44,310 nucleotides of DNA from Kofleriaceae bacterium (GTDB lineage Bacteria > Myxococcota_A > Polyangia > Haliangiales > Haliangiaceae): the NCBI GenBank assembly GCA_013368795.1, contig JABFXX010000372.1:1-44310 (forward strand), read 5' to 3'. The position numbers were made by a program, and so were the translations under genes. Every line of letters starts with the position of its first letter. Within the stretch, counting starts at the first letter, position 1. Below are positions 1 to 44,310 of this stretch, piece by piece. A model generated the notes under the pieces. It had not been told where the DNA came from. It worked only from the letters and a program-made list of their open reading frames with translations, and did not search any database.

Positions 1-993
1 TCGTACGAGCAGACGCTCGGCCGCACGCAGAACACGTCGCACGGCCCACAGCACCCCGCGTACGACATGCACCTGTCGGGCACCGGCGACGTCGTCATCA
101 CCGACCTGCGCGCGACCGAGTCGGCGCTCGTTTTGCCGACCGCGCTCAAGGGCCGCGTCACCGTCGTCGACGCGAGCGGCCGCGTCTCGATCGAGGCGAC
201 GAAGGAGGCCGGCGAGCCGCTCTCGCTCGCGCTGCCGAACGAGACCTACACCGTGCGCGTCGTCAACAAGGACGGCGAGTTCGCCGCGACCGTCACGCTC
301 GACGGCGAGACCAAGCTCGATCAGGACAACCTGCGCCGCGTCGATCCGGAGAAGACCGTCGCCCGCGGCCTGTCGATCGAGGAGCGCGACGACGAGGACG
401 ATGATGACGATGACGACGACGAGAAGGACCCTCGCCACCGCCGCATCCCGGTCAGCTTCGGCGGCGGGCTTCGCGTCGAGGTCCCCAAGCAGGATGTCGG
501 CTTCGACGCGCTGGTCACGCTCGGCGGCAGCTCGCGCGAGGTGCACGGCAACCCGATCATCGGCATCGCCGAGACCGGCGACCTCGCGGTCGGCATGACG
601 CTCGGCGACAACACGCACTTCGCGTACGACATGGGCATCGGCTTCGGCCCCGGCGTGTTCATCGGCGACAACCTCCAGATCGGCGCGACGATCGGCTTTG
701 GCCTCTCCGGCATCACCGGCGGCGTGCTCGACTTCGCGTGGAAGATGCCGACCGAGGCGTTCGTCGTCCTCGAGCTCTCGAAGGAGGTTCGGCCGATGGC
801 GTACGTCCGCCAGAGCTACATCTTCAGCTCCGAGGCACGCCAGAACGGGTCGAAGACCGCCCGCTGGGGCGACGAGGGCGAGGCCGGCGCCGGCATTCGC
901 TTCAGCGGCACGCTCGACGGCTTCCTCTACGGCAGCGTGCGGGAGATGGCGAACGTCACCTACTGGGGCTTCGGAATCGGCGCGATCTTGTAG
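1..993 (+). CDS. C-terminal part of a probable caspase-family (peptidase C14-like) protein, 5' truncated by window edge
   Basis: The reading frame is open from base 1 to a TAG at 991-993, giving 330 residues with no upstream stop, so the gene starts before the window. The first in-frame ATG (base 67) lies inside a conserved-looking segment and is probably not the start. The segment with HLSGTGDVVITDL, followed by a short beta-rich module, resembles the region after the caspase domain in many myxobacterial caspase-family proteins; this is from memory of the family, and the protease domain itself is not visible. A run of Asp/Glu (about bases 388-425) separates this module from a Gly-rich C-terminal half of roughly 180 residues. 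That half has alternating hydrophobic residues and ends in GFGIGAIL, which suggests a beta-barrel or beta-sandwich. The family call is moderate and the C-terminal fold is inference. Confidence 0.5.
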   Translation, partial: SYEQTLGRTQNTSHGPQHPAYDMHLSGTGDVVITDLRATESALVLPTALKGRVTVVDASGRVSIEATKEAGEPLSLALPNETYTVRVVNKDGEFAATVTLDGETKLDQDNLRRVDPEKTVARGLSIEERDDEDDDDDDDDEKDPRHRRIPVSFGGGLRVEVPKQDVGFDALVTLGGSSREVHGNPIIGIAETGDLAVGMTLGDNTHFAYDMGIGFGPGVFIGDNLQIGATIGFGLSGITGGVLDFAWKMPTEAFVVLELSKEVRPMAYVRQSYIFSSEARQNGSKTARWGDEGEAGAGIRFSGTLDGFLYGSVREMANVTYWGFGIGAIL

Positions 994-1051
994 ACGTGTG
1001 AAGTGCGCGCGATCGGGCAGCGCGATCGCGTCCTCCCGGGTAGCCTGATGC

Positions 1052-2292
1052 ATGCGCCTCGGTCGCGCACTCCGCCACCGCAACTACCGCCTGTTCTTCT
1101 TCGGCCAGGGAATCTCGCTCGTCGGGACCTGGCTCACGCGGTTCGCGACGGTGTGGATGACGTACAAGCTGACGCACTCGGGCTGGCTGCTCGGGCTCGT
1201 CGCGTTCTTCGGCCAGGCGCCGAGCTCGATCATCGCTCCGTTCGCGGGCGTGCTCGTCGACCGGCTGGACCGCCATCGCGTGATCGTCGTGACGCAGATC
1301 GCGGCGCTCCTGCAGTCAGCGGCGCTCGCGTTCTTCGCGTTCACCGGCCTCATGACGGTGTGGCACCTGATGGTGCTCGGCGCGGTCCAGGCGGTGATCA
1401 ACGCGTTCGACATGCCGGCGCGCCAGTCGTTCCTCCGCGAGATGATCGAGGACCGCGCCGACCTGCCGAACGCGATCGCGCTGAACTCGTCGATGGTCAA
1501 CGCGGCGCGCCTGCTCGGCCCGGTCGTCGCCGCCTGGCTCGTCGCGCTGTTCGGCGAGGGCTGGTGCTTCGCGATCGACGCCGCGAGCTACGTCGCGGTG
1601 ATCGCATCGCTGCTCGCGATTCGCGTCCCCAAGCGCGCGATCAAGCCGCGCGCCGGTCACGTCGGCCACGAGATGCTCGAGGGCTGGCGCTACGTGATGA
1701 ACGCGCCGCTCGTGCGCGCGATCCTGATGCTGCTCGCGACGACGAGCGTCCTCGGCGGCGCCTACACGACGATCCTGCCGATGGTCGCCGGGGAGACACT
1801 CGCCGGCGGTGCGCACACGCTCGGCATCCTGATGGGCGCGGCCGGCCTCGGCGCGCTGACCGGCGCGCTCTACCTCGCATCGCGCACGACGATCGTCGGC
1901 CTCGGCACGATCATCGTGCGCGCGACGACCGCGCTCGGCGTCGGCCTCTCGCTGCTGTCGTTCGCGCCGAACGTGTGGTTCGCGACGCCGCTCGTGTTCG
2001 TCGTCGGCCTCGGCTGGATGGTGCAGATGGCGTCGACGAACACGATCATCCAGAGCATCGTCGACTCCGACATGCTCGGCCGCGTGATGAGCCTCTACGC
2101 GGTCGCGTTCTTCGGCGGTATGCCGCTCGGCGCACTGCTCCTCGGCTCGCTCGCCGATGCGATCGGTCCGATGAACACGTTCCTCGCATCGGGGCTCGCC
2201 GTGCTCGCGAGCGCGATGACGTTCCGCGTCGCGCTGCCGCACCTGCGCCGGGTCACGCGGCCGCTGTACGTGCGGCTCGGGCTCGTGAGCGA

Positions 2293-2296
<4 letters not shown>
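1052..2296 (+). CDS. MFS transporter, EntS/MFS_3-like exporter
   Basis: This 414-residue protein has the hydrophobic periodicity of a 12-helix major facilitator. The N-terminus (RLGRALRHRNYRLFFFGQ) is typical of the EntS/MFS_3 exporter group. The loop between helices 2 and 3 has a motif-A-like PFAGVLVDRLDRHRV, and QAVINAFDMPARQSFL follows helix 4, as in EntS-like proteins. The likely role is proton-driven export of a siderophore, antibiotic or other small molecule; the substrate cannot be read from sequence. The ATG at 1052 is 58 nt after the previous stop, and no strong Shine-Dalgarno is visible. The gene converges on the NtrC-type regulator, and both stop codons lie in one CTAG at 2293-2296, leaving no room for a terminator between them. 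Confidence 0.88.
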
Positions 2297-3672
<1,376 letters not shown>

Positions 3673-3802
3673 GGCACTGGCCTAGACCCTAGCGCGCTCC
3701 CGAGCGCCACTGGAGATTATCCTCGGTAAGCAAATGGTGAGAGCGAGCGGATCTCATCGGAATCTAACGGTGATGGGTTCTGTGTTACGCATCCTCCCGA
3801 CC

Positions 3803-4264
3803 ATGCGTTTTTACAGTGTTGCCCTCATCACCCTCCTCGCCGCCTGTGGTGGCTCCCAGCCCGAGGCGAAGGCCCCGCCCCCGCCCGCTCCCGCGCCGAC
3901 GGCCTACAAGGACATGAACCTGGACCAGCGCAAGGAGTTCATGGAGAAGGTCGTGCTGCCGGAGATGAAGACCACGTTCGCGGCGTTCGAGCCGAAGTTC
4001 GCGGACATGAACTGCAAGAGCTGCCACGGTAAGGGTGCCGAGGACGGCAGCTTCGAGATGCCGAGCGCCGAGCTTCCCGTGCTGCCCAACACGCCGGAGA
4101 AGTTCGCCGAGTACGCGAAGGATCCCGAGCACGCGCGGTGGTCGAAGTTCATGGTCGAAGAGGTCGAGCCGAAGATGGCCAACCTCCTCCAGCTGAAGCC
4201 GTTCGATCCGGCGACGAAGACCGGCGAGTTCTCCTGCATGGCCTGCCACACGACCGAGAAGTAG
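3803..4264 (+). CDS. diheme c-type cytochrome lipoprotein
   Basis: The open frame extends upstream to 3734, but the ATG at 3803 starts a clean lipoprotein signal: MRFY, a hydrophobic stretch, then lipobox LLAAC with the lipid Cys at residue 15. That gives a 153-residue precursor. A Pro/Ala-rich linker follows. Two CxxCH haem c attachment motifs are present: CKSCH in the first half and CMACH close to the C-terminus. The spacing and small size suggest a diheme periplasmic or outer-membrane-anchored electron carrier. The segment between the motifs is acidic and Pro-rich with no other recognisable domain. It is divergent from the NtrC-like regulator and converges on the spike gene 37 nt away. Function as an electron carrier follows from the motifs; its partners are unknown. 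Confidence 0.8.
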   Translation: MRFYSVALITLLAACGGSQPEAKAPPPPAPAPTAYKDMNLDQRKEFMEKVVLPEMKTTFAAFEPKFADMNCKSCHGKGAEDGSFEMPSAELPVLPNTPEKFAEYAKDPEHARWSKFMVEEVEPKMANLLQLKPFDPATKTGEFSCMACHTTEK

Positions 4265-4301
4265 GATCGGTGAACGGCGGCACGGTGCACCGCCTGAAGC
4301 T

Positions 4302-5048
4302 CTAACTCCCGTACGGGTCGGGGATGTCCTGCGGGCTCGTCGTCGGCGCGGTCGGCATCTGCGCGTTGCCGGTGTTCATGTTGACCTTCGAGCCCGACAG
4401 CGTGGCGTCTGCGCCCTTGATCGTCGCGCTGCCACCGGCGCCCCACTGCATCGCGTCGCCCGCGTGGATCTCGAGGTTCGTGGTCGCCTTCATCTCGATC
4501 GACTTGGCGACGATCGTCATGTCGTCCGCAGGCGACTGGAAGCACACGTCACCGTCGAGCGCCTCGATGATGATCTTGTTCGCCTTCGCATCGAACGTGA
4601 TCCGGCCCTTCTGGGCGCCGTCCTCGATGATCAGCTTCTCGTTCTCGTCGTCGAACGTGACCTTCGAGTTCTGGCGCGAGCGGATCACGCGGCGCGGGTT
4701 GCCGCCGGGGTTCGTGTCGGCCGGCTTGTCCTTGCCGTTCCAGATGCCGCCGACGACGAGCGGGCGGTTGATGTCGCCGTGCTCGAACAGCACGAGCACC
4801 TCGTCGTCCTTCTCGGGGATGAAGAACCAGCCGCGGTTCTTGCCCGCGCCGAGCATGATGATCGGTGCCCAGTAGGACGTGTCCTGCTCCGACAGGACCG
4901 GGTACTTCACCTTCACGCGGCCCAGCTTCTGCGGGTCCTTGTTGTCGGTGACGACCGCGATCAGCGGCTCGTAGCAGCGCCCTGACTCTTCCTCGGCGAC
5001 GCGAATCTGCGCCGCAAAAGCACTCGAGAGATCATACATGGGGCGCAT
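4302..5048 (-). CDS. phage baseplate gpV / VgrG-type spike protein, standalone
   Basis: The product has 248 residues. An OB-fold typical of gpV/VgrG/gp5 spikes occupies about residues 28-103: an entry strand with KLGRVKVKYP, then WAPIIMLGAGKNRGWFFIPE and a DDEVLVLFEHGD stretch leading to PLVVGG. The later part (about 125-215) is a run of short alternating strands with repeated I-x-I/E-x-A patterns, as expected for a trimeric beta-helix needle. It lacks the long gp27-like N-terminal half of T6SS VgrG, so it is closer to P2 gpV or Mu gp45 in size. The start is ATG 5048 or ATG 5039. It lies 13 nt downstream of the RND pump stop on the same strand, so it may be read from that transcript. No sheath, tube or baseplate gene is in the window. 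Confidence 0.8.
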   Translation of the reverse strand: MRPMYDLSSAFAAQIRVAEEESGRCYEPLIAVVTDNKDPQKLGRVKVKYPVLSEQDTSYWAPIIMLGAGKNRGWFFIPEKDDEVLVLFEHGDINRPLVVGGIWNGKDKPADTNPGGNPRRVIRSRQNSKVTFDDENEKLIIEDGAQKGRITFDAKANKIIIEALDGDVCFQSPADDMTIVAKSIEMKATTNLEIHAGDAMQWGAGGSATIKGADATLSGSKVNMNTGNAQMPTAPTTSPQDIPDPYGS

Positions 5049-5061
5049 CAGCTTGATTCTA

Positions 5062-8000
5062 CTACGGTCGAGGCTCCCCTTGGCTTCCTCTCCGCCGGAG
5101 CCGGCCGAGCTGCGTCTTGACCCGGTCGGCGATCACGTAAAAGGCCGGAACGACATAGAGAGACAGCAGGGTCGACAGGATCAGGCCGCCCAGGACGGCG
5201 ATTGCCATCGGCCCGCGGGTCTCCGAGCCCTCGCCCAGGCCGAGCGCGGCCGGGACGGCGGCCATCATGGTCGCGGTCGCGGTCATGAGGATCGGCCGCA
5301 GCCGGACCGGTCCCGCCCGGCGCATCGCCTCCAGGGCGTCGACCCCTTCGTGGGCGCGGACCTCGTTGGCGTAGTCGACCAGCATGATCGAGTTCTTCTT
5401 GACGATGCCCATGAGGAGCAAGAGGCCGATCATCGAGAACACGTTGAGCGTCCGCCCGGTCACGAACAGCGCGGCCATCGCACCCGCGAGCGAGAGCGGC
5501 AGGATCGTCAGCACGGTGACCGGGTGGAGCAGCGAGTTGAACTGCGATGCGAGCACCATGTAGGCGAACGCGATGCCGATCACGAGCGCGAAGATGAGGC
5601 TGCTCATCGCATCGCCGAAGTCCGAGCTCTGGCCCGAGAGCTTGATCGAGTAACCGACGGGCAACTCGCTGCGGAGTCCGGTCACCGCGGCAAGCGCCTC
5701 GCTCTGCGAGCGGCCCGGCGCGACGTTGCCGGTGATGCGGATCGCGCGCTGGCGGTTCATGTGATTGATCGTCTGCAGCGCGGGTCGCTCGGTCGCGTTG
5801 ACGACGCTCGACAGCGGGACCAGGTCGCCGGCGGCCGAGCGCACGCGCAGCCGCTCGAGGTCTTCGGGACGCGTGCGCTGCGACGCGAGGAGCCGGACGC
5901 GGATATCCATGCGCCGGCCCGCGGTCGAGTACTGGCCGATGATCGTGCCGCCGATCAACGCGTTGACCGTCTGCGCGATGTCGCTGACGTTGACGTTGAC
6001 GTCGGAGGCACGCGCGCGGTCGGGCGCGATCGCGAGCTCCGGCGGGCCGAGGTCGTAGTCGGAGTCGACGTCGACGACGAGGCCGGATGCCTCGAGCTCG
6101 GTCTGCATCTTCCTCGACAGACCGATCAGCTGATTCCAGTCGTTGCCGGTGATGCGGAAGTCGATCGGCCGGCCTCGGCCACCGGTGAACGCGGCCTGCG
6201 AGAGGTCCTGGATCGAGGCCTTGATGCCGGGAATCGCGGCGAGCTCGCGGCGCAACTTCGCGGATAGCTCGAGCTGCGTCAGCTTGCGGTCGTGGGGCGG
6301 GACGAGCGTCAGCGACATGCGCGCCTGGCCGAGCATCGTCGTCGTCAGGATGCGCTCGACCTCGGGATGCTTCGCGATCGCGTTCTCCGCCTGCTTGACG
6401 AGGCGATCGGTCTCGTTGAGGTCCGAGCCGACCGACGTGATGAGGCGGATCTGGAGCCGGCTCTGGTCCTGCGACGGCACCATCTCCTGATCGAGGCTCT
6501 TCGCGAGCCACAGCGAGCCCGCGGTCAGCGCGACGGCGCCGGCGAGCACGAGGAGCGGAACGCGCAGCGCGAGCTTGAGCGTGGCGCCGTAGGCGCGCGT
6601 GAGCGCGGCGAAGCCTCTCTCGACGATCGCGCCGAGGCCGGTGCGGCCATGCGACGAGACGTTCAGCATCTGCGCGCAGCGCGCGGGTGCGAGCGTGATC
6701 GCCTCGATGTACGAGATGCCGACGGCGACCGAGAGCGTGACGCCGAACTGCAGGAAGTACTTGCCGATGACGCCATCCATGAACGCGACCGGCATGAAGA
6801 TCGCGATCACCGCGATCGTCGCGGCGAGCGCGGCGAACGTGATCTCCTTCGTGCCCTCGCTCGCGGCCTTCTCGCGCGACTTCCCCATCTCGGCGTGGCG
6901 GTAGATGTTCTCCATCACCATGACGGCGTCGTCGACGACGAGGCCGACCGAGAGCGACAGCGCGAGCAGCGTGAACGTGTTGAGCGTCCAGCCGAGGAAG
7001 TAGATCACCGCGATCGTGCCGAGCAGCGACATCGGGATCGCGAACAGCACGTTCATCGTGCTCGACAGCGAGCCCAGGAAGACCCAGCACACGAGCGCGG
7101 TCAGGACGACGGCGAGCACGAGCTCGATCCCGATCTCGTCGACGGACTCCTCGATGAACTGCGTCGTATCGAACAGGACCTCGACCTTCATGCCCTCGGG
7201 CAGCGTCGACTGGATCTCGTTGCACGCCTCGCGCACGGCCTTGGCGACCGAGACCGCGTTCGCGCCGGGCTGCTTGAGCACGCCCATCGCCTGGACCGGT
7301 GTGCCGTTCGAGCGCGCGACGTTCGTGACGTCGACGAATCCGTCCTCGACGAGCGCGACGTCCCCGATCCGGATCACCGCCGAGCCGACCTTCTTGATCA
7401 CGATCTCGCGGAGCGTCTGGAGATTGGACGCTTCGCCGATCACGCGGATATCGATCGCGCGCTGGCCATTCGTCATCTGGCCGCCCGACGACGTCACGTG
7501 CTGGCGCTGGAGCGCCTGGATCACGTCGCCAACGGTCGTGCTCGTCGCGAGCAGGCGGTCGGCGTCGACCCAGATGCGCACCGAGCGATCGAGGTAGCCC
7601 TGCATCTCGACCTGGCCGACGCCTTCGATCGTCTGGATCGCGTTCGCGAGCTGGTAGCGCGCGACGTCGGCGAGCAGCTGGCGCGAGAACGGGCCGGAGA
7701 CGCCGATCGTGATGATCGGCGTGTCGTCGGGGTTGCTCTTGGACACCGTCGGCGGCTCGACGCCCGTCGGCATCCGGCGCTGGATCTGCGCCAGCTTGCC
7801 CTGGATGTCCTGCACCGCGAGGTCGATGTCGCGATCGATACTGAACTCGGCAGTGATGCGCGCCGAGTTGTGGCGCGCCTGCGACGTCGTCTGGAGCACG
7901 CCGGTCACCTGCGAGATGACGTCCTCGACCGGCGTGATGATGCCGTTCTCGATGTCCTCGGGAGACGCGCCCGGCCACGACACGTTGACGCTGACCGTCG

Positions 8001-8127
8001 GCTTGTTGACGTCGGGGAACTGACTCACGCCGATCCGCTGGATCGCCACGAGGCCGAACAGGATCGTGCCGAACATCAGCATCCACGCGAACACGGGACG
8101 CCGCAGGCAGACGTCGGTCAGGTTCAC
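5062..8127 (-). CDS. RND efflux pump inner-membrane transporter, HAE-1 (AcrB-like) family
   Basis: The GTG start at 8127 gives 1021 residues, the normal length for AcrB-type pumps. The open frame continues upstream only as a shadow of the adaptor gene. It begins NLTDVCLRRPVFAWMLMFG, the usual first helix. The proton-relay aspartates are D399-D400 in the TM4 motif GLVVDDAVMVMEN. A relay-type lysine lies in GIVKKNSIMLVDYANEVR near the C-terminus. Two duplicated halves with large periplasmic porter loops are evident. It should export drugs, dyes or lipophilic metabolites with the adjacent adaptor and TolC-like channel. The GTGA overlap with the adaptor stop at 8124-8127 indicates translational coupling. 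Substrate range is not predictable. Confidence 0.96.
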   Translation of the reverse strand: MNLTDVCLRRPVFAWMLMFGTILFGLVAIQRIGVSQFPDVNKPTVSVNVSWPGASPEDIENGIITPVEDVISQVTGVLQTTSQARHNSARITAEFSIDRDIDLAVQDIQGKLAQIQRRMPTGVEPPTVSKSNPDDTPIITIGVSGPFSRQLLADVARYQLANAIQTIEGVGQVEMQGYLDRSVRIWVDADRLLATSTTVGDVIQALQRQHVTSSGGQMTNGQRAIDIRVIGEASNLQTLREIVIKKVGSAVIRIGDVALVEDGFVDVTNVARSNGTPVQAMGVLKQPGANAVSVAKAVREACNEIQSTLPEGMKVEVLFDTTQFIEESVDEIGIELVLAVVLTALVCWVFLGSLSSTMNVLFAIPMSLLGTIAVIYFLGWTLNTFTLLALSLSVGLVVDDAVMVMENIYRHAEMGKSREKAASEGTKEITFAALAATIAVIAIFMPVAFMDGVIGKYFLQFGVTLSVAVGISYIEAITLAPARCAQMLNVSSHGRTGLGAIVERGFAALTRAYGATLKLALRVPLLVLAGAVALTAGSLWLAKSLDQEMVPSQDQSRLQIRLITSVGSDLNETDRLVKQAENAIAKHPEVERILTTTMLGQARMSLTLVPPHDRKLTQLELSAKLRRELAAIPGIKASIQDLSQAAFTGGRGRPIDFRITGNDWNQLIGLSRKMQTELEASGLVVDVDSDYDLGPPELAIAPDRARASDVNVNVSDIAQTVNALIGGTIIGQYSTAGRRMDIRVRLLASQRTRPEDLERLRVRSAAGDLVPLSSVVNATERPALQTINHMNRQRAIRITGNVAPGRSQSEALAAVTGLRSELPVGYSIKLSGQSSDFGDAMSSLIFALVIGIAFAYMVLASQFNSLLHPVTVLTILPLSLAGAMAALFVTGRTLNVFSMIGLLLLMGIVKKNSIMLVDYANEVRAHEGVDALEAMRRAGPVRLRPILMTATATMMAAVPAALGLGEGSETRGPMAIAVLGGLILSTLLSLYVVPAFYVIADRVKTQLGRLRRRGSQGEPRP

Positions 8128-9329
8128 TGTGCGCTCCCTGCCCCCGACCCGACGGTGACCGCGGGCGCCGAACCGAGCGCGGCCGAGCCCTCTGTCGGCG
8201 CGCTGTCTGCGACCGCGGCCTTCGTCGCGGCCTCGAGCGTCAGCGTCGACTTGATCTTCACCGGCGCGCCGTCGCTGAGTGGCTCGATCCCGCGCACGAC
8301 CATCGTCTCGCCGGCCGCGACGCCGCTGCGCAGCTCGACGCCACCCTCGGGGGTGCGCATCCCGAGCATCACCGGGCGCGCGTGCGCGACGTTCTTGTCG
8401 TCGACGATGTAGACGAGGTTGCCGTTCTCCGTCGGCGAGACTGCGAGCGACGGCACGACGATGCCCGCGCGCGCATCGCCGATCGGGATCGTGACGACGC
8501 AGAACGCGCCCGGCCGCAGGTAGTAGTCGTGGTCGGTCGGCTCGAGCTGCGCGGTCACCGGAACCATGCGCGTCTGCGGATCGGCCGCATCGGCGACGAG
8601 CGTCAGCTTCGCAGTGAACTCGCGCTGGCTGCCCTTGAGCTGGATCGTCGCCGTCATGCCCGTCTTGAGCCGCGGCGCATCGAGCTCGGTGACCTGGAAC
8701 CGGAGCAGCAGCGGCTCCTTCTGCAGGATCGTCGCGAGCACCGTGCCGGGCTGCAGGTACTGGCCCTGCTGGACCGTGCGCGTCTGGACGACGCCGGCGA
8801 TCGGGGCGCGCACCGACGACTCGCGGAGGTTCAGCTCGGCGACGCGCAGCGCCTGGTGTGCGGCCTCGACGTCGGCCTTCGCGGTGTCGACCGCGGTCTG
8901 CTTCTGCTCGATCTCCTCGCCGGGCACGAGGCCGGGCGACGCCTCCTGCGCCTTGAGGCGGCGCTGTAGCGCGGCCTCGGCGGCACGCTGGGTCGCCTGC
9001 GACTTGTTGTAGGCCGCCTGCGCCTGTGCGACCGCGATCTGGTAGCGCGCGCTCTCGATCACGACGAGGACGTCGCTCGCCTTGACGGTCTGGCCCTCGA
9101 CGAACGCGACCTTGTCGACGGCGCCGGCGACGCGCGCCGTGATCTGCACCTGCTGGAACGCTTCGATCGAGCCAGGCGCGGACACCGTGTACCTCACCTC
9201 GCGCGACTCGAGCTTCGCGACGTCGACGGGGTACTCGAGCTTGCGCCCGCCGCGCTTCTTCCCCTCGCTGCTTCCACCCTTCGAGCACGCCGCGATCGCG
9301 AGCGCGATCAGGATCAGCCGAGCCTTCAT
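8124..9329 (-). CDS. RND periplasmic adaptor (HlyD/AcrA-like membrane fusion lipoprotein)
   Basis: This 401-residue protein starts with a lipoprotein signal (MKARLILIALAIAAC, lipid Cys at 15). It then shows the membrane-fusion order: a beta strand and split lipoyl half (VSAPGSIEAFQQVQITARVAG, EGQTVKASDVLVVI), a helical hairpin rich in Ala/Gln (about 95-170), and the second lipoyl half (LRESSVRAPIAGVVQTRTV). Beta-barrel and membrane-proximal domains follow, ending in a low-complexity Ala/Gly/Ser/Pro tail. It bridges the pump and the outer-membrane channel. The ATG at 9329 overlaps the TolC-like stop (ATGA at 9326-9329), and its own TGA overlaps the pump GTG, so the three genes form one translationally coupled operon. 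Confidence 0.93.
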   Translation of the reverse strand: MKARLILIALAIAACSKGGSSEGKKRGGRKLEYPVDVAKLESREVRYTVSAPGSIEAFQQVQITARVAGAVDKVAFVEGQTVKASDVLVVIESARYQIAVAQAQAAYNKSQATQRAAEAALQRRLKAQEASPGLVPGEEIEQKQTAVDTAKADVEAAHQALRVAELNLRESSVRAPIAGVVQTRTVQQGQYLQPGTVLATILQKEPLLLRFQVTELDAPRLKTGMTATIQLKGSQREFTAKLTLVADAADPQTRMVPVTAQLEPTDHDYYLRPGAFCVVTIPIGDARAGIVVPSLAVSPTENGNLVYIVDDKNVAHARPVMLGMRTPEGGVELRSGVAAGETMVVRGIEPLSDGAPVKIKSTLTLEAATKAAVADSAPTEGSAALGSAPAVTVGSGAGSAQ

Positions 9330-10588
9330 TTGCCCTCCAACGGATCGAGCCCCATCGCGAGACGCAGGGACAGGTACGCGCGCGCGACATCGAACTCCGA
9401 CGACGCGTAGTTCACCTCGGCATTGAATCGCTGGTCGTTGGCGTCGACGAGCTCGATCGCCTTCGCGAGGCCCTGGCGGTACAGGATCAACGCCTCGTCG
9501 GCGCCCTTGCGTGCTGCATCGCGTGCGGTGCCCGCGGCGGTGAGCGCCTGTTGCCGGCTCGCGAGCAGCAGAGCCGCGGCGCGGATCTCCGCCTCGATCG
9601 AGCGCTGCAGCTGCGACGCCTCGAGATCGAGGATCCGCGCGCGCGCATCGCGTGCCTTCGCATCGGCCGACCGCGCGCCCGAGTCGAACAGCGTCCAGCG
9701 CGCGCTGATCGCGACGAGCGCGTCGAGCGTGTTGCCGCTGAGCGGCGCATTCGTGGTGGCCGCCACCTCGGCGCCGAGCTGGACCGACGGCAGGTAGCGC
9801 ATCTTCGGCTCGCGTGCCGATTCGTGCGCGGCGCGCGCGAGCTCCTTATCGGCGACGAGGTCGAGCCGCTGCGATGTCCCGTTCGCGATCACGTCGTCGG
9901 TGACGACGAACGGCGCGCGCCCGGCCGCGAGCAGGCCCGCCGGCGGCGCGAGGCCGGCGTCGATCCGCGTGTTGAGGAGCAGCTCGAGATCGATATACGC
10001 CGCCTGGAGATTGCCCTGGCTCGCCGCGAGCTCGCGCGCCGCGGTCGAGAGGTTGATCTGCGCGCGCGTCACGTCGTTGCTGCTGACGAGCTGCGCCTTG
10101 AACTGGGCGTCGGTCGTATCGAGGTTGGTCTTGGCGGTATCGAGCTTGCGCTGCGCGGCCTGGGCGACCTGGTCGGCGAGCAGGACCGTGAAGAACGCGC
10201 TGGCGGCGTCGAACGCGAGGCGGCGCCGGTCGTCGATCCGCTGCGCCTTGCCGGCCGCCAGCTCGTGCTTGGCCTGGCTATGTAACGGGAATGCCGAGGG
10301 ATCGAAGATCGGCTGGGACAGCGCGATGCTCGCCTCGGCGACCGTCCCCGGGTCGTTGCGGGGCCGAAACGCGACCGTCCCCTGGCTGTCGACCAGCGGC
10401 AGGAACCGGGTGCGCGCCAGCGCGAGGTTGGCTTCCGCAATCGAAACATCGAGATCCGCGATCGACGCCCGCTCGTTGCGGGACATCGCGAGCTCGATGG
10501 CCCGGTCGAGGGTCAATGGGCCCTCGGCACGGGCGGTACCGGGCGCGGCGACAAACCATGCCGCCACGGCCACTTCCAGGACCTTCAT
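9326..10588 (-). CDS. TolC-like outer-membrane efflux protein (OMF family)
   Basis: The product is a 420-residue precursor with a signal peptide (MKVLEVAVAAWFVAAPGTARA, cleavage likely after TARA). A duplicated OMF pattern follows: LTLDRAIELAMSRN opens the first repeat, and long Ala/Gln/Leu/Asp-rich amphipathic helices alternate with short strands. The C-terminus reads ARAYLSLRLAMGLDPLEGK, a normal OEP ending. It should trimerise into the outer-membrane exit duct for the downstream adaptor and pump. It is the first gene of the leftward operon, and its promoter must lie in the 117-nt gap shared with the divergent collagen-like lipoprotein. The length is near normal for TolC relatives. Confidence 0.93.
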   Translation of the reverse strand: MKVLEVAVAAWFVAAPGTARAEGPLTLDRAIELAMSRNERASIADLDVSIAEANLALARTRFLPLVDSQGTVAFRPRNDPGTVAEASIALSQPIFDPSAFPLHSQAKHELAAGKAQRIDDRRRLAFDAASAFFTVLLADQVAQAAQRKLDTAKTNLDTTDAQFKAQLVSSNDVTRAQINLSTAARELAASQGNLQAAYIDLELLLNTRIDAGLAPPAGLLAAGRAPFVVTDDVIANGTSQRLDLVADKELARAAHESAREPKMRYLPSVQLGAEVAATTNAPLSGNTLDALVAISARWTLFDSGARSADAKARDARARILDLEASQLQRSIEAEIRAAALLLASRQQALTAAGTARDAARKGADEALILYRQGLAKAIELVDANDQRFNAEVNYASSEFDVARAYLSLRLAMGLDPLEGK

Positions 10589-10653
10589 GACGACCGAGTA
10601 TAGGAAAGCCGGACCCGCTTCCTCCCGCCGTTACACACTACGCAACGTTTGGC

Positions 10654-10684
10654 GCCTGCGAATTTCGATGGATTTCGCAGGCGG
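10654..10684. promoter_or_regulatory. perfect 10-bp inverted repeat in the divergent TolC-operon / collagen-lipoprotein gap
   Basis: The arms CGCCTGCGAA (10654-10663) and TTCGCAGGCG (10675-10684) are exact reverse complements separated by 11 nt. The element ends 21 nt before the ATG at 10706, so it is either a dyad operator for the divergent pair or a hairpin in the 5' leader of the lipoprotein mRNA. No T-run follows, which argues against an intrinsic terminator. Its regulatory role is inference. Confidence 0.45.
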
Positions 10685-10705
10685 CCGCGATTAGCGTGCG
10701 CCGCC

Positions 10706-11431
10706 ATGACGAAGCCTCTCCTTCTCTTGACTCTCTTCGCTGCTGCCTGTGCCGACGGTACGACGCCGAAGCCAGGCCCACAGGGCGAGATGGGCGAGAA
10801 GGGAGACCCGGGCGAGATGGGGACGATGGGCAACCCGGGCGCCGCGGGTTCGGCCGGCCAGGCGTGCTGGGACCTCAACGGCAACCGCACGTGCGACGTC
10901 GCGACCGAGGACCAGAACGACGACAACACGTGTGACGTCGGCGACTGCATCGGTCCCGCCGGAGCGCAGGGCGCGCCGGGTGCGCCCGGCACGACCGGTC
11001 AGGACGCCGTCACGGTCTACGGCACGACTGCACTCAGCGTCATGTCGACGACGGCCATTACCCAGATCCCGGGCCTTGTGACCACGCTCAACATCCCGGC
11101 GAGCTCCGTGGTCGTCATCTCGACCGATGGTGGCGTCGCGACGACCTCGCCAGACGCGACCGGTTTCTCGGCGGTCGACGTCGTCATCAGGATCGATGGC
11201 GCCGCTCTGCTCAACGGCGGGTACCGCCGTGTCATCGCCGCGAACACGACGGGCCTCGTTGGTGTCTATGCGCCATGGGCGATGACGGTGACCCGCTCCC
11301 TCCCCGCCGGCTCGCACACGATCCAGGTCGTCGCGATCGGCTCCGGCGACAACAGCGCGCCCGCGACGGTGAGCGGCGACGGCAATAGCGTCAATCAGGG
11401 CGAGCTGTCCGTCGTGATACTCAAGAAGTGA
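10706..11431 (+). CDS. collagen-like repeat lipoprotein
   Basis: The ATG at 10706 is preferred over upstream in-frame codons because it opens a lipoprotein signal (MTKPLLLLTLFAAAC, lipid Cys at 15); the product has 241 residues. After the lipid anchor come Gly-X-Y triplets (about 24-51: GPQGEMGEKGDPGEMG and on). A Cys/Asp-rich insert with CWDLNGNRTCD and a DDNTCDVGDC stretch follows, then a second short Gly-X-Y run (83-98). The C-terminal 140 residues are a Thr/Val-rich beta domain of C1q/TNF-like appearance. This arrangement is common among myxobacterial surface lipoproteins. It is likely a trimeric cell-surface or outer-membrane protein of unknown function. It is divergent from the efflux operon and converges on the next lipoprotein gene. 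Confidence 0.8.
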   Translation: MTKPLLLLTLFAAACADGTTPKPGPQGEMGEKGDPGEMGTMGNPGAAGSAGQACWDLNGNRTCDVATEDQNDDNTCDVGDCIGPAGAQGAPGAPGTTGQDAVTVYGTTALSVMSTTAITQIPGLVTTLNIPASSVVVISTDGGVATTSPDATGFSAVDVVIRIDGAALLNGGYRRVIAANTTGLVGVYAPWAMTVTRSLPAGSHTIQVVAIGSGDNSAPATVSGDGNSVNQGELSVVILKK

Positions 11432-11485
11432 TCGGTCCGAGGATGTTGCGCGCGACCATCGAGCGCGCGCGCTCTCTCGCCCGGA

Positions 11486-12094
11486 TCAACGGACCACGAC
11501 CGTTCCGACCGGGCCGCCGTACCAGAGGGGATCGTAGTAGCCCCACAGCGGGTTGTAGAACGAGTCGTAGCCGTACCAGTAGTACTCGGGCACTCGCTGG
11601 AAGCTCGTGAACTGCACGTACTCCTGGCCCTCGCCGTGGAGCACGCCCCAGCGCAGACGCAGGCCGCCGATCGCGTCGGGACTGATGTCGCCGGGCAGCG
11701 CGAACCGGACCTTCACGTCCCTCGCGTCCTTCGGCATCACCGTCGTGTTCGTCGGATTGCTGACCGCGACGAGCTGGCCCTGTGGCAGCGGTCTGCCCTT
11801 CCCGTCGTAGGCCTCGAGCCTCAGCTTTCGCCAGTCGACAGTCACCGGATTGTCGCCGAGGTTTGACACCGATAGCGTCGCCTCGACGATCGTCTGGTTG
11901 TTCGAGGCTTTCGCGCCCTCCGACCAGACATCGACCTTCACCTGCTGTTCGCTCTCGTCGGGCGACGTCTGGATCTCGTACGACGCCGCCGGCTGGCTGC
12001 CGTGGCTTGTCGCTACGACGTTCTCCGTCGGTTGGAAGGACGCCGTCTCTGCACAGGCTGCCAAACACGCCACCAAGCCAATAAGGAACCTCAT
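11486..12094 (-). CDS. lipoprotein with DUF4352-like beta domain and aromatic Tyr/Trp/Gly tail
   Basis: The ATG at 12094 gives 202 residues and a lipoprotein signal (MRFLIGLVACLAAC); the longer open frame upstream shows no signal or homology. AAGGAA lies 4-9 nt upstream on the coding strand only weakly, so the start rests on the signal peptide. The body (about 48-165) has a beta-sandwich pattern of the kind in DUF4352-type lipoproteins: EATLSVSNLGDNPVTVDW, then a KDARDVKVRFALPGD segment. The last 35 residues are strikingly aromatic (PEYYWYGYDSFYNPLWGYY), possibly for surface adhesion or carbohydrate contact. It is divergent from the next small lipoprotein. Function is unknown. Confidence 0.7.
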   Translation of the reverse strand: MRFLIGLVACLAACAETASFQPTENVVATSHGSQPAASYEIQTSPDESEQQVKVDVWSEGAKASNNQTIVEATLSVSNLGDNPVTVDWRKLRLEAYDGKGRPLPQGQLVAVSNPTNTTVMPKDARDVKVRFALPGDISPDAIGGLRLRWGVLHGEGQEYVQFTSFQRVPEYYWYGYDSFYNPLWGYYDPLWYGGPVGTVVVR

Positions 12095-12187
12095 GACCGC
12101 GCCAAGTGCATCCGGTGCACCAGGCGGCGCTTGGTCTGCGCCGTACGATTTCGTGCGACCGAGGACGAGCACGCGGCTCTCCCCGAC

Positions 12188-12625
12188 ATGAAAGCGCTCA
12201 CGACTCTCGTCTGCATCTTCATGACTGCCTGCCTGATGCCGCCCGCCCAGAACGGCGGCGGAAACTACAGTGGCGGTGGCGGCGGCTACAACAGCGCGCC
12301 GGCGAGCGGCGACCCGGAGCCCGCGTCGTACTCGGGTGGCGCGCCGGCCTCTGCGCCCGCGCCCGCGCCCGCGGGGCCGGTCTCGGTGACGATCCGCTCG
12401 GCCTGCTCCAAGACCGTCAAGGTGTTCTACGGCGACAAGCCCAAGTTCGGCAGCGGCACGTACTCGAGCATCAGCTCCAACAGCGTTCAGTCGCACTCGT
12501 TCCGGCAAGGCGACATGTTCTGGATCGTCGACGACAGCGAGAACGGCCTCGGCTCGACGTCGATCGGACCAGGCACGCGCGAGCTCGAAATCTCGTCGAG
12601 CTGCACGTCGATCAACGCGCGCTGA
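12188..12625 (+). CDS. small Gly/Pro/Ala-rich lipoprotein of unknown function
   Basis: The ATG at 12188 starts MKALTTLVCIFMTAC, a lipoprotein signal with the lipid Cys at residue 15, in a 145-residue product. Residues about 20-62 are low complexity: a Gly/Tyr/Ser stretch, then an Ala-Pro repeat likely to be a flexible spacer. The C-terminal 80 residues form a compact domain starting VSVTIRSACSKTVKVFYGDK with two Cys residues. The open frame extends 186 nt further upstream, but that part overlaps the divergent gene and carries no signal. Codon use fits the neighbours. No family recognised; surface or periplasmic location is inferred. Confidence 0.65.
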   Translation: MKALTTLVCIFMTACLMPPAQNGGGNYSGGGGGYNSAPASGDPEPASYSGGAPASAPAPAPAGPVSVTIRSACSKTVKVFYGDKPKFGSGTYSSISSNSVQSHSFRQGDMFWIVDDSENGLGSTSIGPGTRELEISSSCTSINAR

Positions 12626-12705
12626 AAGGCCGAGAAAGCGTGTGTCATCGCGGCCGGTGACATGTCGGGTTGATAGGCCCCGGGGGGCTTCGTATCGTCA
12701 GAGAT

Positions 12706-13551
12706 ATGGCCCCCGCGCCCGTCTGGGAAGACGAGCACACCGAGATCGTGCCGCGCATCGTCGTCGCGCGGCGCCGGCGGGCTGCGATCTGCATGATGCT
12801 CGCGATCGTCGCGCTGCTCGCAGCGGCGGCGACGCTCGCGATCCCGCACCGCCATCGCGTCGAGCAAGCGACGCGCGACGCACTCGCGGCGAAGGCGACG
12901 CAGCTCGGCGTCGTCCTCGACGAGGCTCTCAAGAAGACGCGCGATCGCGCCGAGGGCTTCGCCGGCACGCCGGTGCTCGAGGCCGGCATCCTGACCGACG
13001 CTGCGACCGTCGCCGATATCGTGAAGACGGAGTTCCGCCTTCGCACGAAGCCAAACGAGACGCTCGAGCTATTCCAGCTCCGCGGCGACGCGATCACCTC
13101 GCTCGTGCGCGTGCCGGCATCGGCGCCGCCGCTCCGATTCGTGAAGGACGAGCTCGCGCGCGTCGAGAATCGCGGCGGCCTCGCGGTCGTCGTCAGCGTG
13201 CCGGTCGCGCCCTACAACAACACGCCGGAGCTGTCGGGTCAGCTCGCGCTCGGCGCAAAGGTCGACCTCGCCGCGCTCGCGCTCGCGGGCGATGCCGATG
13301 AGGCCGTGCTCGTCGCCAACGGCCTCGAGATCGAGCTCGTGCCGAGGCAGCGGCATGACGCGGACGCGATGACGCTGCCGGTCTCCGTCGACGGAACGTG
13401 GAAGCTCGGCGCGTTGTCGCTGCGCGCGACGCCGGCGATGTCGCCGTACGTCGCGTCGTGGGTGCCACCGGTTCGCTACGCGGCGCTCGCCCTCGGCGTG
13501 ACGCTACTCGCGATCGGTTTCGTCGTGCTCGCGCGCGCGAAGCGGGGCTAG
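12706..13551 (+). CDS. two-helix inner-membrane protein with a periplasmic sensor-like domain
   Basis: The ATG at 12706 gives 281 residues; a TTG at 12670 is also possible. A cytoplasmic Arg-rich segment (VVARRRRAAI) precedes helix 1 (AICMMLAIVALLAAAATLAI). About 190 periplasmic residues follow, then helix 2 near the C-terminus (YAALALGVTLLAIGFVVLA) and a short ARAKRG tail. The periplasmic part opens with a helical stretch and alternates short strands and helices, which resembles a Cache/CHASE-like sensor. No output domain is present after helix 2, so it may be a truncated receptor, an accessory sensor or an unrelated membrane protein. Its stop shares CTAG (13548-13551) with the convergent PDZ gene. 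Confidence 0.65.
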   Translation: MAPAPVWEDEHTEIVPRIVVARRRRAAICMMLAIVALLAAAATLAIPHRHRVEQATRDALAAKATQLGVVLDEALKKTRDRAEGFAGTPVLEAGILTDAATVADIVKTEFRLRTKPNETLELFQLRGDAITSLVRVPASAPPLRFVKDELARVENRGGLAVVVSVPVAPYNNTPELSGQLALGAKVDLAALALAGDADEAVLVANGLEIELVPRQRHDADAMTLPVSVDGTWKLGALSLRATPAMSPYVASWVPPVRYAALALGVTLLAIGFVVLARAKRG

Positions 13552-14117
13552 GTCTTGCTGCGGCTCTTGAAGCCGCGATGCGGCGGCGTCCAGCTATCAG
13601 GGCCGTTCTCGAACATCTCCTTGACCCAGTCGGGCATGCGCGGCTGGTTCATCATCGCCGGGCCTGGATCGTTCAGCATCTTCGCCGACAGCGTCAGCGA
13701 CTTGTGATCGCGGATGACGATGAGCGGGACGCTCTCGTTCTTCTTCGCATCGGAGAGCGCGGATAGCACGTCACCAGCGGAGTCGATCGACTCGCCCTTC
13801 ACGTCGGTGACGATGTCGCCGACCGCGAGGCCGGCAGCAGCCGCCGCGGACTTCGGCTCGACGCGCGCGATGATGACGCCCTTGTCGGCCGGCGCTCCGA
13901 AGTGCTCGCGCAGCTCGGGCGTCAGACCCATCACCATCACGCCCAGGCGCGCGCGTCCGGTCACGGTCGACCATTCGAACGTCTGGGTCTGGGGCGCGGA
14001 ATCCTCGCTCTGCGAGGAGTCATCGGAGTTCGTATCGTTGTCGTTGTTGGGAGCCGCGACGGCGCTGAGCGGCGCCGCCATCAGGCCCGCGATGAGCAGG
14101 GCATGAAGTCGTCGCAT
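13548..14117 (-). CDS. exported single-PDZ-domain protein
   Basis: The ATG at 14117 is fixed by a strong AGGAGGAA on the coding strand 5 nt upstream and by a signal peptide (MRRLHALLIAGLMAAPLSAVAA); the product has 189 residues. An Asn/Asp/Ser-rich linker (about 23-45) leads to a PDZ domain (about 60-150). That domain has a GVMV carboxylate-binding-type loop, a GVIIARVEPKSAAAAAGL segment and GDIVTDVKGESI, as in DegP/Ctp PDZ domains. No protease domain is attached. The tail is Pro-rich and basic. It probably binds unfolded or C-terminal peptides in the periplasm. It lies 104 nt downstream of the GGDEF gene on the same strand and may be its own unit. Confidence 0.82.
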   Translation of the reverse strand: MRRLHALLIAGLMAAPLSAVAAPNNDNDTNSDDSSQSEDSAPQTQTFEWSTVTGRARLGVMVMGLTPELREHFGAPADKGVIIARVEPKSAAAAAGLAVGDIVTDVKGESIDSAGDVLSALSDAKKNESVPLIVIRDHKSLTLSAKMLNDPGPAMMNQPRMPDWVKEMFENGPDSWTPPHRGFKSRSKT

Positions 14118-14121
14118 CTGG

Positions 14122-14129
14122 TTCCTCCT
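14122..14129 (-). promoter_or_regulatory. strong Shine-Dalgarno of the PDZ protein gene
   Basis: On the coding strand AGGAGGAA sits 4-5 nt before the ATG at 14117. It decides this start over the upstream in-frame codons at up to 14210, which have no such site. Confidence 0.8.
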
Positions 14130-14221
14130 GTGTTCTGGCCCTATGACCGACGAGTTCGACGCTGCATTCCCGCGTCGGGTTGCTCGGCGGCATGCCGAGG
14201 GCATGCGCATTCTGCCGACGG

Positions 14222-15151
14222 CTAAGCGCCGAGCGCGATGACGCGATCGCGCCCTGCCTGCTTCGCGCGATAGAGGCAGCGATCGACGCTGTCGATGAAC
14301 GCGAGCAGCGAGCTGTCTGCGGCGGGGATGATCGTGCCGGCGCCCGCGCTGATCGTGACGAACGAGCCGACCGACGAGCGCTCGTGGCGGATCGCCTCCT
14401 TGCCGACCGCGTCGCGACAGCGGGCGACGACGCGATCCGCGCCGAGCTCGTCGGTCTCCGGCAGCACGAGCACGAACTCCTCGCCGCCGTAGCGCGCGAT
14501 GAAGTCACGCGGACGCGAGGCGCCGGTCTTGAGCGCGGACGCGACCCTCTTCAGGGTGTCGTCGCCGCGGACGTGGCCGTAGTGATCGTTGAACTGCTTG
14601 AAGTGATCGATATCGATCATCACGAGCGACAGCGGCGACCTCGTGCGCCGTGCCGCACGCCACTCGGTCTCGACGAGCACGTCGAACCGGCGGCGGTTGA
14701 GCAGGCCCGTCAGACCGTCCTTGAACGAGAGGTCCTCGAGCTCGCGCTGGAGCTGGAGCAGGCGCTCCTCGGTGCGCTTGCGCTCGCTGATGTCGAACAT
14801 GAATCCGACGAGCGCCTCGACGGTGCCGTTGGCATCGCGCACGACGTGGACGACGTCGCGGATCCACACGTAGTCGCCGTTCTTCGTCAACGCGCGGTAG
14901 TCGGCCTCGTGATCGACGCCGGACTTGGACTGCGCGACGCAGAAGTCGACGACCCACTTGCGATCGTCGGGGTGCATGCGACCTGCCCAGTCCTCGACGG
15001 ACTTCCAGCTATCCGGCGCCCACCCGAGCAGCTCCTCGATCTGCGGGCCGATATACGCGAACTGCATCGTGCTCCAGTCGATCTTCCACGGGATGGCGCG
15101 GGTCGACTCGAGGAGTGTCTTGTACACGGCGTCGTCGGTTGGCTTGGTCAC
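14222..15151 (-). CDS. PAS-GGDEF diguanylate cyclase
   Basis: The GTG start at 15151 gives 309 residues; its GTGA overlaps the upstream stop, and AGGAGGG lies 8 nt before it. A PAS domain with a PAC-like end spans about 18-125 (YIGPQIEELLGWAPDSW, then WIRDVVHVVRDANGTVEALV and DISERKRTEE). The GGDEF domain (about 140-305) has DGLTGLLNRRRF and an active GGEEF signature at 222-226. The feedback I-site RxxD is present as RPRD at 213-216, five residues before the signature, so product inhibition is expected. It makes c-di-GMP from GTP. No membrane helix is present; the PAS signal is unknown. It is the third gene of a unit with a DRE-TIM-like protein and a beta-propeller lipoprotein. Confidence 0.95.
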   Translation of the reverse strand: MTKPTDDAVYKTLLESTRAIPWKIDWSTMQFAYIGPQIEELLGWAPDSWKSVEDWAGRMHPDDRKWVVDFCVAQSKSGVDHEADYRALTKNGDYVWIRDVVHVVRDANGTVEALVGFMFDISERKRTEERLLQLQRELEDLSFKDGLTGLLNRRRFDVLVETEWRAARRTRSPLSLVMIDIDHFKQFNDHYGHVRGDDTLKRVASALKTGASRPRDFIARYGGEEFVLVLPETDELGADRVVARCRDAVGKEAIRHERSSVGSFVTISAGAGTIIPAADSSLLAFIDSVDRCLYRAKQAGRDRVIALGA

Positions 15152-16431
15152 GGCGGCGTCCCTCCTGCCTGCTCGTAGAGAAAGAGTAACGCCTTCGGCT
15201 CGTCCCATGCGACCCGGTTGCCCTCTCGTAGCGACCGGCGCATGAGCCTGATCATCTGATCGATGACGTTTTTGTCGAACGAGTCCGCCGGCTGGCCGGT
15301 CACCTGCGCGAGCCGGCCGCGGATGACCGGCGGATCGCTGACGACAGGGCAGATCCGGTAGCCGTAGGTGCCTCCGATCGCCTCGGGCGGCAGGTCCATG
15401 AAGCGGCCGGGCTTCTGGCGGAAGAACTCGAGCGTCAGGCGATACGCCGACGAGCCGAGGATCGGCAGGTCGTCTGGCACCCGCTCCTGCTCGTCGAGGA
15501 TCTGCATGCCGGTCGCGAGCGGCAGCAGGTTGCCGAGCTGGTACTTGTGCATGTTCTGGTTGCCGGCGCGGACGAGGTTCGCGATCAGCTCGCCGAGCGA
15601 TGCGTGGCCGATGATCGCGGCGCGCTTCGGCAGGCCACCCCACACCCCGTCAGCGCCCTCGAGCAGCGCCTCGATGAGCGACGCGTTCTCGAAGCCGCCG
15701 CCCGCGTGCATGTGGACGAGCAGCTTCAGCGGAGGCGGCAGGTAGCTGCGCGCGATCGCCACGTAGCCGCCGACCTGGAACGGCATGTACGTGCCGCGAT
15801 CGTCCTCGAAGCTCACGCCCTCGATCGGCTGCTTCGCGAGCAGTTCGAGCACCTGGCACGTCTGGTCGAGGTTCTCGGCAAACGCGTCGCAGCCGTCGAC
15901 GATGTTGATGAGGATGCGCGGCGGGCCGCCGCCATCGCCGCGGATGTTCGCGCGCAGCCACTCGATCGTGACCGGCAGGCTGCGCATCAGCGTCGCGAAG
16001 TCGTACTTCGCCTCCTGCATGCCCTCGGGACTGAGATAGATCTCGTGCAGCGTGTTGGGCACGCCGTAGTCCTTCAGCTTCTTCATCGACCAAGACGGCT
16101 TGAACGAGCCGTCCGGCGCGACGAGACCGATGTCGGTGAACGCGAAGCCACCGGTCATATCAATGTGGTGGTCGCGCAGATACATCATGAAGTCGTCGTC
16201 GACCTCGAGCTCCTCGGGCATCGAGTAGTCGAGCGTGCCGAGCAAGATGTTCTTGAACCCGAACTCGCGGATGCGCGGCAACAGGTTCAGCTTGTCCTGC
16301 AGCGTCTGACCGACGCGCGCGCCGACCGGGTTCTCGCGCAGCGACAGGTCGATCAGGTACGGCTCGATCTCCTGCAGCCGCTGCAGTCTCGCCTTCAACC
16401 GATCGACCACCGCGCGCGTGCTGTCGAGCAT
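15148..16431 (-). CDS. uncharacterised DRE-TIM metallolyase-like protein (HMGL/isopropylmalate synthase superfamily fold)
   Basis: The ATG at 16431 gives 427 residues; a TTG at 16449 would add six, and a GAGG lies about 10 nt before the ATG. The N-terminal motif DLSLREN (D28, R32, E33) parallels the DTTLRDG signature of HMG-CoA lyase and isopropylmalate synthase. A later HMH (H240, H242) followed by AGGGFENASLIEALLEGADG parallels the HxHND-GlAvANslaAleaGA metal and barrel motif. The order and spacing fit a TIM barrel with a divalent metal site. The family is not one I can name: the usual GEQ after LRDG and the ND after HxH are missing. The reaction is unknown; cleavage or condensation of a carboxylate or acyl-CoA is a guess. 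The TGA overlaps the GGDEF start. Confidence 0.6.
   Translation of the reverse strand: MLDSTRAVVDRLKARLQRLQEIEPYLIDLSLRENPVGARVGQTLQDKLNLLPRIREFGFKNILLGTLDYSMPEELEVDDDFMMYLRDHHIDMTGGFAFTDIGLVAPDGSFKPSWSMKKLKDYGVPNTLHEIYLSPEGMQEAKYDFATLMRSLPVTIEWLRANIRGDGGGPPRILINIVDGCDAFAENLDQTCQVLELLAKQPIEGVSFEDDRGTYMPFQVGGYVAIARSYLPPPLKLLVHMHAGGGFENASLIEALLEGADGVWGGLPKRAAIIGHASLGELIANLVRAGNQNMHKYQLGNLLPLATGMQILDEQERVPDDLPILGSSAYRLTLEFFRQKPGRFMDLPPEAIGGTYGYRICPVVSDPPVIRGRLAQVTGQPADSFDKNVIDQMIRLMRRSLREGNRVAWDEPKALLFLYEQAGGTPP
15160..15166 (-). promoter_or_regulatory. Shine-Dalgarno deciding the GTG start of the diguanylate cyclase
   Basis: AGGAGGG on the coding strand lies 8 nt before the GTG at 15151, inside the 3' end of the preceding gene. 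It supports coupled translation from a GTG start rather than the longer open frame that continues upstream in a shadow frame. Confidence 0.7.
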
Positions 16432-16449
16432 CGAGCCATCGTACCTCAA

Positions 16450-17445
16450 CTACTGCAGCTTCACGCGCGTGATGCCGTCCTCGGTACCGACGAAGACCGC
16501 CTCGCTACCGGCCGCGATCGAGAGCGAGCGCACGGTCGTCACCTGCTCCGGCGCCCCGCCCGCGCGCGGCACCCGCACGAGGCCGGTCGAGGTCGCTGCC
16601 CACACCGCATCCGCCGTCACCGCCGCGTCATCGAACGTCGTCCCGACGTCGACCACGGGGCCGAGCAGGCCGGTCGTCGGGTCGACCTCGATGAACTTCG
16701 ACGCGAGACCCAGGAAGTCGATCTGGCTCGACAGCGCGACGACGAGCACCGCGTCGCTACCGATGATCTTGCCGGAGCCGGGCACGTACGCGAGGCGCAT
16801 CCCCTCGCGGCTCGACGAGCCCTTCGCGATCGCGAACAGGCTCTGAGACTCGGCCCAGACGATCTTGTCACCGACGACGGTCGGCGAGAATGCCCAGTAC
16901 TGGACCGACTCCGGGCTCTCGCCGACGAACTGTGACGTCCCGCCCGCGAGCGGCACGCGCACGAGCGACGTGAACGAGGTGAAGTAGACGTAGTCGCCAT
17001 CGATCGTCACGCCGAGGTACGCGCGCGAGTCCTGCGACGACGCGAGCATGCGCGGCGAGCCACCGGCCTTCGCGAGCGCGTACAGCGTCCTCGTCTGCGC
17101 CTGCGTATCGGTGTCGTAGCCGTCGACGACGAACACGATGTCGTTCGCGCCAACGACGAGCGCGTCGATCATGTCGAACGACGTGCCGTCGCTCGGCACC
17201 GTGTAGAGCGCCTCGGCGGCGCCGCCGGCGATCGGGGATCTCGACAGCTCGGCCCCACCGCCTGCGACGAAGTAGACATGGCTCGCGTCGACGGCGATCC
17301 GGCTGACGTACGGCGTGGCGAGCCAGTCGGGCTCGACCGGCGACTCCTGGCTGCCGCTGCCGGCGTCGTCCCCCTTGGCGTGTTCGCCGACACAACCGAG
17401 CACGAAGACGAAGAACAAGCTGACGAAGGAAATCGAAGAGCGCAT
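16450..17445 (-). CDS. beta-propeller (TolB/PQQ-like repeat) lipoprotein
   Basis: The ATG at 17445 opens a lipoprotein signal (MRSSISFVSLFFVFVLGC, lipid Cys at 18); the product has 331 residues. Residues from about 45 on are repeats of roughly 40-50 residues with a recurring pattern: an aromatic-hydrophobic strand such as DASHVYFVAG or DGDYVYFTS, then S/T/L-x-R-V/S-P-L/I-A-GG, as in LVRVPLAGG, LSRSPIAGG and LVRVPRAGG. This is typical of myxobacterial six- or seven-blade propeller lipoproteins. It is likely on the periplasmic or outer face of the envelope and its ligand is unknown. It lies 18 nt upstream of the DRE-TIM-like gene on the same strand, which suggests one transcript. It is divergent from the flavin reductase-like gene. 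Confidence 0.75.
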   Translation of the reverse strand: MRSSISFVSLFFVFVLGCVGEHAKGDDAGSGSQESPVEPDWLATPYVSRIAVDASHVYFVAGGGAELSRSPIAGGAAEALYTVPSDGTSFDMIDALVVGANDIVFVVDGYDTDTQAQTRTLYALAKAGGSPRMLASSQDSRAYLGVTIDGDYVYFTSFTSLVRVPLAGGTSQFVGESPESVQYWAFSPTVVGDKIVWAESQSLFAIAKGSSSREGMRLAYVPGSGKIIGSDAVLVVALSSQIDFLGLASKFIEVDPTTGLLGPVVDVGTTFDDAAVTADAVWAATSTGLVRVPRAGGAPEQVTTVRSLSIAAGSEAVFVGTEDGITRVKLQ

Positions 17446-17658
17446 GCGGCGCCCAGGAGCAAGCGATGGACCACATCGCATCGGGTACGGGTTCCACGGC
17501 CTCGCGCGGCCGATCGTGAACGCCGATTGCCAGGGCGTGGCGACGCGAAAACCACACATCTCCGACGAGAAAACAAAGTTCCCATTCGCGCCGCGTGCTG
17601 CGTCCAACCTCGTTCGGGAGCGTGCTGCACGTGGCCGGGCGCAGTGCTAGCCACGAGC

Positions 17659-18219
17659 ATGCGGCATCGCTCGAAGAAGGACTTCCCGGTCTCCGATATC
17701 CGGCGCTTCCTCGAGCCGGGACCGATCGTGCTCGTCAGCTCGGCCCACAAAGGCGAGCGCAACATCATGACGATGGGCTGGCACATGATCATGGAGACCG
17801 AGCCGTCGCTCGTCGGTTGCTACATCTGGACCGAGAACCACAGCCGCGAGCTCGTACGAAAGAGCAAGGAGTGCGTGATCAACGTGCCGACGGTCGACAT
17901 CGCGGAGACGGTCGTGAAGATCGGCAACAGCTCGGGCCGCGACATCGACAAGTTCGACGCGTTCGGCCTGACGGCGGTGCCCGCGAAGAAGGTCGGCGCG
18001 CCGCTCATCGCCGAGTGTTACGCGAGCTTCGAGTGCAAGCTCGTCGATACGAGCCTCATCCGCAAGTACAGCCTGTTCGTGTTCGAGTGCGTCAAGGCGC
18101 ACGTCGCGGCGACACCGAAATTCCCGACGACGATCCACTACCGAGGCAGCGGCGAATTCATGATCGCGGGGACGACCGTCGCCAAGTACCGCCGGCTGTT
18201 CAGGCCCGAGATGCTGTGA
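17659..18219 (+). CDS. flavin reductase-like FMN-binding split-barrel protein
   Basis: The ATG at 17659 gives 186 residues; the open frame extends to 17278, but that part overlaps the divergent lipoprotein gene. The N-terminal segment (GPIVLVSSAHKGERNIMTMGW), then a strand with SLVGCYIWTENHSRELVRKS and ECVINVP, is the flavin reductase/DIM6 pattern: the FMN site lies between N-I-M-T-M and the S/R of the second motif. A short-chain FMN-dependent NAD(P)H oxidoreductase is likely. Physiological partners (a monooxygenase, for example) are not in the window. It overlaps the convergent ADP-ribosylglycohydrolase by 20 nt. Confidence 0.85.
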   Translation: MRHRSKKDFPVSDIRRFLEPGPIVLVSSAHKGERNIMTMGWHMIMETEPSLVGCYIWTENHSRELVRKSKECVINVPTVDIAETVVKIGNSSGRDIDKFDAFGLTAVPAKKVGAPLIAECYASFECKLVDTSLIRKYSLFVFECVKAHVAATPKFPTTIHYRGSGEFMIAGTTVAKYRRLFRPEML

Positions 18220-19132
18220 CCGGCAGCTTCTCGGTCGCCTCGCGCCACAGGATCGGGATCCCGTCGATACCGGTCGCGCACGCGACGATGCCACCGACGA
18301 TCGCGCCGACCGTGTCGCGGTCGACGGCGAACAGTGCGAGCGGGTTCGTCGCCAGCTCGATCCCGGGATGCGCGGTCGCGGTCCACATCGCCTCCTCGTA
18401 CGAGTCGAGATGACGCGCGGCGACCCAGATCGAGAACGGCACGGTGTCCTGTGACGTGATGTTCGACCCGGTGCCGAGCTCCTCGCCCGCGAGCTGGACG
18501 TCGAAGCCGAGGCCGAGCTGGTCGGCGCGGCGAAGGCGTTCGCGCGTCTGACCGTCGGGGGTCCAGCGGATGACCTCGGTAAGCATCGCGTCGCGCGGAA
18601 CGGCACGGGTGCGCGCGAGCGCCGCGGCGATGGCGACGGCGACCGCGCCGGCGGCACCGTCGGGATGTGCGTGCGTCGGCTCGGCGGAGCGGAGCGCCTC
18701 GTCGCGCACGCGCTCGAGATCCGGCGCGAAGTACGCACCGATCGGCGCCGCGCGCATCGCGGCACCATTACCGTACGAACCCTTGCCGCGAAACAGCGCC
18801 CTCGCCTCCTCCCGCCACGAGCCGCCGAGGCGGACGCGCGACAGGAGCGAGTAGGCGCCAGCACCGTAGCCGCGCTCGGGGTCTTCCGCGAAGCGCGCGA
18901 CGAACGCGGCAGCGAGCGCGTCCGGATCGATGGTGCCGCGCTCCGCGAGCTGCTCGAAGATCGACAGCGCCATCGCCGTGTCGTCGGTCCACCGCCATGG
19001 CCGGAAACGCGAGATGAGGCGCACGGCGGCGCGCCGCGCGAAGTCCGGACCGAAACCGTCGAGCATCGCGCCGAACGCATCTCCGACGGCGAGACCGACC
19101 AGCGAGGCGCGTGCGGCGGCGAGCGGTTCCAT
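18200..19132 (-). CDS. ADP-ribosylglycohydrolase family protein (DraG/ARH-like)
   Basis: The 310-residue protein has the family's landmarks in order: GLAVGDAFGAML near the N-terminus, the metal motif WTDDTAM (W48, T49, D50, D51, T52), GSYGNGAAMRAAPIGAY, AHPDGAAGAVAVA, and the C-terminal DRDTVGAIVGG (D271, D273, T274). Those aspartates and threonines should bind the two Mg2+ ions that position ADP-ribose. It should hydrolyse N- or O-linked ADP-ribose from a protein, nucleic acid or small-molecule substrate; the target is unknown. There is no adjacent ADP-ribosyltransferase. It lies 129 nt downstream of the large kinase-ATPase gene on the same strand, and its 3' end overlaps the flavin reductase-like gene by 20 nt. 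Confidence 0.93.
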   Translation of the reverse strand: MEPLAAARASLVGLAVGDAFGAMLDGFGPDFARRAAVRLISRFRPWRWTDDTAMALSIFEQLAERGTIDPDALAAAFVARFAEDPERGYGAGAYSLLSRVRLGGSWREEARALFRGKGSYGNGAAMRAAPIGAYFAPDLERVRDEALRSAEPTHAHPDGAAGAVAVAIAAALARTRAVPRDAMLTEVIRWTPDGQTRERLRRADQLGLGFDVQLAGEELGTGSNITSQDTVPFSIWVAARHLDSYEEAMWTATAHPGIELATNPLALFAVDRDTVGAIVGGIVACATGIDGIPILWREATEKLPVTASRA

Positions 19133-19261
19133 CGCTCATGCATACGTGCCGATCGCTCGGCGGCAAGCACGTCGTGCGCTTTGCCTCGCAGGCATCGCGC
19201 GATGTCACGCTGGCAGCAGCGCGACGCGGGTTAGCCGAATGCTCGCGACGAACTGGCGCGA

Positions 19262-22897
<3,636 letters not shown>

Positions 22898-22923
22898 CCT
22901 CCCATCGTACCCCGCAGATCCGG

Positions 22924-23865
22924 CTAGCCGGTGGTGTTTCTGAACAGCGCCACGACCGCGGGCTGCATGAAGTGATGCATTCGCAACACCTTGCCGTCGC
23001 GGACCTCGATCGCCTCGATCGCACGCAGCGCGCCGTCGCGATGGAACTCGCAGCCGAGCGCGCCATTCACGCCAACCGGCACGACCCTGACGTCACCCGC
23101 CCACCAGCGCGCGAACATGCGCCGGTAGAACTCGACGTTGTCGGCCCTGCCGCGCACCCACGTCGGCGACGGCGGCATCGTCGTGTGCATGTCGTCGTGA
23201 ATGATTGCGATCATCGCCTCGACGTCGGCATCCGCGATCGCCTTCACGTACCGCTGCAGCACGCTCTCGGCCTCGGGCGCGAGCGCCGTGCCGCGCTCGG
23301 CCGCGACCTTCGCCTCGATCACGTCGCGCGCGCGGTGCAGGACGCTGTGCGTCGCCGCGACCGACTGGTCGAGCGTGCTCGCGACTTCGCCCGCGCTCAT
23401 GCCGACGACGTCGCACAGCAGCAGCGCTGCCCGCTGCGACGGGGTCAGCACCTGCAGTGCGGCGACGAACGCGAGCGCGACGCTCTCGCGCAACAGGTAC
23501 CGCGCCTCGGGATCCTGCGCGATGCCCGCGAGCCACGCATCCGGCATCGGCTCGAGCCAGCCGGCCTCGATCGGTGCTGCCGGCGGATAGCTGTCGCCCG
23601 GCACCGCCTCGAACAGATCCGACGCGAGACCACGGCGCGGCCGGCGCGCGATCTCGTCGAGGCAGACGTTCGTCGCGATCCGATAGAGCCACGGCTTGAG
23701 ACGCGCAGGATCCTGAAGCGTGTCGCGCGCACGCCACGCACGCAGCAGCGTCTCCTGCACCATGTCGTCGCCGTCGCTCGCAGAGCCGAGCATGCGATAG
23801 CAATGCAGGCGCAACGCTCCGCGCAGCGGCGCGACGGCGGCCCCGAACTCGGCTTCGCTCTTCAC
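22924..23865 (-). CDS. ECF sigma factor with C-terminal SnoaL-like domain (SigJ/ECF41-type architecture)
   Basis: This 313-residue protein has sigma2 at about 8-78 (LHCYRMLGSASDGDDMVQET, WLYRIATNVCLDEIAR) and sigma4 at about 130-188 (LTPSQRAALLLCDVVGMSAG, then EVASTLDQSVAATHSVLHRA). A SnoaL/NTF2-like domain follows at about 200-305 (YVKAIADADVEAMIAIIHDD, FYRRMFARWW, RAIEAIEVRDGKVLRMHHFM). In this group the C-terminal domain replaces a separate anti-sigma factor as the control element. The ATGA at 23862-23865 couples its start to the GST stop. The kinase-ATPase gene follows 26 nt later, so phosphorylation by the kinase is an attractive but unproven link. Confidence 0.93.
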   Translation of the reverse strand: MKSEAEFGAAVAPLRGALRLHCYRMLGSASDGDDMVQETLLRAWRARDTLQDPARLKPWLYRIATNVCLDEIARRPRRGLASDLFEAVPGDSYPPAAPIEAGWLEPMPDAWLAGIAQDPEARYLLRESVALAFVAALQVLTPSQRAALLLCDVVGMSAGEVASTLDQSVAATHSVLHRARDVIEAKVAAERGTALAPEAESVLQRYVKAIADADVEAMIAIIHDDMHTTMPPSPTWVRGRADNVEFYRRMFARWWAGDVRVVPVGVNGALGCEFHRDGALRAIEAIEVRDGKVLRMHHFMQPAVVALFRNTTG

Positions 23866-24488
23866 GACGCAGCTCGCATGCGGGCCTCTTGCAGCACGCG
23901 TCGCATGCTATCGCGCTCCGACACGCGGGCAAGCCACGCCGCGACGTTCGGATGGTTCGCGAGGTCGAGCCCGCACGCACCGGCGAGGCTGTAGTGAGCC
24001 GCGAGTGCGAAATCGGCGATCGTCAGCGGCCCTGCGACGTACTCCTTGCCGGCAAGTGCGGCGTCGAGGATCGCGCTCATCGCGTGGAACTCCGTCGTGC
24101 CCTCGGCGATTCGCGCTTCATCGGGCGGGCCCTTGCCGAGCGCGACCTTGACGACCTTCTCGAACGCGACCTTCGTCATCGCCGGCCCGAGGTGGGCGAG
24201 CTGCCAGGCGATCCAGCGATCGACCTCGGCGGCGACACGCGGCGCGGTCGGCACGAGTGCGGAGCCGCGAGCGAGGTACCTCATGATCGCGGTCGACTCC
24301 CACAGGACGAGGTCGCCGTCGACGAGCACCGGCACGCGGCCGTTCGGGTTGAGCGCGAGGAACTCGGGCGCGCGCTGCTTGCCCTGGAGCAAGTCGACGT
24401 TCACGGGCTCGACGGCAAGGCCGAGCTCGTAGACGACGGCGCGGACCTTACGGCTGTTGGGCGAGAATGGAAAATCGTAGAGCTGCAT
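23862..24488 (-). CDS. glutathione S-transferase family protein
   Basis: The ATG at 24488 gives 208 residues; an AGGAGG lies 4 nt upstream. The N-terminal thioredoxin-like half has YDFPFSPNSRKVRAVVYELG, the cis-Pro segment GRVPVLVDGDLVLWES, and the ESTAI glutathione motif. The C-terminal helical half has the N-capping box TIADFALAAHYSLAG. The active residue is probably the Ser of SPNS. It should conjugate or reduce electrophiles with glutathione or a related thiol. It is the first gene of the unit with the sigma factor and kinase, so its expression should report on that regulon. The stop overlaps the sigma start (ATGA). Confidence 0.93.
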   Translation of the reverse strand: MQLYDFPFSPNSRKVRAVVYELGLAVEPVNVDLLQGKQRAPEFLALNPNGRVPVLVDGDLVLWESTAIMRYLARGSALVPTAPRVAAEVDRWIAWQLAHLGPAMTKVAFEKVVKVALGKGPPDEARIAEGTTEFHAMSAILDAALAGKEYVAGPLTIADFALAAHYSLAGACGLDLANHPNVAAWLARVSERDSMRRVLQEARMRAAS

Positions 24489-24492
24489 CGTG

Positions 24493-24499
24493 TCCTCCT
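24493..24499 (-). promoter_or_regulatory. Shine-Dalgarno of the GST gene
   Basis: AGGAGGA on the coding strand lies 4 nt before the ATG at 24488 and fixes this start over the longer open frame reaching 24671. The promoter of the GST-sigma-kinase unit must lie between here and the divergent kinase start at 24670. Confidence 0.75.
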
Positions 24500-24669
24500 G
24501 ATCCCAGGACTGCCCGGCCGCCGAAATCTGGTCGCGCCCGGCCAACAATTCTCCAACCGCCCGAAACTGCAGCGCCGCCACCGCATGTCGAATACGTACG
24601 CGCGCCGACGATCCTTTCAGGTTCGCGCGCCGGTTCGGTTTCGTTACCCTGGTAGTCGTCGCTGTGGTC

Positions 24670-27501
24670 ATGCAAGTCGACCTTCACGACGAGCCGACCG
24701 AGACGAGCGCGGAGCTGGCCCAGGATCGGGAACGCCAGCGTCGCGTTGGCTCGATGTTGGGTCGCTATGTCGTGCTCTCCGAGCTCGGCCGTGGCGGGAT
24801 GTCCGTCGTCTATGTCGCCTACGATCCGCAGCTCGATCGTCGCGTCGCCCTCAAGGTCGTGCGCGGCGACAAGCTGACCGAGGCGTACCGCGCGCGCCTC
24901 CATCGCGAGGCCCAGGCGCTCGCGCGACTCTCGCATCCGTCGGTCGTCACCGTGTTCGACGTCGGCGACATCGAGGACGACACGTTCGTCGCGATGGAGC
25001 TCGTCGAGGGCAAGACGCTACGCGAGTGGTGGCGTCAGGAGGCGCGCACGTGGCGCGAGATCATCCAGGTGATGATCGCCGCGGGTCGAGGCCTCGCCGC
25101 CGCGCACGCCGCCGGCATCGTCCACCGCGATATCAAGCCCGACAACATCGTCGTCAGCGACGCGGGGCTCGTGAAGCTCGTCGACTTCGGCCTCGCACGC
25201 GACCTCGGCGATCGCTCGGTCGACTCGGTCGACGGTCCTTCGGGCGAGAGCCACGATCCGGGCGACAGCGGCAGCGACCTCGTCTCCGCAGCGGGCAGCC
25301 TCGGCGGCAGCAGCTCGAGCACGCTGCGCCCGCTCGAACAGATCACCGCGTACGGCCACGTCGTCGGCACGCCCGCGTACATGCCGCCGGAGCAGCGCGG
25401 CCGCGCGGTCGATGCCGACGAGCGCTCCGATCAGTTCAGCTTCTGCGTCACGCTCTACGAGGCGCTCTACAAGCAGCGCCCGTTCAAGGCGACAAAGAAG
25501 ATGGTCCTGGATCCGCAGGAGCAGCTGACCGTCGCCGACAAGCCAGGCCTCACGCCGCGCACGCTCGCCGCGCCGCCGCCGGCGAAATCCGACGTCCCGG
25601 CCTGGCTGCAGAAGGTCGTCGAGCGCGGCCTCGCCGCCGAGAAGAGCCATCGCTACGACTCGGTCGCGGACCTCCTGCGCGAGCTCGAGCGCGACCCCGA
25701 GCGCACGCGTCGCCGCATCCTCGTCGGCGGGGCATCGCTCGTCGGCGTCGCCACGATCGCGACGCTCGCGACCTGGCGCCTCGTCTCCTCCTCGCCCCGC
25801 GCATCCGCGCCGAGCTGCGGCACCGGCGACGATCGCGTTGCCGCCGTGTGGAACGCGGGTAAGCGCGCCGCCCTCGACAAGGCCGCCGCCAAGGCCGGCG
25901 TGCCGTGGGCGCCGACCGCCGTCGGAACGTTCGCCGAGCGCGTCGACAGCTACGCGACGCAGTGGAAGGCCATGTATCTCGACTCGTGCCAGGCGACGCG
26001 CGTGCGCAACGTGCAGTCGCCCGAGGCGCTCGACCTGCGCTCCGCATGCCTCGACCATCGCCTCGCCGATCTCGGCGCGCTCGTCGACGTCATGGCCGAC
26101 GCCAATGTCGACGCGCTCCGCAAGGCCGGCGAGGTCGTCGCGAACCTGCCGCCGGTCTCCGACTGCGCCGACGTCAGAGCCCTCCGCCAGGTCGTGCGTC
26201 GCCCGACCGATGCCGCGACGGTCAAGCGCCTCGACGCGATCGACGGCGAGCTGTCTCGCGTCACCGCGCTCTACGCGATCGGCGATGCGAACAAGTCGAT
26301 CGCGCTCGTCGATCGCGTCGTCGCCGAGGCCCGCACCGTCGGCTATGCCCCTGCCCTCGCGCAGGCCCTCTACTGGCGCGGTCGCGCGGTCGCCGATCGC
26401 GATGGCGGTGCCGACGCGCAGGCCGCGTTCAACGAGACGCTCGCCGCCGCGCTCACCTCCGGCGACGATCGCCTCGCCGCCGACGCGTGCGCACGTCTCG
26501 CGCAGGAATCGCTGTGGGCGGGCGAGCTCCCCGAGTTCCGCCGGTGGTCCGCGGTCGCTCACGCACTCGCCGACCGCTCGCACGTCGCCGAGGTCGGCAT
26601 GTTCGTCGACCAGCTCGAGTGCATGTCGAATCACTTCACCGGCAGGGTCCGCACGCGCCTCACCTGCCTCAAGGATCTCGCCGCCCGCCGCGACGCCGCC
26701 GGCAAGCAGAGCGAGTGGCTCGTCACGACGCTCGGCCTCGCCGCGACGGAGGCCGGCGAGCTCACCGAGGCGATCCGCTGGCTCGAGCGCGGCGTCGAGC
26801 TCGCGCGGACCGAGAACGGCGCCGACCACCCGCGCACGCTCGAGATGCGGGCCTATCTCTGTCACGGCCTCAACGAGCTCGGCGACTACAAGCGCAGCGC
26901 CACCGAGTGCAGCGATGCGCTCGATCGCCTGCTCGAGTCCGCGCCCGACGACAAGGCGCTCGTCGCGCGGCTGCAGCTCTACCTCGGCCAGGCCGAGCGC
27001 GAGCTCGAGCACGTCGCTCGCGCGAGGCAGCTGTTCGAGGCCGTCGCTGCCTCGGGCGACGAGGAGCTGCAGATCGAGGCGAAGACCGACCTCGCCGATC
27101 TTTCGAAGGCGCGCGGCGACGTCACCAACAGCGTCGCGCAGCGGCGCGAGGCCCTCGCCGAGACGATCGCCGTCTTCGAGAAGTACAACCCGAAGCATCC
27201 GAACATCGTCGGCACGCGCCACGAGCTCGGCGCCGCGTTGCTCGCACAAGGTGACGCCGCAGGAGCGGTGAAGGAGCTCTCGCAGGCCAATGCCGACGCC
27301 GACCCCGACGAGGTCAACCCGCTCGAGCTCGTTCGCCTCCGGTTCGCGCTCGCCCAGGCGATCGTCGCTGCCAAGGGGAACGGGGCGAAGGCCCACGAGC
27401 TCGCCGCTGGAGCGATCGAGCTCCATCGCAAGGTCGCGCCGAGCTCCGCGCGCTTCGCCGCCGAGCGCAAGGACATGGAGACCTGGCTGGCCGCCCACTG
27501 A
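24670..27501 (+). CDS. membrane-anchored Ser/Thr protein kinase with C-terminal TPR-like repeats
   Basis: The ATG at 24670 gives 943 residues (a GTG at 24664 would add two). The Hanks kinase covers about 32-330: LGRGGMSVVY loop, VALK with K62, HRDIKPDN with D154, DFG at 172-174, and PPE at 239-241. The stretch between DFG and GTPAYMPPE is about 60 residues, much longer than usual, and rich in Ser/Asp/Gly. One membrane helix follows the kinase (about 348-367, GGASLVGVATIATLATW). An outer part of about 570 residues has paired helices of TPR type (NKSIALVDRVVAEA, AIRWLERGVELART and so on). This kinase-helix-TPR plan is common in Myxococcota. The helices should sit in the periplasm. It is divergent from the GST-sigma-kinase unit. 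Confidence 0.95.
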   Translation: MQVDLHDEPTETSAELAQDRERQRRVGSMLGRYVVLSELGRGGMSVVYVAYDPQLDRRVALKVVRGDKLTEAYRARLHREAQALARLSHPSVVTVFDVGDIEDDTFVAMELVEGKTLREWWRQEARTWREIIQVMIAAGRGLAAAHAAGIVHRDIKPDNIVVSDAGLVKLVDFGLARDLGDRSVDSVDGPSGESHDPGDSGSDLVSAAGSLGGSSSSTLRPLEQITAYGHVVGTPAYMPPEQRGRAVDADERSDQFSFCVTLYEALYKQRPFKATKKMVLDPQEQLTVADKPGLTPRTLAAPPPAKSDVPAWLQKVVERGLAAEKSHRYDSVADLLRELERDPERTRRRILVGGASLVGVATIATLATWRLVSSSPRASAPSCGTGDDRVAAVWNAGKRAALDKAAAKAGVPWAPTAVGTFAERVDSYATQWKAMYLDSCQATRVRNVQSPEALDLRSACLDHRLADLGALVDVMADANVDALRKAGEVVANLPPVSDCADVRALRQVVRRPTDAATVKRLDAIDGELSRVTALYAIGDANKSIALVDRVVAEARTVGYAPALAQALYWRGRAVADRDGGADAQAAFNETLAAALTSGDDRLAADACARLAQESLWAGELPEFRRWSAVAHALADRSHVAEVGMFVDQLECMSNHFTGRVRTRLTCLKDLAARRDAAGKQSEWLVTTLGLAATEAGELTEAIRWLERGVELARTENGADHPRTLEMRAYLCHGLNELGDYKRSATECSDALDRLLESAPDDKALVARLQLYLGQAERELEHVARARQLFEAVAASGDEELQIEAKTDLADLSKARGDVTNSVAQRREALAETIAVFEKYNPKHPNIVGTRHELGAALLAQGDAAGAVKELSQANADADPDEVNPLELVRLRFALAQAIVAAKGNGAKAHELAAGAIELHRKVAPSSARFAAERKDMETWLAAH

Positions 27502-27521
27502 GCTGTGATACGTATGGCTCG

Positions 27522-28637
27522 ATGCGTCTCGCCGTACCTGGTGTCGTGAGCTCGATGGCCCGTCTCGCGCTCGCGACCGTCCTTGCAGCTACCTGGATGG
27601 CCTGCTCCGATACGGCCGCCACTGACCTCTGTCCCGACGATCCGGTCAAGACCGAGGCAGGCGCGTGCGGCTGCGGCGTCTCCGACGCAGATACCAACGG
27701 CAACGGAGTGCCCGACTGCTTCGACGCGGCGATCGATCTGTGTCCGAGCGATCCAGCCAAGACACAGGCCGGCGCCTGCGGCTGCGGCGTCAGCGACGAC
27801 GACACCGACGAGAACGGCGTTCCCGATTGCCTCGACGCGGACATCGACCTGTGCCCCGACGACGCGGCGAAGCTCGTCCCCGGGACGTGCGGCTGCGGCA
27901 CGAGCGACGCCGACGCCAACGGCAACGGCGCGCCGGACTGCCTCGACGCCGGCATCGATCTCTGTCCCAACGACGCTGCGAAGACGCAAGCCGGTACCTG
28001 TGGCTGCGGCGTTGCCGACACCGATGCGAACGCCAACGGCGTCCCCGACTGCCTCGACGCGGGCATCGACCAGTGCCCAGACGACCCTGCGAAGACGCAG
28101 GCCGGTGCGTGTGGCTGTGGCGTCTCCGACGCGGACAGCAACACGAACTTCATCCCGGACTGCTTCGATACGCGGATCGAAGTTGCCTACGTCAGCGACA
28201 TGATCCTCGCCACGAACATCTCCTCGATCAGCAGCCTGCTCAGCGTCGTCAACACGTCGCTGTTCGACGTGAATCTTTCCGGCGCCCAGATCCAGGATGT
28301 CGCGATCACCCCGGCGGGGACCGCGGTGCAGCCCTCCCTGACAGCCGCCAATGGCACGTTGCCGGTCGGCCGGCGTACGGCCGACTTGAGCACGGCAGCG
28401 ACGAACCTCCTGACCAACGCCCTTCTGATTCCGGAAACCGCCGTTCCCGCTCCCAACATCGCCAGTCTGCGACTGGGCCTGGCATTCACGACGGTCGCTG
28501 CGGGCGACTACCGGCTCACGTTCACGTTGAACATCGGCGGACGCAAAGTGCCCGTCGCCATGAACCTGCACATCGCAGCGGGCGCGAGCACCACTCTTCA
28601 GGCGGGTCGACGATCGATGTCGACGGCCGCGCCCTGA
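27522..28637 (+). CDS. lipoprotein with five tandem Cys/Asp-rich 37-residue repeats
   Basis: The start is ATG 27522 (371 residues) or ATG 27555, which gives a tidier lipoprotein signal (MARLALATVLAATWMAC). Residues 35-219 are five head-to-tail 37-residue units of the form D-L-C-P-x-D-x-x-K-T-x-A-G-x-C-G-C-G-V, then Asp/Asn-rich DADxNxNGxPDCxD. This resembles thrombospondin type 3 or Ca-binding repeats, with four Cys per unit. The C-terminal 150 residues are a beta-rich domain opening IEVAYVSDMILATNISSI. It is likely an outer-surface, calcium-stabilised stalk and head. It ends 2 nt before the convergent PIG-L stop. Function is unknown. Confidence 0.75.
   Translation: MRLAVPGVVSSMARLALATVLAATWMACSDTAATDLCPDDPVKTEAGACGCGVSDADTNGNGVPDCFDAAIDLCPSDPAKTQAGACGCGVSDDDTDENGVPDCLDADIDLCPDDAAKLVPGTCGCGTSDADANGNGAPDCLDAGIDLCPNDAAKTQAGTCGCGVADTDANANGVPDCLDAGIDQCPDDPAKTQAGACGCGVSDADSNTNFIPDCFDTRIEVAYVSDMILATNISSISSLLSVVNTSLFDVNLSGAQIQDVAITPAGTAVQPSLTAANGTLPVGRRTADLSTAATNLLTNALLIPETAVPAPNIASLRLGLAFTTVAAGDYRLTFTLNIGGRKVPVAMNLHIAAGASTTLQAGRRSMSTAAP
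27624..28178 (+). repeat. five tandem 111-bp coding repeats
   Basis: Five in-frame units of 111 bp encode the 37-residue Cys/Asp repeat. Each contains a codon run for CGCG (Cys-Gly-Cys-Gly) and ends in PDC-F/L-D. The unit length is identical in all five, which suggests expansion by unequal recombination; copy number may vary between strains. Confidence 0.85.
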
Positions 28638-28639
28638 GA

Positions 28640-29251
28640 TCACAAGTAGACGCGCAACGGCGTGAACACCTCGGCGTAACCGACGCCGCACGAGACGCCT
28701 GCAGCACGCGCGCGGTCGCGCATCGCCTCGACCTTCGCCGTCGAGAACTGCGTCGCATGCTTGCCGAGTGCGGCGAGCTTCGTGTCGATGTGGTCCGTGA
28801 TATCGGCAAAGCAGGTGCCGATCGTTGCCGCCGGTCCACTGCCTGCGCTGTACGCGATCAGGTTCGCACGTTGCCGTCGCATCGCCGATACGACCGCGCG
28901 GTGCACGAGGAAGTGATCCCAGTGCGTGTCCTCGGCCTGGTGCGCGATCACGAGGTCGGGCTTCACGCGATCGACGATGCCGTCGTACCGCTCGACGAGC
29001 TCCCACATCGCGTAGTCCTCGACGCGCGAGGCCGCATCGTCGCGCAAGAGCACGAGCTCCGCACCGAGCACGGCCGCCCCCGCTCGCGCCTCTGCGAGCC
29101 GCTGCTCGAATCGATTCGGGATCGAGGTGACGACCATCGTCACGTGCGCGCCGCCTGCGGCGAGCTTCGCGAGCAGGCCGCCCGCCCCCGCCTCGAGATC
29201 ATCCGGGTGCGCTCCGAAGGCGAGCACGGTACGAGCCCCGTCGAGAAACAT
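28640..29251 (-). CDS. PIG-L family (LmbE-like) zinc deacetylase
   Basis: This 203-residue protein starts MFLDGARTVLAFGAHPDDLE. H15, D17 and D18 of AHPDD form the first metal and catalytic motif. The second motif, normally HxDH, is HWDH (H110-H113), preceded by VIAHQAEDT. The length matches LmbE/MshB-type N-acetylhexosamine deacetylases. It should remove an acetyl or other N-acyl group from a sugar or sugar lipid. It follows a small membrane protein and a left-handed beta-helix acyltransferase on the same strand, so a sugar-modification unit is likely. Its stop is 2 nt from the convergent repeat lipoprotein. Confidence 0.92.
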   Translation of the reverse strand: MFLDGARTVLAFGAHPDDLEAGAGGLLAKLAAGGAHVTMVVTSIPNRFEQRLAEARAGAAVLGAELVLLRDDAASRVEDYAMWELVERYDGIVDRVKPDLVIAHQAEDTHWDHFLVHRAVVSAMRRQRANLIAYSAGSGPAATIGTCFADITDHIDTKLAALGKHATQFSTAKVEAMRDRARAAGVSCGVGYAEVFTPLRVYL

Positions 29252-29313
29252 GTGCCGCTGATCTACCCGATCGCCGCGCGAGCGACAAATCCGCGAGACG
29301 CCAGCCTCTTAAC

Positions 29314-29496
29314 TCACAGGCACCGAAGTGGGTTCTCCATGCACGCCGTGGCAACCCCGCAGTGGACGATCCGGCCGTGCGCGGGCGGCGCGAGCGCGGG
29401 CACCTCGTGGCGAACCCTCGTGCGGAGCTGCAGGCCCGTCCACAAACCGACGACGGCCAGGAGTGCAAGCCACGGTGCGCGCTCGAACGACAGCAT
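29314..29496 (-). CDS. possible small single-helix membrane protein
   Basis: This 60-codon frame with G/C-rich third positions fills most of the 270-nt gap between the acyltransferase and PIG-L genes. It starts MLSFERAPWLALLAVVGLWT, with one hydrophobic helix (about 8-24), a basic RTRVRH segment and a C-terminal part with three Cys. No strong Shine-Dalgarno is seen. Coding bias, gap position and strand support it as real, but it may be a chance frame. Function is unknown. Confidence 0.45.
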   Translation of the reverse strand: MLSFERAPWLALLAVVGLWTGLQLRTRVRHEVPALAPPAHGRIVHCGVATACMENPLRCL

Positions 29497-29521
29497 CCAC
29501 AGATCGACACGCGCTCGGTCG

Positions 29522-30190
29522 TCAGGTTGCGCGCGGCACCACGTCGATCTCTTGTCGTAGCTTGACGATGCTCCTCTCGGGATACGCGCCCGGGCGCAGC
29601 TGCACGCCGGGATAGATGTGCGTCTCGCGACCGACGACCGAGCCGGGATGCAGCACCGAGTTGCAGCCGGTCAGCACGCCGTCGCCAAGGATCGCGCCGA
29701 GCTTGCGGCGGCCGGTGTCGATCGTGCCGACGCGGATGCTGCTCTTGTCGTGGCGGAAGTTCGACAGGATCGTCCCCGCGCCGAGGTTGACCTGCGCGCC
29801 GAGGATCGAGTCGCCCACGTAGTTGAGGTGCGGTGCCTTCGCGTGCGGCAGCAGGATGCCGCGCTTGATCTCGGTGTTCGTACCGACGACGGCGTGGTCA
29901 CCGATCCACGAGCCGCCGCGAACGTACGCGCCCGGCCGGATCTCGACGTTGCGACCGATGAACACGGGGCCCTCGATCACCGCCGTCGGATGGATGCGCG
30001 TGCCCTCGCCCACCACGATGCCCTCGCCGCTGACGTGAGCGCACGCCGAGATGTCCGCGTCGATCCTGCCGGGCCGAGCCAGGATCTCGTCGAGCGGACG
30101 GCCCAGCAGTGCCCATGGTGCCTCTGGCTCGTAGTACGCGGCAAAGACGTCCGGCAGGTTCGCGAACAGAGGAGGCAGAGAGCTCGTCAC
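29522..30190 (-). CDS. left-handed beta-helix acyltransferase (GlmU C-terminal-like hexapeptide protein)
   Basis: The GTG at 30190 gives 222 residues; a TTG at 30220 would add ten with no homology signal. From residue about 42 the chain is hexapeptide repeats ([IV]-G-x-x-x-x): GEGIVVGEGTRIHPTAVIEG, then FIGRNVEIRPGAYVRGGSWI. The stretch HAKAPHLNYVGDSILG, followed by GAGTILSNFRHDK, parallels the active-site loop of GlmU, and NYVGDS is typical. No N-terminal uridyltransferase domain is present. It probably transfers an acyl group, or acts as an NDP-sugar-related trimeric acetyltransferase. It is upstream of the small membrane protein and PIG-L deacetylase on the same strand. Confidence 0.82.
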   Translation of the reverse strand: MTSSLPPLFANLPDVFAAYYEPEAPWALLGRPLDEILARPGRIDADISACAHVSGEGIVVGEGTRIHPTAVIEGPVFIGRNVEIRPGAYVRGGSWIGDHAVVGTNTEIKRGILLPHAKAPHLNYVGDSILGAQVNLGAGTILSNFRHDKSSIRVGTIDTGRRKLGAILGDGVLTGCNSVLHPGSVVGRETHIYPGVQLRPGAYPERSIVKLRQEIDVVPRAT

Positions 30191-30340
30191 GACTCGTAGC
30201 GTACGTCCGCGGCCATTCAATGGCCCGCTGCCTCGCGCAAGGTCCCACCGCGAGACCGCTCGATCGCAGTGCGAGTCGCGCGCTTCACGCCTCGCTCCCG
30301 CGCCACGAGAGCCGTAACGCCCCTTGCAACTCCGCGCTGT

Positions 30341-30757
30341 TCAGGGCTCCGCGAAGTATGGCCCGCAGTGCCCTTCGTGCGTGAACGCCATCGTCCAGTC
30401 GAGCGTCGTCGGCGCGACCAGGATGTCGATGTCCCGCTTCAGGCGCTCGGGCGGCTTGCCCTCGCACTGAAAGCCGAACGTCTCGTGAGCGTATGCACTG
30501 ATCACGATGAAGCTGCACGGCTCGATCGCCCGGTACGCGTTCCACGCGCGGTCGCCCGTCACGTACGGATGATGCTCGTAGCTGAAGACGTGCCAGTCGA
30601 ACTCGTGCAGCACCCACTTGCCGGTCGCCGCGTGCAGGCCGCGCGCGAACACCTCGCGCCACCGCTTCTGCCAGCTCCAGACTTCTTTGTCCGTGAGCTC
30701 GACGGGCGCGCAGCCTCCGGCGACGAGAACATCGTGAATCTTCGATGCGTGGCTCAC
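30341..30757 (-). CDS. DUF4275 family protein
   Basis: The GTG at 30757 gives 138 residues and overlaps the TGA of an upstream remnant (GTGA at 30754-30757). The chain shows KRWREVFARGL, then WHVFSYEHHPYVTGDRAWNA, FIVISAYAHETFGF, and a C-terminal TMAFTHEGHCGPYF. This order matches DUF4275 as I know it from Bacillus: WHxFSYE early and TxTHE-x-x-GPYF at the end. No signal or membrane segment is seen. The family has no assigned role; I do not infer one. Downstream, 150 nt without a clear gene precede the acyltransferase. Confidence 0.75.
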   Translation of the reverse strand: MSHASKIHDVLVAGGCAPVELTDKEVWSWQKRWREVFARGLHAATGKWVLHEFDWHVFSYEHHPYVTGDRAWNAYRAIEPCSFIVISAYAHETFGFQCEGKPPERLKRDIDILVAPTTLDWTMAFTHEGHCGPYFAEP

Positions 30758-30870
30758 GGGTCACGTCCACGCAGCTGTCGCGCGTAGAGCGAGATGAGCT
30801 CGAGCACGCCGGTGTGGCGCGGACGCGTCGCGAGCCACTTCTCGTACGCCTTGCGGAATTCGGCCGCCAA
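30754..30870 (-). pseudogene. 3' remnant of a truncated gene
   Basis: A 38-codon frame after an in-frame TGA (30877-30879) encodes LAAEFRKAYEKWLATRPRHT and a further 18 residues ending RGRDP. Third positions are G or C in about 33 of 37 codons, and the stop couples to the DUF4275 GTG by GTGA. This looks like the C-terminal end of a real protein. The region just upstream (30879-31013) holds no coding signal in this frame and contains the left direct repeat. I infer loss of the 5' part. A very short intact gene starting at TTG 30870 is the alternative. Confidence 0.5.
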
Positions 30871-30929
30871 CGTCGATCATCCTAACCCCAAGCACCCGGA
30901 TCTGTGGCGCGCGAGAGCTCAGCGCACTC

Positions 30930-31013
30930 ACGCCACACTGCGTCCGGACCACCACCCAGGACGTATTTCCCGTCGAGGAGCTAGCGCGGCTCACCGGTTG
31001 CACGCGCGTCATG
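30930..31013 (+). repeat. left copy of a diverged direct repeat flanking the hybrid histidine kinase
   Basis: It has two conserved blocks: ACGCCACACTGCGTCCGGA (30930-30948, two block differences from the right copy's ACGCCACATTGCGTCCGGA are one base) and GCGGCTCAC with GTTGCA and CGCGCGT ending in CATG (30986-31013). The block starts are 56 nt apart, exactly as in the right copy. It overlaps the last 5 nt of the kinase gene. Confidence 0.55.
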
Positions 31014-33999
31014 TCGAATTCGCGGGAAGCTCTTCGCCACCGGAGCGGAGCTCGATCTCGGTCAGGAGCTTTGCCAGCGCAACGGGCTTCACGAAGTGCG
31101 CATCGAACCCGGCACGCTCGGCGCGAGCTCGGTCTTGCTCTTGACCATAGCCGGTCACCGCCATCAGCCGGATCGTCCGCGCGGCGCGCTCGCGCATGAT
31201 GGTCGCGAGCTCGTAACCGTCCATCCTCGGAAGTCCGATATCGAGGATCCCGATCTCCGGGTGAAACCGCGCCTGGATGTCGAGCGCGACCGCTCCATCA
31301 TGGGCGACCCGAACGTCGTGTCCGACCGTACGCAGAAGGTCGGCGAGCAGTGTCGCAGCATCGACATTGTCGTCGACGACGAGGATGCGTCGCGACGTGA
31401 CGCTGACGCCTTCTCGAATCGAGCGCTCGCCGTCGCCTGTCGCCGCGACCGCACGGTTGGGTACGATGATCGGCAGGCGCACCGTGAGCTCGCTGCCCTT
31501 GCCGGGACCGGCGCTCGCTACCCCGACGGAGCCGCCGTGCATGACCACGAGGTTGCGAACGAGCGCGAGGCCGACGCCGAGTCCGCCCTGGCTACGATCG
31601 GATGTCCGGTAACCTTGCACGAAGAGGTCGAACACGCGCGGCAGGAGCTCCGGCGGCATGCCAACTCCATTGTCCTTGACGCGGATGACGACGCACGAGT
31701 CCTCGCGGGCTGCGCATAACGCGAGCTGCCCTCCTCGTTCGGTGTACCTGGCCGCGTTGGTCAGGAGATTGGTGAGGACCTGGCAGATCCGGACATCATC
31801 GACATCGAGCCAGAGCTCCTCATCCGGCAGCGAGATCGTGAGCTGATGACGACGCTCGTCGACAAGTGGAGTTACCACCTCGACGGCCTTGGACACGATC
31901 GTACTCAGCTTGTGGGGCTTCCGCTCCAGCTCCACCTTGCCGCGCGTGATGCGAGAGATGTCGAGCAGCTCGTCGACGAGGTGAATCAGATGGTTCACCT
32001 GTCGTTCGATCACGCTCTGCTCGCGCAGGGTGCTGGTCTCGCCACGGATCCGCATCAGGTGGACCGCAGTCAAGATCGGCGACAATGGGTTGCGTAGCTC
32101 GTGCCCGAGCATCGCGAGAAAGTCGTCCTTCGCTCGGTTGGCCTGCTCGGCTTCGGCGCGCGCAGCCAGGGTCGCGTCGTGCAGGCGAGCACGCTCCACG
32201 GCCTGCCCGCATTGACGGCCGAGCGCCAGCAGGAACGCGCGATCCTCGTCGGAAAGTACGCGTGCAGTGCTCCCGCTGAACCCCACGGCGCCGAGCGGGC
32301 GCCCCTCGAACATGATCGGCAGCGCGCCCCAGGTCTGGGCGCCGGCCGCTGCGCGCAGTGACGCGAGCTCCGGGTATCGCCGATCGATTTCATCGGCTCC
32401 GACAACCCAGACCAGCGCGCCGGTGCGAATGGCATCGAAGATGGGTGCCCGCGTGCCGAGGTCCATCGCCCTCGCCTGTACGGCGACCGGCTCGCTCACG
32501 CCTGCATCGATCACGAAGCTCTCGATCGCCGTGCCGGCCTCGTCGAGGAGCACCACACTGCCAGCCTCGACACCCGCCAAGGCGCTCGTCTCGGCGATCA
32601 CGATCCGCGATAACTCCTCGGCGCCGAGTGCGCGCGATAGCTCGACCGTGATGCGCTGGAGACGCTCCGTTCGCTCGCGTGCCTGCTCGGCCGCGACCCG
32701 AGCCTCGTCCGCCGCGATGCGCGCGCGCCGCTGCTCTTCGTATGCGCGAGCGTTCTCGATCGCGATCGCCGCATGTGCCGCAATGCCGATCACGCCATTC
32801 TCGTCGGCCTTGTCGAACACGCCGGGTTTCGAGTGGCCGAAGAAGAGTCCTCCGAGCACCTCGCCGCTACGGGCGACGACCGGCGCGGCGAGATAGCTAC
32901 AGACGGGCAGATGCCCCTCTGGCATCCCGTAGTAGGGCGCGTTCTTGCCGTAACGCGGATCCTTGGTGACGTCGTCGAGCCGGACCACGCCCTCGCCGCG
33001 AAACGTCGGTCCAAACACGGCCGTGTTGCGCGGCATCGGAAACCTCGCGAACCGCTCGCGAGGTACGCCGGCCAGCGTGTACAGCGTGTACCGCTCGCCC
33101 TCGGGCTCGACGACATTGTAGAAGAACGCGCCGAATTCTGCATGGCAGATCGCGGTCGCCTCGTCGGTCACCCGCTGGACGATCTTCTCCAGATCGAGCT
33201 CGGAATGCAGCGCTTTGCCGATTCGCTGGAGAGCTTCGAGCTGCGCTTGCGCGACCGATCGCTCCTGGAGCGCACTGCGCAACGCAGCCTCGAGATGCTT
33301 GCGCTCTTCGATCTCCTTCTGCAGCGCGCGCGCATGCTCGCGGAGCGCGTCGATGTCCAGGTCATCCTGCAGGACGTGCGAGTGGGCCGCACAGACAGCT
33401 TCGATGCCGCCGACACCGTCGACGCGATAGAAGTTACCCATCACGTACGCGCAAAACAGCGAGAACGAGCGCCGACGACCGAGCTCGTTCCAAAGGCCCT
33501 CCACTCGCAGTGCGGCGTCGGGATTGCCGTCGCGCCACAAGATGTCGACCATCTCGCCGTAGGCACGAATCGATCGCGAGCCGAATGATGCCTGCACGCG
33601 CGCGAGCACGCCGCCAACGCTTGCATCGAACAGGGCGGCGTCGGGGGTATCGCCGACCATGAACAATGAAAGGGTCTCGCGCGCGTCGAGCATCGTGAGG
33701 CGGCCCGCGCGGCTCAGGACATCGACATCGAAGCCTCTCGCTGCCAGCGCCGCCGAGAATGCGGCGCGATGCTCGGCCGTCGCGATGATGACGAGCGGCT
33801 CGCCAGCGTCGAGGCCCGCAAGCAAGTACTGCGACACTGCGCCGATGAGCTGACCATCGGCCTCGTAGAACTGGACGATGTGGGAGTGGCTTGGGTGATC
33901 GAGGAGCTCGCGTCGCTGGGCGGGATCGACGACGCTGATCGGAAGGGTCGTCGCATCGGGGTTCGTGTCGGTGGCTCTCGGCCGGCTCGTCGTGCTCAT
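31009..33999 (-). CDS. hybrid histidine kinase: MEDS, two GAF, HisKA, HATPase and receiver domains
   Basis: The ATG at 33999 gives 996 residues (the frame is open to 34116). The N-terminal MEDS/DcmR-like domain is at about 36-205 (HSHIVQFYEADGQLIGAV, EPLVIIATAEH). A coiled-coil joins it to GAF1 (about 265-420) and GAF2 (about 460-605). HisKA has H633 in LGHELRNPLSP. HATPase has the N box N744/N748, DNGVGM at 777-782, and G boxes GGLGVGLALV. The receiver has D920 in ILDIGLPRMDG and K971. There is no membrane helix, so it is a cytoplasmic redox, ligand or C1-metabolite sensor. No separate response regulator is adjacent. The gene lies between the two diverged direct repeats. Confidence 0.95.
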   Translation of the reverse strand: MSTTSRPRATDTNPDATTLPISVVDPAQRRELLDHPSHSHIVQFYEADGQLIGAVSQYLLAGLDAGEPLVIIATAEHRAAFSAALAARGFDVDVLSRAGRLTMLDARETLSLFMVGDTPDAALFDASVGGVLARVQASFGSRSIRAYGEMVDILWRDGNPDAALRVEGLWNELGRRRSFSLFCAYVMGNFYRVDGVGGIEAVCAAHSHVLQDDLDIDALREHARALQKEIEERKHLEAALRSALQERSVAQAQLEALQRIGKALHSELDLEKIVQRVTDEATAICHAEFGAFFYNVVEPEGERYTLYTLAGVPRERFARFPMPRNTAVFGPTFRGEGVVRLDDVTKDPRYGKNAPYYGMPEGHLPVCSYLAAPVVARSGEVLGGLFFGHSKPGVFDKADENGVIGIAAHAAIAIENARAYEEQRRARIAADEARVAAEQARERTERLQRITVELSRALGAEELSRIVIAETSALAGVEAGSVVLLDEAGTAIESFVIDAGVSEPVAVQARAMDLGTRAPIFDAIRTGALVWVVGADEIDRRYPELASLRAAAGAQTWGALPIMFEGRPLGAVGFSGSTARVLSDEDRAFLLALGRQCGQAVERARLHDATLAARAEAEQANRAKDDFLAMLGHELRNPLSPILTAVHLMRIRGETSTLREQSVIERQVNHLIHLVDELLDISRITRGKVELERKPHKLSTIVSKAVEVVTPLVDERRHQLTISLPDEELWLDVDDVRICQVLTNLLTNAARYTERGGQLALCAAREDSCVVIRVKDNGVGMPPELLPRVFDLFVQGYRTSDRSQGGLGVGLALVRNLVVMHGGSVGVASAGPGKGSELTVRLPIIVPNRAVAATGDGERSIREGVSVTSRRILVVDDNVDAATLLADLLRTVGHDVRVAHDGAVALDIQARFHPEIGILDIGLPRMDGYELATIMRERAARTIRLMAVTGYGQEQDRARAERAGFDAHFVKPVALAKLLTEIELRSGGEELPANST

Positions 34000-34350
34000 T
34001 TCGTCTCGCTGAAGGGTCGCCGCGCCCACCCGCCGCGTTGCGTGAACCCATGCGAGCGCCACGCCACATGTCAAAGACGCACACTCATTCGTTTCACGTG
34101 TTTGCGCCTGGTCCACGGACGCATCCGAGCGCTCCCGTCACGATGAGCGCCGACGCACACGAGTCTTCAGGCGCGTAGCACCGGATCGCGGTGCACGATT
34201 GCTCTGCACGTTGACGCCACATTGCGTCCGGAATGCAGCTCGCGGAGCCCGCGGTTCCGGGTCGCCGCAGCGGCTCACGCGTTGCAGACACGCGCGTGTC
34301 ATGCCGACGACGTACCAGCAGCGCATGACACGCGCACGAGTGACCCGATC
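34000..34350. other. 351-nt gap between divergent histidine kinase and molybdenum hydroxylase genes
   Basis: It holds the in-frame leader extensions of both neighbours, without homology signals, and the right direct repeat. I see no clear -35/-10 pair, no terminator hairpin and no convincing third gene. Both genes should have their promoters here. Confidence 0.5.
34214..34303 (+). repeat. right copy of the diverged direct repeat
   Basis: Blocks ACGCCACATTGCGTCCGGA (34214-34232) and GCGGCTCACGCGTTGCAGAC with CGCGCGTGTCATG (34270-34303) match the left copy in order and orientation, with the same 56-nt distance between block starts. The middle third is poorly conserved. It lies between the start of the kinase and the start of the molybdenum hydroxylase. 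Confidence 0.55.
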
Positions 34351-36576
34351 GTGATCGGCTCGCCGGTCACCCGGATCGATGGCCCGCTGAAGGTCACCGG
34401 CACCGCGACCTACTCCGCCGAAGTGTGGGACGTCGGCCAACCGCTGTACGGCTCGATCGTCGGCGCACCGATCGGTCACGGACGGATCGTCGCGATCCAG
34501 ACCGCGCGGGCCGAGGCATCGCCCGGTGTGCAGCTCGTGTGGACGTATCGGAACGCGCCGCCCCAGCACGCGCCCGACGAGTCCGCGAAGGGGCTCGGCT
34601 ACAGCTGCCCGTACCCGGTGCTCTGCTCTGCCGAGATCCAGCACTACGGAGAGCCGGTCGCGTTCGTCGTCGCCGAGACGGCCGAGCAGGCTCGCACCGC
34701 GGCATCGCTCGTCGAGCTCGCGTACACGAGCACCGAGGGCCACTACGACCTCGCCGCGCGCGAGCCGCATGCATTCGTGCCGGAGACCGTGCAAGGAGGG
34801 TTCGTCGCCGCGGAGAGTAGCGTCGGCGATCTCGAGGCCGCGTTTGCCGCCGCGCAGGTCCAGATCGACCAGCTCTACACGACACCGTACGAGATGTCTC
34901 AGGCGCTCGAGCCGCACAACACGCTCGCGGTGTGGAACGGCGACAAGGCGACGGTCTACGTCAGCACGCAGTCGGTCGCGTGGGCACACGCGCGGATCTG
35001 CTCGACGCTCGGCGTGCAGCCCGAGCAGATCGAGATCGTCGCGCGGTACGTCGGCGGCGGCTTCGGCTCGAAGCTCGGTGTTCACGCCGACGCGATCCTC
35101 GCGGTGCTCGCGGCACGCGCGCTCGCGAGACCGGTCAAGGTCGTGCTCGCACGCCAGCAGGTGTTCCAGCTCGCCGGCCAGCGTCCCGCATCGCGGCAGC
35201 GGGTTCGGCTCGGCGCGACCGCCGACGGTCAGCTCACCGCGTTCGGCCACGACGTGACGATGAAGGCGAGCTACCGGGGCGACTACATCGAGGACACCGC
35301 GGCGAACGGACGCGGCCTGTATGCCGCGCCGAATCGCCACACGACGACGCGCGCGGTCGCGCTGCACTTGCCTGCCGGCGAGGATGTGCGGGCACCGGGC
35401 GATGCTCCCGCCTCGCTCGCGATCGAGTCGGCGATGGACGAGCTCGCGCATGCGCTCGGCGTCGACCCGATCGAGCTGCGGATCCGCAACGAGCCCGAGG
35501 TCCATCCCGAGCTCGGTATCCCGTTCTCGGAGCGCCGGCTCGCCGAGTGCCTGCGGGAAGGTGCGCGGCGGTTTGGCTGGGAGCGACGCCGACCGGCGCC
35601 GGCGAGCGTCCGCGACGGCCAGTGGTGGGTCGGCTACGGCATGGCCGTCGCAATCCGCGGCCACTACCAGGCGCCGACGTCGGTGCGCGTGCTGATCGAG
35701 CCGGATGGCGGTGTCGTCGTCCAGTCCGACATGACCGATATCGGCACCGGTACGTACACGATCCTCTCGCAGGTCGTCGGCGAGGGACTCGGCGTCCCGC
35801 ACACTGCGGTTCGCGTCGAGCTCGGCCGCTCTGCATTCCCGTCGAGTCCCGGCTCGGGCGGCTCGTGGGGCGCGACGAACTCGTGCACGGCCGCGCATCG
35901 CGCATGCACCGCGCTGCGCGCCAAGCTCGTCGCCGCCGCGATCGCGGACCCTCGCTCGCCGCTGCACGGCAAGGATCCGGCCGCGGCGACCGTGGCGAAT
36001 GGCCGCCTCGCGATCGGCGACGCGTCGGAGAGTCTCGCCGAGCTCGTCGAGCACTGCTTCCCGAACGGCGTCGACGCACTCGGCAGCATCGGCGACTTCG
36101 ACGAGGACCCGAACCACAAGGCGTACGCCCTGAACACGTACGGCGCGCAGTTCGCCGAGGTGCGCGTCGATGCGGTCACCGGCGAGGTCCGGCTTTCGCG
36201 CATGCTCGGTGTGTTCGTCGGCGGCCGGATGCTCAATCGCCTCACCGCGCGCTCGCAGCTGATCGGCGGCATGATCTGGGGCGCGAGTGCGGCGCTGCTC
36301 GAGGAAGCGGTCGTCGACACCCGGTTCGGCTCGTTCATCAATCGCGATCTCGCGCAGTACCTGGTGCCGGCGCACGCAGACATCCCCGAGGTCGACGCGA
36401 TCATGCTCGACAGCTTCGACGACAAGGCAAACGAGCTCGGCGCGAAGGGTATCGGCGAGGTCGGCATCTGTGGGGCGGGCGCCGCCATCGCGAATGCCGT
36501 CTTCAACGCGACTGGCGTTCGTGTGAGGGACTTCCCGATTACACTCGAGAAGCTCCTTCCACGACTGCCTCGATGA
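34351..36576 (+). CDS. molybdenum hydroxylase large subunit (xanthine dehydrogenase / aldehyde oxidoreductase, PaoC/YagR-like)
   Basis: The GTG at 34351 gives 741 residues, close to PaoC, and starts at the usual IGSPVTRIDGPLKVTGTATY. Earlier in-frame TTG codons (34222, 34282) would add a non-conserved leader that overlaps the repeat. Molybdopterin contact motifs are present: RYVGGGFGSKLG, the PGDAPASLAIESAMDELAHA segment, and SGPGSGGSWG-like loops. The catalytic glutamate is E703 in GAKGIGEVG. It should hydroxylate an aldehyde or N-heterocycle with Mo-molybdopterin cytosine dinucleotide. The 2Fe-2S and FAD partners that normally precede it are absent here. The TGA overlaps the NADAR start (ATGA). 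Confidence 0.92.
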   Translation: MIGSPVTRIDGPLKVTGTATYSAEVWDVGQPLYGSIVGAPIGHGRIVAIQTARAEASPGVQLVWTYRNAPPQHAPDESAKGLGYSCPYPVLCSAEIQHYGEPVAFVVAETAEQARTAASLVELAYTSTEGHYDLAAREPHAFVPETVQGGFVAAESSVGDLEAAFAAAQVQIDQLYTTPYEMSQALEPHNTLAVWNGDKATVYVSTQSVAWAHARICSTLGVQPEQIEIVARYVGGGFGSKLGVHADAILAVLAARALARPVKVVLARQQVFQLAGQRPASRQRVRLGATADGQLTAFGHDVTMKASYRGDYIEDTAANGRGLYAAPNRHTTTRAVALHLPAGEDVRAPGDAPASLAIESAMDELAHALGVDPIELRIRNEPEVHPELGIPFSERRLAECLREGARRFGWERRRPAPASVRDGQWWVGYGMAVAIRGHYQAPTSVRVLIEPDGGVVVQSDMTDIGTGTYTILSQVVGEGLGVPHTAVRVELGRSAFPSSPGSGGSWGATNSCTAAHRACTALRAKLVAAAIADPRSPLHGKDPAAATVANGRLAIGDASESLAELVEHCFPNGVDALGSIGDFDEDPNHKAYALNTYGAQFAEVRVDAVTGEVRLSRMLGVFVGGRMLNRLTARSQLIGGMIWGASAALLEEAVVDTRFGSFINRDLAQYLVPAHADIPEVDAIMLDSFDDKANELGAKGIGEVGICGAGAAIANAVFNATGVRVRDFPITLEKLLPRLPR

Positions 36577-37034
36577 AGCCCGAACCGCGCACCATCAATT
36601 TCTACAGCGTCAACGCAGAGTACGGAGAATTCTCGAACTTCGCGCTGTATCCGATCACCCTGCGCGGCAAGCGCTGGCCGACGTCGGAGCACTTCTTCCA
36701 GGCGATGAAGTTCGAGAACCGCGGTGACCAGGAGGAGGTGCGCGCCGCGAACAATCCGATGCTCGCCGCGCGCATGGGTCGCGATCGCAAGCGCAAGCTC
36801 CGGCGCGACTGGGAGCGCGTGAAGGTCGGCATCATGCGCGAAGCCGTCGAAGCCAAGTTTCGCCAGCACGAGGAGCTGCGCGCGCTACTGCTCGGCACCG
36901 GCGACGCGAAGCTCGTCGAGCACACCGAGAACGACGACTTCTGGGGCGACGGCGGCGACGGCAGCGGGCGCAACGAGCTCGGCCGCGTGCTCATGGCCGT
37001 GCGCGAAGCGCTGCGCAAGGACGACGACGAATGA
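36573..37034 (+). CDS. NADAR family protein (YbiA-like N-glycosidase)
   Basis: This 153-residue protein has the family pattern: INFYSVNAEYGEFSNFALYP near the N-terminus, WPTSEHFFQAMKF, the RMGRDRK segment, MREAVEAKFRQHEELRALLL, LVEHTENDDFWGDGGDGSG and GRNELGRVLMAVRE. YbiA relatives cleave N-glycosidic bonds in riboflavin-pathway intermediates, and some NADAR proteins remove ADP-ribose from guanine. Which substrate applies here cannot be told. The ATG at 36573 overlaps the molybdoenzyme stop (4 nt), so the two are co-translated. It abuts the convergent sigma-fusion gene, their stops forming TGATCA at 37032-37037. Confidence 0.92.
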   Translation: MKPEPRTINFYSVNAEYGEFSNFALYPITLRGKRWPTSEHFFQAMKFENRGDQEEVRAANNPMLAARMGRDRKRKLRRDWERVKVGIMREAVEAKFRQHEELRALLLGTGDAKLVEHTENDDFWGDGGDGSGRNELGRVLMAVREALRKDDDE

Positions 37035-40000
37035 TCACTGCGCCGGGCCGAGCACGAGCTCGCCGGTGATGGTCCTCCCGCCTCGCGTCGCCGCGATCTT
37101 CACCTTGGTTCCCGGTGCGCGATTTCGGATGAGCAGGCCGACACCGCCGGCACTGAGCTCTGCGACCGAGGCTCCGTCGACCGCGGTGATCACGTCACCA
37201 TCGACGAACCCGGCGGTCGCGGCCGGTCCGCCCGGTTGCACCTCCACGAGTCGCGGCACGAGCACGGTCGGGTCGAGCGTGGCGCCGATGTCTGCGCGCA
37301 CGCGCAGGCCTTCATTCCACGCAACCACCGGGACGTCGACCTCGAGGCGTTGCCCCGCAGGCAGCGTGAACGTACGCATGCCGTCCGAGTAGAGCGCCGC
37401 GAGCCCGTAACACCAGACCGCGGTGTCGCCGACCGGCGCCTCGAGCACGAATCCGCCCTGCGCGTCGGTATCGACGCCCTCGCCCGGCGCGATCGTCACC
37501 TGCGTGATGCCGGCGCGCGGCAATGCCTGGCACGTCATGCCCTGGATCGGCTTGCCCGAGCGGAACTCGCGCACGCGCCCGGCAACGACGGCCGAGCCCT
37601 TGCTCGTGAGGGTCACCGGCGAGGTCTTTCGCCCGACGACCTCGACGAGCGCGCTCGCGCCTTCGGTCTCGTTGCGCGCGGCGACGAGGTAGCTGCCCGG
37701 TGCGAGGTTGCGAAAGCTCACGACATTGCCTTGCTGCGTGCCCGGCACCGCCGCAGTCGTGCGAGTGATGTCGGTTGGCCGCGCGGTGACCTGCGGCGGG
37801 TTCTTGAATCCGACGATCGTCGCGTCGATCCCGCCCGACGACGGCAACGCGAACACGACGTCTTTGCGTCCCGCGCGGATGCCAGTGAGCGTGCCTTCGA
37901 TCCCGGTCAGCGAACGCGCTCGCAACGCGTACGTGCCCTCGGGCAGCTCGCTGATCGTGAAGCGGCCACCGACGTCGGTCGTGCTCGCCGGTGTCTGGAG
38001 GCTGGGGAAGAACCGCGGCACTGCGTTGCCCTCGACCTGTTCCGCGACGACGCGAACATCAGGCACCGGCGCGCCATCGTCGTCGACGACCGTGCCCGAG
38101 ATCGCCAACCGTTCGAGTTTGACGGCGAGCAGCACGCCGGTCACCTCGGAGTGGCCGTCGGCCAGCGTGACGAGCGGGAACTCGGTACCCGATGCCGGCC
38201 GGAGCGCGGTCTTCGACGGAGTCGCGGTTGGCGTCGCGCTCACCTTGGGCCGATACTGCCCGCCGCCGCTCATCATCGCCGCGCGAAAGCTGCCGTCCAT
38301 CGCGGTCACGCCGAGCCCGATGTCGTCTTGCGACGTGTGAATGAATCCGACGGTCGCGCCGGATACTGGCGCGCCGTTTTGATCGACGACGCGGCCCGAG
38401 ATCGATGCGCCATACTCGAGCTCGATCGTCACGTCCTTCGTTTCGCCGCGCGCGAGCTGAACGATCGCCCCAGCGTCGCCGAACACGCCGAGCTGCTGGC
38501 TGCTCGCTCCGACGCTCCACTGGCCCGGACGCAAGCCGCGCGCGGTGAACCGACCATCTGCATCGGTGCGTACTGGATCGAGCTCGCGTTCGTGCGGCCC
38601 GCTCAGAGACACGGCCGCACCAGAGATCGCATCGCGACCGCGCACGACACGGCCGGTGATCGTACCGAACGCCTCGACCTCGATCACGACGCCGTCGTGA
38701 AGTGGCTCGCTCGCGTGGAAGCTCTGCGGCTTCACGACCTCGTACGGCATCGCCGTGAGCTTCACGTCGCCGCGCGGCACGCCGGTCAGCACGTACGAGC
38801 CATCGTCCTGTGAGAACGCGGTCCGCGAGCTCGCCGCCACCCGTGCGCCGGCGACTGGCTTGCTACCGTCGACGACGGTGCCGCGGAGGGTCGAGCCCGC
38901 CTCGAGCCGGATCTCGATTTCCGCGCTCGTCTGCCCTGCCTCGACGGCGACCGGGACACCGGCCGCATCCGCCAGGCCCTCCGCGCGTGCAGACACGAGG
39001 TGACTGCCCGGCGCGACGCGATCGAGCCGGAAGTGACCGCTTGCATCGGAGAACGTCGCGCGCCATCCCGTCCGCTGGACGACGCCGGGCGGGCCGACGG
39101 GGATCCACACGTAGGCCTGCGCGACGGGCTCGCGCGTATCGTCGCGCACCACGCGGCCGACGATCGTCGCCTCGGGGACGAGCAAGAAGTCGACCTTCAC
39201 GCGCCCGGGTACGATCGCCGTGTACACGATCGTGCCATAGCCCGCGGCCGAGACCTCGACGATCACCGACGGCGGCCACTTCGTCTCGACGCACAGCTCG
39301 TATGCACCGTTCTCGTCGGCAACGGCCGCTGGCCCACCGGGCACGCGGCTCTCGAGATCGAGCCGTGCAATGCGCGCCTTCGCGATCGCGCCGCCCGAGG
39401 CATCGTGCACGGTGCCGGTCATCGCCGCGTCGCACGCACCGAGCGCGAGCTCGAGATGCTCCGGCCGCAGCGTGGGATTGCGCAGATCGACATCGAGCAT
39501 CGCGCTCGAGTGGTGTGCGGCCGACGCGCGAACGCTGAATTCCATCGCCGGCTGTGCCCCGAAGTCGAACTCGCCGCTCGCGCTCGACGTGCGTTGCAGC
39601 GGCACGCCGAGCCCGCTCTCCGTCGCGAGACTCGCGAGCTCGACGGTCGCGCCGGCCACCGGTGCACCGTGAAACGTCACGCGACCGGCGACGCGGCGCG
39701 GCTTCACGTCGGGCTGGATCAGCCACGCGGGTCGGTCCGGATCCGCGCCGAGCACGGTCGGAGCGGTGCCATCTGCATGCACGACGGCGCCGGCCTTGCC
39801 GGGCCCTGCCGTGCGCGCAGCACCGGCATCGCTGCCGCCGCGATGCCCGCGCCAAACGATGGCGCCGACGAGCAGCAAGAGCAGCACGATCGCGACTGCG
39901 ACGAGCTTGGATGTCTTCTGTGCCACGAGCACTCCCTTCGGAATCGCGAGCAGCGGCACCAGCCACTGCTTCCGGCCGCCGCTCTCGGCATCGAGCCCCT

Positions 40001-40469
40001 CGCGCAAGCGATCGAGCGCGGTCTTCAGCCGCCAGCGAACGGTGCTGGCCGGTACGCCCTGCTGTCGCGCGATGGTCGCGAGCGGTACGCCTTCGCAGAA
40101 ATGAAGCAACACGGTCGTGCGGTACGGCTCGTCGAGGCGCAGCACGAGCTCGACGAGCTTGCGCTGGGTCTCGGCGCGCGCGACCAGCACGTCCTGGGTC
40201 GGAACATCGTCGCCCTCGATGAGCAAGGTCGCCTGCTCGCGCGCGGTGCGCCGTCCCTCCCCGCGCGCCCGCATGCGCAGCCGGTTGAGCATCACCTTCG
40301 CGAGCCACGACTTCGCAGACTCGCTGCGCTCGGGCGTACGCCGCATCGTCGCGATCCACGTGTCCTGCACGAGGTCGTCGGCGATGTCGCTGTCGCGAAC
40401 GAGGCGCAGGGCGAGCGCGCGCAGCCATCCGGCATGCACGAGCAGCTCCTCTGCGCGTCGGTCGCTCAT
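37035..40469 (-). CDS. membrane-tethered ECF sigma factor fused to carboxypeptidase-regulatory-like repeats and a PDZ domain
   Basis: The 1144-residue chain starts with an ECF sigma factor: sigma2 at about 8-75 (DSDIADDLVQDTWIATMRR, WLAKVMLNRLRMRA) and sigma4 at about 103-158 (LRLDEPYRTTVLLHFCEGVP, then ASTVRWRLKTALDRLRE). Basic residues precede one transmembrane helix (about 188-206, LVAVAIVLLLLLVGAIVW). About 930 exported residues follow. Around eight carboxypeptidase-regulatory-like beta-sandwiches each open with a [ST]-I/L-x-G-x-V motif (RVAGRVTFHG, TIVGRVVRDD, TLRGTVVDGS, SISGRVVDQNG, AISGTVVDDDG). A PDZ domain ends the protein (about 1062-1142, VEVQPGGPAATAGFVDGDVI). The frame is unbroken, so this is one protein as read. 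The start has no strong Shine-Dalgarno. There is no separate anti-sigma gene. Confidence 0.9.
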   Translation of the reverse strand: MSDRRAEELLVHAGWLRALALRLVRDSDIADDLVQDTWIATMRRTPERSESAKSWLAKVMLNRLRMRARGEGRRTAREQATLLIEGDDVPTQDVLVARAETQRKLVELVLRLDEPYRTTVLLHFCEGVPLATIARQQGVPASTVRWRLKTALDRLREGLDAESGGRKQWLVPLLAIPKGVLVAQKTSKLVAVAIVLLLLLVGAIVWRGHRGGSDAGAARTAGPGKAGAVVHADGTAPTVLGADPDRPAWLIQPDVKPRRVAGRVTFHGAPVAGATVELASLATESGLGVPLQRTSSASGEFDFGAQPAMEFSVRASAAHHSSAMLDVDLRNPTLRPEHLELALGACDAAMTGTVHDASGGAIAKARIARLDLESRVPGGPAAVADENGAYELCVETKWPPSVIVEVSAAGYGTIVYTAIVPGRVKVDFLLVPEATIVGRVVRDDTREPVAQAYVWIPVGPPGVVQRTGWRATFSDASGHFRLDRVAPGSHLVSARAEGLADAAGVPVAVEAGQTSAEIEIRLEAGSTLRGTVVDGSKPVAGARVAASSRTAFSQDDGSYVLTGVPRGDVKLTAMPYEVVKPQSFHASEPLHDGVVIEVEAFGTITGRVVRGRDAISGAAVSLSGPHERELDPVRTDADGRFTARGLRPGQWSVGASSQQLGVFGDAGAIVQLARGETKDVTIELEYGASISGRVVDQNGAPVSGATVGFIHTSQDDIGLGVTAMDGSFRAAMMSGGGQYRPKVSATPTATPSKTALRPASGTEFPLVTLADGHSEVTGVLLAVKLERLAISGTVVDDDGAPVPDVRVVAEQVEGNAVPRFFPSLQTPASTTDVGGRFTISELPEGTYALRARSLTGIEGTLTGIRAGRKDVVFALPSSGGIDATIVGFKNPPQVTARPTDITRTTAAVPGTQQGNVVSFRNLAPGSYLVAARNETEGASALVEVVGRKTSPVTLTSKGSAVVAGRVREFRSGKPIQGMTCQALPRAGITQVTIAPGEGVDTDAQGGFVLEAPVGDTAVWCYGLAALYSDGMRTFTLPAGQRLEVDVPVVAWNEGLRVRADIGATLDPTVLVPRLVEVQPGGPAATAGFVDGDVITAVDGASVAELSAGGVGLLIRNRAPGTKVKIAATRGGRTITGELVLGPAQ

Positions 40470-40528
40470 CGCTTCTATCTTGCTTCATGCCGCCCGCGCG
40501 CAGACCGACGGCACCGACGCGAACTTTT

Positions 40529-40996
40529 TCAGACCCGCGAGCTGCCGATCCGGGGGTCGTCCTCGGCGCGGACGTAGTCGACGCCCAGCGGGCCCATGGC
40601 CGTCACCTGCGTGATGTACTCGCCGGACTTCGCCCAGTGAAAGTGCGCCGTGTTGCCGGGCAGGACGATCACCGCCCCCGGCGGATATGCCTCGAGCTTT
40701 CCGGAATCGAACGACTCGCCGAGGCCGATGTAGAAGATGCCGGAGAGGACCAAGTAAACCCGGTCCTCGGGATGCTTGTGTGGCAGCAACTTCACTCCGC
40801 GCGGCACCTTGACCCGGACTACGTAGAGGCCGTTCTCCGAGGGCTGCCCGGCCACGATCGCGAGCCGAACCGACGCCGGGAACGCGGCGAACGGCTTCCA
40901 TTCGATGTCCTCCGACAGGATCGCCCGGAATGCCTCGAGGCCTGGCTGGTGGGGTCTCGCTGGCTGCCTGGCGTCCGCCGTTTGCTCGTGTGACAT
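40529..40996 (-). CDS. cupin domain protein
   Basis: The 155-residue protein holds one cupin barrel: motif 1 as LPHKHPEDRVYLVLSGIFYI and motif 2 as PPGAVIVLPGNTAHFHWAKS. Two His of motif 1 with Glu, and the His of motif 2, could bind a metal. The region before the barrel (EWKPFAAFPASVRLAIVAGQ) resembles ChrR-type or sensory cupins. There is no HTH domain. It starts 6 nt after the DJ-1 family stop on the same strand, so the two are one operon. A dioxygenase, isomerase or ligand-binding role is possible; the substrate is unknown. Confidence 0.88.
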   Translation of the reverse strand: MSHEQTADARQPARPHQPGLEAFRAILSEDIEWKPFAAFPASVRLAIVAGQPSENGLYVVRVKVPRGVKLLPHKHPEDRVYLVLSGIFYIGLGESFDSGKLEAYPPGAVIVLPGNTAHFHWAKSGEYITQVTAMGPLGVDYVRAEDDPRIGSSRV

Positions 40997-41002
40997 GGGG
41001 CG

Positions 41003-41692
41003 CTATGCCGCCTTCCTCACCTCGAGCACCTTCAGCAATGCCTGCGCCGCGTTCGTCGACGATGCCGGGTTCTGTCCCGTGACGAGACGACCATCGACGA
41101 TCGCGAGAGGCTCCCAGTTGCGCACCTTCTCGAAGACGGCTCCCAGCCTCATCAGCTCGTCCTCGACGAGGAACGGCACCACCTTGGTGAGCCCGACTTC
41201 CTCCTCCTCACCGTTGGTGAAGCCGGTCACGTGCTTTCCTTTGACCAGGGGCTCGCCCTTGTACTTCACGTGGCGAAGCGTGCCCGGCGAGTGGCAGACC
41301 AATGCCACCGGCTTGCCGGCGTTGTAGAAGGCCTCGATCAGTGCGATCGAATCCTTGCTCTCCGCCAGATCCCACATCGGGCCGTGCCCGCCCACGTAGA
41401 AGATGGTGTCGAAGTCGCCCTCCTTCATCTCGGCGAGCTTGCGCGTGCTGGCGAGTGCCTTCTGAGCCGCCTCGTCCTTCTTGAACCGCGCCATGGCCGG
41501 CGTCTGATTTTCGGGAAGGTCACTTTTCGGATCGACCGGCGGCTGCCCGCCATTCGGAGATGCCAGCGTCAGGTCGACGCCCGCATCTCTGAAAACGAAG
41601 TACGGCGCCGCGAACTCCTCGAGCCAGAAACCGGTTTTGCGGCCGGTGTTACCGAGCTGATCGTGCGAGGTCAGGACCATCAAGATTTTCAT
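41003..41692 (-). CDS. DJ-1/PfpI family protein (Hsp31-like type 1 glutamine amidotransferase domain)
   Basis: The ATG at 41692 gives 229 residues with AAGGAGA 6 nt upstream; the frame extends further only as an unsupported leader. The nucleophile elbow is ALVCHSPGTLR with C133 and H134. An acidic partner is likely E25 or E26 in FWLEEFAAPYFVF. Also present are GGHGPMWDL and the family segment ASPNGGQPPVDPKS. It matches Hsp31/YhbO-type proteins proposed as glyoxalase III, chaperone or deglycase; which applies is not settled for the family. It forms an operon with the cupin downstream, suggesting a carbonyl-stress role. Confidence 0.92.
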   Translation of the reverse strand: MKILMVLTSHDQLGNTGRKTGFWLEEFAAPYFVFRDAGVDLTLASPNGGQPPVDPKSDLPENQTPAMARFKKDEAAQKALASTRKLAEMKEGDFDTIFYVGGHGPMWDLAESKDSIALIEAFYNAGKPVALVCHSPGTLRHVKYKGEPLVKGKHVTGFTNGEEEEVGLTKVVPFLVEDELMRLGAVFEKVRNWEPLAIVDGRLVTGQNPASSTNAAQALLKVLEVRKAA

Positions 41693-41790
41693 GTCCGTTC
41701 TCCTTGTTCCTCGGTGTGTCAATTCGATCTGAAGGCATGCAGCGTCCGCGCCACGCGGCGGCCACACGATCGGGACGTGACTCGGTCGCG

Positions 41791-42954
41791 CTACGGCGTG
41801 CAGCTGACGCTCGTCGGGTCGATGACGATCGTCTGGTCCGTCGAGCACGCGTCCACCCGCGTCGACAGCCCGAAGATGAACGTCAAGCGCGCCGTCGGTC
41901 CCGCCGGCGAATCGATCGACACCATCACGTGCGGTATCCCCTCGAACTTCGCGCCGGGCGTCGGCGGCGTGAGCGTCAGCAGGCAGTGGTTATCGAGGCC
42001 GCTGGCGATCTGGTAGCCAAACGTCTCGCCGGGCAGCCAGTTGACCGACGCTTCGATCCTCGGGTTCGTGCACAGCACATTCGGCGGAAGCTCGAGCCTG
42101 ACCTTGTACGGCTCGCTGCACAGCGCCTGGCTCGGCTGCACGGTGACCGGATAGTCGAGGTGCGTTCCCACCGCGAGCAGCACGCAGTCGAGGAGCTCGC
42201 GAGTAGGCGCGTCGAGATCACACTCGGCGCACGCCTGGTCGACGGCGCACGTCGTCGGCGCACACGAGCTCTGCTGGCCGTCCTTGTTCTGACACGTCCC
42301 GATCCGACAGCCGTCGTCGAGCGTCACGCACGCAGCCGCGCCAATGCAGCCGGCGTTACCCGTGCCATCGCAATAGCGCAACGGCTCGCAGTCCACGGCC
42401 GGATCGTCGCGGTCAACGAACGCATCGCAGTCGACGTCGTTGCCGCGCGCCACCGCAACCAGCTCCGGCCGCGAGCCACGGTCGCGCTTCCACCGCACGC
42501 AATCCGACGTCGGACGTCCCCACAGCTCGACGCTCTGGGCCGCGTAGTCGACGAGCGGAAGCTCGTATTTGTAAACGACGTCGTCGGTCGGAACGGTGAA
42601 GTCGAACAGCTCCGCGATGCCGACCGGCACGTCGCCCTTACTCGCGACGACGAGCAAATAGTCTCCGAGCTTCGCGTTGTCCTCGGCGGGCGGCACGAAG
42701 TACGTGTACGCGCCGGCCGTCGCCGGCAGCGTGACGACGTCGCTGTCCGCGACGAGGCGCCGCAACAGCAGGCCCGGCTCGGGCTCCGTCGCCGTGTGTC
42801 CTGGCGGGACCGGAACCATCGTCCCCGTCTTCTGGCCGAAGTAGAACTCGACCCGATCGATCTCGATCTGGTCGTGACCGTCGACGACGAAGTAAGCGCC
42901 GTAGCGATCGCTACAGGCCGCGAGCGCGACAAGTGCGAGCAGCGGCCTCCACAT
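41791..42954 (-). CDS. Cys-rich lipoprotein of unknown function
   Basis: The ATG at 42954 opens MWRPLLALVALAAC, a lipoprotein signal; the product has 387 residues. The first 150 residues after the anchor are beta-rich, with EIDRVEFYFGQKTGT and TYFVPPAEDN. A Cys-rich middle (about 160-270) has many spaced pairs (VDCDAFVDRDDPAVDCEPLR, GNAGCIGAAACVTL, CAVDQACAECD), reminiscent of myxobacterial MopE-like or EGF-like surface proteins. The C-terminal third is a beta domain. The upstream open frame has no signal. It is divergent from the next lipoprotein and 98 nt from the DJ-1 start. No role assigned. Confidence 0.68.
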   Translation of the reverse strand: MWRPLLALVALAACSDRYGAYFVVDGHDQIEIDRVEFYFGQKTGTMVPVPPGHTATEPEPGLLLRRLVADSDVVTLPATAGAYTYFVPPAEDNAKLGDYLLVVASKGDVPVGIAELFDFTVPTDDVVYKYELPLVDYAAQSVELWGRPTSDCVRWKRDRGSRPELVAVARGNDVDCDAFVDRDDPAVDCEPLRYCDGTGNAGCIGAAACVTLDDGCRIGTCQNKDGQQSSCAPTTCAVDQACAECDLDAPTRELLDCVLLAVGTHLDYPVTVQPSQALCSEPYKVRLELPPNVLCTNPRIEASVNWLPGETFGYQIASGLDNHCLLTLTPPTPGAKFEGIPHVMVSIDSPAGPTARLTFIFGLSTRVDACSTDQTIVIDPTSVSCTP

Positions 42955-43125
42955 CCCACCATCGTACGCGATAGCGGCGCGCGAGGGAGACCTACATCGG
43001 CAGTGTGTTCGGGAAGGCACAGCGCGAACGATGCATCACGTTCGGTTCCGGGACGCCTCTGACCAAGTCGCTAGAACTACGAAGGTGAAACGCGTGGCCT
43101 CACCCTTGCTGGCGGTGCCGCGGCC

Positions 43126-44310
43126 ATGGCGAGTAGGAAGCTGGTTTTGCTGCTTGGACTGGTGACAGGGTGCGACGGAGACGGTTCAGGAACGACGCCC
43201 GACGGCGGCAACCATGACGAAGTCTGCAGTCGCTGCGGCGGACTCCAGCGCGACGCACCGTGGCCCTCGGAAGGTCATGACGTGCGCAACCAGCGCCGGA
43301 GTACGTTCGCCGGTCCCGGCCAACAGCCCGCGATCCTGTGGCGGGCCGAAGTCGCGTCGAGCACGGACGGCGATGCGGTCGTGGTGGCCAAGGACGGCAC
43401 GATCTACGCGAGCGGATTTGGCGGGCTGGTCGTGCTGCGGCCGGACGGCTCCGAAATCTCGCGCGACGTGAGCTCGCTCGGTGGCCTGTACGCGAGCGTT
43501 GCCGAGGACGGACACGTCTACGTCGTCGATGACTTCTCCGATCGCGTCGAGACGCTCGACCCGATGACGCAAGAACGGTCTCTCCTCGTCGAGTACTGGG
43601 CCAATGGCGGTGCGGCGCTCTGGCCTATCGTCGGTGCCGACCAGAAGATCTACCTCGGCGGCATCTACGGTCACGCCATGTCGTCCTCGGGCGACCCGCT
43701 ATGGTCGGTCTTGCCGTCGGGCGATATCCAGAACGGCGCACGGTGCGAGCACGCGCCCGCAGTCGCCGCCGACGGCACATTGCGGTTTGCCTGCAACGAG
43801 GTCCTGCGCGGAGTCGACCGCGAAGGCCAGATCCAGTGGTCAGCACCGAGCGCCGCGAGCCTCGATAGCTCCGCCGTCGTCGACGACGAGGGCACCACGT
43901 ACCTGTGCGCCAACTCGCTCACCGCGATCGATCCCGCAGGCGCCGAGCGGTTCACCTCCGCTTCATGCCTCAGCGGTACCTCGCCCGCGATCGGTGAAGA
44001 CGGAACGATCTACTTCGCAGGGTACAGCGAGCTGGTCGCGCTCGCTAACGACGGTTCGGAGCGGTTCCGGTTTCCCTACTACGAGAACCACGGCAGCTCG
44101 CCGGCCATCGACTCGGAAGGGACGATCTACGTCGCGGCCGACATCGCAGCGGATAGCGGCGCTTACCTGATCGCGATCAATCCCGACGGGACCGAGAAGT
44201 GGAAGCTGTCGATCGGCAGCGAGGGCGGTTCCCCATCGATCGGGCTCGATCACCGCGTCTACGTGATCGCGACCGACACCGACCGTGTCCACAAGCTCGT
44301 CGCGGTCGGC
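43126..44310 (+). CDS. PQQ-like beta-propeller lipoprotein, 3' end beyond window
   Basis: The ATG at 43126 opens MASRKLVLLLGLVTGC, a lipoprotein signal with the lipid Cys at residue 16. The frame stays open for 395 codons to the window end, so the gene is partial. After a Cys-containing linker (DEVCSRCGG), repeats of about 40-45 residues appear. Each has a D/E-D/E-G-x-[IL]-Y-x-[AG] strand (KDGTIYASG, EDGHVYVVD, EDGTIYFAG, SEGTIYVAA) and a [LVA]-D-P-[AD]-G-x-E-x-W/R-like end. This is the PQQ/BamB-type propeller. At least six blades are visible. It is likely surface or periplasmic; its ligand is unknown. Confidence 0.78.
   Translation, partial: MASRKLVLLLGLVTGCDGDGSGTTPDGGNHDEVCSRCGGLQRDAPWPSEGHDVRNQRRSTFAGPGQQPAILWRAEVASSTDGDAVVVAKDGTIYASGFGGLVVLRPDGSEISRDVSSLGGLYASVAEDGHVYVVDDFSDRVETLDPMTQERSLLVEYWANGGAALWPIVGADQKIYLGGIYGHAMSSSGDPLWSVLPSGDIQNGARCEHAPAVAADGTLRFACNEVLRGVDREGQIQWSAPSAASLDSSAVVDDEGTTYLCANSLTAIDPAGAERFTSASCLSGTSPAIGEDGTIYFAGYSELVALANDGSERFRFPYYENHGSSPAIDSEGTIYVAADIAADSGAYLIAINPDGTEKWKLSIGSEGGSPSIGLDHRVYVIATDTDRVHKLVAVG

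Follow-up and report, generated by a model that had tools for sequence, protein, structure and literature searches.

A family of membrane-tethered ECF sigma factor genes in Myxococcota and Planctomycetota, with a probable second, sigma-less product

In a 44,310-nucleotide stretch of Kofleriaceae bacterium DNA (the window, meaning the whole stretch that was analysed), we observed a gene that joins an ECF sigma factor, a membrane helix and a sensor in one chain, and that belongs to a family of tethered sigma genes of this architecture. Sequence matches indicate that this family has many members in both Myxococcota and Planctomycetota. We also observed that selection acts on an internal ribosome-binding site and start codon, so that the gene probably yields two proteins, the tethered sigma-sensor and a second, sigma-less sensor. 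We give a probability of about 0.6 to a one-gene signalling system, in which a membrane-tethered ECF sigma factor family would be combined with a nested sigma-less product and, in part of the family, with autoregulation. The parts of the window gene are the following:

37035..40469, reverse strand: whole gene, ECF sigma – juxtamembrane helix – membrane helix – beta-sandwich array – PDZ; single open frame, ATG start, 1144 aa (Pfam and AlphaFold2)
40251..40436, reverse strand: sigma region 2, residues 12-73 (Pfam Sigma70_r2, 5.5e-10)
39999..40163, reverse strand: sigma region 4, residues 103-157 (Pfam Sigma70_r4_2, 1.1e-6, 103-155; Sigma70_r4, 1.2e-5, 112-157)
39948..39974, reverse strand: juxtamembrane helix, residues 166-174, WLVPLLAIP region (AlphaFold2 helix 166-174)
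39849..39911, reverse strand: membrane helix, residues ~187-207 (hydropathy 2.79; AlphaFold2 helix 190-207)
37326..39698, reverse strand: CarboxypepD_reg beta-sandwich array, residues 258-1048 (Pfam PF13620, 8 stretches, 1e-63; strands in the model)
37062..37292, reverse strand: PDZ domain, residues 1060-1136 (Pfam PDZ_2, PF13180, 3.4e-8)
39932..39936, reverse strand: internal Shine-Dalgarno (SD)-like GGGAG within the coding sequence (sequence reading and family tests)
39924..39926, reverse strand: internal GTG at codon 182, the putative start of a membrane-anchored product without sigma (sequence reading and family tests)
37035..39926, reverse strand: putative nested short product of 963 aa, membrane anchor and outside region without sigma (inferred from the internal start)
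40484..40512, reverse strand: partial copy of the family promoter GCCGTCGG-N11-GCGGCATGAA, lying 14 nt upstream of the ATG, with a retained -10 block, a degenerate -35 block and a score under threshold

The initial annotation had read a single 1144-codon frame with ECF sigma regions 2 and 4, one helix, about eight carboxypeptidase-regulatory-like repeats and a PDZ domain, and this was borne out by Pfam, hydropathy and AlphaFold2. As expected of an ECF sigma factor, sigma2 and sigma4 are the only sigma domains; the protein scores 60.7 bits with NCBIfam TIGR02937 (cut-off 42.9), and the solved structures nearest to its sigma part are ECF factors. No anti-sigma domain was recognisable among the 25 of 27 matching Pfam families listed for the window protein. 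A Foldseek search with the full model placed beta-sandwich surface proteins and pilins nearest among the 50 best matches, with low TM scores, and gave no functional lead among them. The linker from sigma4 to the helix measures about 27 residues in the window protein and up to about 65 in relatives, and one W and an L-x-P recur in the juxtamembrane region of the family alignments.

Membrane helices were assigned by hydropathy (19-mer mean), together with an AlphaFold2 model for the window protein. The latter contains one strongly hydrophobic 19-mer (residues 187-205, mean hydropathy 2.79); a weaker peak (1.62) at about residue 402 falls inside a beta-domain. That the helix might be absent, a possibility raised in the initial annotation, was rejected: besides the modelled helix 190-207, a TM-like 19-mer occurs at positions 155-258 in 84/84 long relatives (at least 1.63; this count retains two duplicates that the 82-member discovery set dropped), in 34 of 35 further relatives (at least 1.5; the lowest has 1.36) and in 52/52 additional held-out relatives (at least 1.6). 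A few clade members are without it, namely L091 and L104, which are lone sigmas of about 210 aa, and L183, a complete member of 250 aa without clear helix. In 62/82 members the N side of the helix carries a higher net charge than the C side, and in 8/82 a lower one, a bias which agrees with the earlier placement of the sigma domains inside and the sensor outside at the inner membrane. These data support a predicted single-pass inner-membrane protein, with its sigma half in the cytoplasm.

Since the source genome is a fragmented draft of 723 contigs, an assembly or sequencing artefact could have fused two genes, as had been feared. We consider this next to impossible, because eleven sigma-headed loci of the source genome, window locus included, continue in frame through the membrane helix, and because full-length counterparts with 55% identity exist in two same-genus genomes. 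The identical chain recurs in many other genomes, including the held-out planctomycete ones, as well as on a complete planctomycete chromosome, where 16 of the 17 family matches were read, all with helix.

Such fusions, suspected in other Myxococcota, are present there and are also abundant in Planctomycetota. The highest count in one genome is 43 matches (6.3-Mb genome), and dozens of private one-gene systems of this kind may sit in one genome. With a sigma-only profile, tethered ECFs score above 80 bits and soluble ECFs below 78 bits, with some exceptions. The tails are modular: L007 carries a different one, and L020, in the source genome, is a stand-alone sigma-less relative. The PDZ end (PDZ_2) is present in just 8/29 and 2/55 members, some members being cut by contig ends. 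Because it is not general, the DegS-like peptide switch that had been envisaged is not the family mechanism, and PDZ as a family-wide switch was rejected. Moreover, DegS and DegQ have a trypsin-like protease before their PDZ, whereas the window gene has a PDZ without any protease family among the 25 of 27 matching Pfam families listed. The window PDZ is modelled at low confidence, and its sequence match to the PDZ region of DegQ is weak (E 0.0027).

As the initial annotation had noted, no anti-sigma gene lies near the window gene among the frames scanned; for the relatives, no anti-sigma domain was present among the best 25 of 32 and the best 25 of 39 Pfam families tallied. The upstream neighbour (40529-40996, reverse strand) encodes a ChrR-type cupin on its own, lacking the anti-sigma half, and nothing that matches it lies next to either 55% same-genus counterpart. 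By eye, representatives of the most frequent neighbour families resembled antisense frames, a kinase or a tail protein lacking sigma. When window frames of at least 90 aa from 30 kb on were compared with the stretches around six relatives, only frames overlapping the gene itself matched, and no neighbour family recurred in more than 7/59 loci. With neither an anti-sigma domain nor a recurring neighbour gene seen, the tethered sigma could act at the membrane without release, the outside domain merely altering its posture, much as ToxR/CadC-type activators act from the membrane. This we find doubtful: once transcription has begun, a sigma factor has either to move along with RNA polymerase or to dissociate, and we know of no precedent for one acting while membrane-held.

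In the window gene, GGGAG (39936-39932) is followed by an in-frame GTG at 39926, just before the helix. This GTG is only tied fourth of the 79 in-frame start-like codons of its gene by anti-SD energy, and the case for an internal start therefore rests on the family. There, an SD with an in-frame ATG or GTG just before the helix exceeds a synonymous-codon null, which keeps the protein sequence: it is found in 97/169 members as against 20 ± 4 (max 32). The SD statistic was fixed after the pattern was first noticed, and was left unchanged for the held-out sets. The discovery set gave 52/82 (null 9.4 ± 2.8, max 17), the first held-out set 19/35 (3.9 ± 1.6, max 8) and the two held-out planctomycete genomes 20/36 (5.7, max 13) and 6/16 (1.1, max 5). 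After thinning to below 45% identity the count was 20/43 (4.4, max 10); at below 40%, it was 6 of the 17 remaining members (2.2, max 6), where the excess is not clear.

The sets were composed as follows. The discovery set (n = 82) leaves aside duplicates (L010 and L026, equal to L021 and L008; L062 and L064, equal to L037 and L039), members under 300 aa (L053, L060, L061, L077 and the lone sigmas of L091 and L104) and weaker or displaced ones (L025, the second gene of L093, and L112). The first held-out set (n = 35) consists of 39 regions picked from a longer list, minus the duplicates L141, L144, L146 and L171. The held-out planctomycete set (n = 52) comes from two of six genomes, G291 (38/43 matches taken, three of the five omitted being earlier loci) and G289 (16/17 taken, the remaining one being L103), minus the duplicates L287 and L299. 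Nine short-case loci entered no statistical test. L184 is a damaged copy, L182 is interrupted by a run of undetermined bases, L180, L181 and L185 stop at contig ends, L186 and L188 duplicate L170 and L100, respectively, and L187 has the usual long tail.

Codon choice at the linker was also particular. The glycine codon GGA makes up 39% there and 12% elsewhere, valine after GGAG is encoded by GTG in 29/41 cases as against 136/328 elsewhere, and the N-terminus of the putative short form is net positive in 89/97. An SD stands at the sigma start in 9/86 and at the internal start in 55/86. The weak SD at the sigma start is not special to the family, since soluble ECF genes rarely have one (1/19, mostly Bacteroidota) and the stand-alone sigma-less relative starts without SD. 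In sum, the tethered sigma-sensor chain of the initial annotation stands, while its assumption of one product is probably incomplete, the conserved internal site and start pointing to a second.

Three other explanations of the site have to be weighed. The gene could make a single product; this would be a usual one-component ECF sigma, kept at the membrane until regulated intramembrane proteolysis frees it, and the SD-like sequence before the helix would have no function. Architecture and topology would suit it, as would 72/169 members without SD by the test used and the precedents of IutY (shown) and ECF52 (proposed) in the available text of PMC8999054. It retains a modest chance, against which stand the excess over the protein-preserving null in discovery and held-out sets, the retention of the site in relatives with different linker residues (L001, L028, L029, L055) and the use of ATG, GTG and, rarely, TTG at it. 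The position directly before the helix would also fit a programmed ribosome pause that aids helix insertion. Pausing at SD-like sequences is an earlier proposal, but membrane kinases of the same genome do not carry the signal before their helix (1/14 vs null 0.43, a small control with 14/30 loci usable), and GGAG lies 4-11 nt ahead of an in-frame ATG/GTG in 67/87 linkers vs 154/1364 elsewhere in the same genes; a pause is thus unlikely. Finally, the site could be a neutral relic of a sigma gene and a following membrane-sensor gene that were once coupled in translation and whose intervening stop was lost. It does mark a module border, and the modular tails (e.g. L007) and the stand-alone sigma-less relative in the source genome (L020) would agree with such an origin. 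This reading is weakened because retention at below 45% identity and in two phyla needs present selection; furthermore, a small search of the nine short-case regions, L091 and L104 turned up no case in which a stop codon separates the two modules, and we judge a relic quite improbable.

Many members, chiefly of Myxococcota, have in common a promoter of ECF type that lies 2-17 nt upstream of the start of sigma. A model refined on Planctomycetota was present in 21/39 Myxococcota vs 0.39 expected; across phyla the counts were 21/39 and 6/47, with seeds shared between sets. This cross-validation is not fully independent, as seeds and spacing were learned from all 86 upstream regions; the 52-member held-out set is independent, and there the promoter is rare (3/52, about 0.5 expected). 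Soluble ECF controls gave 0/32, and the window's own copy is partial and under threshold. That the promoter is shared suggests that part of the family may activate its own gene through this predicted promoter type; given its short distance from the start of sigma, the long form is probably made, in many members, from leaderless or nearly leaderless mRNA. Two promoter patterns searched in the source genome identified no target genes: the first gave 71 matches, close to the 46 of its backward control, and the second 45 vs 8; the 30 loci of the second pattern that were read held family genes and, otherwise, mostly matches that were unclear or lay in coding sequence. The most promising target cluster, on contig C102, was rejected, as it falls within four lipoprotein-like coding sequences arranged in tandem.

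We therefore return to the one-gene system with two nested products. Its long product would be a single-pass inner-membrane protein, with sigma2-sigma4 in the cytoplasm, a short linker, the helix and a string of beta-sandwiches outside (ended here by PDZ). The second, begun at the internal SD-equipped GTG or ATG just before the helix, would be the same sensor minus sigma. In many members the shared ECF-type promoter would drive transcription, the gene probably activating itself. An outside signal would reach the sensor, and the long form would then be cut or reshaped, leaving the sigma half free to join RNA polymerase; we infer that release may occur by proteolysis. In the membrane, the sigma-less form would dilute the long form or compete with it, and may so set a threshold and limit the self-activation loop. 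Slightly better than even, in our estimate, are the odds that these are nested genes of two phyla, with their own promoter type, in which a tethered sigma comes from a leaderless start and a sigma-less sensor from an internal SD start, translation setting the ratio of switch to sensor.

A few groups of sigma factors tethered in one chain are already known, according to the available text of PMC8999054. The present family may represent a signalling design that is common in two phyla but has gone unrecognised. A tethered sigma without recognisable anti-sigma part, present in two phyla known for complex life styles, would amount to an extensive and so far unstudied link between envelope and gene expression. 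If the internal start is real, the gene itself fixes the proportion of sigma to sensor, and single-protein annotation of these genes hides a second product.

Fusions of the IutY type carry a FecR-like membrane anti-sigma domain; the Pfam matches listed here include no FecR family, and no TonB-dependent receptor is encoded in the ten neighbouring frames scanned. IutY of Pseudomonas putida (ECF243) resembles the present family in having sigma and membrane sensor in one chain, but its extension is the membrane anti-sigma of a cell-surface signalling system, a domain not found in our family. Its release by Prc and RseP was demonstrated experimentally, and in the available text of PMC8999054 it is the only tethered sigma for which proteolytic release was shown.

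ECF52 (SCO4117 of Streptomyces), ECF48 and ECF53 are also ECF sigma factors fused C-terminally to a membrane helix, with an outside domain in ECF52, and proteolytic release was proposed for them (PMC8999054 and PMC5826349, as far as available). They are actinobacterial and carry a zinc-finger (ZAS) anti-sigma domain. Our family, in contrast, is found in Myxococcota and Planctomycetota and has beta-sandwich arrays outside and a probable internal start; about 27 residues separate sigma4 from the helix in the window protein, and no ZAS domain is among the Pfam families listed (25 of 27; best 25 of 32 and 25 of 39). ECF57, whose model comes from Singulisphaera (PMC8999054, available text), shares a long C-terminal extension and a phylum where our family is abundant. 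It is set apart by description, with WD40 repeats in some members and a cysteine pair, as against CarboxypepD_reg repeats here; no WD40 is among the Pfam families listed for the window protein and its relatives. ECF220, ECF276, ECF216 and ECF270 have myxobacterial model members (PMC8999054, Table 2, available text). Like our family they are ECFs with regulatory extensions, with mechanisms mostly unstudied, and our family may fall within one of them.

For a sigma factor with such a nested internal start, no example appeared among the records listed by a literature search. One gene with two nested products, the second from an internal SD and start codon, is known for cheA (long and short forms), clpB and cas8-cas11, and the present family would putatively follow the same design.

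From the sequence statistics of its family, we take the minus-strand gene at 37035-40469 as probably encoding a tethered sigma-sensor together with a nested, sigma-less sensor. The initial annotation had described sigma2 and sigma4, one helix, about eight carboxypeptidase-regulatory-like repeats and a PDZ domain in one 1144-codon frame, and Pfam and hydropathy agree with this description.

Features of the gene (all on the minus strand)
37035-40469: whole gene, 1144 aa, single open frame from ATG
Residues 12-73: sigma region 2 (Pfam)
Residues 103-157: sigma region 4 (Pfam)
Eight stretches: CarboxypepD_reg (Pfam)
Residues 1060-1136: PDZ domain (Pfam)

The protein scores over the cut-off of TIGR02937 (ECF superfamily, NCBIfam), and the solved sequences closest to its head are ECF factors, including sigma-H of 6in7, SigK and RpoE. 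By hydropathy, we observed one strong membrane helix at about residues 187-205. In the structure prediction that had been suggested, an AlphaFold2 model (25 rows, mean pLDDT 74.7, pTM 0.56), the two sigma domains are followed in the same chain by a short helix (166-174) and by a helix at 190-207, with beta-strands throughout 258-1048; confidence is very low at 206-244 and the PDZ end is poorly modelled.

An erroneous joining of two genes had been named as a possible refutation. In the same genome (9.8 Mb, 723 contigs), 11 distinct loci, this one counted, carry the same sigma head, each with an in-frame membrane helix after it; three of them reach contig ends. A twelfth, weaker locus (L025) has the helix too. 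Full-length counterparts at 55% identity are present in two same-genus genomes. In the class sample, at least 46 of 289 genomes have a match at 1e-38 or better, counts that are lower bounds because only nine candidates were scored per genome. At 1e-30, we found 17 matches in the complete chromosome of Planctomycetes bacterium Pla86, one in Paraliomyxa miuraensis and 43, 20, 35 and 11 in four further genomes, all six having been reached via named loci and a few frames being short or cut. The paralogues and the same-genus counterparts carry the same chain, and together with the matches elsewhere they rule out a joining artefact; the fusions supposed to occur in other Myxococcota are indeed present, in the class sample and in contigs. 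At L007 (contig C143), one of the 11 loci of the same genome, the same sigma and helix head precedes a quite different tail of about 200 residues, which resembles the AgmX/TonB C-terminal type, so that the outside part is modular, its modules being exchanged.

A scan of contigs gave at least 80 loci, chiefly from Myxococcota and Planctomycetota, followed by ordinary ECFs of Bacteroidota and relatives. Judged by sequence, the tethered sigma genes form a natural family. With a profile of the sigma part only, genes above 80 bits have the helix and nearly always a long tail, and those below 78 bits are soluble. Above 80 bits, this pattern is broken by L091 and L104, which are lone sigma genes of about 210 aa, by L061, at a contig end and with a hydropathy of 1.4, and by the short tails of L053 and L060, both at contig ends, and of L077, which has a gap of unknown bases; below 78 bits, L025 and L026 are weaker or partial members that do have a helix. 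L183 is a complete short member with no clear helix. The lone, short, helix-less sigmas (L091:5926-6603, L104:3384-4415) belong to the same clade, and a full tethered member lies 0.5-1.5 kb downstream of each. At L184 (genome G001, contig C360), a sigma head is out of frame with the apparent last part of a tail, which looks like a damaged or misassembled member.

A helix-like 19-mer lies at 155-258 in 84/84 long members, which, with the helix of the protein studied here, answers the concern that the helix might be missing. Pfam finds CarboxypepD_reg in 26/29 and 48/55 members and PDZ_2 in 8/29 and 2/55. The sigma side of the helix has the higher net charge in 62 of 82 members and the lower one in 8, as expected if sigma is inside and the tail outside. 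On a quick tree (129 rows, many weak branches), Myxococcota (6 changes) and Planctomycetota (13 changes) group far better than in shuffles; the soluble outgroup does not form one side of a branch, two rows being wrong.

Just before the helix, 51 of 82 members have a methionine, against 20 expected from Met frequency, and GGAG often precedes it. Members without it, including the gene studied here, often have a valine encoded by GTG instead.

Putative internal start in the linker DNA (minus strand)
39936-39932: Shine-Dalgarno (SD) sequence GGGAG
39926-39924: GTG, codon 182

We searched for an SD core (4 nt or longer) lying 4-11 nt ahead of an in-frame ATG, GTG or TTG that is situated between codon -22 and codon +6 relative to the helix, and compared the counts with 200 draws in which synonymous codons of the same gene were redrawn and the protein kept.

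Members with internal SD and start, against the null
Discovery set: 52/82; 9.4 ± 2.8, maximum 17
Held-out genomes of the same class: 19/35; 3.9 ± 1.6, maximum 8
Held-out planctomycete genomes: 20/36; 5.7 ± 2.2, maximum 13; and 6/16; 1.1 ± 1.0, maximum 5
First 117, Myxococcota: 43/69; 6.4
First 117, Planctomycetota: 25/40; 6.5
First 117, others or unnamed: 3/8; 0.9
All: 97/169; 20.1 ± 3.8, maximum 32
Thinned below 60% identity: 74/135; 16.8, maximum 27
Below 50%: 38/80; 8.8, maximum 15
Below 45%: 20/43; 4.4, maximum 10
Below 40%: 6/17; 2.2, maximum 6 (excess no longer clear)

GGAG followed by an in-frame ATG or GTG occurs in the linker in 67/87 cases versus 154/1364 elsewhere in the same genes, a comparison whose p value is not independent since the sequences are related. 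GGA encodes 39% of linker glycines versus 12% of tail glycines, and in-frame ATGs with an SD number 47/97 in the linker, 19/197 in the sigma part and 74/782 in the tail. In relatives of the gene, linker residues vary while SD and start are kept; on the 129-row tree, presence or absence of the SD requires at least 26 changes. Control membrane kinases of the same genome gave 1/14 versus 0.43 in the null; this genome has at least 150 protein kinase matches. Within its own gene, the site studied here ranks only fourth (tied) of 79 in-frame start-like codons by anti-SD energy, so that the case for an internal start rests on the family.

Taking the sigma start as the ATG nearest the profile start, we found an SD there in 9/86 members (55/86 at the internal start) and in 4/52 held-out planctomycete members. 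A weak sigma start is nevertheless not special by itself: among soluble ECF genes at these loci, most of them from Bacteroidota, only 1/19 has an SD. Upstream, CAAC-N15..19-GGCA was the top-ranked word pair (18/80 regions, 0.4 expected). A two-block model, GCCAACRC-N11-GCGGCA, matches in-sample 38/86 regions (reverse strand 1/86), with fixed spacing in 35/38 and its end 2-17 nt before the ATG in 36/38. Refined on Planctomycetota only, it matches 21/39 Myxococcota (0.39 expected; reverse strand 2), 19 of them 2-17 nt from the ATG; refined on Myxococcota, it matches 6/47 others (0.47 expected; reverse 0), both refinements having started from whole-set seeds and spacing. Soluble ECFs gave 0/32. 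In two further planctomycete genomes, new to the promoter work except for a few loci, 3/52 new members match, all 7-12 nt from the ATG. The gene's own site is partial and under threshold. Presence of the promoter and presence of the internal SD are associated (27/34 versus 28/52, p 0.02). With the candidate promoter so near the ATG, the mRNA leader of these members would be absent or very short. That the members share this candidate promoter in their own upstream regions fits self-activation; a search for target genes failed.

The adjoining frames encode a lone cupin, DJ-1/PfpI, NADAR and a histidine kinase.

Neighbouring frames
40529-40996, minus: ChrR-type cupin gene standing alone, on the same strand as the sigma gene and 59 bp upstream of it
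34932-37034, plus: 700-aa frame with a NADAR domain at its end

That no anti-sigma gene is nearby holds for these neighbours, and no neighbour family recurs in more than 7 of 59 loci. The frames of the window that were compared, those from 30 kb on with 90 aa or more, had no match in the stretches around six relatives, except those overlapping the gene. Among the 25 of 27 Pfam families listed for the gene, no anti-sigma profile matched between sigma4 and the helix, where this gene has hardly room for one. The cupin lacks an anti-sigma half and cysteines, and has no match adjoining the 55% counterparts. The real NADAR gene is probably much shorter than its frame and convergent with the sigma gene. 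Elsewhere in the window, an AcrB-type transporter frame (5062-9390, minus) has about 420 residues before its ACR_tran match, with no Pfam match at 0.01; an outer-membrane efflux frame (9326-10588, minus) precedes it. On contig C102 of the same genome (L279:1850-4963), four lipoprotein-like genes in tandem, with a 300-bp core and copies 78-86% like the first, adjoin an orphan tail from the sigma family, ending in PDZ.

In searches of openly accessible literature, we found no description of a CarboxypepD_reg-sigma fusion, nor of a sigma gene with an internal start; the sources used are PMC8999054, PMC5826349 and PMC8103513. On activation, the sigma half of the tethered form would be let go, most likely by intramembrane proteolysis, for which IutY is a precedent (PMC8999054, section 16). 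The short sigma-less form may act as a buffer. The systems that invite comparison are CheA, ClpB, Cas11, ToxR/CadC and DegS, along with IutY, whose extension is of FecR nature.
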